Below, piece by piece: positions 1 to 64,000 of a stretch of DNA of 64,000 bases; positions within the stretch are counted from its first letter, which is position 1, and the number at the start of each line of letters is the position of its first letter. The stretch spans positions 248,001-312,000 of the forward strand of contig NZ_CP017715.1 in the NCBI RefSeq assembly GCF_001854125.1, written 5' to 3'. The notes under the pieces were generated by a model. That model searched no databases. It worked only from the letters and a program-made list of their open reading frames with translations, and was not told where the DNA came from. The position numbers were made by a program, and so were the translations under genes. The DNA comes from Marinobacter salinus. Its GTDB lineage: Bacteria; Pseudomonadota; Gammaproteobacteria; Pseudomonadales; Oleiphilaceae.

Positions 1-52
1 CTTACCATATCGTCAGTACGGTGCCCGGCCATTTCAAAAACTGGCTGGATTC

Positions 53-1615
53 ATGTCCTCAAGTAGTACCACGCTTCCTCTTCAAAATGTCACCGGGTTT
101 CAGCGCCTGGGCGACCCGGTTGTTCTGGCCCTCACCATGGGTTTCATTCTATTGTTTGTTGGTTGGTCCCTGACGGATGCGGAAGGCTTGGCTGCGGCGA
201 TTGGCGGAGGCTTTAGCTGGACGGCCAAATACCTCGGTTCGTTCTTTCAGCTTTTGCTGTTGCTCACCTTTTTTATCTCTCTTGGTGTGGCCTTTAGCCG
301 GGCTGGCACGGCACGCCTGGGCGGCCTGTCCAGTCCCGAGATCAGCACGTTCCGCTGGTTATCGATGATTCTCTGCACCCTGCTGGCGGGTGGCGGTGTC
401 TTTTTTGCCGCTGGCGAACCGGTGTATCACTTTGTGGTTTCACCACCGGCATTTACCGCCGAGGCAGGCACAGCAGAAGCCGTTGCTCCGGCCATGGCCC
501 AGTCGTTCATGCACTGGGGGTTCCTGGCCTGGGCGGTTCTGGGGTCACTGACAGCACTGGTTCTCGCCCACGCGCACTATGTTCAGGGCAAACCGCTGCA
601 GCCGCGAACGCTGCTGTACCCGGTTCTGGGCGAACGGGTGATGACCGGCTGGTTTGGCGGGCTTGTCGATGCGCTATGCGTTATTGCTGTGGTTGCCGGT
701 ACCGTTGGGCCGATCGGCTTCCTGGCGACCCAGATGAGCTTTGGATTGCACCAGCTCTTTGGTATTGCCGATGAGTTCTCCACCCAACTGGTTATTCTTG
801 CCCTTCTTGCCGGCGTTTACATGACTTCTGCGGTCAGCGGGATTCACCGTGGCATCCAGATACTCAGTCGCTTTAATGTCATTCTGGCACTGGCGATTGC
901 TGCGGTTATTTTCGTGTTCGGACCCACGCTGTTCCTGACCAACACCTATCTGTCTTCCATGGGCGAGTATTTGTCCTCGTTCTTCGCGATGGCTACCATA
1001 ACCGCTGACACCGCGCCGGACTGGTGGATGAAGTGGTGGACGGTGTTCTTCTTCGCCTGGTTTATCGGCTACACCCCGCTGATGTCTATTTTTGTGGCAC
1101 GGATTTCCCGGGGGCGCAGCATTCGTGAAACCATTCTGGCGGTTGCGGTACTGGCTCCCGTTGCCACCTCCATCTGGTTCACCCTGCTGGGTGGCTCCGG
1201 GATTTATCACCAGTTGGCAGGTACCTTCGACCTGACCGAGGCGCTCAACAGCTTCTCCTTTGATGTCGCCACCCTGACCGTGGCGGAAGCGTTGCCTGGC
1301 GGCACCATCATGGCGGCTGCCATCCTGTTGCTGACCACGATTTTCGTGGCGACAACCGGGGATTCCATGAGTTATGCCATTGCCACCGTAGGTGCGGGGC
1401 ACGATGAGCCGCATTATCTGGTGCGGGCATTCTGGGGCGGTGCCATGGCGGTGATGGCAGGAATTCTGCTTTATATGGGGGCTGGCCAGATTGGCGTGCT
1501 GCAGCAGTTTATCGTGCTCACGGCCATACCAGTGTCACTGATCATCCTCCCGTCCTTGTGGACCGGCCCGAAAGCCGCGTTGGCGATGGCCCGGTCTCAG
1601 GGTCTGAGTGATTAG
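53..1615 (+). CDS. BCCT-family (betaine/carnitine/choline type) transporter
   Basis: A 520-residue, very hydrophobic protein with about 12 membrane segments, the usual size for a BCCT secondary transporter that imports quaternary ammonium or related solutes using Na+ or H+. The family signature around residues 323-350 is clear: a WW-rich stretch followed by VARISRGRSIRE. An early GGGVFFAAGEP motif is also typical. In the substrate-lining helix the usual tryptophan box is altered (AWFIGYTP instead of AWWISWSP), so the substrate may not be betaine. The frame is open upstream to the window edge. ATG 53 has no strong ribosome-binding site, so the true start could lie further left. Substrate unknown. 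Confidence 0.93.
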   Translation: MSSSSTTLPLQNVTGFQRLGDPVVLALTMGFILLFVGWSLTDAEGLAAAIGGGFSWTAKYLGSFFQLLLLLTFFISLGVAFSRAGTARLGGLSSPEISTFRWLSMILCTLLAGGGVFFAAGEPVYHFVVSPPAFTAEAGTAEAVAPAMAQSFMHWGFLAWAVLGSLTALVLAHAHYVQGKPLQPRTLLYPVLGERVMTGWFGGLVDALCVIAVVAGTVGPIGFLATQMSFGLHQLFGIADEFSTQLVILALLAGVYMTSAVSGIHRGIQILSRFNVILALAIAAVIFVFGPTLFLTNTYLSSMGEYLSSFFAMATITADTAPDWWMKWWTVFFFAWFIGYTPLMSIFVARISRGRSIRETILAVAVLAPVATSIWFTLLGGSGIYHQLAGTFDLTEALNSFSFDVATLTVAEALPGGTIMAAAILLLTTIFVATTGDSMSYAIATVGAGHDEPHYLVRAFWGGAMAVMAGILLYMGAGQIGVLQQFIVLTAIPVSLIILPSLWTGPKAALAMARSQGLSD

Positions 1616-1822
1616 AAATGTTTTGCCGTACAGGGCACAGGCTCCGATGATTCTCAAACCCATCGCTGTGAAATGTCGGGTGATGGCGTCGGGAGATTGC
1701 GTTCAAGCTGCTGTTTTAAAAGTCTTTCTGTAATTCGATTAAGCTCTGGTTAAGGTTCGCTAAGGTGCATGTGACCGGGAAGTGGTGCTATTGTCAGGGA
1801 AATCGTGCCGGAGCATTGAAAG

Positions 1823-2296
1823 ATGTTTAAGCCCTCAGTTTATGCGCTCGCCTTTGTGTTTTTGACCCTGTGCTCGTGGACCGTTCAGGCGGAGCCTGCG
1901 GACTCTTCTGTTGAGGAACTGAAAAAGGAGACCCGGGAGCTCGGCAAAGCTCTGAAGGAGTACGGCTCCGATCAGAAGGACCGGGCAGAAGATTCCATCA
2001 ACCGGACACTGTCTGCGCTGGACCAGCGTATTGATGAGCTGGAGCAACAACTTTCTGAAAACTGGGACGATATGAGCGATACCGCCCGGGAACGCTCACA
2101 GAAGAGCCTGGAATCATTGCGGGAACAACGGGGACGAGTGCAGAACTGGTATCAGGAGCTCAAAGCGAGTTCAGCATCAGCATGGGAGCGTGCCCGTCAG
2201 GGTTTTTCCGATGCTTATGACGCTTTTGCGGAGGAGTGGGAAGACACAGAGGAGAAGCTCGGTAACGAATCGGGCAAACAGGCCGACAGCATCTGA
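1823..2296 (+). CDS. Secreted coiled-coil protein of unknown function
   Basis: A 157-residue protein with a Sec-type signal peptide (residues 1-23, cleavage probably after VQA). The rest is highly charged, rich in Glu, Lys, Arg and Gln, and has heptad-like spacing, so a long helical or coiled-coil periplasmic protein is likely. It has no cysteine pair and no enzyme motif that I recognise. A GGAG lies about 10 bases before the ATG. The 207 bases before it show no gene and no clear terminator for the BCCT gene. It converges on the FrnE-like gene with 28 bases between them. Function not inferred. Confidence 0.7.
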   Translation: MFKPSVYALAFVFLTLCSWTVQAEPADSSVEELKKETRELGKALKEYGSDQKDRAEDSINRTLSALDQRIDELEQQLSENWDDMSDTARERSQKSLESLREQRGRVQNWYQELKASSASAWERARQGFSDAYDAFAEEWEDTEEKLGNESGKQADSI

Positions 2297-2313
2297 CCCG
2301 TTCGTTACCATTT

Positions 2314-2329
2314 GCTGAGGTACCTCAGC
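2314..2329. repeat. 16-bp perfect palindrome between convergent genes
   Basis: GCTGAGGTACCTCAGC is a perfect palindrome that spans the end of the FrnE-like coding region, including its stop codon, just after the coiled-coil gene. It could form a 6-bp stem with a 4-base loop, but neither side has a T-run. A weak bidirectional terminator is possible and unproven. Confidence 0.35.
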
Positions 2330-2969
2330 TCTCTGACGTAATCTCCCGGAACGCACCAATAAGCGTGTTCGGTTCCTGGGCGCCGGACACCAGGTATTTC
2401 TGATTGATGATGTAGGCTGGCACGGCAGATACGCCTGCCTGCTGATACCGGGCTTCATCTTCCCGGACGGTATCCGCATAGCGGTCAGAAGCCAGCACCT
2501 CTCGCGCTTCGTCGCTGTCGAGTCCGATTGCTTCAACGCAGTCGGCCAATACATCCACATCCGAGATGTTGAGGGCATGGCCGAAATAGGCGTCAAAACA
2601 CGCCATTTTCATTTCGGTCTGTTTGCCCTGTTCACCCGCCCATTTCACCAGTCGGTGGGCATCAAAGGTGTTTCGGGTATGGCGCTCCTGCAGTTTACTG
2701 AAGTTGAGTCCAAGCTCTGCGGCTATCTTCATCATGTGCGCCTGGTTTTCCTGCATTTCCTCGGGACTCCGCCCGTACTTCCGGCTCAGGGCCTGAAGAA
2801 TGGGTTCCCCGTTGCCGGACGAATCCGGATTCAGTTCAAACGCGTGCCATTCAATGGTGAACTCCATCTCTTCCTTCAGCTCCTCCATGGCTTTTTCCAG
2901 CCGGGCATAGCCGATGGCGCACCAGGGGCAGGCGATGTCAGAAACAATGTCGATTTTCACAGTTGTCAT
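2325..2969 (-). CDS. DsbA-family oxidoreductase, FrnE-like
   Basis: A 214-residue thioredoxin-fold protein of the DsbA / 2-hydroxychromene-2-carboxylate isomerase superfamily. The redox motif CPWC is at residues 14-17 and a cis-proline loop (SAVPAY) lies near residue 180. It has no signal peptide, so it is a cytoplasmic FrnE-like dithiol oxidoreductase and not a periplasmic DsbA. Typical FrnE proteins are 210-240 residues. The start is supported by a GGGAG five bases before the ATG. It lies 62 bases downstream of the symporter gene on the same strand. A role in oxidative stress or polyketide-type chemistry is known for some relatives, but the substrate here is unknown. Confidence 0.88.
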   Translation of the reverse strand: MTTVKIDIVSDIACPWCAIGYARLEKAMEELKEEMEFTIEWHAFELNPDSSGNGEPILQALSRKYGRSPEEMQENQAHMMKIAAELGLNFSKLQERHTRNTFDAHRLVKWAGEQGKQTEMKMACFDAYFGHALNISDVDVLADCVEAIGLDSDEAREVLASDRYADTVREDEARYQQAGVSAVPAYIINQKYLVSGAQEPNTLIGAFREITSES

Positions 2970-3031
2970 GGGAGCTCCCGGTAGGATTGGTTCCTCGTCA
3001 GGTTACCGGAAAGCCGTTGGTGTTGTCGTCT

Positions 3032-4390
3032 TCAGGGTTCCTGGGGAAGCGGCTCTGCAGGGAGCCGGGTACCGGACCAGTTTTCCATCAGTCGGCAGGT
3101 GACCAGGTCTCCGGTAACGTTGATGGCAGTACGACACATATCCAGAATCCGATCTACACCCATGATTAATGCAATGCCACCGGGTGGAATGCCGACGGTC
3201 TGCAACACCATTGCCAGAATGACGATGCCCACGCCCGGCGTGGCAGGTGAGCCGATGGAGGCACCCACAGCCATAGCCACAACCAGCGCCATGCTGCCCA
3301 TGCTGAGATCAATGCCGTAGACCTGAGCCAGGAAGACCGTTGCCACAGCCTGATACAGCGCGGTGCCATTCATGTTGATGGTGGCACCCAGCGGGATAAC
3401 AAATTGGGAGACTGAGGGACGGACTCCGAGCTTGTCTTCCGCTGTGCGGATCGACAGGGGCATTACAGCGGCTGAGCTTGACGTAGAAAACGCGAGCAGC
3501 AACACGTCACGGCTGTCCTTGATGAACTGGATGGGCGGCTGGCCCGCCAGCAGTTTCAGAATCAGCATGTAGACTCCGAGCATAAGCAGCAGGCCCACCA
3601 GTACGGTCGCGACATAGGAGGCCATGCCCAGCATGGCCTGGAAACCGATCGTCGTGGTGAGTTGTGCCATCAACCCGAATACGGCAAACGGTGCCAGCCG
3701 CATGGCCCAGCGAACCACGGTCATGCAGACCTGTTGCAGGGAGTCCAGCAGGTCCAGCATTGGCCGGGATTTTTCAGGGGCCATGCTGACCAGAGCGATG
3801 CCGACAATGATGGAGAAAATCACCACCTGCAGCATCTGGCCTTCGACCATGGCGTCCAGCGGATTCCCCGGGAGCAGGCCGATCAGGGTTTTGGGAAGTT
3901 CCACCACGCTGGGCATGGCGGCGGTGCTGGCACCGTTCAGTGTGGATGCTTCCGGGGGCGCCAGGCCTGTCATCATGCTGCCCGGATTCATCAGGCTGCC
4001 AATCCAGAGCCCTATCGACGCGGCGATGGCCGTGGTGATGACAAAAAAACCGGTGACTCGCAGCCCCAGTTTGCGGAGTTGATCCAGGTCTTCGCTGGCG
4101 GCCAGCCCCCTGACAACCGAGGCAATGACCAGGGGGATCACGATCATCTGAATGGTGGCCAGGAACAGTTGCCCCGGGAAGGCCAGCCAGTTACCAATCA
4201 GGGTGCCCGTGGCAGGCTCCACGAGTCCAACCGAGGGGCCGAGCAAGGTGCCGACAATAAGCCCGAGAAACATACCGACGAGTACTTTCAGCCAGAGTCG
4301 TCCCTGAACCAGCCCGGAAAGATAGCTGCTCAGATGGCGGAGGGGGCGAGGATAATAGCTTGAGCCGTTGCCGTTGCCGTTATCGGTCAT
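3032..4390 (-). CDS. Dicarboxylate/amino acid:cation symporter (DAACS family)
   Basis: A 452-residue inner-membrane carrier of the GltP/DctA family. The family marks are present: the serine-rich hairpin (SSSAAVMP, about residue 306), the NMNGTALYQ motif (about 347), the second hairpin (PATPGVGIV) and the TM8 signature GVDRILDMCRTAINVTGD. The Asp and Arg of TM8 correspond to residues that bind the amino group and side-chain carboxylate of aspartate or glutamate in characterised homologues, so an acidic amino acid or C4-dicarboxylate is the likely substrate. A hydrophilic Asn/Gly/Ser-rich stretch precedes the first helix. No clear Shine-Dalgarno before ATG 4390. Confidence 0.9.
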   Translation of the reverse strand: MTDNGNGNGSSYYPRPLRHLSSYLSGLVQGRLWLKVLVGMFLGLIVGTLLGPSVGLVEPATGTLIGNWLAFPGQLFLATIQMIVIPLVIASVVRGLAASEDLDQLRKLGLRVTGFFVITTAIAASIGLWIGSLMNPGSMMTGLAPPEASTLNGASTAAMPSVVELPKTLIGLLPGNPLDAMVEGQMLQVVIFSIIVGIALVSMAPEKSRPMLDLLDSLQQVCMTVVRWAMRLAPFAVFGLMAQLTTTIGFQAMLGMASYVATVLVGLLLMLGVYMLILKLLAGQPPIQFIKDSRDVLLLAFSTSSSAAVMPLSIRTAEDKLGVRPSVSQFVIPLGATINMNGTALYQAVATVFLAQVYGIDLSMGSMALVVAMAVGASIGSPATPGVGIVILAMVLQTVGIPPGGIALIMGVDRILDMCRTAINVTGDLVTCRLMENWSGTRLPAEPLPQEP

Positions 4391-4511
4391 GGTGAGCAGT
4401 CGTCCGTGTTTCGTGTATCAATTGCAAAAAAGCATAGCTCATTTGACGCCATCCCCGACCGTAAGACCCTGAGCTGGATCAACCCGAGGTGCAAAGGGCA
4501 GGATTCACTCC

Positions 4512-5207
4512 TTACCGGACGGAGCTGATCTCTGCCTTGGTCAGCGGACGGTAAACACCGGGGATGAGGCTTTCGTCAAGCCGGATATCGCCCATCTTCT
4601 CGCGGTGCAACGCAGTTATCCGGTTGTCGACGGCATGAAACATGCGCTTTACCTGATGATAGCGACCTTCGTAAATGGTGACCCGGGCTTCCCTGGGGCC
4701 GAGCAATTCGAGTTGGGCTGGTGAAGTTCTGAGTTGCTCGAACTCAAACCAGATGCCTTCGGCAAACCGCTCAGCGGTCTCCGGCGCAATCGGGCTGGCG
4801 GTGGAAACCCGGTACACCTTCGGTGTTTTTACTTCCGGTTCGGTCAGCTGGCGGGACCAGGTGCCATCGTTGGTGAGAATCAGCAGTCCGGTGCTCGCTC
4901 GGTCAAGTCGTCCAGCGATGTGCAGATCCCTGTGAAGGTCCGGCGGAATGAGATCCAGAACCGTGTTATGAGTGTCATCCACGGTCGCGCTCAGATAGCC
5001 AGCGGGCTTGTTAAGCATCAGATAATGGGCTGCAGAGCCGGCCTGAATCACCGCATCATCCAGATTGACACGTGCGAAGCGGTCGATTTCCCCTGCCGCT
5101 TCCCGGCATACAATGTTATTGACCGTAACCCGCCCAGCCGCTATCAAGGCATTGGCCCGCTTGCGGCTTATACCATTCCGATTGCTGAGAATTCTGGAAA
5201 GCTTCAT
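4512..5207 (-). CDS. Pseudouridine synthase, RsuA/RluB/RluE/RluF family
   Basis: A 231-residue rRNA-modifying enzyme. An S4 RNA-binding domain covers about residues 1-60, followed by the catalytic domain with the family motif GRLDRASTGLLILTNDG, where Asp102 is the expected catalytic aspartate. The C-terminal motif EGRYHQVKRMF is also typical. The length and single S4 domain fit RsuA (16S rRNA U516) or the closely related RluE/RluF 23S enzymes, and sequence alone does not settle which. The start sits divergent from the TIGR02647 gene, 54 bases away, and lacks a strong ribosome-binding site. Confidence 0.88.
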   Translation of the reverse strand: MKLSRILSNRNGISRKRANALIAAGRVTVNNIVCREAAGEIDRFARVNLDDAVIQAGSAAHYLMLNKPAGYLSATVDDTHNTVLDLIPPDLHRDLHIAGRLDRASTGLLILTNDGTWSRQLTEPEVKTPKVYRVSTASPIAPETAERFAEGIWFEFEQLRTSPAQLELLGPREARVTIYEGRYHQVKRMFHAVDNRITALHREKMGDIRLDESLIPGVYRPLTKAEISSVR

Positions 5208-5261
5208 TGAATTAGTCGACTATGCTGAGTGTAAACACCGACAATAATACGAGGAAATGCC

Positions 5262-5498
5262 ATGCCATTCTCTGATGATCACCTTGCTGAACTCAATCTT
5301 CTGGCTCAGTTTCCGTCCACATCTGCTCAGGAGGGCATCAAGGTGCATTCCCACACGGCGGCTCCGGAAACAGTGAAAGCCGCTGAACACCTTTTTGAAC
5401 GGGGGCTGATCAGCCAGAAGGATGGCGGTTATCTGACGCCACTGGGGTCCGAAGCGGTGGAGCTTACCCAGAAGCTCCAGTCCATTCTGAGTGCCTGA
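5262..5498 (+). CDS. TIGR02647 family protein
   Basis: A 78-residue protein that matches what I recall of TIGR02647, a small conserved family found mostly in Pseudomonas-like gammaproteobacteria. Recognisable features are the start LAELNLLAQFPS, the HSHTAAPETVKAAEHLF segment and the end GLISQKDGGYLTPLG. It looks like a small winged-helix-like fold (helices, then a GYLT turn), and some databases call it DNA-binding. A GAGGAAAT sequence precedes the ATG at good spacing. Its function is not established. It opens a plus-strand run but is 63 bases away from the next gene. Confidence 0.85.
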   Translation: MPFSDDHLAELNLLAQFPSTSAQEGIKVHSHTAAPETVKAAEHLFERGLISQKDGGYLTPLGSEAVELTQKLQSILSA

Positions 5499-5561
5499 GT
5501 AACCAATCGGCCGGACGCCATCACTTTGAGCCTTGCGGTCCTCTCGCGTTAGGCTGAGCCC

Positions 5562-6296
5562 ATGAGCAACTGGAGAGCGTCACCGGCCCTTTGGATGGCC
5601 GGGAGCATTGCCGGAGTTGGAGCTGTTGTTGGGCTGCTCTATGCCTTTGGCGTACATCAGCAAGTGCTGGAACTGCTGCACTGGTTTGATTCCTTCGGAG
5701 TCTGGGCCGCCATCATGTTCATCGGCATCATGGTAGTTGCCGTGGTGCTTTTGTTGCCGGGAGTGTTGCTCACCACCGGCGCAGGTTTCGTTTTTGGCGT
5801 TGTGGAAGGCACGGTGTATGTGGTAATCGGCACGACTCTCGGCGCCGCTACTGCCTTTCTCATTGCCAGGCATTTTCTGGGTGATCATGCCCACGTTTAC
5901 ATACGGACCCGCGCCCGGCTTTCCGTGGTGAGTGATGAAATGGCACCTCATGGCTGGAAGATTGTACTGCTGACACGCCTGATTCCATTCTTTCCCGGAA
6001 AATTATCCAACTTCCTGTTTGGCCTCACTAACTTTTCCTTTGGCGGATTTGTCACCGGGACCTTCTTCGGGGTCATACCGTTTTCGTTGCATAACGTGTA
6101 TCTGGGCTCGCTGGCCGCAGATTTGTCGACGCTCGGCGCCCGGGAGGGCGCGCGTTCGCCGCTGGAGTGGACGATATACGGGGCAGGGTTTATAGGCACT
6201 GTGCTGGCGGTTGTGTTTCTCAATCGCCTGGCCCGTCGGGCGCTGGCGCGATACCGGTTGGAGACAGAGTCAAGGCAAGAGGAGAGTGGTGAATGA
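5562..6296 (+). CDS. TVP38/TMEM64-type (DedA/VTT domain) membrane protein
   Basis: A 244-residue integral membrane protein with five to six hydrophobic segments. The VTT/SNARE-associated core is visible: a GAGFVFG motif near residue 72, then the R-x3-FFPGKLSNFLFGLTN-type segment and a GVIPFSLHN turn. Bacterial relatives of this superfamily include lipid scramblases or flippases and proteins linked to membrane homeostasis. The specific substrate is unknown. The stop overlaps the start of the next gene by four bases (ATGA), so the two are almost certainly translated together. Confidence 0.87.
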   Translation: MSNWRASPALWMAGSIAGVGAVVGLLYAFGVHQQVLELLHWFDSFGVWAAIMFIGIMVVAVVLLLPGVLLTTGAGFVFGVVEGTVYVVIGTTLGAATAFLIARHFLGDHAHVYIRTRARLSVVSDEMAPHGWKIVLLTRLIPFFPGKLSNFLFGLTNFSFGGFVTGTFFGVIPFSLHNVYLGSLAADLSTLGAREGARSPLEWTIYGAGFIGTVLAVVFLNRLARRALARYRLETESRQEESGE

Positions 6297-8479
6297 GCTG
6301 GATGAAATGGCTGCCCTGGCGCTATCTGGTCAAGCGCATGGCTCATCGGCATGGTTTTCTTGATCCGATCGCGCTTTTAGCCAAGCTGCACAGCTTTGCC
6401 CAGCCCTCGGAAGTGGGCGAGCCCATTGAATTGCTGCGCGCGGGTGTGGCGTTTCACGCCCGGGGCCTGATTAACAGCCGGGTCATTCAACACAATCTGG
6501 ACTGGGTCTGGCCCTACTGGGTAGAACGACAGTTTGATCCCAACGACGTCGCGTTCATCCCCCGTGCTTTTTCCATCACTCACATCAATCTGAGCAATCG
6601 TAACTGGACCGCCGTTGGACAACCGGACATCGAGGCACTGCCGGTTGTGGATCCCCGGGGGCTGCTCACCCCGCTCTACGATGGCTGGTCGCTTGACGGC
6701 TGGTTGCTGGCTGATGACGGTCGTTGCCTTCTGCCGTCGCGGTGCAAGAACAGTCGGCAGTGGCAGGAGCTTGGAGAAAGCCCCTGCGTGGTGACCGAGT
6801 CGGAAATGGATGGGCTCAAGCTGACCAGCCGTGCCCAGGTTGTGGTGGAGAACGGGCGCCCGGTATGCCAGTTGGTGCTGCGGGGGCAATCCGATGTTTC
6901 CGGCTCGCTGGTGTTGTCTCTGCGCCCGGCCAACCCCGAGGGTGTTGCCTTTATCCACCGGGTGAGCCTGGCGGAAAGTCGCGATGCATGGCAGGTGGAA
7001 GGCATACAGTCCGTCTTTTTCAGCCAGCCGGCCCGGAGCCATCATGTTTCGGACTACAAAGACGGTGATGTGCGCATTCATCTGGCCGATAAGGCGGATC
7101 AGACAGAGGGCCAGTGCGATGTCGGGATGGTTACAGCGGCGGCTTTGTTTCCGATTGAAGCCGGCAAGACCACCGAACTCACGATTACGGTGCCGTTAAC
7201 GAAGAAAGCGGTTGCCGCGGCGCAGCCCGAGTCCTGGCAGAAGGCGCTGGATGGGTATACACGGCTGGAGTGTCCGGATAAAACCTGGCAGTTCCTTTAC
7301 GATGCCGCAATACGGTCGCTGGTGCTGCACTCTCCTGGAGACGTTTATCCCGGGCCTTACACCTATAAGCGATTCTGGTTCCGGGATGCTGCGTTTATCA
7401 TTCATGCACTGCTGTGTTCAGGAATGACCGAGCGGGCCGAGCGAGCCCTGAATCGCTTTCCGCACCGTCAGTTGAAGAATGGATATTTCCGCTCGCAGGA
7501 GGGGGAGTGGGATGCCAATGGGGAGGTGTTGTGGATTCTGCAGCGCTTCCATGAGATGACCGGCCGGAAAATGTCCATTGACTGGTTTGATCCCGTGAGT
7601 AAAGGCGCTCGCTGGATCCAGAATAAACGCCTGAGCGGAATTCTCGATAAACCTCACGCCGGTCTGCTGCCGGCAGGTTTCAGTGCCGAACATCTGGGGC
7701 CCAACGATTATTACTATTGGGACGACTTCTGGGGGATTGCCGGTCTCAAGGCAGCCTCGCAGATGCTTCGGGCGGACGATCAGAACAGCAGTGATACGTT
7801 TGCAGCGGGTGCCCGGGAATTTACCCAGGCCGTAGACCGGAGCCTCGCCAGTTGCGAGCGCCGGCTCAAGCGCCCCGGGATGCCAGCGTCACCGTATCGA
7901 CGGATGGACGCCGGTGCCATTGGTTCGCTGGCCATGGGCTATCCGACCCAGCTCTGCCGGCCCGACGATCCGAGGTTGCTGGATTGCGTAGAATTCCTGC
8001 TGGAAAACTGTTTCGTCAAGGGCGCCTTTTATCAGGACATGATTCACTCTGGGCTGAATGCCTATCTGACACTGCATGTGGCCCAGGTGTTATTGCGGGC
8101 CGGGGATCCGCGTTTCCTGGAGCTTATGGACTCCGTGGCCGGCCTGGCATCGCCAACCGGCCAATGGCCAGAGGCCATTCACCCCGGAACCGGTGGTGGT
8201 TGCATGGGGGACGGTCATCATGTCTGGGCATCGGCTGAGTGGGTGCTGATGGTGCGCAATTGTTTCGTGCGGGAGGAGGGTGATCGGCTGATTCTGTGTG
8301 CCGGCATTCCCCCGCGCTGGCTTGAACAGGACAAGCCTATCCGGTTCGGGCCGGCGCCCACCACCTTTGGCGCTATCTCCATCACTATCCAGCCTTGTCG
8401 GGGCTCGGCCCCCCATGTTACCTGGGAAGGGGACTGGCACACGGATGAACCGGTCATTGAGGTAAGACTGCCAGCGTGA
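6293..8479 (+). CDS. Six-hairpin glycosidase-like protein (glucoamylase / debranching-enzyme superfamily)
   Basis: A 728-residue protein without a signal peptide, so probably cytoplasmic. The N-terminal half (about 100-320) looks like a beta-sandwich. The C-terminal half (about 330-700) has the alternating helices of an (alpha/alpha)6 barrel, with motifs YKRFWFRDAAF, GEVLWIL, PNDYYYWDDFWG and a late QWPEAIHPGTGGG-x-GDGHHVWASAEW block. Such blocks resemble GH15/GH63 or amylo-1,6-glucosidase type barrels. A GAGGAGA lies before the ATG, which overlaps the stop of the TVP38-like gene. I cannot assign the glycan. A role in glycogen-like or cell-surface glycan turnover is inference only. Confidence 0.72.
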   Translation: MSWMKWLPWRYLVKRMAHRHGFLDPIALLAKLHSFAQPSEVGEPIELLRAGVAFHARGLINSRVIQHNLDWVWPYWVERQFDPNDVAFIPRAFSITHINLSNRNWTAVGQPDIEALPVVDPRGLLTPLYDGWSLDGWLLADDGRCLLPSRCKNSRQWQELGESPCVVTESEMDGLKLTSRAQVVVENGRPVCQLVLRGQSDVSGSLVLSLRPANPEGVAFIHRVSLAESRDAWQVEGIQSVFFSQPARSHHVSDYKDGDVRIHLADKADQTEGQCDVGMVTAAALFPIEAGKTTELTITVPLTKKAVAAAQPESWQKALDGYTRLECPDKTWQFLYDAAIRSLVLHSPGDVYPGPYTYKRFWFRDAAFIIHALLCSGMTERAERALNRFPHRQLKNGYFRSQEGEWDANGEVLWILQRFHEMTGRKMSIDWFDPVSKGARWIQNKRLSGILDKPHAGLLPAGFSAEHLGPNDYYYWDDFWGIAGLKAASQMLRADDQNSSDTFAAGAREFTQAVDRSLASCERRLKRPGMPASPYRRMDAGAIGSLAMGYPTQLCRPDDPRLLDCVEFLLENCFVKGAFYQDMIHSGLNAYLTLHVAQVLLRAGDPRFLELMDSVAGLASPTGQWPEAIHPGTGGGCMGDGHHVWASAEWVLMVRNCFVREEGDRLILCAGIPPRWLEQDKPIRFGPAPTTFGAISITIQPCRGSAPHVTWEGDWHTDEPVIEVRLPA

Positions 8480-8591
8480 GCGTTGCCGTGATCTGTACTG
8501 GTCGTTAAACCGGTTTTCTGTATCTGTTTTGTTTGCCTGCTAACGACTAAACTGGCGATACTGAAACAAATATTGATTCCGGTTGCGACGC

Positions 8592-9479
8592 ATGCGCTCA
8601 TTTTTCTATTCATTTTTCGTTCCGGCCCTGTTTGTCTGGCTTTGGAGCACGGGCTTTATTGGCGCCAAATACGGCCTGCCTTTTGCGGAGCCGTTTACCC
8701 TTCTGCTTCTTCGGATGCTGTTGACGCTTACGTTGCTGGCCGGCCTGGCCTGGCTGATGAAGACCCGATGGCCGGGCTGGCGGGGTGCCGGCCATCTGGC
8801 CGTTACGGGCATTCTGGTTCATGGCTGCTATCTCGGTGGCGTGTATTACGCGATTGAGGGCGGCATGGCGTCTGGCATTGTGTCACTGATTGTTGGTCTT
8901 CAGCCCCTTGTAACGGCTGCGGCTGCGGTTGTGTTCCTGAAAGAAACCGTGAGCAGTCGCCAGTGGCTGGGGCTGGCGCTCGGGCTTGTGGGCGTGACGC
9001 TGGTGCTTATAGAGAAGTTTGGTGGCAACGGGGCAGGCGTGGGCTTTTCGCCCTGGGCATTATTGTGGGCGCTCTTTGCGCTGGCGGGCATTTCCATGGG
9101 TACGGTGTACCAGAAACGCCATGGCACCGGCGCAGATCTGGTAGCTGGTACGCTGATCCAGTACGGCGCGGCCGCAACGTTTTTTGCCATCGGCGCTTTC
9201 GCCCTCGAATCCCGTGAGGTTGAGTGGAGTCTGCAGTTGCAGTTGTCCATGGCCTGGCTGGTTCTCGGCGTCTCAATCGGTGCCATCCTGCTTCTGATGT
9301 GGCTGATCCGCCAGGGCGCAGCTTCCCAGGTGGCAAGTCTGTTTTACCTGGTACCCCCGGTCACCGCACTTGAAGCCTACCTGCTGTTTGATGAGCGCCT
9401 CGGTGGCCTGGCCATGCTCGGAGGATTGGTGGCCATCACTGGTGTCGCGCTTGTCGTCACCCAGAAAAAAGCGGCATGA
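8592..9479 (+). CDS. DMT superfamily (EamA) transporter
   Basis: A membrane protein of about 295 residues with ten predicted helices in two EamA repeats. The repeat signatures are the early FVWLWSTGFIGAK, GIVSLIVGLQPLVTAAAAV at the end of the first half and the matching PVTALEAYLLFDERL near the end. EamA proteins mostly export amino acids and other metabolites, and the substrate is unknown. The frame also opens at a TTG at 8583, but ATG 8592 gives the normal N-terminus. It is followed after 19 bases by rarD, so the two exporters are probably co-transcribed. Confidence 0.88.
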   Translation: MRSFFYSFFVPALFVWLWSTGFIGAKYGLPFAEPFTLLLLRMLLTLTLLAGLAWLMKTRWPGWRGAGHLAVTGILVHGCYLGGVYYAIEGGMASGIVSLIVGLQPLVTAAAAVVFLKETVSSRQWLGLALGLVGVTLVLIEKFGGNGAGVGFSPWALLWALFALAGISMGTVYQKRHGTGADLVAGTLIQYGAAATFFAIGAFALESREVEWSLQLQLSMAWLVLGVSIGAILLLMWLIRQGAASQVASLFYLVPPVTALEAYLLFDERLGGLAMLGGLVAITGVALVVTQKKAA

Positions 9480-9498
9480 GCAGGGATAAACGAACGCT

Positions 9499-10389
9499 AT
9501 GAGCGATGTCAATCGGGGCGTCTGGTACGGTCTTTCTGCCTATACCATCTGGGGTTGTTTTCCGCTGTTCTTTGCCCTGTTTGAGGGTGTGCCGGCCTAT
9601 GAAATTCTGGTCCACAGGATCATCTGGTCCTGTGTTTTCCTGGCATTGGTAATCAGCGGGCTTCGGCGGTGGCCAGCGGTGCAGGCGGCACTTGGAAATC
9701 CCGCACAACTCTGGCGGGTGCTTGGCTGCGCGCTGTTGATTGCGGCTAACTGGGGTGTCTACATCTATTCAGTGGAAACCCGCCACGTATTGCAGGCCAG
9801 CCTGGGCTATTTTCTGACGCCGCTGGTGAATGTAGCGCTCGGAATGTTGGTACTGCGCGAGCGGATGGGCCCCTGGCAGATGGCGGCGGTGGTGCTGGCG
9901 GGAATTGGTATCCTGATCCAGTTGATTATGTTGGGCGAGCTGCCGTGGATTACTCTGGCGCTGGCTGCCAGTTTTGGCACTTATGGTCTGCTGCGCAAAC
10001 AGGTCGTACTGGACGGTTTGTCCGGGCTGTTCGTGGAAACCCTTTTGTTATTGCCGGTGGGGCTGATGACCTTTGGCTGGCTCGGTTATGCGGGCCTGTC
10101 CCATTACGGTGAAAGCCTTTATACCGGCGCCTTACTGATGGCCAGTGGCATTGTCACCGCCATTCCACTGCTCCTGTTTGCCGGAGCGGCGCGCCGGCTT
10201 CGCCTGGCAACCGTGGGCTTCCTGATGTACATCAATCCGACCCTGCAATTCTTCATCGCCCTGCTGGTTTTTGGTGAACCACTTAGCCAGGTACAACTGG
10301 CCAGTTTTATTGTTATCTGGCTGGCGCTGGGCCTTTACACCTGGTCGTCATGGCATTATCGGCCACGGGTGCCGGCGAGCCAGAACTGA
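9499..10389 (+). CDS. rarD: RarD-type EamA transporter
   Basis: A 296-residue, ten-helix membrane protein. The opening (GVWYGLSAYTIWGCFPLFFALF) is the hallmark of RarD, and the later segments LLIAANWGVYIYSVE, SLGYFLTPLVNVALGMLVLRERM and a C-terminal INPTLQFFIALLVFGEP also match that family. RarD was first described as a chloramphenicol-sensitivity locus, and its physiological substrate is not settled. It starts 19 bases after the previous EamA gene. The 218 bases after it carry no gene. A weak hairpin with a short T-run near 10504-10540 was considered but not convincing. Confidence 0.9.
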   Translation: MSDVNRGVWYGLSAYTIWGCFPLFFALFEGVPAYEILVHRIIWSCVFLALVISGLRRWPAVQAALGNPAQLWRVLGCALLIAANWGVYIYSVETRHVLQASLGYFLTPLVNVALGMLVLRERMGPWQMAAVVLAGIGILIQLIMLGELPWITLALAASFGTYGLLRKQVVLDGLSGLFVETLLLLPVGLMTFGWLGYAGLSHYGESLYTGALLMASGIVTAIPLLLFAGAARRLRLATVGFLMYINPTLQFFIALLVFGEPLSQVQLASFIVIWLALGLYTWSSWHYRPRVPASQN

Positions 10390-10608
10390 GTTCTGATGCC
10401 CCGGCAACTGGCGGCTTTGATTTTCCGTTAGATACGTTTTGTCACTGACTTTTCTGGTTGGACGCGCAATCATGGGGAGCGGTGGCAGAAACGTCCAGGT
10501 CGACTAACCTGAACCTCCATTAGTTAGTTTTTGCAATTACGGGTTCTGGCTACTGTTAATCTGCTGTGTCACGGCCCATCTTGATTTACCTGTATCGTCG
10601 ATAAGGAC

Positions 10609-11397
10609 ATGAGAATGCCCAGAGAAACTGCAGCAGTTATGCCGAAGTTAATGAAAGCCGCAACATCCAGCCTGTTGGTCCTTATGCTGTCGGCCATGGG
10701 CAGCGCAGCGCTCGCTGCTGAGCGGCTGTACATCTTCACTGAACATTATCCGCCCTACAATGCGTCTGTATCCGGCAAGGGATTTGCCCATAATGAGGAC
10801 GATATCACCGGTATTTGCAGCGATATGGTCAAGGCCGCGCTGTCCCGGGTGGGTTATGATTATGTGATGAAAATGCGGGCATGGAGCTACGCATACGACT
10901 GGGTCCAGGGCCGGGAAAATCATGGGCTCTTCTGCACGGCCCGGACTGAAGAACGAGAAAACCTGTTCCAGTGGGTCGGGCCGCTGGCCTCAATCAAGTG
11001 GACCCTTTTTGCCGCCCCGGATTCGGACATTACCCTGGACAGCCTGGAGGACGCCAAGGAGCTTCAGATTGCCGGCTACAAGGGCGATGTCATGTCGGAG
11101 TACCTGGTGAATCAGGGGTTCAATGTGGCCAAGGGTATGTCGGGTGATGTGAACACCAGGCGACTGATGCTGGGTCAGGCGGATCTCTGGGTGACGGACG
11201 GCCTTGTCGGGCCGCTGGTCGCTGAGCAGGAGCATGGCATTACCGGACTCAAGCCGGTGCTGGTGTTCCGTGAAACCCCCATGTATCTGGCTTTGAGTAA
11301 GAATACCGACCCGGCCATTGTCGCCGACCTGCAGCGGGCTCTGGATGACGCTCGCGCCGCCGGGGAGCTTGACGCCATCGAGGCGCGCTACGAGTAG
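10609..11397 (+). CDS. Periplasmic solute-binding protein, SBP family 3-like
   Basis: A 262-residue protein with a signal peptide ending near AALAAERL (about residue 36). The mature part begins with IFTEHYPPYN, typical of the family-3 extracellular binding fold, and carries the usual G-x2-SDMVKAAL segment and a later NTRRLMLGQADLWVTDG. No ABC permease or ATPase lies nearby, as is common for this subgroup in Pseudomonas-like genomes, so it may be an orphan binding protein or a sensor-like protein. Two in-frame ATGs occur (10609 and 10615). An AAGGAC sits 6 to 12 bases before them and suits the second better. Ligand unknown. Confidence 0.8.
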   Translation: MRMPRETAAVMPKLMKAATSSLLVLMLSAMGSAALAAERLYIFTEHYPPYNASVSGKGFAHNEDDITGICSDMVKAALSRVGYDYVMKMRAWSYAYDWVQGRENHGLFCTARTEERENLFQWVGPLASIKWTLFAAPDSDITLDSLEDAKELQIAGYKGDVMSEYLVNQGFNVAKGMSGDVNTRRLMLGQADLWVTDGLVGPLVAEQEHGITGLKPVLVFRETPMYLALSKNTDPAIVADLQRALDDARAAGELDAIEARYE

Positions 11398-11435
11398 AAG
11401 GCTCTTTTCGAGCCCTGAAGCCAGGCAGCAGATAT

Positions 11436-11948
11436 CTAGAACCAGAGCCCGATTTCAGGATCGGGCTCTCTTCGTTCAATCACCAGGCCTCGCCCTTCCA
11501 GCAACTGTATGAGGGTATCGGTGTCCTCAATGTTCAGGAAGGTTCCCAGCGCTACGCTGGTATCACGGTGTATCAGCTCCATCCTGGGTGGCGTGAAGGG
11601 GTGGCGAGGCGCATTCAGGCGGAGGCGGGCATAGCGCCTGGGCAAGGTCCATTCCGCCATTTTTTCGATCCGACCTTTTTCCAGGTGGATGTCGGCGTCA
11701 TCAATGGTCAATACCTCCCTTCGCTGGCAGGCCCTGGAAGTGACGTAAATGCCTGCGGCGAGGGCTGCCAGTTCAAGGCCCGCAAACGGAATAATGACCC
11801 AGGCGCCAGCGATCCCCATTCCGGTCGCTATAAGGGCAGAGATCGTAAATAACCCGACCCAGATCTGCACGTTCCCGCGCCAACTGAGAGAACGATTGGG
11901 GGTCAGCAGTAGCCGGATACCTTCCGGATACCGCAAATGTTCCACCAT
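11436..11948 (-). CDS. DUF2244 domain-containing membrane protein
   Basis: A 170-residue protein with two adjacent hydrophobic segments (about residues 27-70) followed by a soluble C-terminal half, the layout of DUF2244 proteins. The conserved feel of the N-terminal region (LLTPNRSLSWRG) and the charged beta-rich tail agree. Members are often encoded next to cytochrome oxidase genes, but that is not the case here. GGAGGCAAAAGAT precedes the ATG, a good ribosome-binding site. Function unknown. Confidence 0.75.
   Translation of the reverse strand: MVEHLRYPEGIRLLLTPNRSLSWRGNVQIWVGLFTISALIATGMGIAGAWVIIPFAGLELAALAAGIYVTSRACQRREVLTIDDADIHLEKGRIEKMAEWTLPRRYARLRLNAPRHPFTPPRMELIHRDTSVALGTFLNIEDTDTLIQLLEGRGLVIERREPDPEIGLWF
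11444..11469 (+). terminator. Hairpin, possible terminator of the solute-binding protein gene
   Basis: A perfect 10-bp stem (AGAGCCCGAT / ATCGGGCTCT) with a 6-base loop lies 47 bases after the stop of the binding-protein gene. The following plus-strand bases are pyrimidine-rich (CTCTTCGTT) but not a pure T-run. It overlaps the last codons of the convergent DUF2244 gene. Confidence 0.45.
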
Positions 11949-12106
11949 ATCTTTTGCCTCCTGCTCCAGGCTCTCTCGTTATACGGGGTATTTCGCTACT
12001 TCGATGATCGGCCAGCCTGAATGATTGGTAATTCAAACAGTCGTCAAGGCACGACATACTGGCCGCCTCTATTTGATAATAGTCAAAACTGGCTGGTGGC
12101 GATGTT

Positions 12107-12808
12107 GTGGCGCGAAAATCCCTGATTCGAAAATTCCTGGATACAGTGGCGTGGACGCTGGTGGTTACTCTTTTGATGATTCTCGCTGTGATCGTTCTGT
12201 TCCGGTTTGTGAATCCACCCACCTCAAGTTTCATGCTCGGCTACCAGCTTGCCGCGCCCCGTCAGGCGTTGCATCAGGAGTGGGTCGATCTGGAGGATAT
12301 TTCTCCCTGGATGCCGCTGGCGGTTGTTGCCAGTGAGGACCAGCGTTTTCCCCATCATTGGGGTGTGGATTTCAATGCCATACGAAAGGCGCTGGCCGAG
12401 TATAAGGCGGGTCAGGGCTTGCGCGGTGCCAGTACCATCACTCAGCAGACGGCCAAGAATCTCTTTCTCTGGAATGGCCGGAGTTTTGTACGCAAGGCGT
12501 TGGAAGCCGGGCTGGCACTGGGTCTTGACTTGCTTTGGTCCAAAAGGCGAATTCTTGAGGTGTACCTCAACATCGCTGAATTTGGCCCCGGCGTATACGG
12601 AGTGGGGGCGGCCAGCCGATTGTACTTTGGCGTTCCGGCCAGCCGATTGTCCCCGGTTCAGGCGGCCAGGCTGGCGGCGGTGCTGCCGAACCCGAAGGTG
12701 CTGAGTGCGGTGGATCCTTCCCCCTATGTCTGGGATCGGGTGGTCTGGATCCAGGGCCAGATGTCCCAGTTGTCTGGCTTGAATTACTTGCGTGGATTGC
12801 TGCAATAG
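12107..12808 (+). CDS. mtgA: Monofunctional peptidoglycan glycosyltransferase MtgA
   Basis: A 233-residue GT51 enzyme that polymerises lipid II into glycan strands at the inner membrane. One N-terminal transmembrane helix (about residues 12-34) anchors it. The catalytic motifs are present: SEDQRFPHHWG with Glu77, GASTITQQTAKNLFLW, and KRRILEVYLN with Glu151 as the second glutamate. No transpeptidase domain follows, which separates it from class A PBPs. The frame begins with GTG 12107, giving the usual short basic N-terminus. The ribosome-binding site is weak. Confidence 0.94.
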   Translation: MARKSLIRKFLDTVAWTLVVTLLMILAVIVLFRFVNPPTSSFMLGYQLAAPRQALHQEWVDLEDISPWMPLAVVASEDQRFPHHWGVDFNAIRKALAEYKAGQGLRGASTITQQTAKNLFLWNGRSFVRKALEAGLALGLDLLWSKRRILEVYLNIAEFGPGVYGVGAASRLYFGVPASRLSPVQAARLAAVLPNPKVLSAVDPSPYVWDRVVWIQGQMSQLSGLNYLRGLLQ

Positions 12809-12911
12809 CGTCGCGCTGAAGCATTTCCCGGCGAGGTATTTATCAGTCATACTTTCGGTGATTTTCGGCCAGTGTCGGTGGGCACCAGGCCAGATGACGG
12901 GAGGCAGAATT

Positions 12912-13583
12912 TTGAAAGTTATGGTTTTGGGGGCAACCGGACTGACTGGTGCGAAGGTAGTTGAAGGGTTGCTTACCCGGTCGGAAATCGCGGCGGTGGT
13001 TGCGCCGGTTCGAGAAAAGACTGGCATGGCACACCCCAAGCTGAGTCAGTGGGTGGTCAACTTTGATGATCTGGCGGCATCTGCAGATCTTTTCGATGTT
13101 GATGCAATCGTCTGCTGTCTGGGCACTACCATCAAAAAGGCCGGTTCCCGGGAACAGTTCCGAAAAGTGGACTTCGGGTATTGCCTGAAGGCGGCCGAGC
13201 TCGGACGGGCAGCCGGTGCTAAGGCGTTCATCCTGATGTCCGCTATCGGTGCCTGCTCATCCTCAACGATTTTCTATAACCGGGTGAAAGGCGAGCTGGA
13301 AGATGCTGTTCGCAGCCTGAACTATCCATACCTTTCGGTCTATCACCCGAGTCTTCTGCTGGGGGAGCGTGAGGAGCAGCGGACCGCAGAGGCACTTGGT
13401 ATCCGGCTGATGCCCCTGGTTAATCGTGCGCTCATTGGTCCGCTGGAAAAATATCGGGGCATTGAGGCGGCAACCGTCGCCAGTGCCATGGTTAACGAAG
13501 TATGTGGTCTGGCGTCTGAAATGGTGGCAGAAAAAGTGGTTCAGGTTCGGGAGTATCCGGACATCGTTGATCTGGCGGATTAG
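12912..13583 (+). CDS. NAD(P)-binding atypical short-chain dehydrogenase-like protein
   Basis: A protein of about 223 residues with an N-terminal Rossmann motif GATGLTG (residues 7-13), a CCLGTT segment and a later F-Y-N-R-V-K pair that resembles the SDR Tyr-x3-Lys. It belongs with the NAD(P)H-binding, HTATIP2/YbjT-like proteins. The frame is open from 12792, but GGGAGG at 12899-12904 followed by TTG at 12912 with a 7-base spacer marks the likely start and removes an apparent overlap with mtgA. A downstream ATG at 12921 is the alternative. Substrate unknown. Confidence 0.82.
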   Translation: MKVMVLGATGLTGAKVVEGLLTRSEIAAVVAPVREKTGMAHPKLSQWVVNFDDLAASADLFDVDAIVCCLGTTIKKAGSREQFRKVDFGYCLKAAELGRAAGAKAFILMSAIGACSSSTIFYNRVKGELEDAVRSLNYPYLSVYHPSLLLGEREEQRTAEALGIRLMPLVNRALIGPLEKYRGIEAATVASAMVNEVCGLASEMVAEKVVQVREYPDIVDLAD

Positions 13584-13589
13584 GGCAGG

Positions 13590-14210
13590 CTATTTGCCGT
13601 TAAGCATGCCGAACACAAGCCGCCCCGCCAGACCAACAAGAACGGCCCCGAAGATTCGTTCGAACCAGATGGCTTTGTGTTTCAGTTGCTCCAGCCATTT
13701 TGGATTTGAGAACAGCCAGGCGACTATCAGGTACCAGGCTCCATCAATCACCATGGCAGTGGCTGCATAGCCGAACTTCGCCAGCATGCTGGTTTCAGTT
13801 CCGACCACCTGGCTGAACAGGGCCAGGAAGAAAACCGCGATCTTGGGATTGAGAAAGACAACGAGAAATCCATCCCGGGCTGCGCTGGCTGTTGTGGGTG
13901 CATCGGGCAACTCCGAATCACCGCTCTGTCTGGCCGTCAAACCTTTGAACCCAAGCCATGCCAGATACACCGCACCACCCCATTGCAGGACTGAGAATGC
14001 GACCGGAGACGCGGTAATAATTGCTGCCAGGCCCATGATGCTCAGAAATGCGTAGAGGCCGACGCCAAGGCCATGGGTGATGGCCGTCGTCATGCCGTGC
14101 CGGCGGCCGCCGGTCAGGGTCTGTTTCAGTACGATGGCCAGGGAAGGTCCGGGAGACATTGCGCCGAGTACGCAGATGGTGACAACGGTCAGCCAGGTGG
14201 CGAGGGTCAT
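13590..14210 (-). CDS. LysE family amino acid exporter
   Basis: A 206-residue membrane protein with about six helices. The RhtB/LysE signature is present near the start: GAMSPGPSLAIVLKQTLTGGRRHGM, followed by THGLGVGLYAF. A FLNPKIAVFFLALFSQV motif in the middle is also typical. Members export amino acids or their analogues, and the substrate cannot be told from sequence. The stop lies 6 bases from the stop of the convergent NAD(P)-binding gene. No good ribosome-binding site precedes ATG 14210. Confidence 0.87.
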   Translation of the reverse strand: MTLATWLTVVTICVLGAMSPGPSLAIVLKQTLTGGRRHGMTTAITHGLGVGLYAFLSIMGLAAIITASPVAFSVLQWGGAVYLAWLGFKGLTARQSGDSELPDAPTTASAARDGFLVVFLNPKIAVFFLALFSQVVGTETSMLAKFGYAATAMVIDGAWYLIVAWLFSNPKWLEQLKHKAIWFERIFGAVLVGLAGRLVFGMLNGK

Positions 14211-14304
14211 TGCAGAAGCATCCTTAACAGCAGGTCGGGGGTGCAGAGTTTAGCAGCCTGTTGCCATCAAAAAATCTCATAACTGCAAGTAAGTTGGAAG
14301 CGCT

Positions 14305-15972
14305 TTACTGGCCCGCCAGAATCCATCCAGCTGCCTTCTCTGCGATCATCAGTGTGGGCGAATTGGTGTTGCCACTGGTGATGGTCGGCATCACGCCTGC
14401 GTCCACCACCCGAAGCCCCGCGACGCCCCGAACGCGAAGGTGGGGATCCACCACAGCCATTTCATCATCCTCGCGCCCCATCCGGGTTGTTCCGACAGGG
14501 TGGAAAATGGTAGTGCCAATATCACCGGCCAGCTTGGCAAGTTCATCATCAGTCTGGTACTGCAGTCCGGGTTTGAACTCTTCCGGCTGGTATTGTGAAA
14601 AGGCCTGTTGCTCGGCAATTCGCCGGGTAACCCGGAGCGAGTCCGCGGCCACTTTCCGGTCTTCGGGTGTGCTCAGGTAATTGGGTGCGATTGCGGGCGC
14701 CTTTTTCGGATCTGTACTGCGGATGCGCACCGTTCCGCGGCTGGTCGGATTGAGGTTGCACACACTGGCCGTGATTGCCGCGAAGCTATGCAAGGGTTGC
14801 CCGAACGCATCAAGGCTCAGGGGCTGAACATGGTACTCGATGTTGGCGTGGTCAAACTCTTCGGAGCTGCGGGTGAACAGGCACAGCTGGGAGGGCGCCA
14901 TGCTCATTGGGCCGGAACGGGTCAACATGTATTCCAGTCCTATGCGGGCTTTGCCGATCAGGGAGTTGGTCATGGTGTTGAGGGTGGTGGCTCCCTGCAC
15001 CTTATAGACTGAGCGAATCTGCAGGTGGTCCTGCAGGTTCTCGCCAACACCCGGTAAATCGGCAACCACAGGGATGTCGTGTTCCTTGAGAAGTTCGGCT
15101 GGCCCGATGCCTGACAGTTGGAGTAACTGGGGTGAACCGATCGCGCCGGCAGAAAGGATGACTTCCCGGGTTGCCCGGGCGCGCAATTCACTGTTTCCGG
15201 GACGCTGAACCCGCACCCCGGCGCACCTGGGTTTCTCGCCGGACGTCATTTCCAGACCCATCACATGGGTGGAATGCCAGAGTGTCAGGTTGGGGCGCTT
15301 CTCGGCACTGCGCAAGAAAGCTTTCGAGGTATTCCAGCGCCATCCTGCCCGCTGGTTCACCTCGAAGTAATCAACCCCTTCGTTGTCGCCCCGGTTGAAA
15401 TCCCGGGTGCGGGGAATGCCGGCCTGCACACAGGCCTCGGCAAAGTCCTCAAGAATTTTCCATTTCAGACGCTGACGCTCGATACGCCATTCGCCCCCAT
15501 GGCCATGGTATTTGTGGTGCTCCGGATCGGCATCGCCACCATCGTCCAGCCGGTGATGATCCTCGTGGCGCATGAAATCGGGCAGGCAGTTGTCCCAGTT
15601 CCAGGCGTCTTCACCGGTGATTTCTGCCCACTGGTTGTAATCCCGGGCCTGGCCCCGAATGTACAGCATGCCGTTAATGCTGGAGCAGCCGCCCAAGGTC
15701 TTGCCCCGGGGGTAGATCAATGTTCGGCCGTTCAGACCGGGCGTCGGGTCTGTACGGAAGCACCAGTCCGTCCGGGGGTTGTCGATGCAATAGAGATACC
15801 CCACCGGAATATGAATCCAGTGGTAATTGTCCCGGCCCCCGGCCTCGATCAGCAATACCCGGTTGGCCGGGTCGGCACTCAGGCGATTGGCCAACAGGCA
15901 GCCGGCGGAGCCGGCGCCCACCACAATGTAGTCAAATTCAGGCTGTCCATGGGCATTGTTGTTGTCGGACAT
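14305..15972 (-). CDS. GMC-family FAD oxidoreductase, probable 3-hydroxypropionate dehydrogenase (HpdH-like)
   Basis: A 555-residue flavoprotein of the glucose-methanol-choline family. It has the FAD-binding VVGAGSAGCLLANRLS near residues 17-32, the GMC signature GKTLGGCSSINGMLYIRG near residue 90 and a C-terminal active-site region with HPVGTTRMG and SGNTNSPTLMIAEKAA. The gene lies 28 bases downstream of mmsA on the same strand, and a LysR regulator is divergent. That gene set matches the hpdH-mmsA/hpdR cluster described in Pseudomonas denitrificans for 3-hydroxypropionate breakdown, so oxidation of 3-hydroxypropionate to malonate semialdehyde is my best guess. A choline or other alcohol dehydrogenase is the alternative. 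A GGAGAGCAGCA precedes the ATG. Confidence 0.8.
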   Translation of the reverse strand: MSDNNNAHGQPEFDYIVVGAGSAGCLLANRLSADPANRVLLIEAGGRDNYHWIHIPVGYLYCIDNPRTDWCFRTDPTPGLNGRTLIYPRGKTLGGCSSINGMLYIRGQARDYNQWAEITGEDAWNWDNCLPDFMRHEDHHRLDDGGDADPEHHKYHGHGGEWRIERQRLKWKILEDFAEACVQAGIPRTRDFNRGDNEGVDYFEVNQRAGWRWNTSKAFLRSAEKRPNLTLWHSTHVMGLEMTSGEKPRCAGVRVQRPGNSELRARATREVILSAGAIGSPQLLQLSGIGPAELLKEHDIPVVADLPGVGENLQDHLQIRSVYKVQGATTLNTMTNSLIGKARIGLEYMLTRSGPMSMAPSQLCLFTRSSEEFDHANIEYHVQPLSLDAFGQPLHSFAAITASVCNLNPTSRGTVRIRSTDPKKAPAIAPNYLSTPEDRKVAADSLRVTRRIAEQQAFSQYQPEEFKPGLQYQTDDELAKLAGDIGTTIFHPVGTTRMGREDDEMAVVDPHLRVRGVAGLRVVDAGVMPTITSGNTNSPTLMIAEKAAGWILAGQ

Positions 15973-16000
15973 TGCTGCTCTCCGGGTATCTGGTCGCGGA

Positions 16001-17548
16001 TTATTTGGCGGTTGGCATCACAAACTCGGCGCCGGCATCGATGGAATCGGACCACCGCTGCATGATTGATTTCTGGCGGGTATAGAAGCGCACCCCTTCC
16101 TCTCCATAGGCGTGGGTGTCGCCAAACATGGAGCGCTTCCAACCACCAAAGCCGTGCCAGGCCATGGGTACCGGGATCGGTACGTTGATGCCGACCATGC
16201 CAATCTGGATGCGGCGGCCGAATTCCCGGGCGACACTGCCGCTTTCGGTAAAGCAGCTGACGCCATTGCCGAATTCATGGTCGTTGATTAGCTGGATGGC
16301 GGTGGCAATGTCAGGAACGCGCACACAGGCCAGGACCGGTCCGAAGATTTCCTCTTTGTAGATGGTCATCTCCTGGGTGACATGATCAAACAGGCTGCCG
16401 CCCATCCAGAACCCCTCATCGCAACCATCGCCGGTCCCGCTCGCATTAAATTCCCGGCCGTCCACAATCAGACTGGCACCCTCGTTCACGCCTTTTTCAA
16501 TGTAGCCGGTAATGCGTTGGTGGGCAGCGGCACTGACGATGGGGCCCATTTCGGCGTCCAGATCCATGCCGTTTTTCACCTTGAGGTCGCGCGCCCGTTC
16601 CGCCAGGCGAGGGACAATTTTGTCTGCGACATCACCAACCAGCACCGCTACGCTAATGGCCATGCAGCGTTCACCGGCGCTGCCATACGCAGCTCCGATC
16701 AGGGCATCAACGGCTTTGTCCATGTCTGCGTCGGGCATGACCACCATGTGGTTTTTGGCACCGCCAAGGGCCTGGATGCGCTTGCCGTGGCGGGCGCCAT
16801 TTTCATAGATCAAATTGGCAATCGGGGTCGAACCGACAAAACTGAGTGCCATCACGTCCGGATGCTCGATCAGGGCCTCTACGGCGGTCTTGTCACCCTG
16901 GACTACGTTGAATACGCCGTCGGGCAGTCCGGCCTGCTTGAGGAGATCAGCAACCATCAGGGACGCACTGGGGTCAATCGGGCTGGGCTTGAGGATGAAG
17001 CTGTTACCTGCGGCAATAGCCACCGGAAACATCCACATGGGGACCATGACCGGGAAGTTGAAGGGGGTAATGCCGGCAACCACGCCCAGAGGCTGGCGGG
17101 TGGTCCAGTTGTCGATACCGGTGCTGACCTGCTCGGTATAGTCACCTTTCAGGAGCTGGGGAATGCCGCAGGCAAATTCGACAATGTCGATGCCGCGAGC
17201 GACTTCGCCCTGGGCGTCGGTAAAGACCTTGCCGTGTTCGCGGGTGATGGCTTCGGCCAATTCATCCTTGTGACGATTGAGCAGTTCCAGGAACTTGAAC
17301 ATGACGCGGGCGCGACGAATCGGGGGGGTGTCAGCCCAGGCCGGAAATGCTGCACTGGCAGCAGCTACCGCCTGCCCAACATCGTCCTGGTTGGCAAGAG
17401 CAACCCGGCCCGTAACCTTGCCGGTGGCCGGATTGAAAACGTCCTGGCTTTGTCCGGAGGTTCCCTCTGACATTTGCCCGTTAATATAATGCTGGATCGT
17501 TGGATTGCTCATTGTTGGCTCGTTCCCGCTCTGGTCTGTTGTTTTCAT
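16001..17548 (-). CDS. mmsA: CoA-acylating methylmalonate-semialdehyde dehydrogenase
   Basis: A 515-residue aldehyde dehydrogenase. The catalytic cysteine is Cys295 in [11 protein letters not shown]. The usual ELGG glutamate is replaced by a LGGAKNH motif, which is the hallmark of the CoA-dependent MMSDH subfamily. It converts methylmalonate semialdehyde to propionyl-CoA, and malonate semialdehyde to acetyl-CoA, in valine, beta-alanine and 3-hydroxypropionate pathways. No mmsB follows. Instead a GMC oxidoreductase does, pointing to 3-hydroxypropionate use. ATG 17548 has AGAGAAAG close by, and ATG 17512 is an alternative start that would give a 503-residue protein. Confidence 0.93.
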
Positions 17549-17659
17549 CTTTCTCTTCGATAACCGTTATGCCTGGTTTTGAAGCGCAGTTGATGAAGAA
17601 GTAAACAAACAAATTAGTGCCAGCCAGGCAATGAAGCAATTGAGATTTTTAAAATCATG

Positions 17660-17678
17660 ATATAAGTAATTCTTATAT
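17660..17678. promoter_or_regulatory. Dyad operator candidate for the LysR regulator
   Basis: ATATAAG-TAATT-CTTATAT forms 7-bp perfect arms around a 5-base centre, in the divergent intergenic region between mmsA and the LysR gene. It contains the T-N11-A layout of LysR-type binding sites. It ends 22 bases before the LysR ATG and lies 112 bases upstream of mmsA, so it fits autoregulation plus activation of the catabolic genes. Confidence 0.55.
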
Positions 17679-17700
17679 AGAGTTGTTGGAGGAACCAGTA

Positions 17701-18627
17701 ATGCAACATCTGCAAGGATTACGGGCGTTTGTTTCAGTGGCCCGCGAGGGCAGTGTGTCCCGGGCCGCTGAGCGGCTTCACCTGACCCAGCCAGCAGTCA
17801 GTCTCAAACTTAAGCAATTGCAGGATGATCTTGGCCTGAAACTGTTTCGCCGAAGGCCCCAGGGACTGGGGCTGACCGAGGATGGTCAGAGTCTGCTGCC
17901 GGTGGCTGAAAAGGCCCTGGCAGGGCTGGTCGCGTTTGAACAGAGTGCCCGGGCGTTGCATAGTACCGTTCGTGGGCGCCTCAAGATCGGCACTATTGTG
18001 GATCCGGAGTTTATCCGCCTCGGCGCATTCTTGCATCGGTTGGTGGCCCGTGCGCCGCAGCTGGAAACGGAGCTTCATCAGGGCATGAGCGGGAGTGTTC
18101 TTGAGCAGGTCAGAAACGGCTCTCTGGATGTCGGGTTTTTTCTGGCACCGCCCGGAGCCGGGCCTGGCCTCGCACTGTCGGAATTGGCGCACCGTGAGCT
18201 GACACTGTTCGACTATCATGTGATTGCGCCGGCGGGTTGGGCGGCACGGGTTGCCGACACGCGCTGGCCAAGCCTGGCCCGGCTACCATGGATTGTGACA
18301 CCCCCAAACTCCGTGCATAACCGGTTGCTGGCCAGTGTGATGGAGCCCCGGGGGCTGGTTCCGAACGGCGTCGCCCAGGTGGATCAGGAAGCCTGCATGC
18401 TGGATCTGGTGCGTGCCGGGGTCGGGTTGAGCCTGGCCAGGGATGCCCTGGCTATGGCCGAGCGCCAGGAGCGGGGCCTTGTGGTCGTAAATGGCGTCCG
18501 GCTGCCGTGCGCCCTGAGTTTTATCTGGCGCAAGGACCGGGAAAATGAGCCGGTGATTTCCGAGGCCCTGGAAGCGCTGGCTGGCGTCTGGTTGCTCGAT
18601 GACCTTGATTCAGCTGGCTCAGCCTAG
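17701..18627 (+). CDS. LysR-type regulator divergent from mmsA (HpdR-like)
   Basis: A 308-residue LysR regulator with the winged helix-turn-helix at residues 5-60 (GSVSRAAERLHLTQPAVSLKLKQLQ) and a two-lobe effector-binding domain after it. The frame opens at TTG 17683, but GGAGG at 17688-17692 sits eight bases before ATG 17701, which is the real start. By position it should control the divergent mmsA-GMC oxidoreductase operon, as HpdR does with 3-hydroxypropionate as inducer in Pseudomonas. The last nine bases overlap the convergent ZIP transporter gene. Confidence 0.9.
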   Translation: MQHLQGLRAFVSVAREGSVSRAAERLHLTQPAVSLKLKQLQDDLGLKLFRRRPQGLGLTEDGQSLLPVAEKALAGLVAFEQSARALHSTVRGRLKIGTIVDPEFIRLGAFLHRLVARAPQLETELHQGMSGSVLEQVRNGSLDVGFFLAPPGAGPGLALSELAHRELTLFDYHVIAPAGWAARVADTRWPSLARLPWIVTPPNSVHNRLLASVMEPRGLVPNGVAQVDQEACMLDLVRAGVGLSLARDALAMAERQERGLVVVNGVRLPCALSFIWRKDRENEPVISEALEALAGVWLLDDLDSAGSA

Positions 18628-19404
18628 CGTCGCATCGAGAAACATCATGACCACGAATCCCGCTAGTAGCGAGAAAGTAGCCAGGGTTTTGTATGAGTTT
18701 CGGTGGGTTTCCGGGATGATCTCGTTGCTGATGATGAACAGCATGGCACCTGCCGCAAAGCCGAGGGTCCAGGGCATGATCGGTTCCGCAAGCCACACCA
18801 GCGATGCGCCAAAGAGACCGCCAATGGGTTCGGCGAGTCCGGAGAGCAAAGCTATTCCGAATGCCTTGATCCGGGAGTACTGGATCGCCAACAGTGAAAA
18901 GGCGACCGCCAGTCCCTCTGGAATATTCTGGATACCGATGCCGGTTGCCAACACGTAGCCGTTGCGTACGTCTCCTCCGGCAAAGCCGACGCCGACTGCC
19001 ATGCCCTCGGGAAAGTTATGCAGCGTAATGGCAATGATAAACAGCCAGATTCGCCGGATATGGGCGGCGCTGGGCCCCTCCCGACCGAGACCGAAATGCT
19101 CATGAGGCAGTTTCTGATGGATATAGAACAGGGCTGCGGCACCGGAAAGAACACCAAAAATGACAAGCAGCGCCGCACCCCAGGTCGTGCCAACCAGGGT
19201 TTCACCATACTCCAGTCCCGGCAGAAGCAGGGAAAAGAACGAGGCGGCCAGCATGACGCCGGCCGCACCAGCGAGCATGCTATCCTGAAGCCGGTCCGAC
19301 AGGCTTTTGATGAAGAAGACCGCCAGAGCGCCAAGGCCGGTGGCCAGGCCAGCCATCAGGCTCGCCAGGGCGCCTAACCAGACAATGCTGATATCCGTGT
19401 TCAT
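18619..19404 (-). CDS. ZIP-family metal transporter
   Basis: A 261-residue, eight-helix membrane protein of the ZIP family (zinc or other divalent metal uptake). The two metal-site motifs are in place: HNFPEG at residues 129-134 and QNIPEG at 159-164. A short His-containing loop (KLPHEHF, about 99-105) joins helices 3 and 4. The second motif has Asn where many ZIPs have His, as in the GufA-like group. GGGAGACTTC precedes the ATG. A dyad lies 48-70 bases upstream and may be an operator. Confidence 0.88.
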   Translation of the reverse strand: MNTDISIVWLGALASLMAGLATGLGALAVFFIKSLSDRLQDSMLAGAAGVMLAASFFSLLLPGLEYGETLVGTTWGAALLVIFGVLSGAAALFYIHQKLPHEHFGLGREGPSAAHIRRIWLFIIAITLHNFPEGMAVGVGFAGGDVRNGYVLATGIGIQNIPEGLAVAFSLLAIQYSRIKAFGIALLSGLAEPIGGLFGASLVWLAEPIMPWTLGFAAGAMLFIISNEIIPETHRNSYKTLATFSLLAGFVVMMFLDATLG

Positions 19405-19451
19405 GAAGTCTCCCGAAGCCCTGCCACGAGCATAGCAGCGATGGGTTCTAT

Positions 19452-19474
19452 ACGATCAGTTCATTACTGATCGT
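19452..19474. promoter_or_regulatory. 23-bp dyad upstream of the ZIP transporter gene
   Basis: ACGATCAGT-TCATT-ACTGATCGT is a perfect 9-bp inverted repeat with a 5-base centre. It lies within the 162-base gap between the SelW-like gene and the ZIP gene, 48-70 bases before the ZIP start. No T-run follows on either strand, so an operator is more likely than a terminator. It does not look like a Zur box. Confidence 0.45.
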
Positions 19475-19566
19475 GGCATTGGGAGCGTCGTCCGGCTCCG
19501 CACTAGTCCGGGTCATGGGCGCAAGCGCAAACCGATTGGCCAGGGTCAGATTTTTTGAATCAGGAG

Positions 19567-19854
19567 TTAAAGGCTTTCCTGTTTACGGTCGGAATGGCCC
19601 AGTGAGCGGTCGGGATCGATCTCATCGCGAACGAGCTGCTTGAGCCTGGTGATTTCCGGAAACCCTTGCTGGTCCTTGCGGGACCAGATGCGCTTGCCAT
19701 TGACCCATACCTCGAAAATACCACCCGTGCCAGGGTGCAGCGTAAGCTCATCGAGCTCGCCCTCGAAGGTAGTGAGCAGTTCCTGCGCCATCCAGGCTGA
19801 GCGCAATAGCCATCGGCAGCCGGTGCAATAGTGAATGTCGACGCGATTGGTCAT
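19567..19854 (-). CDS. SelT/SelW/SelH (Rdx) family protein
   Basis: A 95-residue thioredoxin-like protein with the CTGC redox motif (Cys10 and Cys13) right after the first strand. The middle carries LTLHPGTGGIFEVWVNGKRIW, a clear Rdx-family segment, and the WSRKDQQGFPE part follows. Cysteine replaces selenocysteine of the animal proteins. The frame extends upstream to 19914, but ATG 19854 gives the family N-terminus. It starts 4 bases after the stop of the lipoprotein gene, so translation is probably coupled. Likely a cytoplasmic thiol-redox protein. Partner unknown. Confidence 0.88.
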   Translation of the reverse strand: MTNRVDIHYCTGCRWLLRSAWMAQELLTTFEGELDELTLHPGTGGIFEVWVNGKRIWSRKDQQGFPEITRLKQLVRDEIDPDRSLGHSDRKQESL

Positions 19855-19858
19855 GGGG

Positions 19859-20311
19859 TTAATCCGTTTTGTCGGTCGGGTAAACCGAGCGAGAAAGTGT
19901 GGGCTGGCAGCCAACGACCTGTCTTGCCTGCTTGTGAGCGTGAAGGTACCAGCGCTCGCCGGGGCTGGTAAATGTCTTGCGGGTTATCATGAACTCCGTT
20001 GTCTCCATGGTCGCCGGAATGGGAGAACCGTCAGCGTGGCGGTAGACACAGCTGGTGCCAAGCCTGACGACTGTTGCGACGGGCAGCTCGATAAACCCGT
20101 CCTCGCGAATCTCCGGCGGTTGGTCGTCTACCTCAGTGATTTTGAGGCAGGGGCCATAGTGAACTTTTTCCAGCTCTTTCAGGTACTCGCTGAGGCAATG
20201 CTGAGCGCTCAGCAAGATGGTGTTTGTGCCGATGTGTTCCTGCCCTGTGGAGAAGGACTGGCACCCGGCAAGTAGCAGCATGCAGAGCAGAACAGGCGCT
20301 GGGCATCTCAT
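19859..20311 (-). CDS. Lipoprotein of unknown function
   Basis: A 150-residue protein with a short signal peptide and a lipobox LLAGC, with Cys17 as the lipidated residue. The mature part has four further cysteines spread along it, which might form disulfides in the periplasm. No known domain is recognised. The frame also opens at GTG 20317, but AGGAG at a short spacing favours ATG 20311. It lies 16 bases downstream of the L,D-transpeptidase gene and 4 bases upstream of the SelW-like gene on the same strand, so these three are probably one operon. Confidence 0.72.
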   Translation of the reverse strand: MRCPAPVLLCMLLLAGCQSFSTGQEHIGTNTILLSAQHCLSEYLKELEKVHYGPCLKITEVDDQPPEIREDGFIELPVATVVRLGTSCVYRHADGSPIPATMETTEFMITRKTFTSPGERWYLHAHKQARQVVGCQPTLSRSVYPTDKTD

Positions 20312-20326
20312 GGTCACTCCTCATCG

Positions 20327-22054
20327 TTAATGCGACCCCGGTATTGTCAGGCGTTGCAAGATGCGACCCGGGCGCGACACGGATTCGGCAACCGGGGTCG
20401 GGCGGTATGAGTCGCCAGTTGGTGTTTCGCGGAGCCGTGATATCAGGCGACTATCCCGATTATAGATGTCATTGCGAAGCTGCAGTTGGCCATTGTCATC
20501 GACCCATGCCGTCCAGTACTGGATATAAACGGGCACTGGCTCTGGCAGCACCGCGGTGACCGGCCGGGATGTTGCCAGCACATCATTGATTTTTGCGCGG
20601 GACCAGTCCGGATTTTGAGAGAGCAGGTGGGCCGCCAGGTCAAAGGGCTGTTCAACACGTATGCAACCTGAACTGAAGGAGCGCGAGGCCCTGCTGAAGA
20701 GGCCTTGCCCCGGTGTGTCGTGCAGGTAGACGTCGTACTCATTGGGGAACATGAACTTGACCTGGCCGAGAGCATTTTGGAGGCCGGGCTCCTGAACGAA
20801 TTGGTAGGGAAAATTATCTGCGGACAAAGAGGCCCAATCGACGGTCTCTGGATCAATACGTGTCCGGTTTGCACCCCAACCCTTGTATACGCTGATGTTC
20901 AGGCGGTCAAGGTAATCCGGATCCCGGACAATCAGTGGCAGTTGATCTTCAATCATCAGCTTTCGGGGAACCGTCCAGGTGGGGTTAAAAACAAGATACC
21001 GGATACGGTCGCTGAAGACCGGTGTCTGTCGGAAGGGCCGGCCGACAATGACTCGCTTGCGCAGGACTTCCTCGCCGTTTTCAATCATTTTCAGCTCAAA
21101 ACCGGCGATATTCACGATGACAAACCGGCGCCCGAGGGACTCCGGCAGCCAGCGCCAACGCTCCAGTGCGGCGTCGATCTGCCGAACCCGTTCGACCGGC
21201 ATCATGTTCAGGGCGCCCAAGGTTTTACGGCCAATAATGCCATCCGGTTCCAGGCCATGCCGGGCCTGAAATGCAGAGACAGGGCTTTCCAGTCCGGCAT
21301 CGTAGAACTGCGGATCTCCGTCCTGTCCGTTGATGGTAAACGATGCCGGAAGATCGCCCAATGCCGCCATTCTCTGGCGAATTTCCGGCAGACGGGAGTC
21401 CCGGTCGCCTGGTCGGATGGACGGACTGGCGGCAAGGGGCAACCAGGGCTGGCCAAGCAGGCGGGTTATTCTTTGTCGGGCTTCAACAAGTTTTCGGTAG
21501 GCTTCATGAGAGGGCCTCAGCGTATCCAGCGAGCTGCGAATGTCAGCGCCATTGAGGGCTTCGGCCAAAACCAGCTCCATTTTTCGTTGACGGCGGTTGG
21601 CGGTCCACTCTGTGTGAATGTTCTGTGGGTTTACTTTGCCTTCCAGCAAGTGCGAGCCGAGCATGAGAAAGGCATCCGAAAACAGCAGGTCCAGATCTGC
21701 ACGCAGATCCTCGGATAATTGATCTATGCGCCTGAGGGCCAGTTCGGACAGAATAGCCCCGTGGTAGTCCCCGGGGTTCAGACCGTCGGAGCTGGCATGC
21801 TCCACAGCATCAATCAGTTGCCGGCGTTGCTCGGGGTCTGTCCAGGCGGGCTTATAGCCCCGGGCGCCATAGAAACTGGAGAGTGCGTGCCGGGCAAGCA
21901 AAGGGTCACCCAGAACCTTTACCGGAAAGCCGGCATCCAGTGCTTCAACTCGTGCAACGATGGCTTCGTCCGCAGCAACACATGGCGGGAACCAGGAAAG
22001 GGTTACCGTAAGGAGTAATACCGTTGCGCTGGCTAAAACGCCTTGTCTGGACAT
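20327..22054 (-). CDS. L,D-transpeptidase family protein (YcbB/LdtD-like)
   Basis: A protein of about 575 residues with a signal peptide (residues 1-35), a long N-terminal scaffold region, a peptidoglycan-binding type 1 domain (about 240-290, with GLEPDGIIGRKTLGALN) and a YkuD catalytic domain. The active-site stretch with SRSFSSGCIRVEQP places the catalytic cysteine near residue 463. The order of domains matches YcbB (LdtD), which makes 3-3 cross-links in peptidoglycan. GGAGAAGCCC precedes ATG 22054. A start at 22075 is less likely because it would add a hydrophilic stretch before the signal peptide. Confidence 0.9.
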   Translation of the reverse strand: MSRQGVLASATVLLLTVTLSWFPPCVAADEAIVARVEALDAGFPVKVLGDPLLARHALSSFYGARGYKPAWTDPEQRRQLIDAVEHASSDGLNPGDYHGAILSELALRRIDQLSEDLRADLDLLFSDAFLMLGSHLLEGKVNPQNIHTEWTANRRQRKMELVLAEALNGADIRSSLDTLRPSHEAYRKLVEARQRITRLLGQPWLPLAASPSIRPGDRDSRLPEIRQRMAALGDLPASFTINGQDGDPQFYDAGLESPVSAFQARHGLEPDGIIGRKTLGALNMMPVERVRQIDAALERWRWLPESLGRRFVIVNIAGFELKMIENGEEVLRKRVIVGRPFRQTPVFSDRIRYLVFNPTWTVPRKLMIEDQLPLIVRDPDYLDRLNISVYKGWGANRTRIDPETVDWASLSADNFPYQFVQEPGLQNALGQVKFMFPNEYDVYLHDTPGQGLFSRASRSFSSGCIRVEQPFDLAAHLLSQNPDWSRAKINDVLATSRPVTAVLPEPVPVYIQYWTAWVDDNGQLQLRNDIYNRDSRLISRLRETPTGDSYRPTPVAESVSRPGRILQRLTIPGSH

Positions 22055-22117
22055 GGGCTTCTCCGGTTCATCCATGAACGTTTTCGGATACCGATTGGTG
22101 CAATTTATATCTGGACC

Positions 22118-23179
22118 TTACCATAATCCCATTTGTTCCCCGGCGGGTCTTCTGAACAAATCTTTGCGCAGTGGTTCTTCTGTGTGCAGGTTCATACCAA
22201 GTTGTTTGGCCTTTATAGAAAAGCGCTGACGAATCAGGTCCGCATAGGGCCCTGTGCCGGTCATTCTGTTTCCGAAATCCGAGTCATAACTTTTGCCACC
22301 CCTCAAGTCGCGAATCCGGTTCATGACGTGATTGGCACGCTGGGGAAAATGTCGATGTAGCCAGTCTTGGAACAGCTCATCCAGCTCCAGCGGCAGCCTC
22401 AGCATGATCCAGCTGGCACAGGTTGCTCCGGCCGACGCTGCAGCAGTTAGTATGGCTTCAATTTCATGGTCGTTAATGAACGGTATTACAGGGCCCAGAA
22501 TGATCCCGGTGGGCACACCAGCACCGGTGAGCTGTTCGATTATTTTCAGGCGTGTTGCTGGCGCCGCGGTTCGTGGTTCCATTCTGCGTTTCAGGTCATT
22601 GCTCAAGGTCGTGAGACTGATGCGAACGGAACACAGGTTCTGGCTGGCTAGTTCCGAGAGCAAATCCAGATCTCTAAGGATCAGGGCGCCCTTGGTAATG
22701 ATGGATACCGGGTGACGATATTCGGCCAGAACCTCAAGCAGCTGTCTGGTGATTCGCCGGTCACGTTCCAGAGGCTGGTAAGCGTCGGTGTTCATGCCCA
22801 GGGCGATCGGTGAGACTTTGTAGCCGGGTTTGTCCAGTTCCTCCTGCAGCTTTCGGGCGGCGTTCGATTTGGCAATCAGCCGAGTTTCAAAGTCCAGGCC
22901 CGGAGACATGTCCCAGTAGGCGTGTGTAGGCCGGGCAAAGCAGTAAATGCAGGCATGTTCACAGCCCCGGTATGGGTTGATGGACTGGTCGAACGGCACA
23001 TCCGGCGAGGTGTTCCGGCTGATGATGGTGCGTACTTTTTCATTCACCACTTCGGTTGCCAGGGAATCCGGATTCAGCTCGTCTTCCGGAGGCTGATACC
23101 AGCCGTCGTCGAACGTCCGGTCCGTTATGGTGGGCTGAAAGCGATTATGAGGATTAAGGCCGGTTGAGCGCGTTTTCAT
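22118..23179 (-). CDS. PA0069 family radical SAM protein
   Basis: A 353-residue radical SAM protein, with the cluster motif C-x3-C-x2-C at Cys73, Cys77 and Cys80 in RGCEHACIYCFARPTHAYWD. The sequence belongs with the SplB-related PA0069 family. Members sit in the LexA regulon of Pseudomonas aeruginosa, and the sequence here has a very good LexA box just upstream. A role in DNA repair or the damage response is likely but the reaction is not established. No strong ribosome-binding site precedes ATG 23179. Confidence 0.9.
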   Translation of the reverse strand: MKTRSTGLNPHNRFQPTITDRTFDDGWYQPPEDELNPDSLATEVVNEKVRTIISRNTSPDVPFDQSINPYRGCEHACIYCFARPTHAYWDMSPGLDFETRLIAKSNAARKLQEELDKPGYKVSPIALGMNTDAYQPLERDRRITRQLLEVLAEYRHPVSIITKGALILRDLDLLSELASQNLCSVRISLTTLSNDLKRRMEPRTAAPATRLKIIEQLTGAGVPTGIILGPVIPFINDHEIEAILTAAASAGATCASWIMLRLPLELDELFQDWLHRHFPQRANHVMNRIRDLRGGKSYDSDFGNRMTGTGPYADLIRQRFSIKAKQLGMNLHTEEPLRKDLFRRPAGEQMGLW

Positions 23180-23192
23180 GGGAGATTACCAA

Positions 23193-23212
23193 TACTGTTT
23201 ATATGTACAGTA
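23193..23212 (-). promoter_or_regulatory. LexA (SOS) box of the radical SAM gene
   Basis: TACTGTTTATATGTACAGTA fits the SOS box CTGT-N8-ACAG exactly, with the flanking TA pairs also symmetrical. The dyad continues outward as CAATACTGT / ACAGTATTG. It lies 14-33 bases upstream of the radical SAM start codon and downstream of the chemoreceptor stop, so the radical SAM gene is the only sensible target. Confidence 0.88.
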
Positions 23213-23274
23213 TTGATAATGCTACCCCCTGCGACATGGCGTGCGCAAGGGGGAGGAGAGTCTGGCGATTGTAC

Positions 23275-25152
23275 CTACAGTCGGAACCGTTGGGATGCCC
23301 GGGTGAGAGAGGTTGTTTGTGAGGACAGCCGCTCGATATGCGCGTTGAGTTGCTTCCGGATGTCTGCAGTTTCGCGGGTGTGGCCGTGAATCTGCTCCAC
23401 TTTCTGTGCAATCTCCTCGGTGGTGGTGGAAATGCCCTCCACAGACGACACGACCTGGTTCATGTCCCCGGCCAGTTGGTTGATGGAGCCGGTAATCTGG
23501 TCGATGGCCATGGCAGCTTCCTCGGCGCTTTTTTCACCCTCTCCGGCGGAATGGAGTCCTTCCTTCATCATGGTGGTGATGGCGGATGTTTCCCGGTTCA
23601 GGGAATCCACAATTTCGGCAATGCCATTGGTGGCCGATACGGTTTTTTCCGCCAGTGACCGGACTTCATCTGCCACGACCGAAAACCCGCGTCCCGCCTC
23701 GCCGGCGCGGGCCGCCTCAATGGCTGCGTTCAGGGCCAGTAAATTGGTCTGCTCTGCCAGGCTGTTGATCACATCAACAATGGAGTTGACCTTCTCGCCG
23801 GTTTTGCTGAGCTGGCCGATCTGGTCATGGGTTCTCTGGATGCGCTCGGCAAGGGTGCTCATGCTGTCTGCACTGCGTTTCACGACAGTTGCGCCGGACT
23901 GGGCCGCACCGTTGGCGCTTTGGGCAGCTTCATTGACCGATTGGGTATACTTGGCGATATCGACAGCGGTGTGTGAGATTTCCTGGACGGCGGTTGCGGT
24001 CTGCTCTGTTTCTTCCTCAACTTGTTCGCCATTGCGACCCATCTGGCCAACAAGGGAGTCAAGTTCACCCTGCAGGCTGGCCAGGGTTTTGTTGCCCTCC
24101 ACAACCTGTCCGATAACGCTGGAAACATCGTCCAGCATTTTGTTGGTCGCGACACCCAGGCGGTTGAATTCGTCATTGGTATTACGGCCTGGTTCAAGGC
24201 GTTGGCTGAGGTCTCCCGAAGCGACCCGGGTAAGCAATTCAACGACTTCATTCAGGCGTTTAACGAGTGTCCGCGAAGCGCCGGTCAGGGTCAGAATAAG
24301 CACAACCAGAACCGCTGCGGAGGTTGCAATGATCAGCCAGGTGGAGGCCGTCCGAGCCTCCTCTGCTTGCGCGCTGGTGGAGGCAATAATACCTGTGCGA
24401 AGAGACTTGCCCTGGCTGATAATCGTGTCACGAAGATTCGAACCGGTTGTCTCAAGCCGGGCTTCAAGGTCTGCGAGGCTCGTAACGATCTCGTCAGACT
24501 TCGCAAAGGCGTCCGCGAACCCCTGAACGGACTGTCCTATTTCGATATCCTGCCAGTCCATTTCCTTGACCACAGCCTGCATTCGGGCCACGGCTTCGCG
24601 GGTTTTCTCAGCGTAGCTGGCATCGAAGGTGTCGAGGTAGTCCCGGTAGTTGGAGGCGATAATATTGATGTCATCGTTGAAGATGGAAATACCGATTTCC
24701 CGGAGGTCGCTCTCGACAATGCCAGCCATCTTTGCTTTCAGGCCGTCGCTGTTGGTCAGGCCCAGGGTCTGACTCAGACCGAGCCATTCTCTTCGCATAT
24801 CGGTATATTGGTTGACGGCATCGCGGATGTCCTCCGCTGTACCGGCGATGGATGGCTCTGAGAGCTTTTCCGCCAAGGTCGCTAGTCCGGCGGCCTGCGT
24901 TTCCAGAGAATCGAGTTGGGTCTGGTAGGCGCCAACAACGTCAGGAGTCAGGTTTTCGCTGAGACGATCTGCATTTAGCCAGTCGTTCATCAGACCCAGT
25001 GATGCCGTTTCGTAGGATCTGGCCTGGCCACGGGCCTCATAGGCCTCTGAGACCTTGCTCAGGCCGCTTAGCGAGGTCGCCAGCGCAATTGCAAGACCGA
25101 TGAAGGTGGCAGCGATCAGAACGGCAAATTTCTGTTTCCAGGACAGGGCCAT
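23275..25152 (-). CDS. Methyl-accepting chemotaxis protein
   Basis: A 625-residue chemoreceptor. The first membrane helix is at about residues 10-32, then a helical periplasmic sensor domain of about 240 residues, a second membrane helix (about 273-293), a HAMP domain and the long cytoplasmic coiled coil. The signalling tip is the standard one ([20 protein letters not shown], then [13 protein letters not shown]). No C-terminal pentapeptide for CheR tethering is visible. GGAGAATAATA precedes the ATG. The ligand is unknown. The sensor domain does not show a Cache or PAS motif that I recognise and looks like a four-helix bundle. Confidence 0.93.
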
Positions 25153-25257
25153 TATTATTCTCCGGGTTTAAATCTCGTGCTATCCAGTTTTTAGTTCACT
25201 GAGTATATCGGCGCTGTTTCAGATAACTGGAGGCCCCATTCAGAAAAAAAGGAAGTT

Positions 25258-26034
25258 ATGTCCGATCTCGGCATTGTTCAGTATGTTTTGATTGCCGCTA
25301 TCTTCATCTGGAGCGGTTTTGTTCGCTCCGGGCTTGGGTTCGGTGGTGCTGTCCTGTCCTTACCATTCCTTTTGCTGGTGCTCGACCAGCCTTTGGTCTT
25401 TTTGCCGATTATCGCGGTTCACCTGCTGGTTTTTTCGTCTCTGACCATCTGGATGAACAACCGAAAGCGCGTGGATCCATCCGGGGAAAAGGCAGAGGGA
25501 ACGGTGGATTGGCGTTACCTGTGGCGAATTCTTGCGATCATGATCGTGCCCAAACTGATCGGGGTTTTTGGCCTGATTACCATGCCCGGCGATATTCTTA
25601 GTGCCATCATTTTCGTGATTGTCGGCCTGTATTCAGTGTCCTACATTGTCAACAAACCCTTTCGCAGTGGCAGCAAGGCGGTGGACGCGCTGTTCCTGAT
25701 GGCGGGTGGCTATATCAGCGGTACCTCCCTGATCGGGGCCCCCTTGATCATTGCAGTTGCGGCACAGCATCTACCCAAGGAGAAGCTGCGGGATACCCTG
25801 TTCGCTCTCTGGTTTATTCTGGTCATGATCAAAATGGGAGCGTTCATCTGGGCCGGCGTTGACCTGCAACTGATTCATCATCTCTGGCTACTTCCTTGTG
25901 CCGCTCTGGGGCATGTTATCGGACTCCGTTTTCATGACCGAATCCTTCGCGCAGAAACGCCAGTGTTCTTTCAGTTGCTCGGAACCGTGCTGCTGATCGT
26001 CAGCAGCGTTGGCATGTTCAGCGTTCTGGGTTAA
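25258..26034 (+). CDS. TSUP family (TauE/SafE-like) transporter
   Basis: A 258-residue membrane protein with about eight helices and the duplicated TSUP core: SGFVRSGLGFGGAVLSLPFLLL in the first half and GGYISGTSLIGAPLIIAVAAQHL in the second. Relatives export sulfite, sulfoacetate or similar anions. Substrate unknown. GGAAGTT precedes the ATG. It is divergent from the chemoreceptor (105 bases between starts) and converges on the AbiTii-like gene with 14 bases between stops. Confidence 0.87.
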   Translation: MSDLGIVQYVLIAAIFIWSGFVRSGLGFGGAVLSLPFLLLVLDQPLVFLPIIAVHLLVFSSLTIWMNNRKRVDPSGEKAEGTVDWRYLWRILAIMIVPKLIGVFGLITMPGDILSAIIFVIVGLYSVSYIVNKPFRSGSKAVDALFLMAGGYISGTSLIGAPLIIAVAAQHLPKEKLRDTLFALWFILVMIKMGAFIWAGVDLQLIHHLWLLPCAALGHVIGLRFHDRILRAETPVFFQLLGTVLLIVSSVGMFSVLG

Positions 26035-26048
26035 GACACGGGGGCCGC

Positions 26049-26714
26049 TTATCCGGCCCGTCCGAAAACCCGTTCAAAGAATCCTGCCGATTTCACGTCA
26101 GGAACAGGCAGGTTGTCGAGCTCTTCCATTGCCCTGCGCCAGAAGTGTTCGGGGTCGTCCAGATCGGCCACCTGGGCCCGTTCTTCATTGCTGTAATGGT
26201 TGTGTTCGCCTTCAAGCCCCTTTGCCATCAGTTCCTGAGTCCAAAGGTAAATCGTGGCCCTTACCGTTCGCAGCAGTCGGCAGTAAATTTCACGACTCAG
26301 GTTGATGGCAAGCTCCGCGCTCAGATTGATCTGCTTTTGCAGTTCGAGCATGGCGTCTTTATCGAGGAGTATGCGGTTTCCGTCCCCTTTCTTGCTGTTT
26401 ACACAGATCTTCTCCAGAGCCTTGGTGCCCTCAATCAGATCAAGGTGACCGTAGGTTCCTTTCTGTTGGTCATTTACCGGCGCGGGAATCCAGCCATACT
26501 GTGGAGAGCGGGCTACAATATGTCCGGGGAGATCCCGGCGATAGGGAGGTGCGGATTCACGGTCCTGATAGCCATCAAATTCCGTGCGTAGCCATGCCGC
26601 CATTTTCTTCTGACGTAACATCATCGCGAGGGTGATGGCAGATGGCATGATATCTGCGAGCAATTCGGATGAATCCGTGGTCCGCTCATCAAGGTGATTG
26701 GTGGATGCTGACAT
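26049..26714 (-). CDS. AbiTii-like protein (possible phage-defence-related domain)
   Basis: A 221-residue soluble protein. The frame is open from 26906, but GAGGAGG just before ATG 26714 marks the start. Residues about 15-75 (a leucine-rich helix, then WLRTEFDGY and PPYRRDLPGHIVA, then an aromatic GWIPAPV turn) follow the pattern I remember for the AbiTii N-terminal domain. The later ISREIYC-x3-RTVRATIYLWTQEL segment resembles the matching helix of that family. AbiTii was named from a lactococcal abortive-infection protein. Single genes with this domain are common in chromosomes, so a defence role here is not shown. No toxin or nuclease motif is visible. Confidence 0.55.
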   Translation of the reverse strand: MSASTNHLDERTTDSSELLADIMPSAITLAMMLRQKKMAAWLRTEFDGYQDRESAPPYRRDLPGHIVARSPQYGWIPAPVNDQQKGTYGHLDLIEGTKALEKICVNSKKGDGNRILLDKDAMLELQKQINLSAELAINLSREIYCRLLRTVRATIYLWTQELMAKGLEGEHNHYSNEERAQVADLDDPEHFWRRAMEELDNLPVPDVKSAGFFERVFGRAG

Positions 26715-26904
26715 GTTGTCCTCCTCGGCAACGGGCATTGAGGCTCTCCCGGCTGCCAGATTTTTGTTGTTGTTTGGCTGCCGCATGGTTGTCTGTCCGG
26801 CGCGCCGTGTATAGAAAGTAGACAGTGAGGGCGAGTAGTGCCGTTGTAAAAAAGTAACTCCTTTGTAACGGCCAGTAAGTGGCCTTTGATTCAGGAGGCA
26901 AACC

Positions 26905-27561
26905 ATGATTGAGGAAGAGGATTATTCGGCCCGACGGGCCTCGATGGTGGACTATCAGATTATTGGCCGGGGCATTTCTTCTCCGCTGGTGATTGAGGCC
27001 ATGCGACGGGTGCCCAGAGAGAAGTTTGTCCCACGCGGCATGATCGATTGTGCCTATGAGGATGGTCCGCTACCCATAGGTGCTGGCCAAACTATTTCCC
27101 AGCCCTATATTGTCGCACTGATGACGGAAGGGCTGGACCTTGAGGGTGGGGAGCGGGTTCTGGATATAGGCACGGGATCTGGCTATGCGGCCGCGGTACT
27201 GGCGTGCATTGCGTCTCGTGTGTTCAGCATTGAGCGCATCCCGGAGTTGGCTGAACATGCGGCTGCGACACTGGCGGCTGAAGGCTACAGCAATGTTGAG
27301 GTGCGATGCGGCGACGGCACTCTGGGCTGGCCAGAGGAGGCGCCCTTTGATGGCATATGCGTGGCTGCGGGCGCCCCGACTGTCCCGGAAGCCCTGAAGA
27401 GCCAGCTTGCCATCGGAGGGAAGCTGGTCATTCCTGTGGGTTCGGAGCACTCAGTGCAGTCATTGCGAAGAATCATCCGGATCTCGGAAACGGAGTTCCA
27501 CAGTGACAACTTTGGCGACGTCCGGTTTGTGCCTTTGCTGGGCGAAGAGGGCTGGTCCTGA
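26905..27561 (+). CDS. pcm: Protein-L-isoaspartate O-methyltransferase
   Basis: A 218-residue SAM-dependent enzyme that starts repair of isoaspartyl residues. The family signatures are the N-terminal RRASMVDYQIIGRGI, then AYEDGPLPIGAGQTISQPYIVALM and the SAM-binding VLDIGTGSGYAAAVLA at about residues 78-93. A CAGGAGGCA precedes ATG 26905. It is divergent from the AbiTii-like gene, with 190 bases between starts. In many gammaproteobacteria pcm precedes nlpD/rpoS, but here it stands alone. Confidence 0.94.
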   Translation: MIEEEDYSARRASMVDYQIIGRGISSPLVIEAMRRVPREKFVPRGMIDCAYEDGPLPIGAGQTISQPYIVALMTEGLDLEGGERVLDIGTGSGYAAAVLACIASRVFSIERIPELAEHAAATLAAEGYSNVEVRCGDGTLGWPEEAPFDGICVAAGAPTVPEALKSQLAIGGKLVIPVGSEHSVQSLRRIIRISETEFHSDNFGDVRFVPLLGEEGWS

Positions 27562-27585
27562 ATTGAAACCCTCTGCGCCCGCATT

Positions 27586-28392
27586 TTACATGCCGGCGTT
27601 GGTGCTCTCGAAGATCTTGTCTGCGGAAGCAGCAACAAATCCGCTGTATAGGGTTCCGTCGGGTTCTGGATAACGCAGCGCAAACTCATAAAAACAGCTG
27701 GGAATGGCTTCTTCACGGTCCGAAAACCGGACGGGCACACGATCAGCCATGGTCGATGACTGCTCCAGCAGGTCAGCCGGCGACCCTTTTACTTCGCCCC
27801 CGGAGGCATTCACGGTATAGCCGTTGTCCTTCAGAAGCTGATTGATTTGCTCAACGGTCTGGAAGTGGTCCAGATGATTGATGCTTACGGTGAAATGATT
27901 GGCCCTGTAACCCCATGCTGCCATCCACGCCGCATATTCACTCTCTTCCAGAAGCTCTCGGTAGGTCTGGTAATCCATGCCCCAATGTCGGCCGGAATAG
28001 AGGAAATCGTCTGCGGTGACGTTCTCAGGGGACACTTGGGCAACCAGATTCTTTACCACCGCCTGCAGTGCCGGGGAACATTGCTCTACCAGTAATTCAG
28101 AAATGAAGACCTTCGGGGCCTCGGGATCCGGGTGCTCATAATGCCGCGCATACAGCTTCTTGGTCTTAAAGTGATACTCACCACCCTGGCGGTAGCCAAG
28201 GGCCAGGAAGTGTTCGGCAAGTGCCTCGAGCCCAACTGGCGGCAAATTGAAGGTGCGCAGCGCAATGTGATCGTTAACGATGGCATGGCCTTCCTCGGCG
28301 CCCAGGATGCGGTGGATCTCAACGGCAGAGGGCGTCACCGCCTGATAACTTTGCCAAAGCTGCTCGAAAAGCGTGTTGCGATCAGTGTGCAT
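27586..28392 (-). CDS. Short DUF1338 protein (2-oxoadipate dioxygenase/decarboxylase-like)
   Basis: A 268-residue member of DUF1338, a VOC-fold family. The best studied member is HglS of Pseudomonas putida, which turns 2-oxoadipate into D-2-hydroxyglutarate using Fe(II). The expected metal-binding residues appear to be His42 (in NDHIALRTF), His166 (in ANHFTVSI) and Glu236 (in CFYEFALRYPEPDG). The protein is much shorter than HglS, as in the short subgroup. ATG 28392 overlaps the end of astA by 11 bases, so the two are coupled. The frame opens further up at 28491, inside astA, which I regard as too long. Confidence 0.82.
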   Translation of the reverse strand: MHTDRNTLFEQLWQSYQAVTPSAVEIHRILGAEEGHAIVNDHIALRTFNLPPVGLEALAEHFLALGYRQGGEYHFKTKKLYARHYEHPDPEAPKVFISELLVEQCSPALQAVVKNLVAQVSPENVTADDFLYSGRHWGMDYQTYRELLEESEYAAWMAAWGYRANHFTVSINHLDHFQTVEQINQLLKDNGYTVNASGGEVKGSPADLLEQSSTMADRVPVRFSDREEAIPSCFYEFALRYPEPDGTLYSGFVAASADKIFESTNAGM

Positions 28393-29503
28393 AATGAACC
28401 TCAGGGTAAGTCTGTTCGGTACTGGCCGGCGCATTCTGGTTCCGGCCAACCAGCGGCAGGACACGGCAGGTGGCGCCGGTGTCCAGCCCAAGCCCGGTGG
28501 CGAGGGCGCGGGACAAGATCAGGGTTTCCGTACGTGGCCGCACATGTGCTTCAGTCGTAACGGTGGCGCGGAAACCGGTTGTCTGAGTATTGGCTATAAG
28601 AACAGGGGTATCAATCCGTTCCTGGTGCAGTCTCGTGAATTTGGCGCTTTGCGAGCGCTCAGCTTCAGTCTCCACCTTCCAGATCCGGGAGTCCCGGGCA
28701 CTCCGAATGCTAGTAAGCGGGCACTCTACTGTGGGGCCTGCATCGAAGAGATCAATCAGGCCCTTATGGGTGAACCCCTCCGTTTCAAGCATGCGTAATG
28801 CCGGCCGGGTGTGGTCGTGCACCTGGCTGATAACCTCTCTCGCTTCGGCGCTCATCAGGCAGGTATATAAAGGATGTGAGGGCATCAGTTCATCAATGAA
28901 GTCGGTATAACCGGACCCGACCAGGCTGGTAGCGGATGCAAATTCCATATCCACGAAGTGAGCTTTGATCCAGTTCCAGAAAGGCGACTGGCCAGAGGCG
29001 TCGGAAACACCGCGCATCTCGGCAATGACTGTATCAGAGAATCGCTCGGGATGAATTGCCATGAACAGGAAGCGAACACGGGACAGGAGTTTCCCGGCGT
29101 TGCCCTGGCGGAATTTCGGGCGCAGGTACAGGGAGCAGACTTCAGTGCAGCCAGCGTAGTGACTGCAGCGGGTCAGGGTTTCCACGCTCCGTCGCAGGCC
29201 AAGATCCCGGGAGTGGTGTGTCACCGTATTGCGACGAAAATGATAGAGGGGCCGAGCGCGTCCGACCGACGCCTCAATGCCTGTCGTGCCCATGATCTCT
29301 CCGCTGGACTCATTCTCCAGAACAAACAGGTAGTGCTCGTTACCCGGCTGGGAAACAGACTGATCAAAACTCGAAATGGAGTGCTCGATCTTTCGGGCCA
29401 GCGCATCGCGGTCCGGCATTAGTGAGGTAAACCCCGGGCCGGACTCGATCGCGATCTCGTAGAGCGTGTCCAGATCTTTGTGGGCAATGGGGCGAACAAT
29501 CAT
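28382..29503 (-). CDS. astA: Arginine N-succinyltransferase
   Basis: A 373-residue acyltransferase that starts the AST pathway by succinylating arginine. The opening MIVRPIAHKDLDTLYEIA and the segments GPGFTSLMPDR, HYLFVLENESSGEIMGT and LYLRPKFRQGNAGKLLSR are typical of AstA. It is slightly longer than the E. coli enzyme. None of the other ast genes (astB, astC, astD, astE) lies in the window. Instead a DUF1338 gene follows, and an Lrp-type regulator is divergent. The start was moved from 29530 to ATG 29503, which has AAGGA upstream. Confidence 0.9.
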   Translation of the reverse strand: MIVRPIAHKDLDTLYEIAIESGPGFTSLMPDRDALARKIEHSISSFDQSVSQPGNEHYLFVLENESSGEIMGTTGIEASVGRARPLYHFRRNTVTHHSRDLGLRRSVETLTRCSHYAGCTEVCSLYLRPKFRQGNAGKLLSRVRFLFMAIHPERFSDTVIAEMRGVSDASGQSPFWNWIKAHFVDMEFASATSLVGSGYTDFIDELMPSHPLYTCLMSAEAREVISQVHDHTRPALRMLETEGFTHKGLIDLFDAGPTVECPLTSIRSARDSRIWKVETEAERSQSAKFTRLHQERIDTPVLIANTQTTGFRATVTTEAHVRPRTETLILSRALATGLGLDTGATCRVLPLVGRNQNAPASTEQTYPEVHYAH

Positions 29504-29618
29504 GGCCTGCGTCCTTGGAGTATTTTGCACATTATGAAGCGATAATCTGTCAGTATGTAGATACAGAATGAGCGAAATGACTTAATATATTCTCGAAACG
29601 GCGATATTGGTGGGCATA

Positions 29619-30047
29619 ATGATTGGAAAGCAGGACCAGAAGCTCTTGATGTTGCTCAGGCAGAATGCCAGAGCCAGTATCACAGAGTTGGCCAAAACCC
29701 TTCACCTGTCGCGGTCGACGGTTCAGAACCGGATTGCCCGACTGGAAACCGGTGGCGTTATTCGGGGTTATTCCGTGCTGTTGGGGGGGGAATTCTCAGC
29801 GAACCAGGTGGAGGCCCATGTATCCATAAAAGTTCGACAGAAATTAACGGCCCGCACCAACGCTGCTTTGGAGGGCATTAGCCAGGTATCGCAGCTCTTT
29901 TCGGTAAGCGGTGAGTACGATCTGATCGCTATCGTACAGGCCCAGTCCCTGGAGGAGCTGAGCGCTGTTCTGGATGAAATCGGTAATCTTGAAGGTGTTG
30001 AACGAACGAATTCGGCGGTGGTGCTGGAGACCCGGTTTCGTCGTTAA
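29619..30047 (+). CDS. Lrp/AsnC family transcriptional regulator
   Basis: A 142-residue regulator with an N-terminal helix-turn-helix (LLRQNARASITELAKTLHLSRSTVQNRIARLE) and a C-terminal RAM/effector domain (VSGEYDLIAIVQ). Members sense amino acids. Being divergent from astA, with 115 bases between starts, it most likely controls the astA-DUF1338 pair. A dyad ATTAT-GAAGCG-ATAAT lies in that gap. The frame opens at TTG 29607, and ATG 29619 is the better start. Confidence 0.88.
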   Translation: MIGKQDQKLLMLLRQNARASITELAKTLHLSRSTVQNRIARLETGGVIRGYSVLLGGEFSANQVEAHVSIKVRQKLTARTNAALEGISQVSQLFSVSGEYDLIAIVQAQSLEELSAVLDEIGNLEGVERTNSAVVLETRFRR

Positions 30048-30059
30048 CTTCAGTCGCGG

Positions 30060-30167
30060 TCAGGAGCCCAATAGCCCGGCATAAGCACAATAAAGAAAAG
30101 CGCCGGAGCCCATCAGAATAATGCCCCAGGCGGGGAAAATCAGGGAAGAACGGGTCGATGTACTCAT
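30060..30167 (-). CDS. 35-residue membrane protein
   Basis: A short gene with an excellent ribosome-binding site (GGAGGTG, 4 bases before ATG 30167). The product has a polar N-terminus with Ser and Thr, then a single hydrophobic segment from about residue 9 to 33 with Trp14 and two aromatic residues near the end. It is one membrane helix. It converges on the Lrp gene with 12 bases between the stops. I do not recognise the family. The strong ribosome-binding site and clean helix are the case for it being real. Confidence 0.6.
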   Translation of the reverse strand: MSTSTRSSLIFPAWGIILMGSGAFLYCAYAGLLGS

Positions 30168-30389
30168 AGTCACCTCCTACAGTGAGCTAATGCTTACGCG
30201 TCATTCTTCACTCTAGACCATCCTTGATCAATGTCACGAAACAAATTGGGAGCCAGCTCTCATTAACGGCCGAATTGGCCAGTCTGCCGGGGATTTATTG
30301 CTATTGAGCCCTTCGGGAATCCCGCTACTATTGTATTACTGATGAAAGCAACGTTGTTAAAACAATGATAAAAACGACTGGAGCCTTAC

Positions 30390-32072
30390 ATGTCGGTAGA
30401 CCCCCGGAAACAGACATCTCTGCATTGCCTGTATTACTGGGCAGAAACTACACCCGATGAGGTGTATCTCACCCAGCCATTTGCGGACGGGCACACAGAA
30501 GACATCACCTGGAAAGATGCGGGGGATCAGGTGTCCCGGATGGCAGCACACCTGATGAACCTTGACTTGCCGGAGCACAGCAACATCGCGATTCTAGGCA
30601 AGAACAGTGCTCACTGGATCCTTGCGGACCTGGCCATCTGGGCGGCCGGACATGTCTCGGTACCTCTGTACCCGACCCTTAACGGAGATACGGCGGCGTA
30701 CGTCCTGGAACACAGTGAGGCAAAGCTGATGTTTCTGGGGAAGCTCGATGGCACTGCGGATGGCTGGAATGACATCAAGGCCCATATCCCCGCAGATCTT
30801 CCGATCATTTCGTTGCCGATGTCGCCAAGGGACGATACGCCCAAGTGGCGTGACATTGTCGCGCAGACTGAGCCGACCGATCCAAAGATGCCAAACCCTG
30901 ATGATCTGGCGACGATGGTCTATACCTCAGGCAGCACCGGCAGGCCCAAAGGCGTGATGCACAGTTTTCGCACCATGATCTCTGTGGCCGACGGGCTGCA
31001 GCAGCTTTTTCCGGTGTCGTCGGATGAACGCATGTTGTCCTATCTGCCTCTCGCGCATGTGGCGGAGCGGGCAGCAGTAGAGACTCAGTCCCTGTATTAC
31101 GGGTTTCATCTGTATTTTGCCAATTCCCTGGACACGTTTCAGGAGGACCTGCAACGAGCCCGCCCCACGTTATTCTTTTCTGTGCCGAGATTGTGGATGA
31201 AGTTTTATCTCGGCGTAAACGCGAAGCTGCCACCGAAAAAGCAAAAGCTGCTGTTCAGCATTCCCATTGTGGGATCTCTGGTAAAAAAGAAAGTGCTCAG
31301 ACAGCTTGGGCTCGACCATTGTCGCGCGGCGCTGACCGGTGCTGCACCGCTGTCTGCGGAAATTATTGGCTGGTATCGGAATCTTGGGCTGGAATTACTG
31401 GAAGTTTACGGAATGTCCGAAAACTTCGGCTACTCCCACGCGAACCGTCCGGGTAAGGCGAAAGTGGGGTCGGTGGGTATGGCAAACCCCGGAGTGGAAC
31501 ATCGTATTGGCGAAGGCGGAGAGGTTCAGGTGAAAAGCCCGGGACAAATGCTGGGCTATTACAGGAACGAAGAGAAAACCCGGGAAGACGTGACAGACGA
31601 TGGTTTCCTGAAAACCGGTGACATGGGTGAAATCGACAGTGATGGCTGCCTGCGCATCACCGGGCGGGTCAAGGACCTGTTCAAGACCTCAAAAGGCAAG
31701 TACGTTGTGCCGGTGCCGATCGAGAATCGGTTTAACCACCCGAAGGCGGAGGTGGTGTGCGTGGCCGGTGCGAACCAGCCCCAGCCATGCCTGATGGTGC
31801 TTCTTTCTGAGGAAGCCCGGAATGAGCTGGAAGCGGGTGGAGATAGAACAGGGCTGGACCGGGAACTGGCGGCAGAGCTGGATGCCGTGAACCTGGAGTG
31901 CGAGGCCCATGAAAAGCTGGCATTCGTGGTGATCGTGAGAGAGCCATGGACCATGGAAAACGGTATGCTGACGCCCACAATGAAAATCAAACGGAATGTT
32001 ATTGAAGACTTCTACACACGCAAAATGGATGCGTGGTTTGGCCAGAGGAAGAAAGTGGTCTGGGAATTCTGA
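30390..32072 (+). CDS. Long-chain acyl-CoA synthetase-like AMP-binding protein
   Basis: A 560-residue ANL-family enzyme. The ATP-binding P-loop motif YTSGSTGRPKGVMHS is near residues 179-193, the adenylate-binding LEVYGMSENFGYSH near 335, and the TGDMGEIDSDGCLRITGRVKDLFKTSKGKYV hinge region near 408-440. The eukaryotic-like ETQSLYYGFHLYFANSL stretch suggests a long-chain acyl group. It makes acyl-CoA from fatty acid, ATP and CoA. GGAGCCTTAC precedes the ATG. It is single, with no adjacent thioesterase or dehydrogenase. Confidence 0.9.
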   Translation: MSVDPRKQTSLHCLYYWAETTPDEVYLTQPFADGHTEDITWKDAGDQVSRMAAHLMNLDLPEHSNIAILGKNSAHWILADLAIWAAGHVSVPLYPTLNGDTAAYVLEHSEAKLMFLGKLDGTADGWNDIKAHIPADLPIISLPMSPRDDTPKWRDIVAQTEPTDPKMPNPDDLATMVYTSGSTGRPKGVMHSFRTMISVADGLQQLFPVSSDERMLSYLPLAHVAERAAVETQSLYYGFHLYFANSLDTFQEDLQRARPTLFFSVPRLWMKFYLGVNAKLPPKKQKLLFSIPIVGSLVKKKVLRQLGLDHCRAALTGAAPLSAEIIGWYRNLGLELLEVYGMSENFGYSHANRPGKAKVGSVGMANPGVEHRIGEGGEVQVKSPGQMLGYYRNEEKTREDVTDDGFLKTGDMGEIDSDGCLRITGRVKDLFKTSKGKYVVPVPIENRFNHPKAEVVCVAGANQPQPCLMVLLSEEARNELEAGGDRTGLDRELAAELDAVNLECEAHEKLAFVVIVREPWTMENGMLTPTMKIKRNVIEDFYTRKMDAWFGQRKKVVWEF

Positions 32073-32088
32073 TCTCCGGACGTTAAAA

Positions 32089-32118
32089 CGCCGGTGACTC
32101 CCTGCGGTGCCACCGGCG
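32089..32118 (+). terminator. Hairpin after the acyl-CoA synthetase gene
   Basis: CGCCGGTG and CACCGGCG form a perfect 8-bp stem around a 14-base loop, 16 bases after the acyl-CoA synthetase stop. No T-run follows, so it may be a weak terminator or a 3' stabilising stem. Confidence 0.35.
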
Positions 32119-32178
32119 CTATCAAATCCTTGTGCATCGTCACCAACCCTGTGCCGTTTTCGTCCTTTCAGGATCGAT

Positions 32179-32373
32179 TCAGTGACCGCCCTGCATTCGG
32201 GTCATATCCGGTGCAACGGTTCCGGCTTTTCTGTTCCAGGAACGAAGCTTACGACTGATAAACTGAGCCGCCTGTTTTGATGCGGCACGGGTATACTGGC
32301 GCCTGACCTCTGCACTGTTGTGGAGGATGCTGGACGGCAGGGGTTGAACTGTTGCGATATGGTTCTGAGTCAT
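32179..32373 (-). CDS. Small basic protein of unknown function
   Basis: A 64-residue protein rich in Arg, Lys and Gln, with a helix from about residue 20 to 50 (EVRRQYTRAASKQAAQFI). The ribosome-binding site is strong (TAGGAGGAAGG, about 8 bases before ATG 32373). The helix layout and charge recall DUF1127-like small proteins, but the signature is not clear enough to assign. It is divergent from a LysR regulator (134 bases between starts) and may be its target. Function unknown. Confidence 0.55.
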   Translation of the reverse strand: MTQNHIATVQPLPSSILHNSAEVRRQYTRAASKQAAQFISRKLRSWNRKAGTVAPDMTRMQGGH

Positions 32374-32507
32374 AGCGCCTTCCTCCTAAAAAGGGGTGGA
32401 TTGAATTAATTAGCGATCTATCTTTAATGTACGACAAACTATAAGGGTTCTTTTTTGCAGTTTGAATACGTTAAAATCCGTACTCATGTTGCAAATATGC
32501 AGTAGCT

Positions 32508-33407
32508 ATGGACTGGGATTATCTTCGATTTGTACGCGCACTGGCAATAGGTGGAACGCTTGCCAAGGCGGGGGAATTACTGGGTGTGCACCAAACCACC
32601 GTATTACGAAGGCTCGACCAGATGGAAGAGTCGCTGGGTGTGCAGTTTTTTGAACGCAACAGGGATGGATTACAACTGACCCCAGTGGGGGAGACAGCCT
32701 TTCGGGAGGCTGAAAAGCTATCGGTCGCAATGGAAAACCTTGAGCGCAAGCTCGTCGGGCAGGACTCGGCGCCGGTCGGTAAAGTTCGACTGGCTGCGGA
32801 GGATTCTATGATGAACGAGCTGCTGAGCCCGATTCTCGCAGAGCTGGTTCGGGAGTTTCCGGATATCGAGCTCGAAGTGTTGACGGATAATGATGTTGCC
32901 AACCTGAGCCACCGGGAAGCGGACCTTACGCTGCGCGCAGAGAACAAGCCTCAGGCGACACTTGAGGGGCAGCGAATCGCCGCCATTGAATCGGCAGTCT
33001 ACGGAGCCTCGCGATACTGCCGGCGCCATCGTAATATGGATATCGAGAACAGGCCGGAGGATTGCCTGTGGATTGTTCCTGATGAAACATTCAGCCACCT
33101 TGCCACGGGCCGCTGGTATCGAAAACAGCTCAAGAACGCCCGGTCATTGATTCGGTGTAATAGCCTGCAATCCATGTACGCACTGGCCCGGGCCGATGCT
33201 GGGCTGGCAGTGTTGCCCTGTTACCTTGGGGAAAGCGCCAAAGAGCTTCGGCGGCTGTCGGAGCCACTGGAAGGAGAGAGCGTGGATCTCTGGCTGCACG
33301 TCAACCAGGACACTCAGCACATGGCGAGAGTCCGGATTGTAATGGAATACCTGGTAGACCGGCTTCAGGCGCAGGAATCGTCTATCGAGATCAGCGCGAC
33401 ACTTTAA
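32508..33407 (+). CDS. LysR-type transcriptional regulator
   Basis: A 299-residue LysR regulator with the helix-turn-helix at about residues 9-55 (GTLAKAGELLGVHQTTVLRRLDQME). The HQTTV recognition helix differs from the common TQPAV form and is seen in the subgroup of short-loop LysR proteins. The effector domain follows. The likely target is the divergent small basic protein gene, or the regulator's own promoter. No strong ribosome-binding site precedes ATG 32508. Effector unknown. Confidence 0.85.
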   Translation: MDWDYLRFVRALAIGGTLAKAGELLGVHQTTVLRRLDQMEESLGVQFFERNRDGLQLTPVGETAFREAEKLSVAMENLERKLVGQDSAPVGKVRLAAEDSMMNELLSPILAELVREFPDIELEVLTDNDVANLSHREADLTLRAENKPQATLEGQRIAAIESAVYGASRYCRRHRNMDIENRPEDCLWIVPDETFSHLATGRWYRKQLKNARSLIRCNSLQSMYALARADAGLAVLPCYLGESAKELRRLSEPLEGESVDLWLHVNQDTQHMARVRIVMEYLVDRLQAQESSIEISATL

Positions 33408-33413
33408 AGGGAG

Positions 33414-34181
33414 TCAGCGACAGAAGGGCCAGAACTGATACCAGCGCCAGCACTGGAATTCCTGTTCGCAGCTCTGGAGCTGGATGTCGTATCGGAAGGC
33501 CCGCTTCTGCACTCGTGCAGCGAGGGCGGTGATATCAGGCTTTCGTGCATAGGTTTGTCGGCTGAAGCCTCCTCGCCCTTCATGGTAGGCCAGGTACAGG
33601 CTTCTTGGATTGTAAAAAGAAATGCCGAGCTGCCGGTGTGTCAGGTGATTGTACCAGCCAACAAAATCCAGGGCGTGCTCCATATCCGTTCGCACGGTAA
33701 ACCAGCCATCCCCGTTTGCTTCCAGGTATTCCCGCCAGGCGGGATCCAGTGCCTGGGCATAACCGTAGGCGGTGGTTGGCCGAGCCCACGGAATGAAACC
33801 CCAGAGTCTGGACCTTGGAGGCTGTGCATGGCTGCGAAAAGATGACTCGTAGTAGACGAATGCTATTTGCGTTGCGACAGGTGTACCCCACCGTCTTTCA
33901 GACTCTTTCGCATAGTCATACCAGACCGGATGCTCCCGGAAGATTTCACAAAGGTCGTCAGTATTGGCCGGGGGAGCCGGTGCCAGCAGGCTAAAACGCA
34001 GGGTTGCCCAGGTGGCAACCAGAAGTCCTAGCAAGGGCAGTCCGTACCATTTGGTGCGCGAACGCCACACATCAAGGCGTGTCTGTTGGCGCCGCTTGCG
34101 CCTGCGCCACGGCTTTTTGAATTTCCCTACCAAACTGTCATCTCCGGAGCCCATGGTTTTCTTGCTGAACCAGCGCCACAC
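33414..34181 (-). CDS. Membrane-anchored lytic-transglycosylase-like protein (SLT domain)
   Basis: A 255-residue protein with a very basic N-terminus, one membrane helix (about residues 47-67) and a C-terminal SLT-like domain. The probable catalytic glutamate is Glu112 in FVYYESSFRS, followed by a RLWGFIPWARPTTAYGYAQAL region like the G-L-M/Y-Q motif of soluble transglycosylases. It should act on peptidoglycan from the periplasmic face of the inner membrane. The frame begins with GTG 34181, and ATG 34154 is an alternative. The gene ends 6 bases after the LysR stop (convergent). Confidence 0.75.
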   Translation of the reverse strand: MWRWFSKKTMGSGDDSLVGKFKKPWRRRKRRQQTRLDVWRSRTKWYGLPLLGLLVATWATLRFSLLAPAPPANTDDLCEIFREHPVWYDYAKESERRWGTPVATQIAFVYYESSFRSHAQPPRSRLWGFIPWARPTTAYGYAQALDPAWREYLEANGDGWFTVRTDMEHALDFVGWYNHLTHRQLGISFYNPRSLYLAYHEGRGGFSRQTYARKPDITALAARVQKRAFRYDIQLQSCEQEFQCWRWYQFWPFCR

Positions 34182-34222
34182 ATGTCATAAACGGGGCATC
34201 CACATAACGGGATGATAGAGAA

Positions 34223-35053
34223 ATGAAGCTTGTTACCCTAGTTAAACCTCTTTTAGCCGCGAGCCTTCTGGTCGCCGGTTCTGCCAGTGCGGCGCCAGAC
34301 GCCCGTCAGGTTCTGTCTGCCTCTCCGGTTGATGACATCGTTGCTCAGTATCCAGCCATGATGAGCCAGGGAATTCGTGAAGGACTGAAGCGCAGCGGGC
34401 AAATGCCTCCCATGGTGGCAGAAACCATTGGTCATGTTGTTAGCAGCAGTTTCAGCGCGGCGGATATTGAGCAGCAGATTGTGGAGAATCTTGACCAACA
34501 GCTCAGTGATGCGCAGCTCAAGGACGTTGGCGAATGGTACGGAACGCCGGTCGCAAGAAAGATTTCAGCGTCCGAGATAGCGGCCTCCGCACCCTCGGCA
34601 TGGCAGGATATTCAGGCGAGGGCGCCCGAGCTGAATCGGAAATACAAAGGTACAGACCGTGCCCGCATGTTTGACCGGTTTGATCGCGCCTCCAGGGCGA
34701 CGGAAAGCGCAGTGGACACGACCATCGCAGTGCAGCTGGGGCTGGCGACAGCCATGGCGGCGTTCAGCAGCGATTCCGTGCACTACGATGAGATTGAACA
34801 ACGCATTGAAAGCCAGCGCAGCACGTTGAGAGGGGTAGTGGGGCAGCAAGTCTACGACAGCTATCTCTACACCTATGAGGGCATCAGTGCCCAGGAAATG
34901 GACCTTTACCTGGACTTTCTGGAAAGCCCGGCAGGTGCCGCGTTTTCAAAAGTGGTTACCGACAGCATTCAGCAGGCGATTACCGATCCGATAGAGTCCG
35001 TTGGTAGCCAGCTCGCCCGGTTTCTTTCTCCGGCACCAAAAGGCGGTCAGTAA
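34223..35053 (+). CDS. DUF2059 family secreted protein
   Basis: A 276-residue protein with a signal peptide (residues 1-23, MKLVTLVKPLLAASLLVAG start). The DUF2059 core (LSDAQLKDVGEWYGTPVARKIS, about residues 90-115, and YEGISAQEMDLYLDFLESPAGAAFSKV near 215-240) is clear. It is probably periplasmic with an all-helical fold. Function unknown. Its last 74 bases overlap the 3' end of the convergent MBL-fold gene, which is unusual for this window. Confidence 0.8.
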   Translation: MKLVTLVKPLLAASLLVAGSASAAPDARQVLSASPVDDIVAQYPAMMSQGIREGLKRSGQMPPMVAETIGHVVSSSFSAADIEQQIVENLDQQLSDAQLKDVGEWYGTPVARKISASEIAASAPSAWQDIQARAPELNRKYKGTDRARMFDRFDRASRATESAVDTTIAVQLGLATAMAAFSSDSVHYDEIEQRIESQRSTLRGVVGQQVYDSYLYTYEGISAQEMDLYLDFLESPAGAAFSKVVTDSIQQAITDPIESVGSQLARFLSPAPKGGQ

Positions 35054-36119
35054 ATCCGGCCAGTTCCTGGTAGACAGCCTCGCGTTTGCGGGCGTACCTA
35101 TGTGAAAAATGGAACGCGATCAGCTGCTTCACGTTCGCCAGATTGGCTATCCGGGCCGTCGCTTCTGTTGTCAGATGGCCGGTACGCTCTGCCTGGTCTG
35201 CGTCAGCCTGCATAAAGGAAGCTTCGCAAAACAGGGTGTGCGCATTGCGGGCCAGGTCCGTCATTTTTGCAATGTTGTCTGGTTTGTCGGCAAAATCTGT
35301 GGCGTAAACGACCGGCTCTCCGGGTGCCTGGATCAATAACCGGCTCGCCAGCACCTGTGCCGGATACACGCGGCCATTGCCCGGGGAAATGAGTTCGCCA
35401 GGGCGTTTTTTCAGTACAGCAATCTTAAGGTCATGCAGCCATGGTCCGGGCTTTGCGCCAAGCTCTTCCAGTCCGTTCTTGCGAACATTCAGTTTTCCAA
35501 ACGGCTCCCAGGAGTACGCCATCACCGGCGTTCCATGATCAAGCATGGCTGCCCGGACCCTGAATTCCGTTTCCCGGTGAATGACACCACCGGGCGTGGG
35601 AGTCTCGGGTAAAGGCTCAGGATGAGGTTCTCCGGCCGTCACTCTCCAGCCCTTCAGGTGGCTGCCATACCACTCGTATACTTCGAACTTTGGACCCCGG
35701 TTTTCAACCCGGTCCCAGAGGATGCCCCTGATCATACCGGTTATGTGTCCGAGTAGCCCTGGCGGGCCGAAAAGCCTGCAAGGCGGAAAGTGCCCGATCC
35801 GGCTGCGCATGAACCACATGAACCCGCCAATATGATCGGCGTGACAGTGGGTGATGAAGACATCGGAGACCTGATGGGCAGAGCGCAGCGCCATGCGCCC
35901 GCTGTCGCCCATATCGAACAGAAGACTGCGTGACTCGTGAAGTAAGCGAAGTTGCAATAGCGGGTCGCCGCCAACGCCGTTTACCAGAGACGCAACCACG
36001 GGGCCAACCCGAAGAGCTACCTGGGGATCACGGGCTACGCTGGTCAGCGCCCCCAGTTCGACACTGATTTCAAAAGCACCACTTCCATACCGGTTATGGG
36101 GCATACCAAAAGCGTCCAT
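34980..36119 (-). CDS. MBL-fold hydrolase, RNase Z-like
   Basis: A 379-residue metallo-beta-lactamase-fold protein. The metal motif H-x-H-x-D-H is in full (His91, His93, Asp95, His96 in THCHADHIGG), a later DHGTPVMAYSW carries another metal histidine and a final HFSHRYA contributes the last. This layout fits the RNase Z/ElaC superfamily, but the N- and C-terminal parts differ from true tRNase Z, so the substrate is uncertain. The 3' end overlaps the DUF2059 gene on the other strand by 74 bases. ATG 36119 is divergent from the M24 gene. Confidence 0.78.
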   Translation of the reverse strand: MDAFGMPHNRYGSGAFEISVELGALTSVARDPQVALRVGPVVASLVNGVGGDPLLQLRLLHESRSLLFDMGDSGRMALRSAHQVSDVFITHCHADHIGGFMWFMRSRIGHFPPCRLFGPPGLLGHITGMIRGILWDRVENRGPKFEVYEWYGSHLKGWRVTAGEPHPEPLPETPTPGGVIHRETEFRVRAAMLDHGTPVMAYSWEPFGKLNVRKNGLEELGAKPGPWLHDLKIAVLKKRPGELISPGNGRVYPAQVLASRLLIQAPGEPVVYATDFADKPDNIAKMTDLARNAHTLFCEASFMQADADQAERTGHLTTEATARIANLANVKQLIAFHFSHRYARKREAVYQELAGFTDRLLVPEKETGRAGYQRTLSDR

Positions 36120-36150
36120 TACGGGCGGGAGTCATTTGTTATACCTGAAA

Positions 36151-36160
36151 GTTGTACAAC
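36151..36160. promoter_or_regulatory. 10-bp palindrome in the divergent promoter region
   Basis: GTTGTACAAC is a perfect palindrome between the MBL-fold gene and the M24-like gene, which are divergent and 92 bases apart. It could be an operator for a dimeric regulator. No other support is visible. Confidence 0.3.
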
Positions 36161-36211
36161 AGCGAATTTGGGTCCACTCTCCTTATTATAGGCCACTGAG
36201 GAGTTACGCCC

Positions 36212-37393
36212 ATGGACTTCAATGCTTATCAGAGAGCGTTGCCACAGGAGTTACGGGGCTCGGAGTGTCCTTTCCCTGCGGCGGAGTTTGACCAGCGGCT
36301 TGCCAGCGTACGCGAACGCATGGCCGCCGAGGATATGGATGCCCTGTTGCTGACTGATCCGTCCGATATTTTCTATCTCACCGGCTACAGTACCTTCGAA
36401 GTGTCGGTTCATGTGGCTTTGTTGGTGACCGGTTCGTCCCTTTTCCTTCAGGTTCCGTCCATTGAGATGGGGCCAGCCATGGTGACAACCCGCGTTGCCG
36501 AGGTGACAGGGTATCGGTGGGAAGGTATTGGCGAAGTTCTGTCTCCGTTAATTGAGGCTCTCAATGGTTCGGCGGATATTGTGGGTATTGATGCCTGGCA
36601 TGGATCACTTCGCCAGGGTGTCCTTGAAGGGCTGAAGGCCCGATTGTCCAGTGTTCGCTTTATCGACAGCGGCGGGCTCGTGAAAAAGGTCCGCATCATC
36701 AAGTCTCCGGCTGAAATCGAGTATCTTCGACACAGTGCGCGGGTGACGGGCGAGGGATTGCGGGCCGCTGTCGCTGAGGTGCGTCCCGGGGCAACAGACA
36801 ATGATATAGCAGCAGCCGGGGCCAGGGCGCTGCTGGAGGCAGGCAGTGAGTTCATGAGCATGCAGCCCATTGTGACCACTGGCCGGCGAAGCAGTGTTAT
36901 TCATACCAACCACAAACGTTGCACGATTGAGCAGGGCGAACCGGTCTTTCTGGAGTTTGGGGCCGCGTGGCAGCGTTACACAGCACCGATGATGCAAACC
37001 GTTGTGGCCGGATCACCTTCTGCTGAGATGCAGCAGGTATTTGAAGGCTGTCGCCGCATTGTTGATGCGTTGCTCGAGGCAGTGAAACCCGGCGCAACCT
37101 TTGACTCGGCGGCACTGGTAGCGGAAAGGGCCTTGGCCCCCCTGGCCAGCAAGGTGTTCTTTTCCGGGGTGTTTGGATATACCGTTGGCGCCCAGTTTCC
37201 GCCCTCCTGGGTAGAAGGTTCGGGGTTTATCGCCCGGGGTGGTAATGCCGAGTTTAAACCGGGCATGGTGTTTCACCTGCCGATCTGCCTTCGGGTTCCC
37301 GGTCAATGGGGTATAGGCTGCAGCGAGACGATTCTTGTCACTGCACGGGGGGCCGAACCGATAACGTCCAATCCCTGGACGCTTGGTTCGTAA
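36212..37393 (+). CDS. M24 (pita-bread) family hydrolase lacking the metal ligands, creatinase/ectoine-hydrolase type
   Basis: A 393-residue protein with a creatinase N-terminal domain (residues 1-150, with ALLLTDPSDIFYLTGY) and an M24 catalytic domain. Four of the five metal ligands of aminopeptidase P are missing: the D-x10-D pair reads EFGAAWQRYTAPMMQ, the catalytic His region reads GYTVGAQFPPSW and the PGMVF-x-EP motif reads PGMVFHLPICL. The last glutamate (SETILVT) remains. This pattern is like creatinase and DoeA (ectoine hydrolase), which open C-N bonds without a metal. A GAGGAG precedes ATG 36212. The substrate cannot be told from sequence. Confidence 0.78.
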   Translation: MDFNAYQRALPQELRGSECPFPAAEFDQRLASVRERMAAEDMDALLLTDPSDIFYLTGYSTFEVSVHVALLVTGSSLFLQVPSIEMGPAMVTTRVAEVTGYRWEGIGEVLSPLIEALNGSADIVGIDAWHGSLRQGVLEGLKARLSSVRFIDSGGLVKKVRIIKSPAEIEYLRHSARVTGEGLRAAVAEVRPGATDNDIAAAGARALLEAGSEFMSMQPIVTTGRRSSVIHTNHKRCTIEQGEPVFLEFGAAWQRYTAPMMQTVVAGSPSAEMQQVFEGCRRIVDALLEAVKPGATFDSAALVAERALAPLASKVFFSGVFGYTVGAQFPPSWVEGSGFIARGGNAEFKPGMVFHLPICLRVPGQWGIGCSETILVTARGAEPITSNPWTLGS

Positions 37394-37404
37394 TTCAGGG
37401 TATG

Positions 37405-37683
37405 TCAGCTGCGGCTGGTTACTTCAAGCAGGTGATAGCCAAACTGTGTTTTGATTGGGCCCAGCACTGTGTTCAGCTCGCTGTTGAACACGGCTTTGTC
37501 GAATTCCGGCACCATCTGCCCCGGGCCGAAAGAGCCCAGATCACCGCCGTTACGGCCGGAGGGGCAGGAGGAGTGCTGTTTTGCGACTTCGGCGAAATCC
37601 TGGCCACCTTCAATGGCTTTCTTCAGTTCTTCACACTTCGCTTCGCTGTCTACCAGAATGTGGCGCGCGGTTGCCTGTGCCAT
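37405..37683 (-). CDS. ppiC: Parvulin-type peptidyl-prolyl isomerase (PpiC-like)
   Basis: A 92-residue single-domain cytoplasmic parvulin. The fold signatures are ARHILVDSEAKCEELKKAI at the start, then SSCPSGRNGGDLGSFGPGQMVPEFDKAVF and the end GPIKTQFGYHLLEV. The length and lack of a signal peptide fit E. coli PpiC. It converges on the M24-like gene with 11 bases between stops. Its start is 183 bases from the TTG start of the divergent ybiT gene. Confidence 0.92.
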   Translation of the reverse strand: MAQATARHILVDSEAKCEELKKAIEGGQDFAEVAKQHSSCPSGRNGGDLGSFGPGQMVPEFDKAVFNSELNTVLGPIKTQFGYHLLEVTSRS

Positions 37684-37826
37684 GGTCAGTATCCTTTTAC
37701 AGAGTGAATGGTGTCTTCAGAGGGGGAATGCTGCCCTTACCGCTGGTCAGAGGCAAGCTGTTTTTATCCGTGTTTCTGCGTCCTCACGTTACCATCCGCA
37801 AACCTGTACAATGCCGGCTTTATTTC

Positions 37827-37843
37827 GCCGGCCTCCGGCCGGC
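37827..37843 (+). promoter_or_regulatory. GC-rich leader hairpin before ybiT
   Basis: GCCGGCC-TCC-GGCCGGC is a perfect 7-bp stem with a 3-base loop, ending 23 bases before the TTG start of the ABC-F gene. It could limit translation or be an attenuator. A second small dyad (CCTA-CATTTA-TAGG) follows directly. Confidence 0.35.
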
Positions 37844-37865
37844 CCTACATTTATAGGTTTGTTTC

Positions 37866-39452
37866 TTGATCTCTACCGCCAATATCACCATGCAGTTCGG
37901 GGCCAAGCCCCTGTTTGAAAATGTTTCCGCCAAGTTTGGCAATGGCAACCGGTACGGCCTGATCGGCGCCAATGGTTGCGGGAAATCCACGCTGATGAAA
38001 ATTCTCGGTGGCGATCTCGAACCTTCTGGCGGCCAGGTCATGCTGGACCCGAACGTTCGCTTGGGCAAGTTGCGCCAGGACCAGTTTGCCTATGAGGAGT
38101 GCACGGTTATGGATACCGTGATCATGGGCCACGAAGAGCTCTGGCAGGTAAAGAAAGAGAGGGACCGGATCTATTCCCAGGCCGAGATGAGCGAGGAAGA
38201 CGGCATGGCCGTGGCGGACCTGGAAGTTCAGTTTGCCGAAATGGATGGTTACACTGCCGAAGCCCGCGCCGGGGAGTTGTTGCTGGGCCTGGAAATTCCG
38301 CTGGATGAGCACAATGGTCCCATGAGTGCCCTGGCACCGGGATGGAAGCTGCGGGTGTTGCTGGCCCAGGCCCTGTTCTCCGATCCGGACGTGCTATTGC
38401 TAGACGAGCCCACCAACCACCTGGATATCAACACCATACGCTGGCTGGAGAATATTCTGGTTGCCCGCAACAGCACCATGATCATCATCTCCCACGACCG
38501 CCACTTCCTGAACAGTGTGTGCACGCACATGGCGGATCTGGACTACGGTGAGCTGCGCCTGTTCCCGGGCAATTACGACGAGTACATGACAGCCGCCACC
38601 CAGGCCCGCGAGCGCATGCAATCCGACAACGCCAAGAAGAAGGCCCAGATTGCCGAGTTGCAGCAGTTTGTCAGCCGCTTCTCGGCCAACGCCTCCAAGG
38701 CCAAGCAGGCCACTTCCCGCGCCCGCCAGATCGACAAGATCCAGCTCGAAGAGGTGAAGCCGTCCAGCCGTGTGAGTCCGTTTATCCGCTTTGAGCAGGG
38801 CAAGAAGCTGCATCGTCAGGCGGTTACTCTCAAAAACCTGACTAAGGGCTTTGACGGTGAAACCCTGTTCAACAAGCTCAACCTTCAGGTTGAAGCCGGC
38901 GAGCGGGTGGCGATCATCGGACCCAACGGCATTGGTAAAACTACGCTGTTGCAGTGCATGAGCGGTGCCTACGAGCCAGACAGCGGTGAGGTAAAATGGA
39001 CGGACAGTGCCGAGGTTGGCTATTTCGCCCAGGACCACACCGCCGATTTCGCCGACGACGAAACTCTGACCGACTGGATGGCCCAGTGGACCACCGGCGG
39101 TGAGCAACTGATTCGCGGCACTCTGGGCCGCATGCTGTTTTCAGGTGACGACATCGGAAAATCGGTAAAGGTGATTTCCGGTGGTGAGCAGGGCCGGATG
39201 CTGTTCGGCAAGCTGATCCTGCAGAAGCCCAACGTGATGTTGATGGACGAGCCCACTAACCACCTGGATATGGAGTCCATCGAAGCCCTGAACCTGGCGC
39301 TCGAGAACTACCCCGGTACGCTGGTTTTCGTCAGCCACGACCGGGAGTTTGTTTCCTCGCTGGCGACGCGCATTATCGAGCTGAAAGCGGATGGTGTGAC
39401 TGACTTCAGTGGGTCTTATGATGATTATCTTCGGAGTCAGGGGTACCTTTAA
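37866..39452 (+). CDS. ybiT: ABC-F family ATPase YbiT
   Basis: A 528-residue protein with two ATP-binding cassettes and no membrane domain, acting at the ribosome. The first Walker A is GANGCGKST (34-42) and the second GPNGIGKTT (about 356-364). LSGG-type signatures and the DEPTNHLD Walker B boxes are present. The whole sequence matches E. coli YbiT closely, including the linker [20 protein letters not shown]. The start aligned to YbiT is TTG 37866, and the next ATG (37890) would remove the first eight residues. There is no strong ribosome-binding site, so translation may be modest or regulated. A leader hairpin lies just upstream. Confidence 0.95.
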
Positions 39453-39471
39453 TCAATAAACCATTGGGCTG

Positions 39472-39580
39472 GGCAGCCGGGAAGGGCTGTCCAAAACCCG
39501 CTCCTTCGGCACGTCCATGTGACGCTTGAGCTCCGCCATCCATGGCTGCGCACAGTTTTGGACAGCCCTTCCCGGCTGCC
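39472..39580. repeat. Inverted-repeat element with conserved loop, copy 1
   Basis: Two perfectly complementary 26-base arms (39472-39497 and 39555-39580) flank a 57-base loop. It begins 19 bases after the ybiT stop. The second half of the loop (39511-39554) is almost identical to the loop of a second element at 47942-48050, whereas the arms differ apart from an inner TCCAAAA/TTTTGGA. Inside the loop, GCCAT-CC-ATGGC forms a small hairpin. It could act as a terminator or 3' stabiliser, but the shared loop suggests a dispersed repeat family. Confidence 0.8.
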
Positions 39581-39625
39581 TGAACAAGCCTTTGCGTGGC
39601 CTACAAATTTCCAGGAGAGAACAGC

Positions 39626-40168
39626 ATGGACGAGATAGAGGTAATAAACGCATCCCGGAAATGGGTTGAAGACGTAGTCGTTGGTTACAACCTTTGCCCG
39701 TTTGCCAAGAGAGAGCTTCTGCGGAATCGCGTCCGGTTCGTGGTGTCGGAGGCAGAGACCGAAGACGAACTCCTTCAGGCGCTGCATTCCGAACTTCAGC
39801 GTCTGGACGATGAGCCGGGCGTTGAAACCACCGTGCTGATTCATCCCGGTGTTTTGCAGGAGTTTGGCGCCTACAATGAGTTTCTGGATGCGGCTGATGG
39901 TTTGTTGGCCTATCTCGAGATGGAGGGCGTATACCAGATTGCGAGCTTCCATCCGGACTATCAGTTCGAAGGGACAGAGCAGGATTCGGCCGAGAACTAC
40001 ACCAACCGTTCCCCGTACCCGATGCTGCACCTGTTACGTGAAGCCAGTCTGGAAGCGGCGATTGGAAGTTATCCGGATGTAGAGGGCATCCCTCAGAGAA
40101 ACATCGAGCTGATGGAAAACCTCGGCACAGACAAAATGCGGGAAATTCTCGCCAATTGCCTGCAATAG
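39626..40168 (+). CDS. DUF1415 domain-containing protein
   Basis: A 180-residue soluble protein. The DUF1415 signature is seen in the N-terminal part (ASRKWVEDVVVGYNLCPFAKRE) with a conserved cysteine at residue 23, in ETTVLIHPG and in the C-terminal NRSPYPMLHLLREASLE. AGGAG at 39613-39617 is placed well before ATG 39626. An upstream ATG at 39596 lies nearer the repeat and has no ribosome-binding site. Function unknown. It is followed after 50 bases by the methyltransferase-like gene and then the sirtuin gene, likely one operon. Confidence 0.87.
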   Translation: MDEIEVINASRKWVEDVVVGYNLCPFAKRELLRNRVRFVVSEAETEDELLQALHSELQRLDDEPGVETTVLIHPGVLQEFGAYNEFLDAADGLLAYLEMEGVYQIASFHPDYQFEGTEQDSAENYTNRSPYPMLHLLREASLEAAIGSYPDVEGIPQRNIELMENLGTDKMREILANCLQ

Positions 40169-40218
40169 CACGGAGTTGGCTCAGGCCAGCCACCAACCCA
40201 GATAAAGAGGCACACCCC

Positions 40219-40950
40219 TTGGGACTTCTCTTCGAGCAGATCGACAGCCAGCCATCCGAAATCGGCGAGATCACCCTCCGGCGACGTCGGATTCCGGCGA
40301 TCGGTGACCGGGATATCTTCGAGGTGAAGCTCGGCGAAGAATTCCTGATGTCCAGCATGTTCGTGGATGCCGAGATCGCCTTGTCGGACCTGGGCCTGAA
40401 CGAAACCGAAGGCGACAATCTCAGTGTCGTTGTAGGCGGACTCGGGCTTGGCTATACCGCCGTGGCCGCACTCAGGCACGAGCGCGTAGGGGAGTTGCTG
40501 ATTGTTGAATACCTGGAGCCGGTCATCGGCTGGCACCAACAGGAACGGGTACCGCTGGGTGCCGACATCAATGCCGACGCCAGAAGCCGGTATGTCCATG
40601 GCAGCTTCTTTGATCTGGCCATCGCCGAGCCAGACGCTGGTGGGTTTGATCCGGAATCTCCGGGGAAGACCTTTGACGCCATCCTCCTCGATATTGATCA
40701 CTCGCCCCGTGCCTTGCTGCACGACTCCAATGCCAGTTTCTACACCCCGGAAAACATCCGGAAAATGGCAAGACAGCTGAAACCGCGAGGCATCTTTGCC
40801 ATGTGGTCAAATGAAGGGGAAGATGCAGAATTCATGACCGTTCTCAGGGACGTGTTCACCGATGTCGCCTGCCATGTTGTAAGCTTTTTTAATCCGTTTC
40901 AGAACAGGGAATCGTTCAACACCGTTTACGTGGCCCGAAAGCCGGGCTGA
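40219..40950 (+). CDS. Spermidine-synthase-like methyltransferase-fold protein
   Basis: A protein of about 243 residues with a Rossmann-like SAM-fold: VVVGGLGLGYTAVAAL (about residues 76-91) is the glycine-rich loop, followed by LLIVEYLEPVIGWH and the FDAILLDIDHSP segment of spermidine synthases. The characteristic polyamine-binding DGGD-type motif is not clear, so the substrate is uncertain. The frame opens at ATG 40156 inside the previous gene's end. The best start is TTG 40219 with AAAGAGG eight bases upstream. It is 17 bases before the sirtuin gene. Confidence 0.8.
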   Translation: MGLLFEQIDSQPSEIGEITLRRRRIPAIGDRDIFEVKLGEEFLMSSMFVDAEIALSDLGLNETEGDNLSVVVGGLGLGYTAVAALRHERVGELLIVEYLEPVIGWHQQERVPLGADINADARSRYVHGSFFDLAIAEPDAGGFDPESPGKTFDAILLDIDHSPRALLHDSNASFYTPENIRKMARQLKPRGIFAMWSNEGEDAEFMTVLRDVFTDVACHVVSFFNPFQNRESFNTVYVARKPG

Positions 40951-40966
40951 ACTATCCGGAGAATGT

Positions 40967-41866
40967 ATGCCTGTTAGCCATCGTACACGCCCTTTCAGTT
41001 CCAGTGAGCGTTTACCGGACGCTGGTGAGCCAACAGTGCTCCATGAACCAGAGCAGGCCGGTGCCCTGTTGGCCGAGTTTATTCATCAACACCCGAAGCT
41101 GTTGATCCTGACCGGCGCTGGCGTGAGCACCGATTCCGGTATTCCCGATTACCGGGACGGCGATGGCGCCTGGAAGCGCAAACAACCGGTCCAGCATCAG
41201 GCCTTCATGGAAAGCTACGAAACCCGACAGCGCTACTGGGGCCGAAGTCTGATCGGCTGGCCGGTGATGCGTAATGCCAGTCCCAACCCTTCCCACCATT
41301 ACATCTCCGATCTTGAATTGCTCAACCATAGCAACCTGGTGGTGACCCAGAATGTTGACCGGCTGCATCAGAAAGCAGGTACCCGGGCGGTCACAGATCT
41401 GCATGGACGGGCGGATGAAGTAGTCTGTATGAGCTGCGGTTACCGCTGCCCGCGGGATGATGTGCATGACCGCTGTGCCGATCTCAACCCGGGCTTCGGT
41501 CATTACCGGGCGGATACGGCGCCTGATGGGGACGCGGATCTGGAGGTGGATTTCTCTGATTTCCGACCGGCAGACTGCCCGAAGTGCGAGGGTATTCTGA
41601 AGCCGGATGTGGTTTTCTTCGGCGACTATGTTCCCAAAGAGCGGGTTTATTCAGCGCTGGACGTGCTCAAAGCCAGTGATGGCCTGTTGGTGATTGGCTC
41701 GTCGCTGATGGTGTATTCGGGGTTCCGGTTCTGCCGATACGCAAAAGAGTGGGGTAAGCCGATGGCTACCCTTAATCTGGGCCGTACCCGGGCAGAGCCC
41801 ATGGTGGACCTGAAGCTTAATGCCAGAATCGGGGAGACCCTCAGGGCCTCCCTCAATCGGCTATAG
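40967..41866 (+). CDS. Sir2-family NAD-dependent protein deacylase
   Basis: A 299-residue sirtuin. The NAD-binding motif LTGAGVSTDSGIPDYRDGDGAW is at about residues 45-66. The active-site region TQNVDRLHQKAG and DLHGRADEVVCMSCGY follow, with the first zinc cysteine pair in CMSCG and the second in DCPKCEG. GSSLMVYSGFRF is the final NAD loop. The N-terminus is longer than in CobB, so I do not assign that symbol. It likely removes acyl groups from lysines in the cytoplasm. GGAGAATGT precedes the ATG. Confidence 0.92.
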   Translation: MPVSHRTRPFSSSERLPDAGEPTVLHEPEQAGALLAEFIHQHPKLLILTGAGVSTDSGIPDYRDGDGAWKRKQPVQHQAFMESYETRQRYWGRSLIGWPVMRNASPNPSHHYISDLELLNHSNLVVTQNVDRLHQKAGTRAVTDLHGRADEVVCMSCGYRCPRDDVHDRCADLNPGFGHYRADTAPDGDADLEVDFSDFRPADCPKCEGILKPDVVFFGDYVPKERVYSALDVLKASDGLLVIGSSLMVYSGFRFCRYAKEWGKPMATLNLGRTRAEPMVDLKLNARIGETLRASLNRL

Positions 41867-41877
41867 CGAGATATTTA

Positions 41878-43290
41878 TCAGAGCAGGTTGTAGATAAAGA
41901 CAGCGGCGACAGCGACCGGCGTAAAGTAACGCACGGTGGTGTACCAGAGCTTGAACATAGGCGCAGAGAGGGCCAGTTCCTTCTCGACGGCCTGCCGCGA
42001 CATGACCCAGCCCGCGAATACGGCAACCATCAGACCGCCCAGCGGTAGCAGGATGTTAGCGGTAAAGAAGTCCAGCAGATCAAAGACCGTCTTGCCTTCA
42101 AACATCGCGATACTTCCGAGCGGTGTGAAATCCGACCACAGGTTCAGAGACAGGATCGAGGCAATCCCCAGTGCCCAGCAAACAAGACCGGCGCCCAGCG
42201 TACTGACCGTGCGGTTCATGCCTTTTTGTTCTTCCAGCCACTCCACGATTGGCTCCAGCAGTGAAATGCCCGACGTCCAGGCTGCGAAGATCAGCAGGAT
42301 GAAGAACAGGGTACCGAACAGGCTGCCCATGGGCATCTGGCCAAAGGCCAGAGGCAGGGTCTGGAAGATCAGCCCTGGGCCGGCGCCGGGCTCAAGTCCA
42401 TTGGCAAAGACGATGGGGAAAATGGCGAGGCCGGCAAGCAGGGCGACACCGGTATCAATGACCGACACCACAATCGACGTCTTGGCAATCGAGATGTTTT
42501 TAGGCAGATAAGAGCCGTAAGCCATCATCACGGCCATGCCGAGACTCAGAGTGAAAAAGGCATGCCCCAGTGCCACCAGGATGCCGGATGTTGTGAGCTT
42601 GGAAAAGTCCGGCTGGAACAGGAAGCTCGCGGCGCGGCCGAATTCACCGGTGGTCATGGCATAGCCCACGACAATCAGGAGCAGGATGAACAGACCGGGC
42701 ATAAGGATACTGACCGCACGCTCAAGCCCCGAGCGGACACCCTTGGCAACGACCACCATCACCAGTGCCATAAACACGGTATGCCACATCAGCAGGGTCA
42801 ACGGATCACTTAGCAGCCCCGAAAAGATAGCACCGATTGCCTCGGCAGACTGGCCGACCAGCTGGCCGCTGGCCGCCGTGCCAACGTAGGACACCGCCCA
42901 GCCACCGATCACGGAGTAAAACGAGAGAATCAGGAAACCGGCGAGAACGCCAACCGCGCCCACCATGCGCCAGGCCGGTTTCAGGCGGTCGCGCTCGGCA
43001 ATCAGCCTCAGGCTGTTGACCGGGCTGTGACCACCACGGCGACCAATAAGTACTTCCGCCATCATGATCGGCAAGCCCACGGCGGCGATGCATAAGAGGT
43101 AGACGAGGACAAAAGCACCACCGCCATTCTCACCGGTGATATAGGGGAATTTCCAGATATTGCCCAGGCCCACGGCTGAGCCGGTGGCTGCAAGAACAAA
43201 AGCGAGACGGGACGACCAGAGCCCCCGCTTGGCATTGGAGCCTTCCAGTGCCTCTGAATAAGTGGCACTACCTGATTGTGATACAGACAT
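41878..43290 (-). CDS. Sodium-dependent transporter, NSS (SNF) family
   Basis: A 470-residue protein with twelve predicted helices, of the LeuT/MhsT-like family. The first helix has the Na+-site signature LAATGSAVGLGNIWKFPYITGENGGGAF and the sixth the GHAFFTLSLGMAVMMAYGSYLP substrate region. It imports amino acids or similar with Na+. The number of residues and the LeuT-like core agree with the bacterial subfamily. GGAGACAGTT precedes ATG 43290. It is 85 bases downstream of the leucine dehydrogenase gene and could be co-transcribed, which would favour a branched-chain amino acid substrate. Confidence 0.9.
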   Translation of the reverse strand: MSVSQSGSATYSEALEGSNAKRGLWSSRLAFVLAATGSAVGLGNIWKFPYITGENGGGAFVLVYLLCIAAVGLPIMMAEVLIGRRGGHSPVNSLRLIAERDRLKPAWRMVGAVGVLAGFLILSFYSVIGGWAVSYVGTAASGQLVGQSAEAIGAIFSGLLSDPLTLLMWHTVFMALVMVVVAKGVRSGLERAVSILMPGLFILLLIVVGYAMTTGEFGRAASFLFQPDFSKLTTSGILVALGHAFFTLSLGMAVMMAYGSYLPKNISIAKTSIVVSVIDTGVALLAGLAIFPIVFANGLEPGAGPGLIFQTLPLAFGQMPMGSLFGTLFFILLIFAAWTSGISLLEPIVEWLEEQKGMNRTVSTLGAGLVCWALGIASILSLNLWSDFTPLGSIAMFEGKTVFDLLDFFTANILLPLGGLMVAVFAGWVMSRQAVEKELALSAPMFKLWYTTVRYFTPVAVAAVFIYNLL

Positions 43291-43375
43291 AACTGTCTCC
43301 TGCTTGATACTTGTTTTTGTTGGGGAAAGCAGAGGCCGAGCCGGGGCCCGGCCTCAAAGACGCCAGCGACCGGGG

Positions 43376-44476
43376 TTATCCGACCCGGGCGACGCGCTCG
43401 CGCATGGCATTCACCGGGGTGACGTGTTTACGGAATCGCTCTTCCGCCAGCTCGTTGGCAATGGCACCGGTCGGCCGGCCGCTGTGATCCGAGCGGGTGA
43501 AGATTTCCGTGAGGGTGTCACCGATGGTGTCCACGTGGGCGCGAACCGCCCCGGGCGATGCCCCGGTGCGCTCGTAGAACACATCGATGATGCCGCCGGC
43601 ATTGATGGCAAAGTCCGGCGCATAGAGAATGCCGCGATCCTTCAGAGCCTGGTCGTGCTCCGGGTGTTCGAGCAGGTTGTTTGCCGCACCGGCCACCACG
43701 GTGGCCTTCAACTGTGGAATGCTGTCGTCGTTCAGGACTGCACCCATGGCGCAGGGCGCGATTACGTCCACAGGGAGGAACAGGATGTCCTCGGTGGAGG
43801 CGGGTGTGGCGCCCAGCTCATCCACGGCACGCTGCATGTTGTCAGCGAAAATATCGTAGACCCAGAGCTCGGCACCGGCTTCTTTCAGGTGCCGCGCCAG
43901 GCGGAAGCCGACATTGCCAATGCCTTGAATGGCGACCTTCAGCCCCTTCAGGTCATCCCGTCCCAGTTTATGGCGAACCGCAGCCTTAAGGCCGATGAAG
44001 GTGCCATAGGCGGTGGCAGGTGACGGGTCGCCACTGCTGGGCTTGCCGTCAAAGCCGGCGCGTTCGGCGATGCCGGCGACGTGCCGGGTTTGCCGACCCA
44101 TAACCTTCAGGTCCGGTACGCTGGTGCCGGAATCTTCGGCGGCAATGTAGTGGCCACCCAGGCTTTCCAGGTGTTTGCCCATGGCTTCCAGCAAGGCTTC
44201 GGTCTTGTGTTTGCGGGGATCACCGATGATCACGGATTTACCGCCTCCCAAATCCAGATTGGCCAGGGCGGATTTGTAGGTCATGCCCCGGGATAGTCGA
44301 AGGACGTCGCGCAGAGCCTCTTCGTCGGTGGCGTAGGGGAACATCCGGCAACCCCCGAGAGCTGGACCGCGGGAGGTGTTGTGGATCGCTACGATGGCTT
44401 TCAGTCCGGTTTCCGGATCGCAGAAAAAGGACAGATGTTCGTGGTTGTCGAACTCTGGGTGGCTGAACACGTTCAT
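43376..44476 (-). CDS. ldh: Leucine dehydrogenase / Glu-Leu-Phe-Val dehydrogenase family
   Basis: A 366-residue NAD-dependent amino acid dehydrogenase. The signature [46 protein letters not shown] near residues 41-86 is that of leucine dehydrogenases, with the catalytic lysine in MTYKSA and [24 protein letters not shown] (about 180) is the Rossmann motif. It interconverts leucine, isoleucine or valine with the 2-oxo acids. The upstream 637 bases carry no gene, but a 16-bp palindrome is found there. AAGGTGAAACGCC precedes the ATG. Confidence 0.92.
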
Positions 44477-45113
44477 GGCGTTTCACCTTTCTTCCGTGGC
44501 TGTCACTACCCTTGTGGGGTCTGGAGCAGCCGGTGTTTTATCGTTAGACCGCGGCACTCGTGATTGCTTTGCCCTCCCGGGCACCATCAGTCTGACAGGG
44601 CGCAGTAAATGGCCTGGGCCGGGGATTACGAAACTGGGAGTCGGGGCCGAAACGGCCTCTGGAAACGGAAGAAACTGATCGAGGGCTGTGGGCATGATTG
44701 CGCATGGCGCAGTCTGCCCAAGGGGCATACTGAATACGGCATATTGAAATCCTCTCCACCGGGCCGGATCTCGGCATCAGTGGCTCTGTTGTTTTTGTCG
44801 TCAGGCTTGTGGCCGTCGAGTTGATTTCATGGGTCCGCGTCTCCGATCAGGGATTGCCTTTTCGGGGCTGGACCGCAATTAAATTAGTTTCTTTTGACGT
44901 TAACGTCAACATGCAAGGGCTGGTCAATACCGGTGAGCTGGATCAAAGCTCTGCAACGCTTTGTGCGCAGGGGAGAAATTTATAGGGATTGGACATATTC
45001 CTGAGCTGGTTAGTACGAATTGGTTTCACGGCTTCGCCGCTCTCCGGGAAGGGTTGGATTATAATTGGCTTTAAGGTGAGTGCCCGTTCTCGGGAAGAGA
45101 AAAGGAGGGAATC
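44477..45113. other. 637-base non-coding region with a palindromic operator candidate
   Basis: No credible gene. The short open frames on both strands have poor composition and no ribosome-binding site. The only strong feature is the 16-bp palindrome at 44894-44909. GAAAAGGAGGGAATC directly before 45114 is the ribosome-binding site of the next gene. The region may hold a long leader for ldh, read leftward. Confidence 0.6.
44894..44909 (-). promoter_or_regulatory. 16-bp palindrome, candidate LiuR-type operator and promoter
   Basis: TTGACGTTAACGTCAA is a perfect palindrome. It matches the motif I recall for LiuR, a MerR-family regulator of branched-chain amino acid catabolism. Read leftward, TTGACG followed after 20 bases by TTTAAT gives the long-spaced promoter layout typical of MerR regulators, about 410 bases before leucine dehydrogenase. 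The regulator gene is not in the window. Confidence 0.5.
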
Positions 45114-45431
45114 ATGAAACGTCTTTTTTATCTGGTTGGTTCCATCGACAGCGTTGAGAGCATTTCTGACGACCTGCACAAGGAGGGTATTACCAATTGG
45201 CGGTTTCACATTGTCAGTAAGGACGAAGCAGGCCTTTATACTCATCGCCTCCACTCTGCCAGTGTTCTGGACCAGACGGATCTGGCGAGGTTCGTGGAAC
45301 GCGGCATGTTGATCGGTGGATTGCTTGCTCTTTGTTTTGTCCTGCCATTGGCGCTTTGGGGTGGCCTGGAGTGGCCGGCGTCTGCCTTTGTAGCCATGGC
45401 TGTATTCCTGGTTCTGGCCGGATCTCGGTAA
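45114..45431 (+). CDS. Small membrane protein, possibly C-terminally shortened
   Basis: A 105-residue protein with a cytoplasmic N-terminal domain (MKRLFYLVGSIDSVESISDDL, then FHIVSKDEAGLYTHRLHSASVLDQTD) and two membrane helices (about 63-83 and 86-102). The N-terminus and the glycine-rich helix match a conserved family whose members, as I recall, are about 150-170 residues with a further soluble tail. Here the frame stops directly after the second helix, so the tail seems lost. The ribosome-binding site is excellent (GGAGGGAATC). Function unknown. AzlC follows after 42 bases. Confidence 0.68.
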   Translation: MKRLFYLVGSIDSVESISDDLHKEGITNWRFHIVSKDEAGLYTHRLHSASVLDQTDLARFVERGMLIGGLLALCFVLPLALWGGLEWPASAFVAMAVFLVLAGSR

Positions 45432-45473
45432 TTGCCTATACGCGTTTGGCGGCATCTCCCTTAGCTTCGTCCG

Positions 45474-46211
45474 ATGTCCTTCGCTTCCTATTCTTACCAG
45501 ATACAGTCGCATAAAGTCCGCCAGGAGTTTGTGCGGCTTTTTCCCATCTCTCTTTTCGTGGTGGCGTTCGGTGCTGCCTTCGGACTCGCTGCTACCCAGA
45601 AAGGGTTGCTCCCTCTGGAAGCGTTGCTGATGAGCACCGCTGTGTTTGCCGGCGCCTCGCAGTTTGCCGCGACCGACATGTGGGGCAGCGAAGTCTCGGT
45701 CCTGCCATTGATTGCCGTTGTGTTTGCTATCAATTCCCGGCACCTGCTCATGGGCGCGTCCTTGTACCCGATGCTGAAAGATGTTTCCCCGGGCAAACGA
45801 TACGGTCTGCTGTTGTTGCTGACGGATGCGAACTGGGCGGTATCGGCTCAGGACTACCAGAATGGCAACCGCAACCTTGAAGTGATTCTGGGTGGCGGGC
45901 TGGTGCTCTGGCTGGCGTGGCTCGTCGGCACATGGCTGGGTGTTTATTTCGGTGGCCTGCTGCAGAACCCCAAGAGCCTTGGCCTTGATATGGTGCTTGG
46001 CTGCTTCTTGCTGGCGATGGCCCTGGGGGGCAAAAAATCCCCCAGGGTTCTGGTCGCCTGGGCGGTGGCGGCGCTGGCGTCTCTCGCCGCCTGGAAATGG
46101 CTGCCGCCGAATACCCATGTGGTGGTGGGCGCTCTCGCCGGGGGCGTGATCGGATACTTCTGGCTGGATAAGAAGCCGGTCGTGGCTTCCGACGATGGGG
46201 AAACCGCGTGA
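45474..46211 (+). CDS. azlC: AzlC family branched-chain amino acid exporter, large subunit
   Basis: A 245-residue membrane protein of the AzlC (LIV-E) family. The signature block AAFGLAATQKGLLPLEALLMSTAVFAGASQFAAT at about residues 34-67 and NSRHLLMGASLYP near 91-103 are typical. With the small subunit AzlD it exports leucine, isoleucine, valine or analogues. It overlaps azlD by four bases. The ribosome-binding site before ATG 45474 is poor. The proximity to leucine dehydrogenase may be functional. Confidence 0.9.
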   Translation: MSFASYSYQIQSHKVRQEFVRLFPISLFVVAFGAAFGLAATQKGLLPLEALLMSTAVFAGASQFAATDMWGSEVSVLPLIAVVFAINSRHLLMGASLYPMLKDVSPGKRYGLLLLLTDANWAVSAQDYQNGNRNLEVILGGGLVLWLAWLVGTWLGVYFGGLLQNPKSLGLDMVLGCFLLAMALGGKKSPRVLVAWAVAALASLAAWKWLPPNTHVVVGALAGGVIGYFWLDKKPVVASDDGETA

Positions 46212-46519
46212 CAATCGAGACCACCACCACTGGCGTTCTGGTGCTGATCGCCATCATGACAGTCGTCACTCTGGCCACCCGTTTCGGCGGCGTATTCATC
46301 ATGTCCTTTGTGCGGATCAACCCCCGCATCGAGAGCTTTATCAATACCATGGCCAGTTCCGTACTGATTGCCATCGTGGTGCCTATGGCATTCGCCGGTG
46401 ATGCGGGCGCGATCGCCGCACTGTCGGTCACCACTGTCACCATGTTGGCCCTCAGGAAGCCGCTGCCCGCAATCGCCGCCGGAATTGCAGCGGCTTCCAT
46501 GGTGAGGTATGTGTTTTAA
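46208..46519 (+). CDS. azlD: AzlD domain-containing protein, exporter small subunit
   Basis: A 103-residue protein with three to four helices. The pattern AIMTVVTLATRFGGVFIMSF followed by a SSVLIAIVVPMAFAG helix is that of AzlD (branched-chain amino acid transport, small subunit). It starts with GTG at 46208, overlapping the azlC stop codon (GTGA), so translation is coupled. Together the two form the exporter in the inner membrane. Confidence 0.88.
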   Translation: MTIETTTTGVLVLIAIMTVVTLATRFGGVFIMSFVRINPRIESFINTMASSVLIAIVVPMAFAGDAGAIAALSVTTVTMLALRKPLPAIAAGIAAASMVRYVF

Positions 46520-46606
46520 TCGGCGCTGTTATGCCTGATCAGAAACTGCTCAAGTTTTGACTCTTTAGGCCGATAACCGGGTATCTCGCATTCAGGTGCC
46601 CCGCTT

Positions 46607-47923
46607 ATGATCTCTTCAAGCCAGATTTCACTTTTTCAGGAGAGCTCCCGTCAGGTATCGGCTTTCGAAAGCGCCCAGCTGAGAATAAACCGCCAGGTTG
46701 CTGCGTCGCCCCAGGCCAATGAAAAGGCCCGCGGATCCGAACTGACTTTGCTGCGCGAGGCAGCCTATCGGTATAGCAGCCAGGAGCAGCTTGCTTTTCG
46801 AAACTCTGCCACCGTTAGCGATGATAACCGCAGCTCTGTGTTTACCAGTGCCCAGTTAGCTGAGAAAAGCACTGACCTCCTGTTGATGGGGCAACAGGCC
46901 ATTAACGTGAGCCGGGCAGCACTGGGAGGTGAGGCCGGTGTTGAGGCGCAGGGTAGTCTGTCAGTGACTGCCGGGCGCTACATGTTCTATTCGGAAACCG
47001 AAACCAGGAGTTTTGCCTCCAGCGGCAGCATAGCTCTTGAGAGTGGTGAAACGATTGATTTCACGCTGTCACTGAGACAGTCACAATCCCGATCCTATGA
47101 ATACTCCGAGCTTGTAAAGATCCAGGAGCGTCCGCTCACTGATCCGCTGGTCATCAACTTTGGCTCGGCTTCTGCCAGGCTCACTGACACTTTGTTTGAG
47201 TTCGATATCAGCGGCAACGGCGAGTCCGGTCAGTTTGCCACCCTCGGCAGCGGGAGTGGCTACCTGGTGCTTGACCGCAATGGTAACGGCAAAGTTGACG
47301 ATGGTTCTGAGCTTTTTGGCCCTCAAAGCGGCTCAGGTTTTGGTGAATTGGCGAAGTTCGACGACGATGGCAATCGGTGGGTTGATGCCAATGACGAGAT
47401 TTTTCAGTCGTTGTCTGTCTGGGTTCAAGCGGAAGATGGCTCGCAAACCCTGAAATCGTTGGACGAGGTTGGTGTTCAGGCACTTTACGTTGATAGCGCT
47501 GAAGGCCGCTTTACTCTGGCGAATGGGCAGGGTATCCCGCTCGGGCAGGTAAAAGCCTCAGGGGTATATCTGACAACAGATGGAGAGGTACGAACGCTGG
47601 AGGAGATTGATCTGGCAGAGCAGAAAACCGGGCAGGCGTCCTCTGCACAAGAGTCTCTTTCAACTGAAGGTAATGGCCGGGCTCCTGGGGATAGTGGTTT
47701 GGTTGAAGCCAGGATCGATGCTATGCGCTCTGCTCTGGAAAAGCTCAACGAAATCAGAGAGAAGCAAAAGGCGTTCATTGAGGGATCCAAAGAAACGGGT
47801 AAACCGAAATCCCCGTTGGATGATTATTTGAAGGTCATCGACAAGCTGCGACTGGAAATGCTTAACAGTCAGGATGAAAAGAAGCAGGCTGCCAGTCGAT
47901 ACCTGGAATTCGCTAATCTTTGA
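46607..47923 (+). CDS. EF-hand-like calcium-binding protein of unknown function
   Basis: A 438-residue protein without a signal peptide. The N-terminal 200 residues are Ser, Gln and Ala rich, with an SRSYEYSELVKIQ strand-like part. Two calcium-loop-like segments follow, DRNGNGKVDDGSELFG at about 222-237 and DDDGNRWVDANDEIF at about 248-262, a pair seen in many large exported or repeat-containing proteins. The C-terminal part (about 350-438) is a charged coiled coil. The lack of a type I or Sec export signal leaves its location open. No close family is recognised. A conserved inverted-repeat element starts 18 bases after the stop. Confidence 0.65.
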   Translation: MISSSQISLFQESSRQVSAFESAQLRINRQVAASPQANEKARGSELTLLREAAYRYSSQEQLAFRNSATVSDDNRSSVFTSAQLAEKSTDLLLMGQQAINVSRAALGGEAGVEAQGSLSVTAGRYMFYSETETRSFASSGSIALESGETIDFTLSLRQSQSRSYEYSELVKIQERPLTDPLVINFGSASARLTDTLFEFDISGNGESGQFATLGSGSGYLVLDRNGNGKVDDGSELFGPQSGSGFGELAKFDDDGNRWVDANDEIFQSLSVWVQAEDGSQTLKSLDEVGVQALYVDSAEGRFTLANGQGIPLGQVKASGVYLTTDGEVRTLEEIDLAEQKTGQASSAQESLSTEGNGRAPGDSGLVEARIDAMRSALEKLNEIREKQKAFIEGSKETGKPKSPLDDYLKVIDKLRLEMLNSQDEKKQAASRYLEFANL

Positions 47924-47941
47924 GGATGTGTTTCGGCGTCG

Positions 47942-48050
47942 GGCCAGTACAGGTGCCCCTTTCCAAAAAACGCTGTTAATACGTCCCTGTACGCTTGGCT
48001 CCGCCATCCCTGGCTCCGCACATTTTTGGAAAGGGGCACCCGCACTGGCC
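47942..48050. repeat. Inverted-repeat element with conserved loop, copy 2
   Basis: Two 28-base arms (47942-47969 and 48023-48050) pair with two mismatches around a 53-base loop. The last 42 loop bases match those of copy 1 at 39511-39554 almost base for base, including CTCCGCCATCC and CGCACA, and the loop has the same plus-strand orientation. The arms differ from copy 1 except near the loop (TCCAAAA). It lies between convergent genes, 18 bases after one stop and 5 bases before the other. Confidence 0.8.
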
Positions 48051-48055
48051 ACGAA

Positions 48056-48826
48056 TCACCGGGAGGCATCTGGCATAGGGTTTGTGTTACGCAGCGCCAG
48101 CTCCCCAATACCCGGTAGTTTGATACCGAGGCCCAGGGGATTTACCCCAAACGATAAACCCAGAACGTTCAGCTCCAGGCCTTCCCGAACGCCCGCCAGT
48201 AATCCGAAATAGCCACCCAGTGAAAACTGGTAGCCCGCGCCGCCCGGGGCTTCAGCGAACACGTCGCTGCCAAGGTAATCCTTGCCAATGGCATTGCTGG
48301 GCAATGCCACATTCAGCCCCGGCACTTCCCGTATCACCCAGGCGATAAATGTATTGCTGTTTGGGCCCGGCCAGGCCTCGTATTCGGTGGGGTAGGGATA
48401 GGCTTGCACCGCCTCATAGATCGCCGGAATCAGGTCCTGGGCTTCTTCGCCGCGGATGTCTGCATAGAGCTCGGGTTCAGCGCCATACCATCGTCTGTCC
48501 GGCTCGCCCGGGTGTGAATTGACCACATAATGTCGCCAGCCGGTCACTTCGTGAACCCGGTAGGTATTGGCGCCTTTTTCTTTCGTTGCGATCCACGTAT
48601 GAACCGAAAAGTAACCCCGCCAGCGCCAGGCTCGGGCGCCATAGACCTGCACAACCGCTTCATCGAACTGCTCCGGACGGGGTGCAATCCCGGCGCTGTC
48701 ACGGCTTGCGGTTTGCCAGCTCTCTGCTCCCTGAAGACTGCCGCTGGTAGCTAGCAGTAAAGGGCCAGCCAGCAGCAGGAGGAGGCCGCCGAGTGACCAG
48801 GCGGCGTACTTGAAGGTTTGTTTCAT
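48056..48826 (-). CDS. DUF3750 domain-containing protein
   Basis: A 256-residue protein with an N-terminal signal or anchor helix (about residues 8-27) and a long periplasmic part. The DUF3750 signature is clear in RAWRWRGYFSVHTWIATKEKGA and in the later SNTFIAWVIREVPGLNVALPSNAIGKDYL. The LGSDVFAEAPGG to GLSFGVNPLGLGIKLPGIG end matches as well. The conserved Asn-Thr-Phe segment recalls NlpC-like proteases, but no catalytic triad is sure. Function unknown. The repeat element touches its 3' end. Confidence 0.85.
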   Translation of the reverse strand: MKQTFKYAAWSLGGLLLLLAGPLLLATSGSLQGAESWQTASRDSAGIAPRPEQFDEAVVQVYGARAWRWRGYFSVHTWIATKEKGANTYRVHEVTGWRHYVVNSHPGEPDRRWYGAEPELYADIRGEEAQDLIPAIYEAVQAYPYPTEYEAWPGPNSNTFIAWVIREVPGLNVALPSNAIGKDYLGSDVFAEAPGGAGYQFSLGGYFGLLAGVREGLELNVLGLSFGVNPLGLGIKLPGIGELALRNTNPMPDASR

Positions 48827-49022
48827 ATCGGCATTCCGGATTGAAGTAAAAGCTGACGCCAGATGACTCTTTCGCAGGAGATAAGTTCCAGAGTCCTGAT
48901 GTCTATTTAAAACTTATCATACGATTTTTTGGTAGTGGCAGATTGATGCCCGCCTCGTTTGCCGGCTACCGGGTTGTCTTCTACGATCAAAAGAGCAGTC
49001 ATCCTGAATCAGGAGTCAAGAT

Positions 49023-49238
49023 ATGTCCGATCACCATGTTTACAAGAAAGTGGAAATAGTCGGCTCGTCCAAAAAGAGCATCGAAGACGCGATTGAAAAC
49101 GCCCTTGAGGAGTGTGGCAAGAGTGTCCGCAACATGGAGTGGTTTGAGGTGATGGAAACCCGTGGCCATATTGTCGACGGCAAGGTTGGTCACTATCAGG
49201 TGGTGATGAAAGTCGGCTTCCGGATCAAGGACAGCTGA
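49023..49238 (+). CDS. Dodecin family flavin-binding protein
   Basis: A 71-residue protein of the dodecin family, which forms dodecamers and stores flavin or CoA. The sequence VYKKVEIVGSSKKSIEDAIENAL at the start, RNMEWFEVMETRGHI in the middle (Trp38 stacks on the flavin) and the strand YQVVMKVGFRI at the end are typical. A TCAGGAGT precedes the ATG, and a short dyad (TCCTGA-A-TCAGGA) overlaps it. It overlaps the 3' end of the next, convergent gene by 14 bases. Confidence 0.93.
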   Translation: MSDHHVYKKVEIVGSSKKSIEDAIENALEECGKSVRNMEWFEVMETRGHIVDGKVGHYQVVMKVGFRIKDS

Positions 49239-49896
49239 CGTTGATTACCCGGGCCCTAATGGCGTCGGCAAGACGATTCATCAGCTCCCGGGATTCGCCT
49301 TCATGCAAAGAGTGGCACTTGTCCTGCAATACTCTCCGGTCATGATCCGAAGGAGTGGTCGACACTTCCTTGAGAAGGTCAAGATATTGGCATGCCGCCA
49401 GGTGCGCCCGGATTTCTGTATCTATGAGTCGCGTAACCAGTTCTTCCACGGTTGCGTTACAGAAGGGCCGGTTCCGGTTTAGCAGGTTTCGGGCTTCCAG
49501 TGCCGCATTTCGGGCTTCAAGCCGGAGCTCCCCGGGGGCTTCCCCACCTTCGACAGCACGAAGAAACATCCCCAACCGGTCATGGAGGTGCCAGACCTGG
49601 GGCCAGAGCCGATCGTAGGCTTCCTTCTCGGCAAGATAACGGGCGGTATCGTTTTCTGCCGGCGCGACAGCCCGGTTGGCAAGGTCCTGGCCATGGAAAT
49701 GACTCACCCGGAGGTCATCCATCTCCCGGCCAAGTACACCGGTTTTCTGTCGCAGGGTTTCAACATCCCGCCGGGTCTCCCTCCCGGCTCCGGAAGCAAG
49801 CCACAGGGCGATTAGAGCGATCAGCAAGGCGCCGGCTGACAGCAAAAGTGGCAAGTTATCTCCGGCGAGAACACTGAAAAGTGGGTCCGTTTCCAT
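49225..49896 (-). CDS. Membrane-anchored coiled-coil protein of unknown function
   Basis: A 223-residue protein with one N-terminal membrane helix (about residues 15-35) and a long soluble helical tail. A heptad pattern runs from about 38 to 60 (RETRRDVETLRQKTGVLGREM), then a helical domain. It has no motif that I recognise. It could be a periplasmic or cytoplasmic sensor-like scaffold. The gene's last 14 bases overlap the end of dodecin on the opposite strand, so the two cannot be transcribed together. Function unknown. Confidence 0.65.
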   Translation of the reverse strand: METDPLFSVLAGDNLPLLLSAGALLIALIALWLASGAGRETRRDVETLRQKTGVLGREMDDLRVSHFHGQDLANRAVAPAENDTARYLAEKEAYDRLWPQVWHLHDRLGMFLRAVEGGEAPGELRLEARNAALEARNLLNRNRPFCNATVEELVTRLIDTEIRAHLAACQYLDLLKEVSTTPSDHDRRVLQDKCHSLHEGESRELMNRLADAIRARVINVSCP

Positions 49897-49944
49897 GGTA
49901 TCTGGCCCCCGTCAAAAGCTCGCTTTGGACTTTCAGTATAGAAG

Positions 49945-51111
49945 CTAATCGCTGTTCTGTTTCCGAAATGGCAAAAGTGAACTGGCCTCTTCAAAATAGG
50001 CTCGGACCCGTTCCGCTTCCTCCTCAGTGAACGCCTCAATTGCATCACGGAAGCCGGGATGGGCAATGCCATGCCATGAATGGGTGATGACCGGCTCAAA
50101 TCCCCGAACCAGCTTGTGCTCGCCCTGGGCGCCAGCGTCGAAATACTGGAGCCCCAGCTCGATGGCAAGCTCTATCCCCTGGTAGTAACAGGTTTCAAAA
50201 TGTAGGTGGTTGTATTCGTCGAGACAGCCCCAGTAGCGGCCATAGAGGGTTTCCCGGCCGGCAAGGAAAAGGGCGCCGGCAATCATCTCGCCGTCGCGAA
50301 TGGCCATAATCAGGTGCAGGTGCTCTGGCAGGTTGTTGCGTACCAGCTCGAAGAAACGTTTGTTGAGATAAGGGCGCTGTCCCCGCTTCAGGTAGGTTGC
50401 CTGGTAAAATACGTAAAAGGCGGCGAGCACATGATCCGGAGTATCCCGTCCCTGAAAACGGGCAAAGGTAATTCCCTGTTCTGCCACCTGCCGACGCTCT
50501 TTGCGGATCGACTTGCGTTTGCGGGACGTGAGAGCTCCGAGGAAATCCTCAAAGCCGTTATAGCTGCGGTTGTGCCAGTGAAACTGGCAGCCGATCCTGT
50601 GCAGCTGGTCATCACTCTGCAACAGCGCCCGGTCCGTTGCTTCCGGAAACAGGAGGTGCCACGAGTGAGCGCCCAGCCGAGAAATCAACGTATCGAGGAG
50701 CTCGTGAAGCTGTTGTGGTTCGAGTTGACTGCGCAGGACCTCATCCAGGAGCAATCGCGGTCCCTGGGACGGGGTGAACGGCACGGCGATCAGAAGCTTT
50801 GGGTAATACTCCAGACCATAGCGCTGGTAGGCGTCGGCCCAGGCCCAGTCGAATACATACTCTCCCATGGAGTGGGATTTCAGGTACGCGGGAGCAAGGC
50901 CGGACAGTTGGCCTCCAATCCGGAAGATCAGGTGGCAGGGCTGCCACCCGGTTTCAGCCCGGGTGCAGCCAGACTGCTCCAGGGCCTGAAAAAACTCATA
51001 GCGGAGAAAGGGGTTATCCCTGCCCGCCAGTTTCTCCCAGTCAGCCGGGGAAATATCTTCAATGGACTGACAGGTTTCAACGGTCAGGGATTGTAATCCG
51101 GATTCGGGCAT
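49945..51111 (-). CDS. FemAB-like GNAT family protein (COG3146, peptidoglycan-biosynthesis-type)
   Basis: A protein of about 388 residues. The pattern DNPFLRYEFFQALEQSGC near the start, YNGFEDFLGALTSRKRKSIRKERR in the middle and a C-terminal YFDAGAQGEHKLVRGFEP with HSWHGIAH are the signatures of the COG3146/PF04339 group, a FemAB-like acyltransferase fold. These are annotated as peptidoglycan biosynthesis or N-acetyltransferase proteins without a proven reaction. The frame opens at 51147, but ATG 51111 fits the N-terminus better. It lies 57 bases downstream of the Spy-like gene. Confidence 0.88.
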   Translation of the reverse strand: MPESGLQSLTVETCQSIEDISPADWEKLAGRDNPFLRYEFFQALEQSGCTRAETGWQPCHLIFRIGGQLSGLAPAYLKSHSMGEYVFDWAWADAYQRYGLEYYPKLLIAVPFTPSQGPRLLLDEVLRSQLEPQQLHELLDTLISRLGAHSWHLLFPEATDRALLQSDDQLHRIGCQFHWHNRSYNGFEDFLGALTSRKRKSIRKERRQVAEQGITFARFQGRDTPDHVLAAFYVFYQATYLKRGQRPYLNKRFFELVRNNLPEHLHLIMAIRDGEMIAGALFLAGRETLYGRYWGCLDEYNHLHFETCYYQGIELAIELGLQYFDAGAQGEHKLVRGFEPVITHSWHGIAHPGFRDAIEAFTEEEAERVRAYFEEASSLLPFRKQNSD

Positions 51112-51168
51112 GACTCGGGAAACTCCTTGGTGTGCTCCCGATACCATACGCCAGAACCCGGTCTTTGA

Positions 51169-51528
51169 TCACTGCTTCAGAGTCTCGCAGCGTTTTTTGA
51201 GTTTCTCTTTCCACTCGTCCATGCGATTTTGGTACTTTTCGCGCCGCTCCTCATGGATCTGATTCCAGATCTCACGCTGTTCATCGTTCAGTTTCAGGCG
51301 TTCAGCCATTTCAGTCCGTCGCGCTTCCATTTTGGCGCGGCGTTCTTCCTGGTCAAAACGACCTTTGCCCTCTCGGAAATCTTCGCACATTTGCTCCATA
51401 TCGTGCCTGTCATGATGGTTGCCGCGGTACTCCTCGCCATGGTGATTGGCCAGCGCGAACGGCGTAGCGGTAACCAGTGCAGAGGCCAGGATGCTGGCGG
51501 CAATGATTGAGTTCTTGCGTTTGTTCAT
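51169..51528 (-). CDS. Spy/CpxP-like periplasmic protein
   Basis: A 119-residue protein with a signal peptide (residues 1-27, cleavage after LANH region) and a very charged helical body. The motif RRTEMAERLKLNDEQREIWNQI is the LTxxQ-type repeat of Spy/CpxP chaperones. GGGAAACACC precedes ATG 51528, and the frame opens earlier at 51603 but without a signal peptide at its start. It is divergent from the CpxRA-like operon (175 bases between starts), the same layout as cpxP and cpxRA in E. coli. A periplasmic envelope-stress role is likely. Confidence 0.82.
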   Translation of the reverse strand: MNKRKNSIIAASILASALVTATPFALANHHGEEYRGNHHDRHDMEQMCEDFREGKGRFDQEERRAKMEARRTEMAERLKLNDEQREIWNQIHEERREKYQNRMDEWKEKLKKRCETLKQ

Positions 51529-51703
51529 GGTGTTTCCCTGTTCTGTTGGCCGTATCTTCGGCGGATGATTATTCGTGATCATAGTAACGCCGGGTTCCGT
51601 CAACGGGCGTCAGCGATGTGTAAAGGTTCTGCAAAGGAATTTTCACCGAATCAGCACGTTGGGAGGCGTGTTAGACTTCACGCAGTGATGACGGAGGCTT
51701 GAT

Positions 51704-52390
51704 ATGCAAAACAGGGTGCTGATCGTAGAAGATGATGATGAATTGCGGGAACTGCTGGCCCGTTATCTGACCAATCAGGGATTTACAGTGCGTGAAGCGG
51801 CCAACGGCCGGGATGGCTTATCCCTGGCGCTGGGCCAGGACTCGGACATCGTAGTTCTTGATATCATGCTTCCCGATATCAGCGGCCTGGAGGTTTTGCG
51901 TGAGTTGCGGGCCCAAACCCACTTGCCGGTTGTGCTGCTCACTGCCCGTGGGGATGAAACCGACCGTATCGTGGGGTTTGAGGTGGGCGCTGATGATTAC
52001 ATTCCCAAACCGTGCAATCCGAGAGAGCTGGTTGCCCGGCTGCAGGCTCTTCTGCGGCGTATTGCCTGGGATCAGAAAACCGAAATGAACGCTGCCCGAG
52101 TCTATGGCGACCTGAGAGTGGAACCTGGTCACCGCCGCATTCTCCACAACGATGATCCGCTGGATCTGACTGCAACCGAGTACGAGGTTCTGCAGGTATT
52201 GCTGGCTCACGCCGGCAGCGTGGTTCGCAAGACCGATCTGATGCAGTGGGCGTTGGGCCGTCGGCTCGAAGCCTACGACCGCACGCTGGACATGCATATC
52301 AGCAACCTTCGGAAAAAGCTTGGTAATGAAGACCCGCCCCGAATCGAGACCATTCGGGGCCTCGGCTACAGCTATCGGGTGCCGGTGTGA
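51704..52390 (+). CDS. OmpR-type response regulator, CpxR-like
   Basis: A 228-residue two-domain regulator. The receiver domain has the acidic pair (Asp9 and Asp10 in VEDDDE), the phosphorylation Asp53 in VVLDIMLP, and a Lys in ADDYIPKPCNPRELVARL. A winged-helix output domain follows (about 140-226, with TATEYEVLQVLLAHAG and GLGYSYRV). The PKPCNPRELVARL sequence is the CpxR mark. It overlaps the histidine kinase gene by four bases. GGAGGCTTGAT precedes ATG 51704. Confidence 0.9.
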   Translation: MQNRVLIVEDDDELRELLARYLTNQGFTVREAANGRDGLSLALGQDSDIVVLDIMLPDISGLEVLRELRAQTHLPVVLLTARGDETDRIVGFEVGADDYIPKPCNPRELVARLQALLRRIAWDQKTEMNAARVYGDLRVEPGHRRILHNDDPLDLTATEYEVLQVLLAHAGSVVRKTDLMQWALGRRLEAYDRTLDMHISNLRKKLGNEDPPRIETIRGLGYSYRVPV

Positions 52391-53706
52391 AGCAACCTAT
52401 GATGTTCCCGCTGTTCTGGCGGATTTTCCTGTCGATCTGGCTGGCAATGGCAATCACCGTGGTGGCCAGTAATCTGGCCAGCAGAACACTGCTTGACCGG
52501 GAGCGACAGGCCATTGAGCGCCAGGTAGGGCTGAGAGATCTCGCGCAGCAAGCGATTCAGGTTCGTGAAAACGATGGCCGTGGGGATGCCTGGCGTTTTT
52601 TGCGGGCCCAGGGGGAGCGGCTTGGGCTCCACCTCATTCTGATAGAGCAGGAAGGAGACGACAAACGTCTGCCGTCTTCCATTCGCGACCGGATGAAATC
52701 CGGCTGGTACCCACAGAAGCCCGCGGTTATTGATGTCGCGGACGGCTATCGGCTGATTGCCTGGCCGCGGGTGAGCGGAGAGGGCTGGCTGGATCCAAAG
52801 TTTTTCCGGTTTATTGAGCTGGGCCTGGCATTTGTTCTGATTACGCTGGCCTGCTGGTGGATCGCCCGCGTGGTTTCCAGACCCCTGAAACACATGGAAA
52901 GTACCGCGCAGAGGATTGCTGGCGGCAATACGGCGTTGCGGGTCAGTGAGAAAATCGCCGGGCGCCGCGACGAAGTAGGTCAACTGGCCACCGCCTTCAA
53001 TGCCATGACCGAACAGCTGTGCAGTCTGCTGGAGCGACAGAAACACCTTCTGCGGGATATCTCCCATGATTTGCGTACGCCGCTCACCAGGCAACGCATC
53101 GCAATCGAGCTGGCGAGCGATAGTGGCGCCGATGAGCAGCTAATGGGGAGCATCCTGCGCCAGAATGAACGGTTGGAAGCCATGATTTCCCAGATTCTGA
53201 CCTTGTATCGGGTTGCCGATAAGGGTGGCGACTTCGAACGGGAGGCGGTCAAACCGGTCAACCTGCTCAACCATGTTCTACAGGACGCGGCGGACTACGC
53301 AGAGCACCGGGGCGTGGATTGCAGGCTGTTGGCCAAGGCGGAGCTTGTGAATGTCTCGGTGCTTGGCGACGCGGGTCTGTTGCAGCGGGCATTCGATAAT
53401 ATTCTGCAGAATGCACTGGACCATACACCACCGGGTAAGCGGGTTCAGGTTATAGCGTCATTGTCTGAGGGCTGGGTGAGCGTCAGTATTGAGGATGAAG
53501 GGCCGGGGGTTGAGGCCGCACTTCTGACGAAACTGTTTGAGCCATTCTTCCGGGCGGACAAGTCCCGGGGTGGCAAGGGCTGGGGGCTTGGGCTCGCTAT
53601 TGCCCGTGACATTATCAGTGCCCATGACGGCGAAATTTCAGCGGCCAACGGCGAGGTTGGTGGGCTACGGGTGACGATCCGGCTGCCGGTGTTTACCGTT
53701 TCCTGA
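52387..53706 (+). CDS. Sensor histidine kinase, CpxA-like
   Basis: A 439-residue inner-membrane kinase. Two membrane helices (about residues 12-32 and 143-163) surround a short periplasmic sensor region. HAMP (about 165-215), the H-box HLLRDISHDLRTPLTRQR with His226 and the HATPase domain with NILQNALDHTPPG, EDEGPGV and GGKGWGLGLAIARDIISAHDG follow. It overlaps the response regulator gene (GTGA) and phosphorylates it. The neighbouring Spy-like gene suggests an envelope-stress signal. Ligand unknown. Confidence 0.9.
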   Translation: MKQPMMFPLFWRIFLSIWLAMAITVVASNLASRTLLDRERQAIERQVGLRDLAQQAIQVRENDGRGDAWRFLRAQGERLGLHLILIEQEGDDKRLPSSIRDRMKSGWYPQKPAVIDVADGYRLIAWPRVSGEGWLDPKFFRFIELGLAFVLITLACWWIARVVSRPLKHMESTAQRIAGGNTALRVSEKIAGRRDEVGQLATAFNAMTEQLCSLLERQKHLLRDISHDLRTPLTRQRIAIELASDSGADEQLMGSILRQNERLEAMISQILTLYRVADKGGDFEREAVKPVNLLNHVLQDAADYAEHRGVDCRLLAKAELVNVSVLGDAGLLQRAFDNILQNALDHTPPGKRVQVIASLSEGWVSVSIEDEGPGVEAALLTKLFEPFFRADKSRGGKGWGLGLAIARDIISAHDGEISAANGEVGGLRVTIRLPVFTVS

Positions 53707-53756
53707 TGTCAGCTCATCCTGATGTTGTCCGTCTGTTGACCCGAGGTACTTCAACT

Positions 53757-54362
53757 ATGAGTAAAGATTACCCCGTCCCGGCAGAATACCTTGAGCGGGA
53801 GACGGAAGTGAAGAAGAGCCGTTTCATCGCCCGCATTGCGCCGGTCAGCTCGCGTGAAGAGGTCAAAGCCTGGTTGGCGCAGGCGCACCGTGACCACCCC
53901 GATGCCCGCCACATCTGCTGGGCTTATCAGATAGGCCGGCCGGGCTCCGCGGCTGAAGCGGCGATGAACGATGACGGAGAGCCCTCCGGAACTGCCGGAA
54001 AGCCCATACTGAATGTGATCCAACACAAAGATATGGGAGATGTGCTGGTCATGGTTATCCGGTACTTCGGAGGCACCAAGCTCGGTGCTGGCGGACTGGT
54101 TCGTGCCTACGCCGGCGCTGCGGAAAGCGTTCTTTCGGCGGTGGATCGTGTGGTCCAGCAACCGGTCACTTTGGCCCGGGTGACCATGAGCTTTGCGGAT
54201 GAACAGCCTCTAAGACACTGGTGTGAGGTTAATGGCGGTGTTGTCGAGTCCGTCGATTACGGCCCCTCTGTTATCGCCGGAGTGTCTGTTCCCGAGGCGC
54301 TGCTGGAAGACTTCGCGGCGTTCTGTGAAGCCCTGAAAATGGATTACAGTTTTGAAAGGTGA
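53757..54362 (+). CDS. yigZ: YigZ (IMPACT) family protein
   Basis: A 201-residue protein of the YigZ/IMPACT family. The sequence KKSRFIARIAPVSSREEVKAWL at about residues 16-37, HICWAYQIG, DDGEPSGTAGKPILN and RYFGGTKLGAGGLVRAYAGA are all family marks. The C-terminal part is the ferredoxin-like second domain. In eukaryotes the family inhibits Gcn2. The bacterial role is not known, and a ribosome or proteolysis link is guessed. The frame is open from ATG 53706, which overlaps the kinase stop codon. GAGGT lies about 9 bases before ATG 53757. Confidence 0.92.
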   Translation: MSKDYPVPAEYLERETEVKKSRFIARIAPVSSREEVKAWLAQAHRDHPDARHICWAYQIGRPGSAAEAAMNDDGEPSGTAGKPILNVIQHKDMGDVLVMVIRYFGGTKLGAGGLVRAYAGAAESVLSAVDRVVQQPVTLARVTMSFADEQPLRHWCEVNGGVVESVDYGPSVIAGVSVPEALLEDFAAFCEALKMDYSFER

Positions 54363-54437
54363 GAGGTCAAAGGGGCGTCCTGGCTCGTGTCGTGAGCGTA
54401 TACTGAAAAGATTGATCCTCCAAAACAGGGAGAAGTA

Positions 54438-54968
54438 ATGATGCGAGTTTTGATGATGTCGATGCTGGTACTGGCATTAACGGGGTGTGCGGGCAATGTC
54501 GTGACGGACTACAACTCCTCGGTGGTCTTTGGCAATTTCTCATCTTGGTCATTCGCTGAAAATGCAGGCAGCTCCGCGTTCGTTTCTCTGGATGGCAGTC
54601 GTGTGCAAAGTGCGCTTGAAAGAGAGCTGAATCGCAAGGCATTGCGCAAGGTGCCTGAAAATGAGGCCGACCTGTTGGTGAATTGGCAGATTGTTGAGGA
54701 AGACCGGCTGGAGCAGTCCGGAGTAGGGCTTGGTTTTGGCTTTGGTACAGGCCGTTTTGGTTGGGCACTGGCAGCTCCGCCACCTGTGCGTGAAATCACC
54801 GAGGGGAAGCTGGTTGTTGAACTGGTGGATACCGGTAGTGACCAGGTGGTCTGGCGTGCGGCCAGCCGGCGTTACCTTAATGAAAACCAGTCTCCTGAAA
54901 CCCGTCGGGAACTGATTGACGAGGTAGTTTCCGAAATGTTTTCCAAGTACCCTCCAGGCATCCAGTGA
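54438..54968 (+). CDS. DUF4136 lipoprotein
   Basis: A 176-residue lipoprotein. The signal peptide ends in the lipobox LTGC, with Cys17 lipidated. The mature part fits DUF4136: VTDYNSSVVFGNFSSWSF, EADLLVNWQIVEEDR, a glycine-rich GLGFGFGTG stretch and the end LVDTGSDQVVWRAASRRYL. It should be anchored in the outer or inner membrane facing the periplasm. GGGAGAAGTA precedes ATG 54438. Function unknown. It lies between yigZ and yciH on the same strand. Confidence 0.85.
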   Translation: MMRVLMMSMLVLALTGCAGNVVTDYNSSVVFGNFSSWSFAENAGSSAFVSLDGSRVQSALERELNRKALRKVPENEADLLVNWQIVEEDRLEQSGVGLGFGFGTGRFGWALAAPPPVREITEGKLVVELVDTGSDQVVWRAASRRYLNENQSPETRRELIDEVVSEMFSKYPPGIQ

Positions 54969-55005
54969 TATCAGTTGAACCAGCAAAATAAACTGTGGAG
55001 AGGTA

Positions 55006-55362
55006 ATGAAAAAACGATCTGGGGGCGGTCTGGTCTTTTCTACGGAACAGGGCCGGATGTGCCCGGACTGTCGGAATCCGGTATCGGAGTGCACCTGTGG
55101 TCAACCTTCTCCACCAGTCGGTGACGGAGTGGTGCGGGTCAGCCGCGAAACCAAGGGCCGCAAAGGCAAAGGCGTGACCCTGATTACTGGCATTCCGATG
55201 GATGAAAAAGAACTCAAAGCATTTGCCAAGGTGTTAAAGGCAAAATGTGGTACAGGCGGCACAGTCAAAGACGGAGTTGTGGAAATTCAGGGCGACCAGC
55301 GCGATATTCTTGTGCCGCTATTGCAAACGAAAGGCTGGACCGTAAAGCGGGCCGGTGGCTGA
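55006..55362 (+). CDS. yciH: SUI1/eIF1-like translation factor YciH
   Basis: A 118-residue protein of the SUI1/eIF1 family. A short N-terminal zinc-ribbon-like part with four cysteines (CPDC, then CTCG) precedes the SUI1 domain with VTLITGIPMDEKELKAFAKVLK and GTGGTVKDGVVEIQGDQRD. E. coli YciH is 108 residues and acts in initiation fidelity on the 30S subunit. GGAGAGGTA precedes ATG 55006. It is followed after 15 bases by dadA. Confidence 0.93.
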   Translation: MKKRSGGGLVFSTEQGRMCPDCRNPVSECTCGQPSPPVGDGVVRVSRETKGRKGKGVTLITGIPMDEKELKAFAKVLKAKCGTGGTVKDGVVEIQGDQRDILVPLLQTKGWTVKRAGG

Positions 55363-55377
55363 TCAAGGGAGGCAAGC

Positions 55378-56631
55378 ATGCATATACTGGTTTTGGGCGC
55401 GGGTGTCGTGGGTACGACCACCGCCTGGTTTCTGCAGAAGCAGGGCCACCAGGTAACGGTGATCGACCGACAGAATTACGCCGGAGTTGAAACCAGTTAC
55501 GCAAATGGCGGGCAGATTTCCGTCTCACACGCAGAACCCTGGGCAAACCCCTCCGCTCCCATGAAGGTTCTGAAGTGGCTTACCCGGCCGGACGCCCCAC
55601 TGCTTTTCCGCCCCCGTTTTGACCCGGCCCAATGGCGCTGGGCTGTCTCGTTTCTGACCCAGTGCACGTCCGCAAAGGCGGCACATAATATCCGTCAAAT
55701 GGTCAATCTTGGTACCTACAGCCGGGGGCAGCTTCAGGCTTTGCGCAAAGATGTGGGGGTGGAATACGACCACCTTGAGAAAGGCATTATCCATTTCTAC
55801 ACAGACCCGGCTGAGTTTGACGGGGCTATGGAGCCGACCAGAATCATGCAGGATCTGGGCTGTGACCGGCAGATCATAGATGCCGATCGTGCGATTGAGC
55901 TGGAGCCCGCGCTGAAGCCGATCAAGGACCGCATTGCCGGGGCCACCTACACCTCGGAAGATGAGTCCGGTGATGCCCGTATGTTCACCCAGAACCTGGC
56001 AAAGCGCTGTGCCGAAGCGGGTGTGGAGTTCCGGTACGGCACCGAGATTCTCGGGTTCGAGTATGCCGGCGACCGGATCCTGGGGGTGCAAACCATCAGG
56101 GGCGGTCACCATGAAACCCTGCGTGGTGATTCCTATGTTTTAAGTTTAGGCAGCTATAGCGCAATTCTCGCCCGGAAGATCGGGCTGCTCCTGAACATCT
56201 ACCCGGCCAAGGGGTACTCGATTACGGTTCCTGTGAAGGATGAACAGGCAGCGTTTAACGTCAGTCTGACTGACGACGAATACAAACTGGTGTTTTCGCG
56301 CCTGGGTGATCGCCTGCGTGTGGCCGGTACCGCCGAATTGAACGGGTATGGCCGGGAACTTAATCTTACCCGCTGTCGTGCCATTGTGCGCCGCACGGCT
56401 GAAATAATGCCCGAGGCGGGGCACTGGGATCAGGCAGAATTCTGGACCGGTCTTCGCCCGGCTACCCCGTCTAATGTGCCATATATTGGTAAAAGCCATT
56501 TCCCCAACCTCTACCTGAATACCGGTCACGGCACTCTGGGCTGGACCCATTCCTGCGGTTCTGCGGCGGCACTGGCGGATATTGTCGATGGCCGCAAGCC
56601 GGAGGTGGATTTTACGTTCTCGGGCATATGA
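55378..56631 (+). CDS. dadA: D-amino acid dehydrogenase, small subunit type
   Basis: A 417-residue FAD-dependent enzyme that oxidises D-amino acids such as D-alanine. The Rossmann motif VLGAGVVGTTTAWFL (residues 4-18), the DRQNYAGVETSYANGGQIS segment and the NTGHGTLGWTHSCGSA end are typical of DadA. Oxidation feeds electrons into the respiratory chain at the inner membrane. No alanine racemase (dadX) gene is in the window. GGGAGGCAAGC precedes ATG 55378. A strong bidirectional terminator follows. Confidence 0.94.
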   Translation: MHILVLGAGVVGTTTAWFLQKQGHQVTVIDRQNYAGVETSYANGGQISVSHAEPWANPSAPMKVLKWLTRPDAPLLFRPRFDPAQWRWAVSFLTQCTSAKAAHNIRQMVNLGTYSRGQLQALRKDVGVEYDHLEKGIIHFYTDPAEFDGAMEPTRIMQDLGCDRQIIDADRAIELEPALKPIKDRIAGATYTSEDESGDARMFTQNLAKRCAEAGVEFRYGTEILGFEYAGDRILGVQTIRGGHHETLRGDSYVLSLGSYSAILARKIGLLLNIYPAKGYSITVPVKDEQAAFNVSLTDDEYKLVFSRLGDRLRVAGTAELNGYGRELNLTRCRAIVRRTAEIMPEAGHWDQAEFWTGLRPATPSNVPYIGKSHFPNLYLNTGHGTLGWTHSCGSAAALADIVDGRKPEVDFTFSGI

Positions 56632-56645
56632 TCCTGCGACAGAAT

Positions 56646-56679
56646 CGAAAAAGCCAGCTCGTGGAAGCTGGCTTTTTCG
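56646..56679. terminator. Bidirectional rho-independent terminator after dadA
   Basis: CGAAAAAGCCAGCT and AGCTGGCTTTTTCG make a perfect 14-bp stem around CGTGGA. T-runs are present on both strands, so it can end dadA (plus) and the acyl-CoA ligase gene (minus). It begins 15 bases after the dadA stop. Confidence 0.93.
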
Positions 56680-56703
56680 TGGCTGAACGAACCCGCCCGA
56701 AGT

Positions 56704-58347
56704 TTACTTCAGCTGGTCCCGAATCAGTTTCTTGTTGATCTTGCCAACACTGGTCTTTGGAATGTCCTCAACAAAATCCATCTGCTCGGGGATGGCCCAT
56801 TTGTTGATTTCACCTGAGTCTACAAACTGCTTCAGATGATTCTGGATATCTTCCAGGCTTGCCTCTTCCCCCGGTTTGAGAGTGACCAGCGCGTGTGGGC
56901 GCTCGCCCCACTTCTCGTCGGGCACACCTACCACGGCGGCACCGGCGACGGCCGGGTGCTGGCTGATCAGGTTTTCCAGATCCAGTGAGGACAGCCATTC
57001 ACCGCCGGTCTTGATCACGTCCTTGATGCGGTCTTTGATGACCAGTGTGTGGTCAGGCTCCATGGAGGCGACGTCACCGGTGTGTAGCCAGCCACCTTGC
57101 CACAACTCTTCACCCTTCTCTTTTTCCTTGAAGTAGCTCTGGGTCAGCCAGGGCGCACGGGCAACGACTTCGCCTTTGGCTTCGCCATCATGGGGGACCG
57201 GCTTCCCGTCCGGGTCAACGATCTCGAGCTCCACCATGGGTGCCGCGATACCGGTTTTGACGCGTTTTGCGGTCTGCTGCTCAAGTGGCAGCTCCATGTC
57301 TTCGGGAGTCAGATGGGTGGCGCTGAGCAGTGGACAGGTTTCGGACATGCCATACGCTGTGTACATGTGAATGCCGAGCTTGGCGCCTGCGTCACACAGA
57401 CCCTTGGTCAGGGCACTGCCTCCAATCAGGACGTGCCAGTTGCTCAGGTCTGCGGTCTTGATGGATTCTGTCCCCATCATCATCTGCATGATGGTCGGTA
57501 CGCAGTGGGAGAAGGTAACCTTGTGCTCCTTCAGCAAGTCTACCAGCAGTTCGGGTTCATACCGGCCAGGATAGACCTGCTTGATACCCATCATGGTGGC
57601 GGCGTAAGGAACGCCCCAGGCATGAACGTGGAACATGGGAGTCACTGGCATGTAAACAGAGCTGGAACGCAGGAGCGGCATTTCATCATGGACAGAAAGC
57701 GAGCCGGTCATCGCCATTGTGTGGAGAACCAGTTGACGATGGCTGAAGTAAACGCCTTTCGGATTGCCAGTGGTGCCGGTGGTATAGAAAGTGGTGGCGA
57801 TGCTGTTCTCGTCAAAGTCGGGGAAGTCGAACTCTGTTTTGGCGCTGGCCAGCATGGCTTCGTATTCACCGGCAGTTGCCAGCTGTGCAGGCTTCGCAGA
57901 TGCCTCATCGGTGAGCTGGATATACGTTTTGACGGTTTTGATTTCGCCTTTGACCGATTCCAGAATCGGCAGGAAGTCGTCATGCACCAGGACCACATCG
58001 TCTTCGGCATGGTTCATGGTGTAAACGATCTGGTCCGGTGACAGGCGCACGTTAATGGTGTGCAGTACGGCACCAATCATTGGCACGGCGAAAAAGCATT
58101 CCAGATAGCGCGGTGTATCCCAGTCCATGACAGCGACAGTGTCGCCCGGCTTTACGCCAGCATCTGTCAGGGCATTGGCGAGGCGATGAATTCGTTCTAC
58201 CAGATCTGTGTAGGTGTACTTGCTGCGATTGGCATACACGATTTCCTGATCTGGCGAATAACGCGGACCGGAAAGCAGGAGTTGCTTGATAAGCAGTGGA
58301 TACTGGTAGGCATTGTCCGCCGGGGGGAGAATTCGGGTCTGTGCCAT
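56704..58347 (-). CDS. Fatty acid-CoA ligase, AlkK-like
   Basis: A protein of about 547 residues of the ANL family. The ATP-binding loop is TFYTTGTTGNPKGVYFSHR (about 186-204), YGMSETCPLLSATHL near 340 and the WLHTGDVASMEPDHTLVIKDRIKDVIKTGGEW region near 420-450 follow. The AlkK family activates medium-chain fatty acids. A GAGGAAACAAGTG lies before ATG 58347. A GTG at 58350 is the frame start but is less likely. The gene is isolated between two terminators. Confidence 0.9.
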   Translation of the reverse strand: MAQTRILPPADNAYQYPLLIKQLLLSGPRYSPDQEIVYANRSKYTYTDLVERIHRLANALTDAGVKPGDTVAVMDWDTPRYLECFFAVPMIGAVLHTINVRLSPDQIVYTMNHAEDDVVLVHDDFLPILESVKGEIKTVKTYIQLTDEASAKPAQLATAGEYEAMLASAKTEFDFPDFDENSIATTFYTTGTTGNPKGVYFSHRQLVLHTMAMTGSLSVHDEMPLLRSSSVYMPVTPMFHVHAWGVPYAATMMGIKQVYPGRYEPELLVDLLKEHKVTFSHCVPTIMQMMMGTESIKTADLSNWHVLIGGSALTKGLCDAGAKLGIHMYTAYGMSETCPLLSATHLTPEDMELPLEQQTAKRVKTGIAAPMVELEIVDPDGKPVPHDGEAKGEVVARAPWLTQSYFKEKEKGEELWQGGWLHTGDVASMEPDHTLVIKDRIKDVIKTGGEWLSSLDLENLISQHPAVAGAAVVGVPDEKWGERPHALVTLKPGEEASLEDIQNHLKQFVDSGEINKWAIPEQMDFVEDIPKTSVGKINKKLIRDQLK

Positions 58348-58439
58348 CACTTGTTTCCTCTTTCTCAGTTGTTGATTTTGTCTCGAGAAACAGAGGTAAA
58401 TCTGACACAGATTGCTTGAAACGGGAACCGTGAAAAGCG

Positions 58440-58492
58440 AAAAAAACGCAGAATTACCCGGCGTTTAAATGAAACACCGGGTACCCTCTGCG
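58440..58492 (-). terminator. Rho-independent terminator after ppnP
   Basis: Read on the minus strand: outer stem CGCAGA/TCTGCG (58447-58452 and 58487-58492), inner stem TACCCGG/CCGGGTA then GTTT/AAAC, then seven Ts directly after the outer stem (58440-58446). It ends the ppnP transcript (stop 58503) 11 bases past the stop codon. Confidence 0.85.
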
Positions 58493-58502
58493 AACACTTA
58501 TG

Positions 58503-58784
58503 TTATTCGTAGGTGCAAAGGTAGGCGGTATCAATATCTGTTTTTGCCTTGAAGCTGGATTGACCTGCGACGTCGAAACTTTCGCCTGCGCCATAGGTCA
58601 TCCATTCTTCAACGCCCGGCAAAAGCACCGTCAGGGCTCCGCTGATCACCGTCATGGTTTCTTTTTTGCTGGTGCCGAACTCATACTCGCCCGGGCTAAT
58701 CACGCCAACGGTGGCTGGCAGGGTCGAGGTCTGGAAGGAAATGGACTTGGCCTGGCCGTCGAAATATTCATTTACTTGCAGCAT
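58503..58784 (-). CDS. ppnP: Pyrimidine/purine nucleoside phosphorylase PpnP (DUF1255)
   Basis: A 93-residue cupin-like protein of the PpnP (YaiE) family, which phosphorolyses several nucleosides. The sequence [31 protein letters not shown] and [23 protein letters not shown] in the core match this family throughout. GAGGAACCC precedes ATG 58784. A promoter with TTGGAA, 16 bases and TATAGT is placed upstream (58817-58844). A compound terminator follows. Confidence 0.93.
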
Positions 58785-58816
58785 ACGCTGGGTTCCTCAG
58801 AAGAGTTTGGGAGCCT

Positions 58817-58844
58817 ACTATACGGCAATTTTATACACTTCCAA
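58817..58844 (-). promoter_or_regulatory. Candidate sigma-70 promoter of ppnP
   Basis: On the minus strand: TTGGAA (58839-58844), a 16-base spacer, then TATAGT (58817-58822), ending 33 bases before the ppnP ATG. The fit to the consensus is fair. No activator site is seen. Confidence 0.45.
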
Positions 58845-58851
58845 TGACAAT

Positions 58852-59262
58852 TTATTGGTTAGAGCCGTCGTGTACTCCAGGCACAGTCGACCTCGCCGCT
58901 CTTTCTTCTAGTCCGCTGTAAAGCTTGTGGTTGTCGGGATCATAGCGCTCACGCAGCTCATCTTTGGTGGTCCCTCCCCATAGCACTATGCCGGTGAAAT
59001 AACCTGCCCTGCCTATGACATGGGCGGCAATCGGTGCAGTCAAAAGAATAAATACGATAAAAGCGACCGCCCTTGCGACGACAGCACTATCTGCAAAATG
59101 GAGCGCAACAGCAGCCATAATGAGCATAGCACCCAAAGCACCTGCTTTGGTGGAAGCGTGCATGCGGGTAGGCAGATCAGGCAATCGAACAATTCCGATG
59201 GCCGCAAGAACCATGAACGAAGCCCCTGCCAGCAGCAGAATAGAGACGAAGATTTCACTCAT
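58852..59262 (-). CDS. mrpG: Mrp Na+/H+ antiporter subunit G
   Basis: A 136-residue three-helix membrane protein of the MnhG/PhaG family. The signature is LLLAGASFMVLAAIGIVRLPDLPTRMHASTKAGALGAMLI. The C-terminal polar tail of about 40 residues is longer than in most MrpG. It overlaps mrpF by eight bases. GGAGGTCTCAAGA precedes ATG 59262. A start at 59310 is too far upstream. It is the last gene of the operon. Confidence 0.93.
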   Translation of the reverse strand: MSEIFVSILLLAGASFMVLAAIGIVRLPDLPTRMHASTKAGALGAMLIMAAVALHFADSAVVARAVAFIVFILLTAPIAAHVIGRAGYFTGIVLWGGTTKDELRERYDPDNHKLYSGLEERAARSTVPGVHDGSNQ

Positions 59263-59527
59263 TCTTGAGACCTCCACGTTCCAAGAATCTGGCGAACCCA
59301 ATCGCCGCAAGAAAGGCTGTCAGGGCGATGACGATTGCGACATCAAGAAAACTGGAAACGCCGGTATCAATGGCGTGTACCCCGACGTAGCCAACCACGA
59401 CGGATGCTATCAGCTCCAGCGCGACGACCCGGTCAGCCAGGGAAGGGCCGCGGGTCAGCCGGATGAACGCAAAAAGCAGCGCCAGAGACAGCATGAAATA
59501 GACAGCATTGATTGCAACGTCAAGCAT
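59255..59527 (-). CDS. mrpF: Mrp Na+/H+ antiporter subunit F
   Basis: A 90-residue protein with three helices. LLFAFIRLTRGPSLADRVVALELIA is the MrpF/MnhF motif. The small subunit is needed for the assembly and activity of the antiporter complex. It starts 8 bases after the mrpE stop and overlaps mrpG by eight bases, as is usual for this tight operon. Confidence 0.92.
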   Translation of the reverse strand: MLDVAINAVYFMLSLALLFAFIRLTRGPSLADRVVALELIASVVVGYVGVHAIDTGVSSFLDVAIVIALTAFLAAIGFARFLERGGLKNE

Positions 59528-59535
59528 GGCGGCCC

Positions 59536-60009
59536 CTATCGCATTACCTTCAGGATTCGGTGTTCCAGTTCCCTCAGGTCATTTCTGAGTTGCTCTTCGT
59601 CCTGAAGAAACATGGCGTGGATGAACAGCACCTGCCGATCATCGGAAACATCCAGGCTTAGCGTACCCGGAGTCAGGGAGATAACACTGCTGACAAACAT
59701 AATCTCCATGTCGGTCTTTGCATTGAGAGGAAACGCGATCACACCGGGCTTCATATGCCAAACCGGTGTTGCGACATCGTAAGCAACCCGTAAGTTTGAT
59801 TTCACCAGCTCTTTCAGAAAAAAGAACAAAAAAGCCAAAACCCGCGGAATCCTGCGGGAGTATCCATTTAACGTGGGTACCTGCTTCTGCAGTACCATGA
59901 GTGCGATGTAGCCAAAGCAAAAACCTGCCAGCAGATTCATGGCAGTGACGCTGCCACTGAGAGCCACCCAGGCCAGAGCCAACAGCAAATTCCAGAAGAG
60001 ACCGATCAC
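59536..60009 (-). CDS. mrpE: Mrp Na+/H+ antiporter subunit E
   Basis: A 157-residue membrane protein with two N-terminal helices and a cytoplasmic tail. The [22 protein letters not shown] and [20 protein letters not shown] segments are typical of MrpE/MnhE. It overlaps mrpD by four bases. MrpE is required for full complex assembly in Bacillus. Confidence 0.92.
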
Positions 60010-61520
60010 TTCGACTGCCCTCCAAGAACTGCTTCAATATACAGTTGCGGATTCATCAACTGGCTGGCGGCCGTTTCGGCGAGCACGTAAATTGGCTGAC
60101 CATAAAGACCAATAATCAGTGTACACATGGCGAGACCCACGACAGGCACATAATAGGCCCAGTTGTGTTTGTCTTTGACTTCGCCATTGAGCCTGCTTAC
60201 ATCCGCCACATGTTCCGGGACCTTTTTCCAGAACACTTCCGCCCAGATCTTGATCATTGAGTACAGTGTCAGCAACCCCACCAGCAAGGCGATGGCTGTT
60301 ATGGCATATTCGCTGGCTTCAAGACTTGCACGCACAACAATGAACTTGGCGAAAAAGCCGGACAAAGGCGGAATACCGGCGAGCGACAACGCCGGAATCA
60401 AAAACAACAGGGCCAGGTAAGGGCGCTGACGGTAAACGCCACCCAGATCTTTCAGTTCATAGCTGCCCAACAGGCGATAGGTGATACCGCTCACCAGGAA
60501 CAGGTTCGTCTTCACGATGATGTGGTGCATGATGTAAAACACCCCACCAATCAGAGCCAGTGGCGTGAAAAGGGCAAGGCCCAGAAGCATGTAGCCGATC
60601 TGACTGACGATATGGAAAGACAGAATTCGGCGGAACTCAAACTGTGCCGCGGCCCCGAGCACGCCCGTCAGCATCGTGAGGGCGGCGGCCCAAAGCAGTA
60701 TGGTGTGGGTGTACGCGACATCCTGTGTGAAAATTAGCGTGAATACCCGATAAAGCGCGTACACCCCGACCTTGGTAAGCAAGCCCGCAAACAGTGCCGA
60801 AACCGCGACCTGAGGGGTGTGGTAAGAGGCAGGGAGCCAGAAAAACAGAGGGAACGCCGCCGCCTTGATGCCGAACGACATCATAAACATCAGGGAGACC
60901 ACCGTAACCATCCCGGGATCTTCAACGCTGTTTAATTTTTGAGCTATATCCGCCATGTTCAGGGTACCGACCATGCCATAGAGCAAACCCACGGCAGACA
61001 GGAAAATGGCCGATGAAAACAGGTTCAGGGTCACATACTTGATGGCACCCTCCATCTGAGCGCGCTCCCCGCCGAGGGTTAGCAATGCAAACGAAGCGAG
61101 CAGCATCACCTCAAACCAGACGAACAGGTTGAATATATCACCGGTAAGGAAGGCTCCGGCTACCCCGGCAAGTAACAGATGCATCAGTGGGTAATAGCCG
61201 AATTTTTCGTGGCCTCTCGGCGTTGAGGCCAGTGAATAGATCGCGATGGCGAGGCCGATAATGCCGGTGAGCACGATCATGATGGCGCCAAGCATGTCGG
61301 ATACAAGTACGATGCTGAATGGAGCAGGCCAGCTGCCCATTTCCGCCACCAGAAAACCTTGCTCGATGGTCGAGCGCATCAACCACACTCCGGATCCGAG
61401 CAAAAGCCCGGTGGCAATGACTGCAAGCATGCGCTGTAAGCGGACGGAGCGCCAAAACGCCAGGGACAGGGCGCCGGCGGTCAGTGGTATCAGGATCGGG
61501 AGAACGAGTTCCGGGTTCAA
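60006..61520 (-). CDS. mrpD: Mrp Na+/H+ antiporter subunit D
   Basis: A 504-residue, 14-helix protein related to NuoN/NuoM of complex I. The proton-channel helices contain [42 protein letters not shown] (about residues 220-262) and a [14 protein letters not shown] lysine segment. It is a proton-translocating subunit with MrpA. It overlaps mrpC and mrpE by four bases each, which points to coupled translation. Confidence 0.93.
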
Positions 61521-61864
61521 GTGTCCGTATCCTTCATCTTGTCCAGGTCATCGGTTCCAACCACCTCGTAGGCACGCCGGATCAGAACAACTGCGAAAGC
61601 CAGTACGCTGAATGCAATCACGATAGCCGTGAGGATGAGTGCCTGGGGTAGAGGGTCAGCCATTGCCCCAACGACTTCGTTTGCGCCGTCAGGAATGAGC
61701 GGCGGTGCGCCTCGCGTCAAACCCGAGACTACGAAAATCAGCAGATTCGCTGCATTGCTCAGAATGATCAGACCGATGACAAGTTTTACGAGAGATCTTC
61801 TCAGCATCATATAAATGCTGGCGGCAAAAAGAACACCAATGACGTAGGCCATCATGGTTTCCAT
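61517..61864 (-). CDS. mrpC: Mrp Na+/H+ antiporter subunit C
   Basis: A 115-residue, three-helix protein related to NuoK. The segment [21 protein letters not shown] with the conserved acid-poor helix and [28 protein letters not shown] are the MrpC/NuoK marks. The frame also opens at TTG 61885, but AAGGGGG placed before ATG 61864 supports the latter. It is 34 bases downstream of mrpB. Confidence 0.93.
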
Positions 61865-61898
61865 TACTGCGCCCCCTTCGTGCAAATGAATGCTCGCG

Positions 61899-62324
61899 TC
61901 ATTCGTCGGACTCCATCAGACTGATCACAAAGGTCATTAGCGTGCCCAGGACGGCCAGGTAGACGCCAATGTCGAAGACCAGTACGGTCGATAGCTTCAG
62001 ATAGCCCTCGCCGGGCAGCGGCACTTCCCACCAGTGAGCTGTGAGCATGGCCTGGCCAGACCATAGCGCGGGGATGGTCGAGGCCAGTCCGAACAGCAAT
62101 CCAGTCGCCAGAAGATCTCGTGGACTGACACGCAGTATCTTGCGGGTTGATTCAGCCCCGAAGGCGAAGGCATAAAGCACGAAAGCGCTTGCGGCGACCA
62201 GCCCGCCAATGAAACCACCGCCGGGTTCGTCGTGCCCGCGCAAGAGCAGAAAAACCGAAAACATCAGTTGCAGCGGCATGATGGCGAGGGCTGCCGTGTG
62301 CAGAATAAGCGTGTTGGACTTCAT
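61899..62324 (-). CDS. mrpB: Mrp Na+/H+ antiporter subunit B
   Basis: A 141-residue membrane protein with about four helices, of the MnhB family. The core [31 protein letters not shown] (about residues 26-56) is diagnostic. A separate MrpB means the operon is of the seven-gene (group 1) type and not the fused mrpA-B form. It overlaps the mrpA stop by four bases (ATGA). Confidence 0.93.
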
Positions 62325-64000
62325 GGCTTATGCTGGTCCTCCGCCCTGAGTTTGATCATGGAGTAGACCCCCATAGCGGCAAGGGCCAGAACAAAAATCT
62401 CTCCCAAAGTATCCAGTTGCCGGAAGTCCACCAGAATTACATTGACAATGTTCTTGCCAAACGCCAGGCCATAGCTGTTTTCAATGTAATAACTGGAAAT
62501 GCTGTCAAAGTACTGGATGTCCAGTACAGCAAGCATGAGCAGGGTCATGACCGCGCCGGCAAATATTGCGACCGTCAGGTCCCGGCAACGTTCCCACGAA
62601 GATGAGAGATTGACGAATGGCGGCAGTTTGAAGAGCACCAGAACCAGTAATATGACGGTGAGAGTCTCAACCAGCAATTGGGTGATTCCCAGGTCTGGGG
62701 CGCTGAAATGGATGAAGATCAAAGCCACCCCGAAGCCAAGCACACCGACAGAAGCAACGGAGCCCAGCCGGGATTTGGTGACACTGGCAAAGACGGTCGC
62801 GGCGACGATCAGGAGTGCGATTCCCCACTCGTAGAAATAGCCGTCGCTGAAGTCAAAATCCAGATGTAAACCGTGACGGGTAAGCAGGGTGTAGCCAGTC
62901 AGGCCGAATGTCACAAGGACAAGGATCAGCAGATAGATACCGAGAACGCCGTTCTGCAGCAGCCGTGTTTGCCAGCTTGCTATCTGGGTGATACCGAGCA
63001 TGAAGCGGAAATATCCCGCCTCCGGGCCAACGCGGCTGCCAGCGGTGTTAATGGCGTAGAGCGTCGGTTGCAGCCGCTGCCAGGCGTAAAGCAGTAGCGA
63101 CCCGGCCAGCAGGCTGGCGCCAGACAGTATCAACGGGATATTTACTCCATGCCACAGGGCGAGAGAGGTCTGCACTCCGCTGCCATAGATTGAGGAAATC
63201 GCCGCATCCAGCACGGAAGTTGCTGGCAGAAACGGCGCCATGCCAAAAATCAGTGCAATCAGCGACAATACGGCGGGGCCAACAAGCATGGCGAAAGGCG
63301 CATCATGGGGCTGTTTCGGGGTGGTACGGGTTGGACCGAAAAAGGGCTTTATAAACACCAGGCCAGCCACCGCAACGACCAGAATCGAAGAGGCGACAGC
63401 TGCCGCCAATAGTCCCCAGGACCATAAGGGCGAATTGATCAGCGACTCAAACATTAATTCCTTGGCAACGAATCCAAAGAGTGGTGGAAGCCCCGCCAGC
63501 GACAGTGCAGCCAGACAGGTAATCATTGCGGTCTTGGGCATGCTGCGCCAAAGGCCACCCATTTTCGTGATGTCTTTGGTGCCGGTTTCATGGTCCAGTG
63601 CACCTGCGAGCATGAACAACGCACCCTTGTACAGAGAGTGGGCGACCAGGACACAGATAAAAGCGGTGATGGCCAGTTCCGTTCCAACCCCTATCAGCAT
63701 GGTAAGGGTGCCCAGAGCCATCACCGTGGAATAGGCCAGAACCTTTTTGATGCCGGTACTGCTGAATGCCAGGTATGCGCCGGTGAGCATGGTTGCTGCA
63801 CCAAAAATCACCAAGGCATAGCTCCATGGCACGCCCTCGCCCATGGAAGGGTTCAGGCGTGCCAGCAAATAGATGCCGGCCTTGACCATGGTTGCAGAAT
63901 GCAAATATGCCGAAACCGGAGTCGGCGCGGCCATGGCGTTCGGTAGCCAGAAATGGAAAGGCACTTGGGCTGACTTGGTAAACGCACCTATCAGTATGCA
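62321..64000 (-). CDS. mrpA: Mrp Na+/H+ antiporter subunit A (C-terminal part, cut by window edge)
   Basis: The visible frame of about 559 codons runs off the right end of the window, so it is the C-terminal part of MrpA, about 770 residues in the family. At the edge the sequence reads [18 protein letters not shown], the conserved NuoL-like proton-channel segment, which shows that the frame continues beyond the GTG near 63964. [21 protein letters not shown] and a late MBH-type domain ([26 protein letters not shown]) are typical. It forms the main ion path with MrpD. The start and first 200 or so residues are missing. Confidence 0.95.

Follow-up and report, generated by a model that had tools for sequence, protein, structure and literature searches.

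Dispersed TwoAYGGAY-like elements of Marinobacter: candidate CsrA-binding RNA modules with changing but matched stems

Introduction

How can the two arms of a long hairpin keep matching each other while their sequence changes, and the loop between them stay nearly fixed? The question is raised by two elements (copies 1 and 2) in the 64,000-nt stretch of the Marinobacter salinus genome analyzed here (hereafter the window; contig NZ_CP017715.1, positions 248,001 to 312,000). A sequence-only reading of the window had described copy 1 as a perfect 26-bp inverted repeat around a 57-nt loop, the last 44 bases of which are present again in copy 2, and had pointed out that the arms of the two copies have only the inner TCCAAAA in common and start 18–19 nt past plus-strand stop codons. 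This description holds throughout, the 44 bases recurring with a few substitutions and two bases missing, and the arms starting 19 (copy 1) and 18 nt (copy 2) past stop codons that end at 39452 and 47923, respectively (Table 1).

Table 1. Coordinates in the window of the two elements, their parts and their neighboring genes.
Feature	Coordinates	Strand	Evidence or remark
Copy 1, whole element (26-bp perfect outer stem + 57-nt loop), RF01731-like	39472..39580	-	cmscan 40.3 bits; R1 109.5 bits
Copy 1, functional-strand 5' arm	39555..39580	-	arm pairing
Copy 1, functional-strand 3' arm	39472..39497	-	arm pairing
Copy 1 hairpin 1, GCC-AUGGAU-GGC, ANGGAN hexaloop	39535..39546	-	stem invariant in 53 sequences; covaries in other genera
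Copy 1 hairpin 2, CAC-AUGGAC-GUG, ANGGAN hexaloop	39510..39521	-	sequence, alignment
Copy 2, whole element (28-nt arms, 53-nt loop)	47942..48050	-	RF01731 22.6 bits; R1 109.4 bits
Copy 2 arms	47942-47969 / 48023-48050		28 nt, 93% complementary
Copy 2 hairpin 1, GCC-AGGGAU-GGC	48003..48014	-	sequence
Copy 2 hairpin 2, UAC-AGGGAC-GUA	47980..47991	-	sequence
Copy 1 neighbor: ABC-F family ATPase (NCBIfam PRK15064)	37866..39452	+	
Copy 1 neighbor: DUF1415 protein	39596..40168	+	
Copy 2 neighbor: 438-aa protein, without family match	46607..47923	+	
Copy 2 neighbor: DUF3750 protein, convergent with the 438-aa protein gene	48056..48826	-	

Results and Discussion

A high-copy family in Marinobacter and beyond

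A search of the M. salinus genome and its relatives for further copies of the loop, the check that the sequence-only reading had proposed, returned many, with the loop conserved across genera. Within M. salinus (G000; one contig, 4.12 Mb), the conserved core pattern occurs 22 times when up to two mismatches are allowed, with one occurrence (L026) lying within unrelated sequence, vs. none for a reversed control pattern. R1, a covariance model made with 51 Marinobacter elements and both window copies, detects 31 full-length copies in this genome (E ≤ 1.2e-10); copies 1 and 2 are far beyond chance. The element occurs in 60 out of 61 Marinobacter genomes, with 0 to at least 61 copies each, and, across the order, in 76 of 196 genomes and 40 of 96 genera, the largest count (at least 142) coming from one genome of another family. 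In named genomes, a scan matched at least 119 stretches, and Marinobacter was every named source among the matches listed. Four genomes (G046, G012, G020 and G025) carry only 0–5 copies vs. most Marinobacter, and retain csrA. Elements may also lie close together, as in a single intergenic region of M. salinus (contig positions 3442086-3442409, L149 and L156) where two of them sit ~100 bp apart in opposite orientation; similar pairs are seen in L059, L062, L110, L181 and L184.

Such a high and very uneven copy number within one genus would suit a DNA-level hairpin repeat, selfish or mobile but non-autonomous (MITE- or REP-like), a single strand of which would be recognized by a strand-specific enzyme, the GGA loops serving this enzyme and not CsrA. 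However, plasmid and phage collections yielded no blastn match, and other lines of evidence given below make this origin unlikely.

Relationship to TwoAYGGAY RNA

Copy 1 was matched end to end by cmscan, on the minus strand, to TwoAYGGAY RNA (Rfam RF01731, clan CL00106; Weinberg et al., 2010, PMC2864571) at 40.3 bits (E 1.6e-5), and the scores of other copies range from 22 to 43 bits. The Rfam gathering score of this family is 43 bits, which few copies reach (43.1 bits in M. salinus, 43.9 bits for L274 from another genus, 45.6 bits for L116) and the window copies do not (40.3 bits for copy 1, 22.6 bits for copy 2), hence the term TwoAYGGAY-like variant is used for these, without counting them as members. 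The RF01731 model hits 21 places in M. salinus at E ≤ 1, and none of 14 control genomes. As for the AYGGAY terminal loops of the model, copy 1 has AUGGAU and AUGGAC, and copy 2 has AGGGAU and AGGGAC, i.e., a G at the Y position, which over all copies is an N. The external stem of the RF01731 model, which has been called “not well conserved” (PMC4333381), is present here around both hairpins, covaries, and spans 28–29 bp. Binding of TwoAYGGAY by CsrA has been predicted (PMC4333381), and no experimental test of this RNA was found in the literature searched. A separate Rfam match, 5_ureB_sRNA at 119 bits (L007:1762-2048, minus strand; near the element at M. salinus contig positions 99990-100105), is probably conserved urease-gene coding sequence.

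A covarying stem and a functional strand

On the minus strand, the sequence of the loop is TGTGCGGAGCCANGGATGGCGGAGC...CANGGANG...AGCGT, which corresponds to two hairpins with ANGGAN hexaloops and further GGA motifs. Both hairpins are found in 193 out of 211 copies, and variation falls at the N positions flanking GGA. ANGGAN is the loop in RsmE NMR structures and in the CsrA SELEX consensus (PMC7652899), and the exact coincidence of the variable bases with the two N of this CsrA loop tells against a mobile repeat. So does the covariation of hairpin 1 across genera: in 26 elements from other genera of the order, this hairpin is longer and covaries (91% vs. 50% shuffled) while keeping its C-ANGGAN-G loop, and the outer stem is also 96% Watson-Crick.

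The proposed covariation of arms around a fixed loop is clear: across 127 copies, 96.4% of the inner 26 pairs are Watson-Crick vs. 52% with arms shuffled among copies, a figure that leans towards pairing since arms were placed by a best-hairpin search and copies with <18 pairs were excluded. A MAFFT alignment (A1), with rows from the same selected copies, gave 97.7% paired cells (70.9% shuffled) and a covariation score of 0.707 (0.172 shuffled, at most 0.141 when slid). The edge of the stem is sharp, with pairing (G-U included) of 86% at bp 27, 61% at bp 29, and chance level at bp 30. Beyond it, a weak inverted flank motif is seen ~31–39 nt outward of the arm inner ends (in functional-strand sense, TTGG-like ahead of the stem and CCAAA-like behind it); with its offset of ~3 nt, this motif may mark the true ends of the element.

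On either strand, folding of the outer stem reaches an MFE z-score of about -6 to -8. The loop alone folds no better than shuffled sequences (z 0.19 and -0.61), and the two hexaloop hairpins are absent from the predicted MFE structure of copy 1 on both window strands.

The two strands differ in their mismatches. Among 206 distinct arm pairs, non-Watson-Crick pairs comprise 126 G-U vs. 11 A-C on the minus strand (p = 7e-26), and this bias is alike in all gene contexts. The bias follows the orientation of the loop, which would be hard to obtain from an orientation-blind process, so that its likeliest cause is that the minus strand, as single-stranded RNA or DNA, is under selection (or is processed). 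Together, covariation and G-U bias agree with the selection on an RNA fold put forward earlier. What had not been foreseen is that the functional strand is the minus strand, to which both the RF01731 match and the G-U bias point, that the elements are mostly sub-threshold relatives of a known Rfam family, and that the loop can change orientation (see below).

It could also be that only the structure matters, i.e., that the elements are long gene-3'-end hairpins with a role in mRNA protection or processing, whichever the strand (as an RNase III substrate or 3' end barrier), with the loop being secondary. A stem length fixed at 28–29 bp, a preference for gene 3' ends, and the scarcity of wobble pairs in the inner stem, as though both strands counted, are in line with such a role. 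However, wobble pairs are strand-biased and no other part of the element is as conserved across genera as the loop, hence we consider a purely structural role quite improbable.

Elements lie behind genes but ignore gene direction

Copy 1, on the minus strand, is antisense to both of its neighbors (ABC-F ATPase and DUF1415), and copy 2 is placed between convergent genes (the 438-aa protein and DUF3750). Over 122 copies, with the functional strand set rightward and gene calls taken from a crude longest-ORF rule, 55 had convergent and 11 divergent neighbors (p = 4e-8), and co-directional contexts were split into 30 sense and 26 antisense. Elements are thus situated behind genes, yet indifferent to gene direction, and from this roughly random orientation about half of the co-directional copies would lie outside the host mRNA. 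The orientation shared by copies 1 and 2, which had been remarked upon, is thus real but incidental. No promoter is visible for the antisense copies, though these keep the G-U bias. Disregard for gene direction and under-representation in divergent intergenic regions would also be compatible with a mobile repeat.

The location after stop codons and the GC-rich stem evoke ordinary intrinsic terminators of unrelated origins. However, of 210 copies only 4 have a T-run behind the stem on the functional strand (16 on the other), a scan for hairpins with 3–8 nt loops found no terminator at copy 1, and a loop conserved across genera would not be expected of unrelated terminators. This explanation is hardly credible, and on these sequence criteria the element, the arms of which have no T-tract, is not an intrinsic terminator. 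With many copies, a loop conserved across genera and arms that are not terminators, none of the outcomes that the sequence-only reading had named as refuting it was obtained.

Changes at orthologous sites

At the copy-1 site, the element lies between the same genes in most of 29 readable loci. Only remnants are left in L189, L195 and L197, and part of the loop is gone from L208; the single-arm loci L195 and L197 are read as deletions given that the element is present in most of the genus. Three loci (L188, L201 and L213) have a long loop with extra hairpins (138 nt in L188), and L188 and L190 have identical inner arms around different loops. This long-loop variant, also found at L147:6030-6235 (about 3624030-3624235 on the M. 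salinus contig), occurs in more than one species, and its extra hairpins include ACCCCTCCGGGGT, with GGA on the functional strand. L018, a candidate truncated element with an IS end in its loop, turned out to be a complete element with extra loop hairpins.

Judging from this distribution, copy 1 has long occupied its site and is not freshly built. Two candidate origins, fresh insertion into pre-existing hairpins and copying of the arms from flanking sequence at insertion, were rejected, as no clean empty site with a single arm was found as ancestral state. Persistence of copy 1 at one site across most of the genus also weighs against a mobile repeat, as does the failure to see a clean empty site or target duplication in between-species comparisons. 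Of the usual MITE/REP features (conserved ends, target-site duplications, clean empty sites), the weak flank consensus outside the stem would suit a mobile repeat; the absences in the between-species comparisons resemble deletions or diverged sequence.

Two observations bear on how arms stay matched. First, eleven hand-picked close pairs displayed 29 double vs. 9 single arm changes, with double transversions in 16 of the 29, although these pairs share branches and their arm changes are therefore not independent events. Second, the loop can be inverted in place: it is inverted at the copy-2 site in L224 and L238 and, with the arms conserved around it, between L139/L082 and L178, and both orientations coexist within 13 of 31 orthologous site groups. 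Homogenized arms together with an inverted spacer are what template switching between the arms of an inverted repeat is known to leave behind (PMC8604942), and this process has been proposed to maintain RNA stems (PMC8794818). With paired substitutions and loop inversion at orthologous sites, fold-back copying appears the best mechanism for the arms, and selection on an RNA fold for the loop. The suggestion that the element builds its own arms by fold-back copying would thus survive as far as self-copying is concerned, in the form of template switching, but not as recent construction of copy 1. Strong selection with stepwise compensation may alternatively be the source of matched arms.

A putative dispersed CsrA sponge

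CsrA is encoded in all 61 Marinobacter genomes, and M. salinus has two, a 65-aa protein and a divergent paralogue. We favor, with a probability of roughly 0.6, a reading in which the elements are dispersed minus-strand RNA modules that bind CsrA as a sponge, their arms being kept matched by template switching. The 28–29 bp outer stem of each module would display the two ANGGAN-hexaloop hairpins, this pair would serve as a double docking site for a CsrA/RsmA dimer, and the modules near gene 3' ends would jointly form a distributed CsrA-binding sponge or buffer reservoir. Transcription of the module, CsrA binding and CsrA titration are all inferred here from sequence. Speaking against this reading are the roughly random orientation to co-directional genes with no promoter in sight, the scores of the window copies below the Rfam cut-off, the loop that by itself folds no better than its shuffles, and the predicted copy-1 fold without the hexaloop hairpins. 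The arms, which all share a consensus, would be those of a single family that have diverged from copy to copy. A change in one arm would pass to the other by replication template switching, which would occasionally invert the loop, and stem-breaking changes on the functional strand would be purged; arm-to-arm copying, purging and loop flips would together lead to a fixed loop with changing but matched arms.

If so, CsrA activity is possibly set by dispersed repeats that the Rfam cut-off mostly misses, and a little-studied Rfam family becomes a high-copy, testable system. Many copies at traceable orthologous sites also provide a natural data set for how RNA stems stay paired while drifting, and thereby address the long-standing question of template switching vs. 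stepwise compensation through G-U.

Comparison with known systems

The family shares with Rfam TwoAYGGAY a pair of hairpins with A-N-G-G-A-N loops within an external stem. It differs from it in being mostly below the gathering score, interspersed at tens to >140 copies per genome, and endowed with a covarying, near-perfect 28–29 bp external stem, an invertible loop and a long-loop variant. TwoAYGGAY is classed in Rfam as Cis-reg, whereas the random orientation to genes seen here argues against a cis role. New here are the copy number, the covarying stem, the loop inversion, the long-loop variant and the indifference to gene direction; in the main texts of the literature searched, we found no report of a TwoAYGGAY-like family as repeats, of such stem covariation, or of loop inversion.

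Having multiple GGA hairpins per RNA, and CsrA as the probable target by analogy, the elements resemble CsrB/CsrC and RsmX/Y/Z. These come from dedicated sRNA genes, one to a few in number, whereas the element here is dispersed. The CsrB model (RF00018) had no match in M. salinus, and all matches of the RsmZ model (RF00166) were below cut-off and away from the elements, with control genomes matching too. It is thus tempting to speculate, and only tentatively so, that much of the order relies on a CsrA sponge scattered over the whole genome and made of tens to >140 invertible modules, the placement of which disregards gene direction. Such a sponge would replace or complement sRNA genes of the CsrB/RsmYZ type, and template switching would keep its drifting stems perfect.

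Finally, homogenized arms and a spacer inverted at the same site liken these elements to quasipalindrome correction by template switching (PMC8604942). The published descriptions cited here concern individual inverted repeats and RNA genes, whereas here a whole interspersed RNA family, with 53–58 nt spacers, would be concerned.
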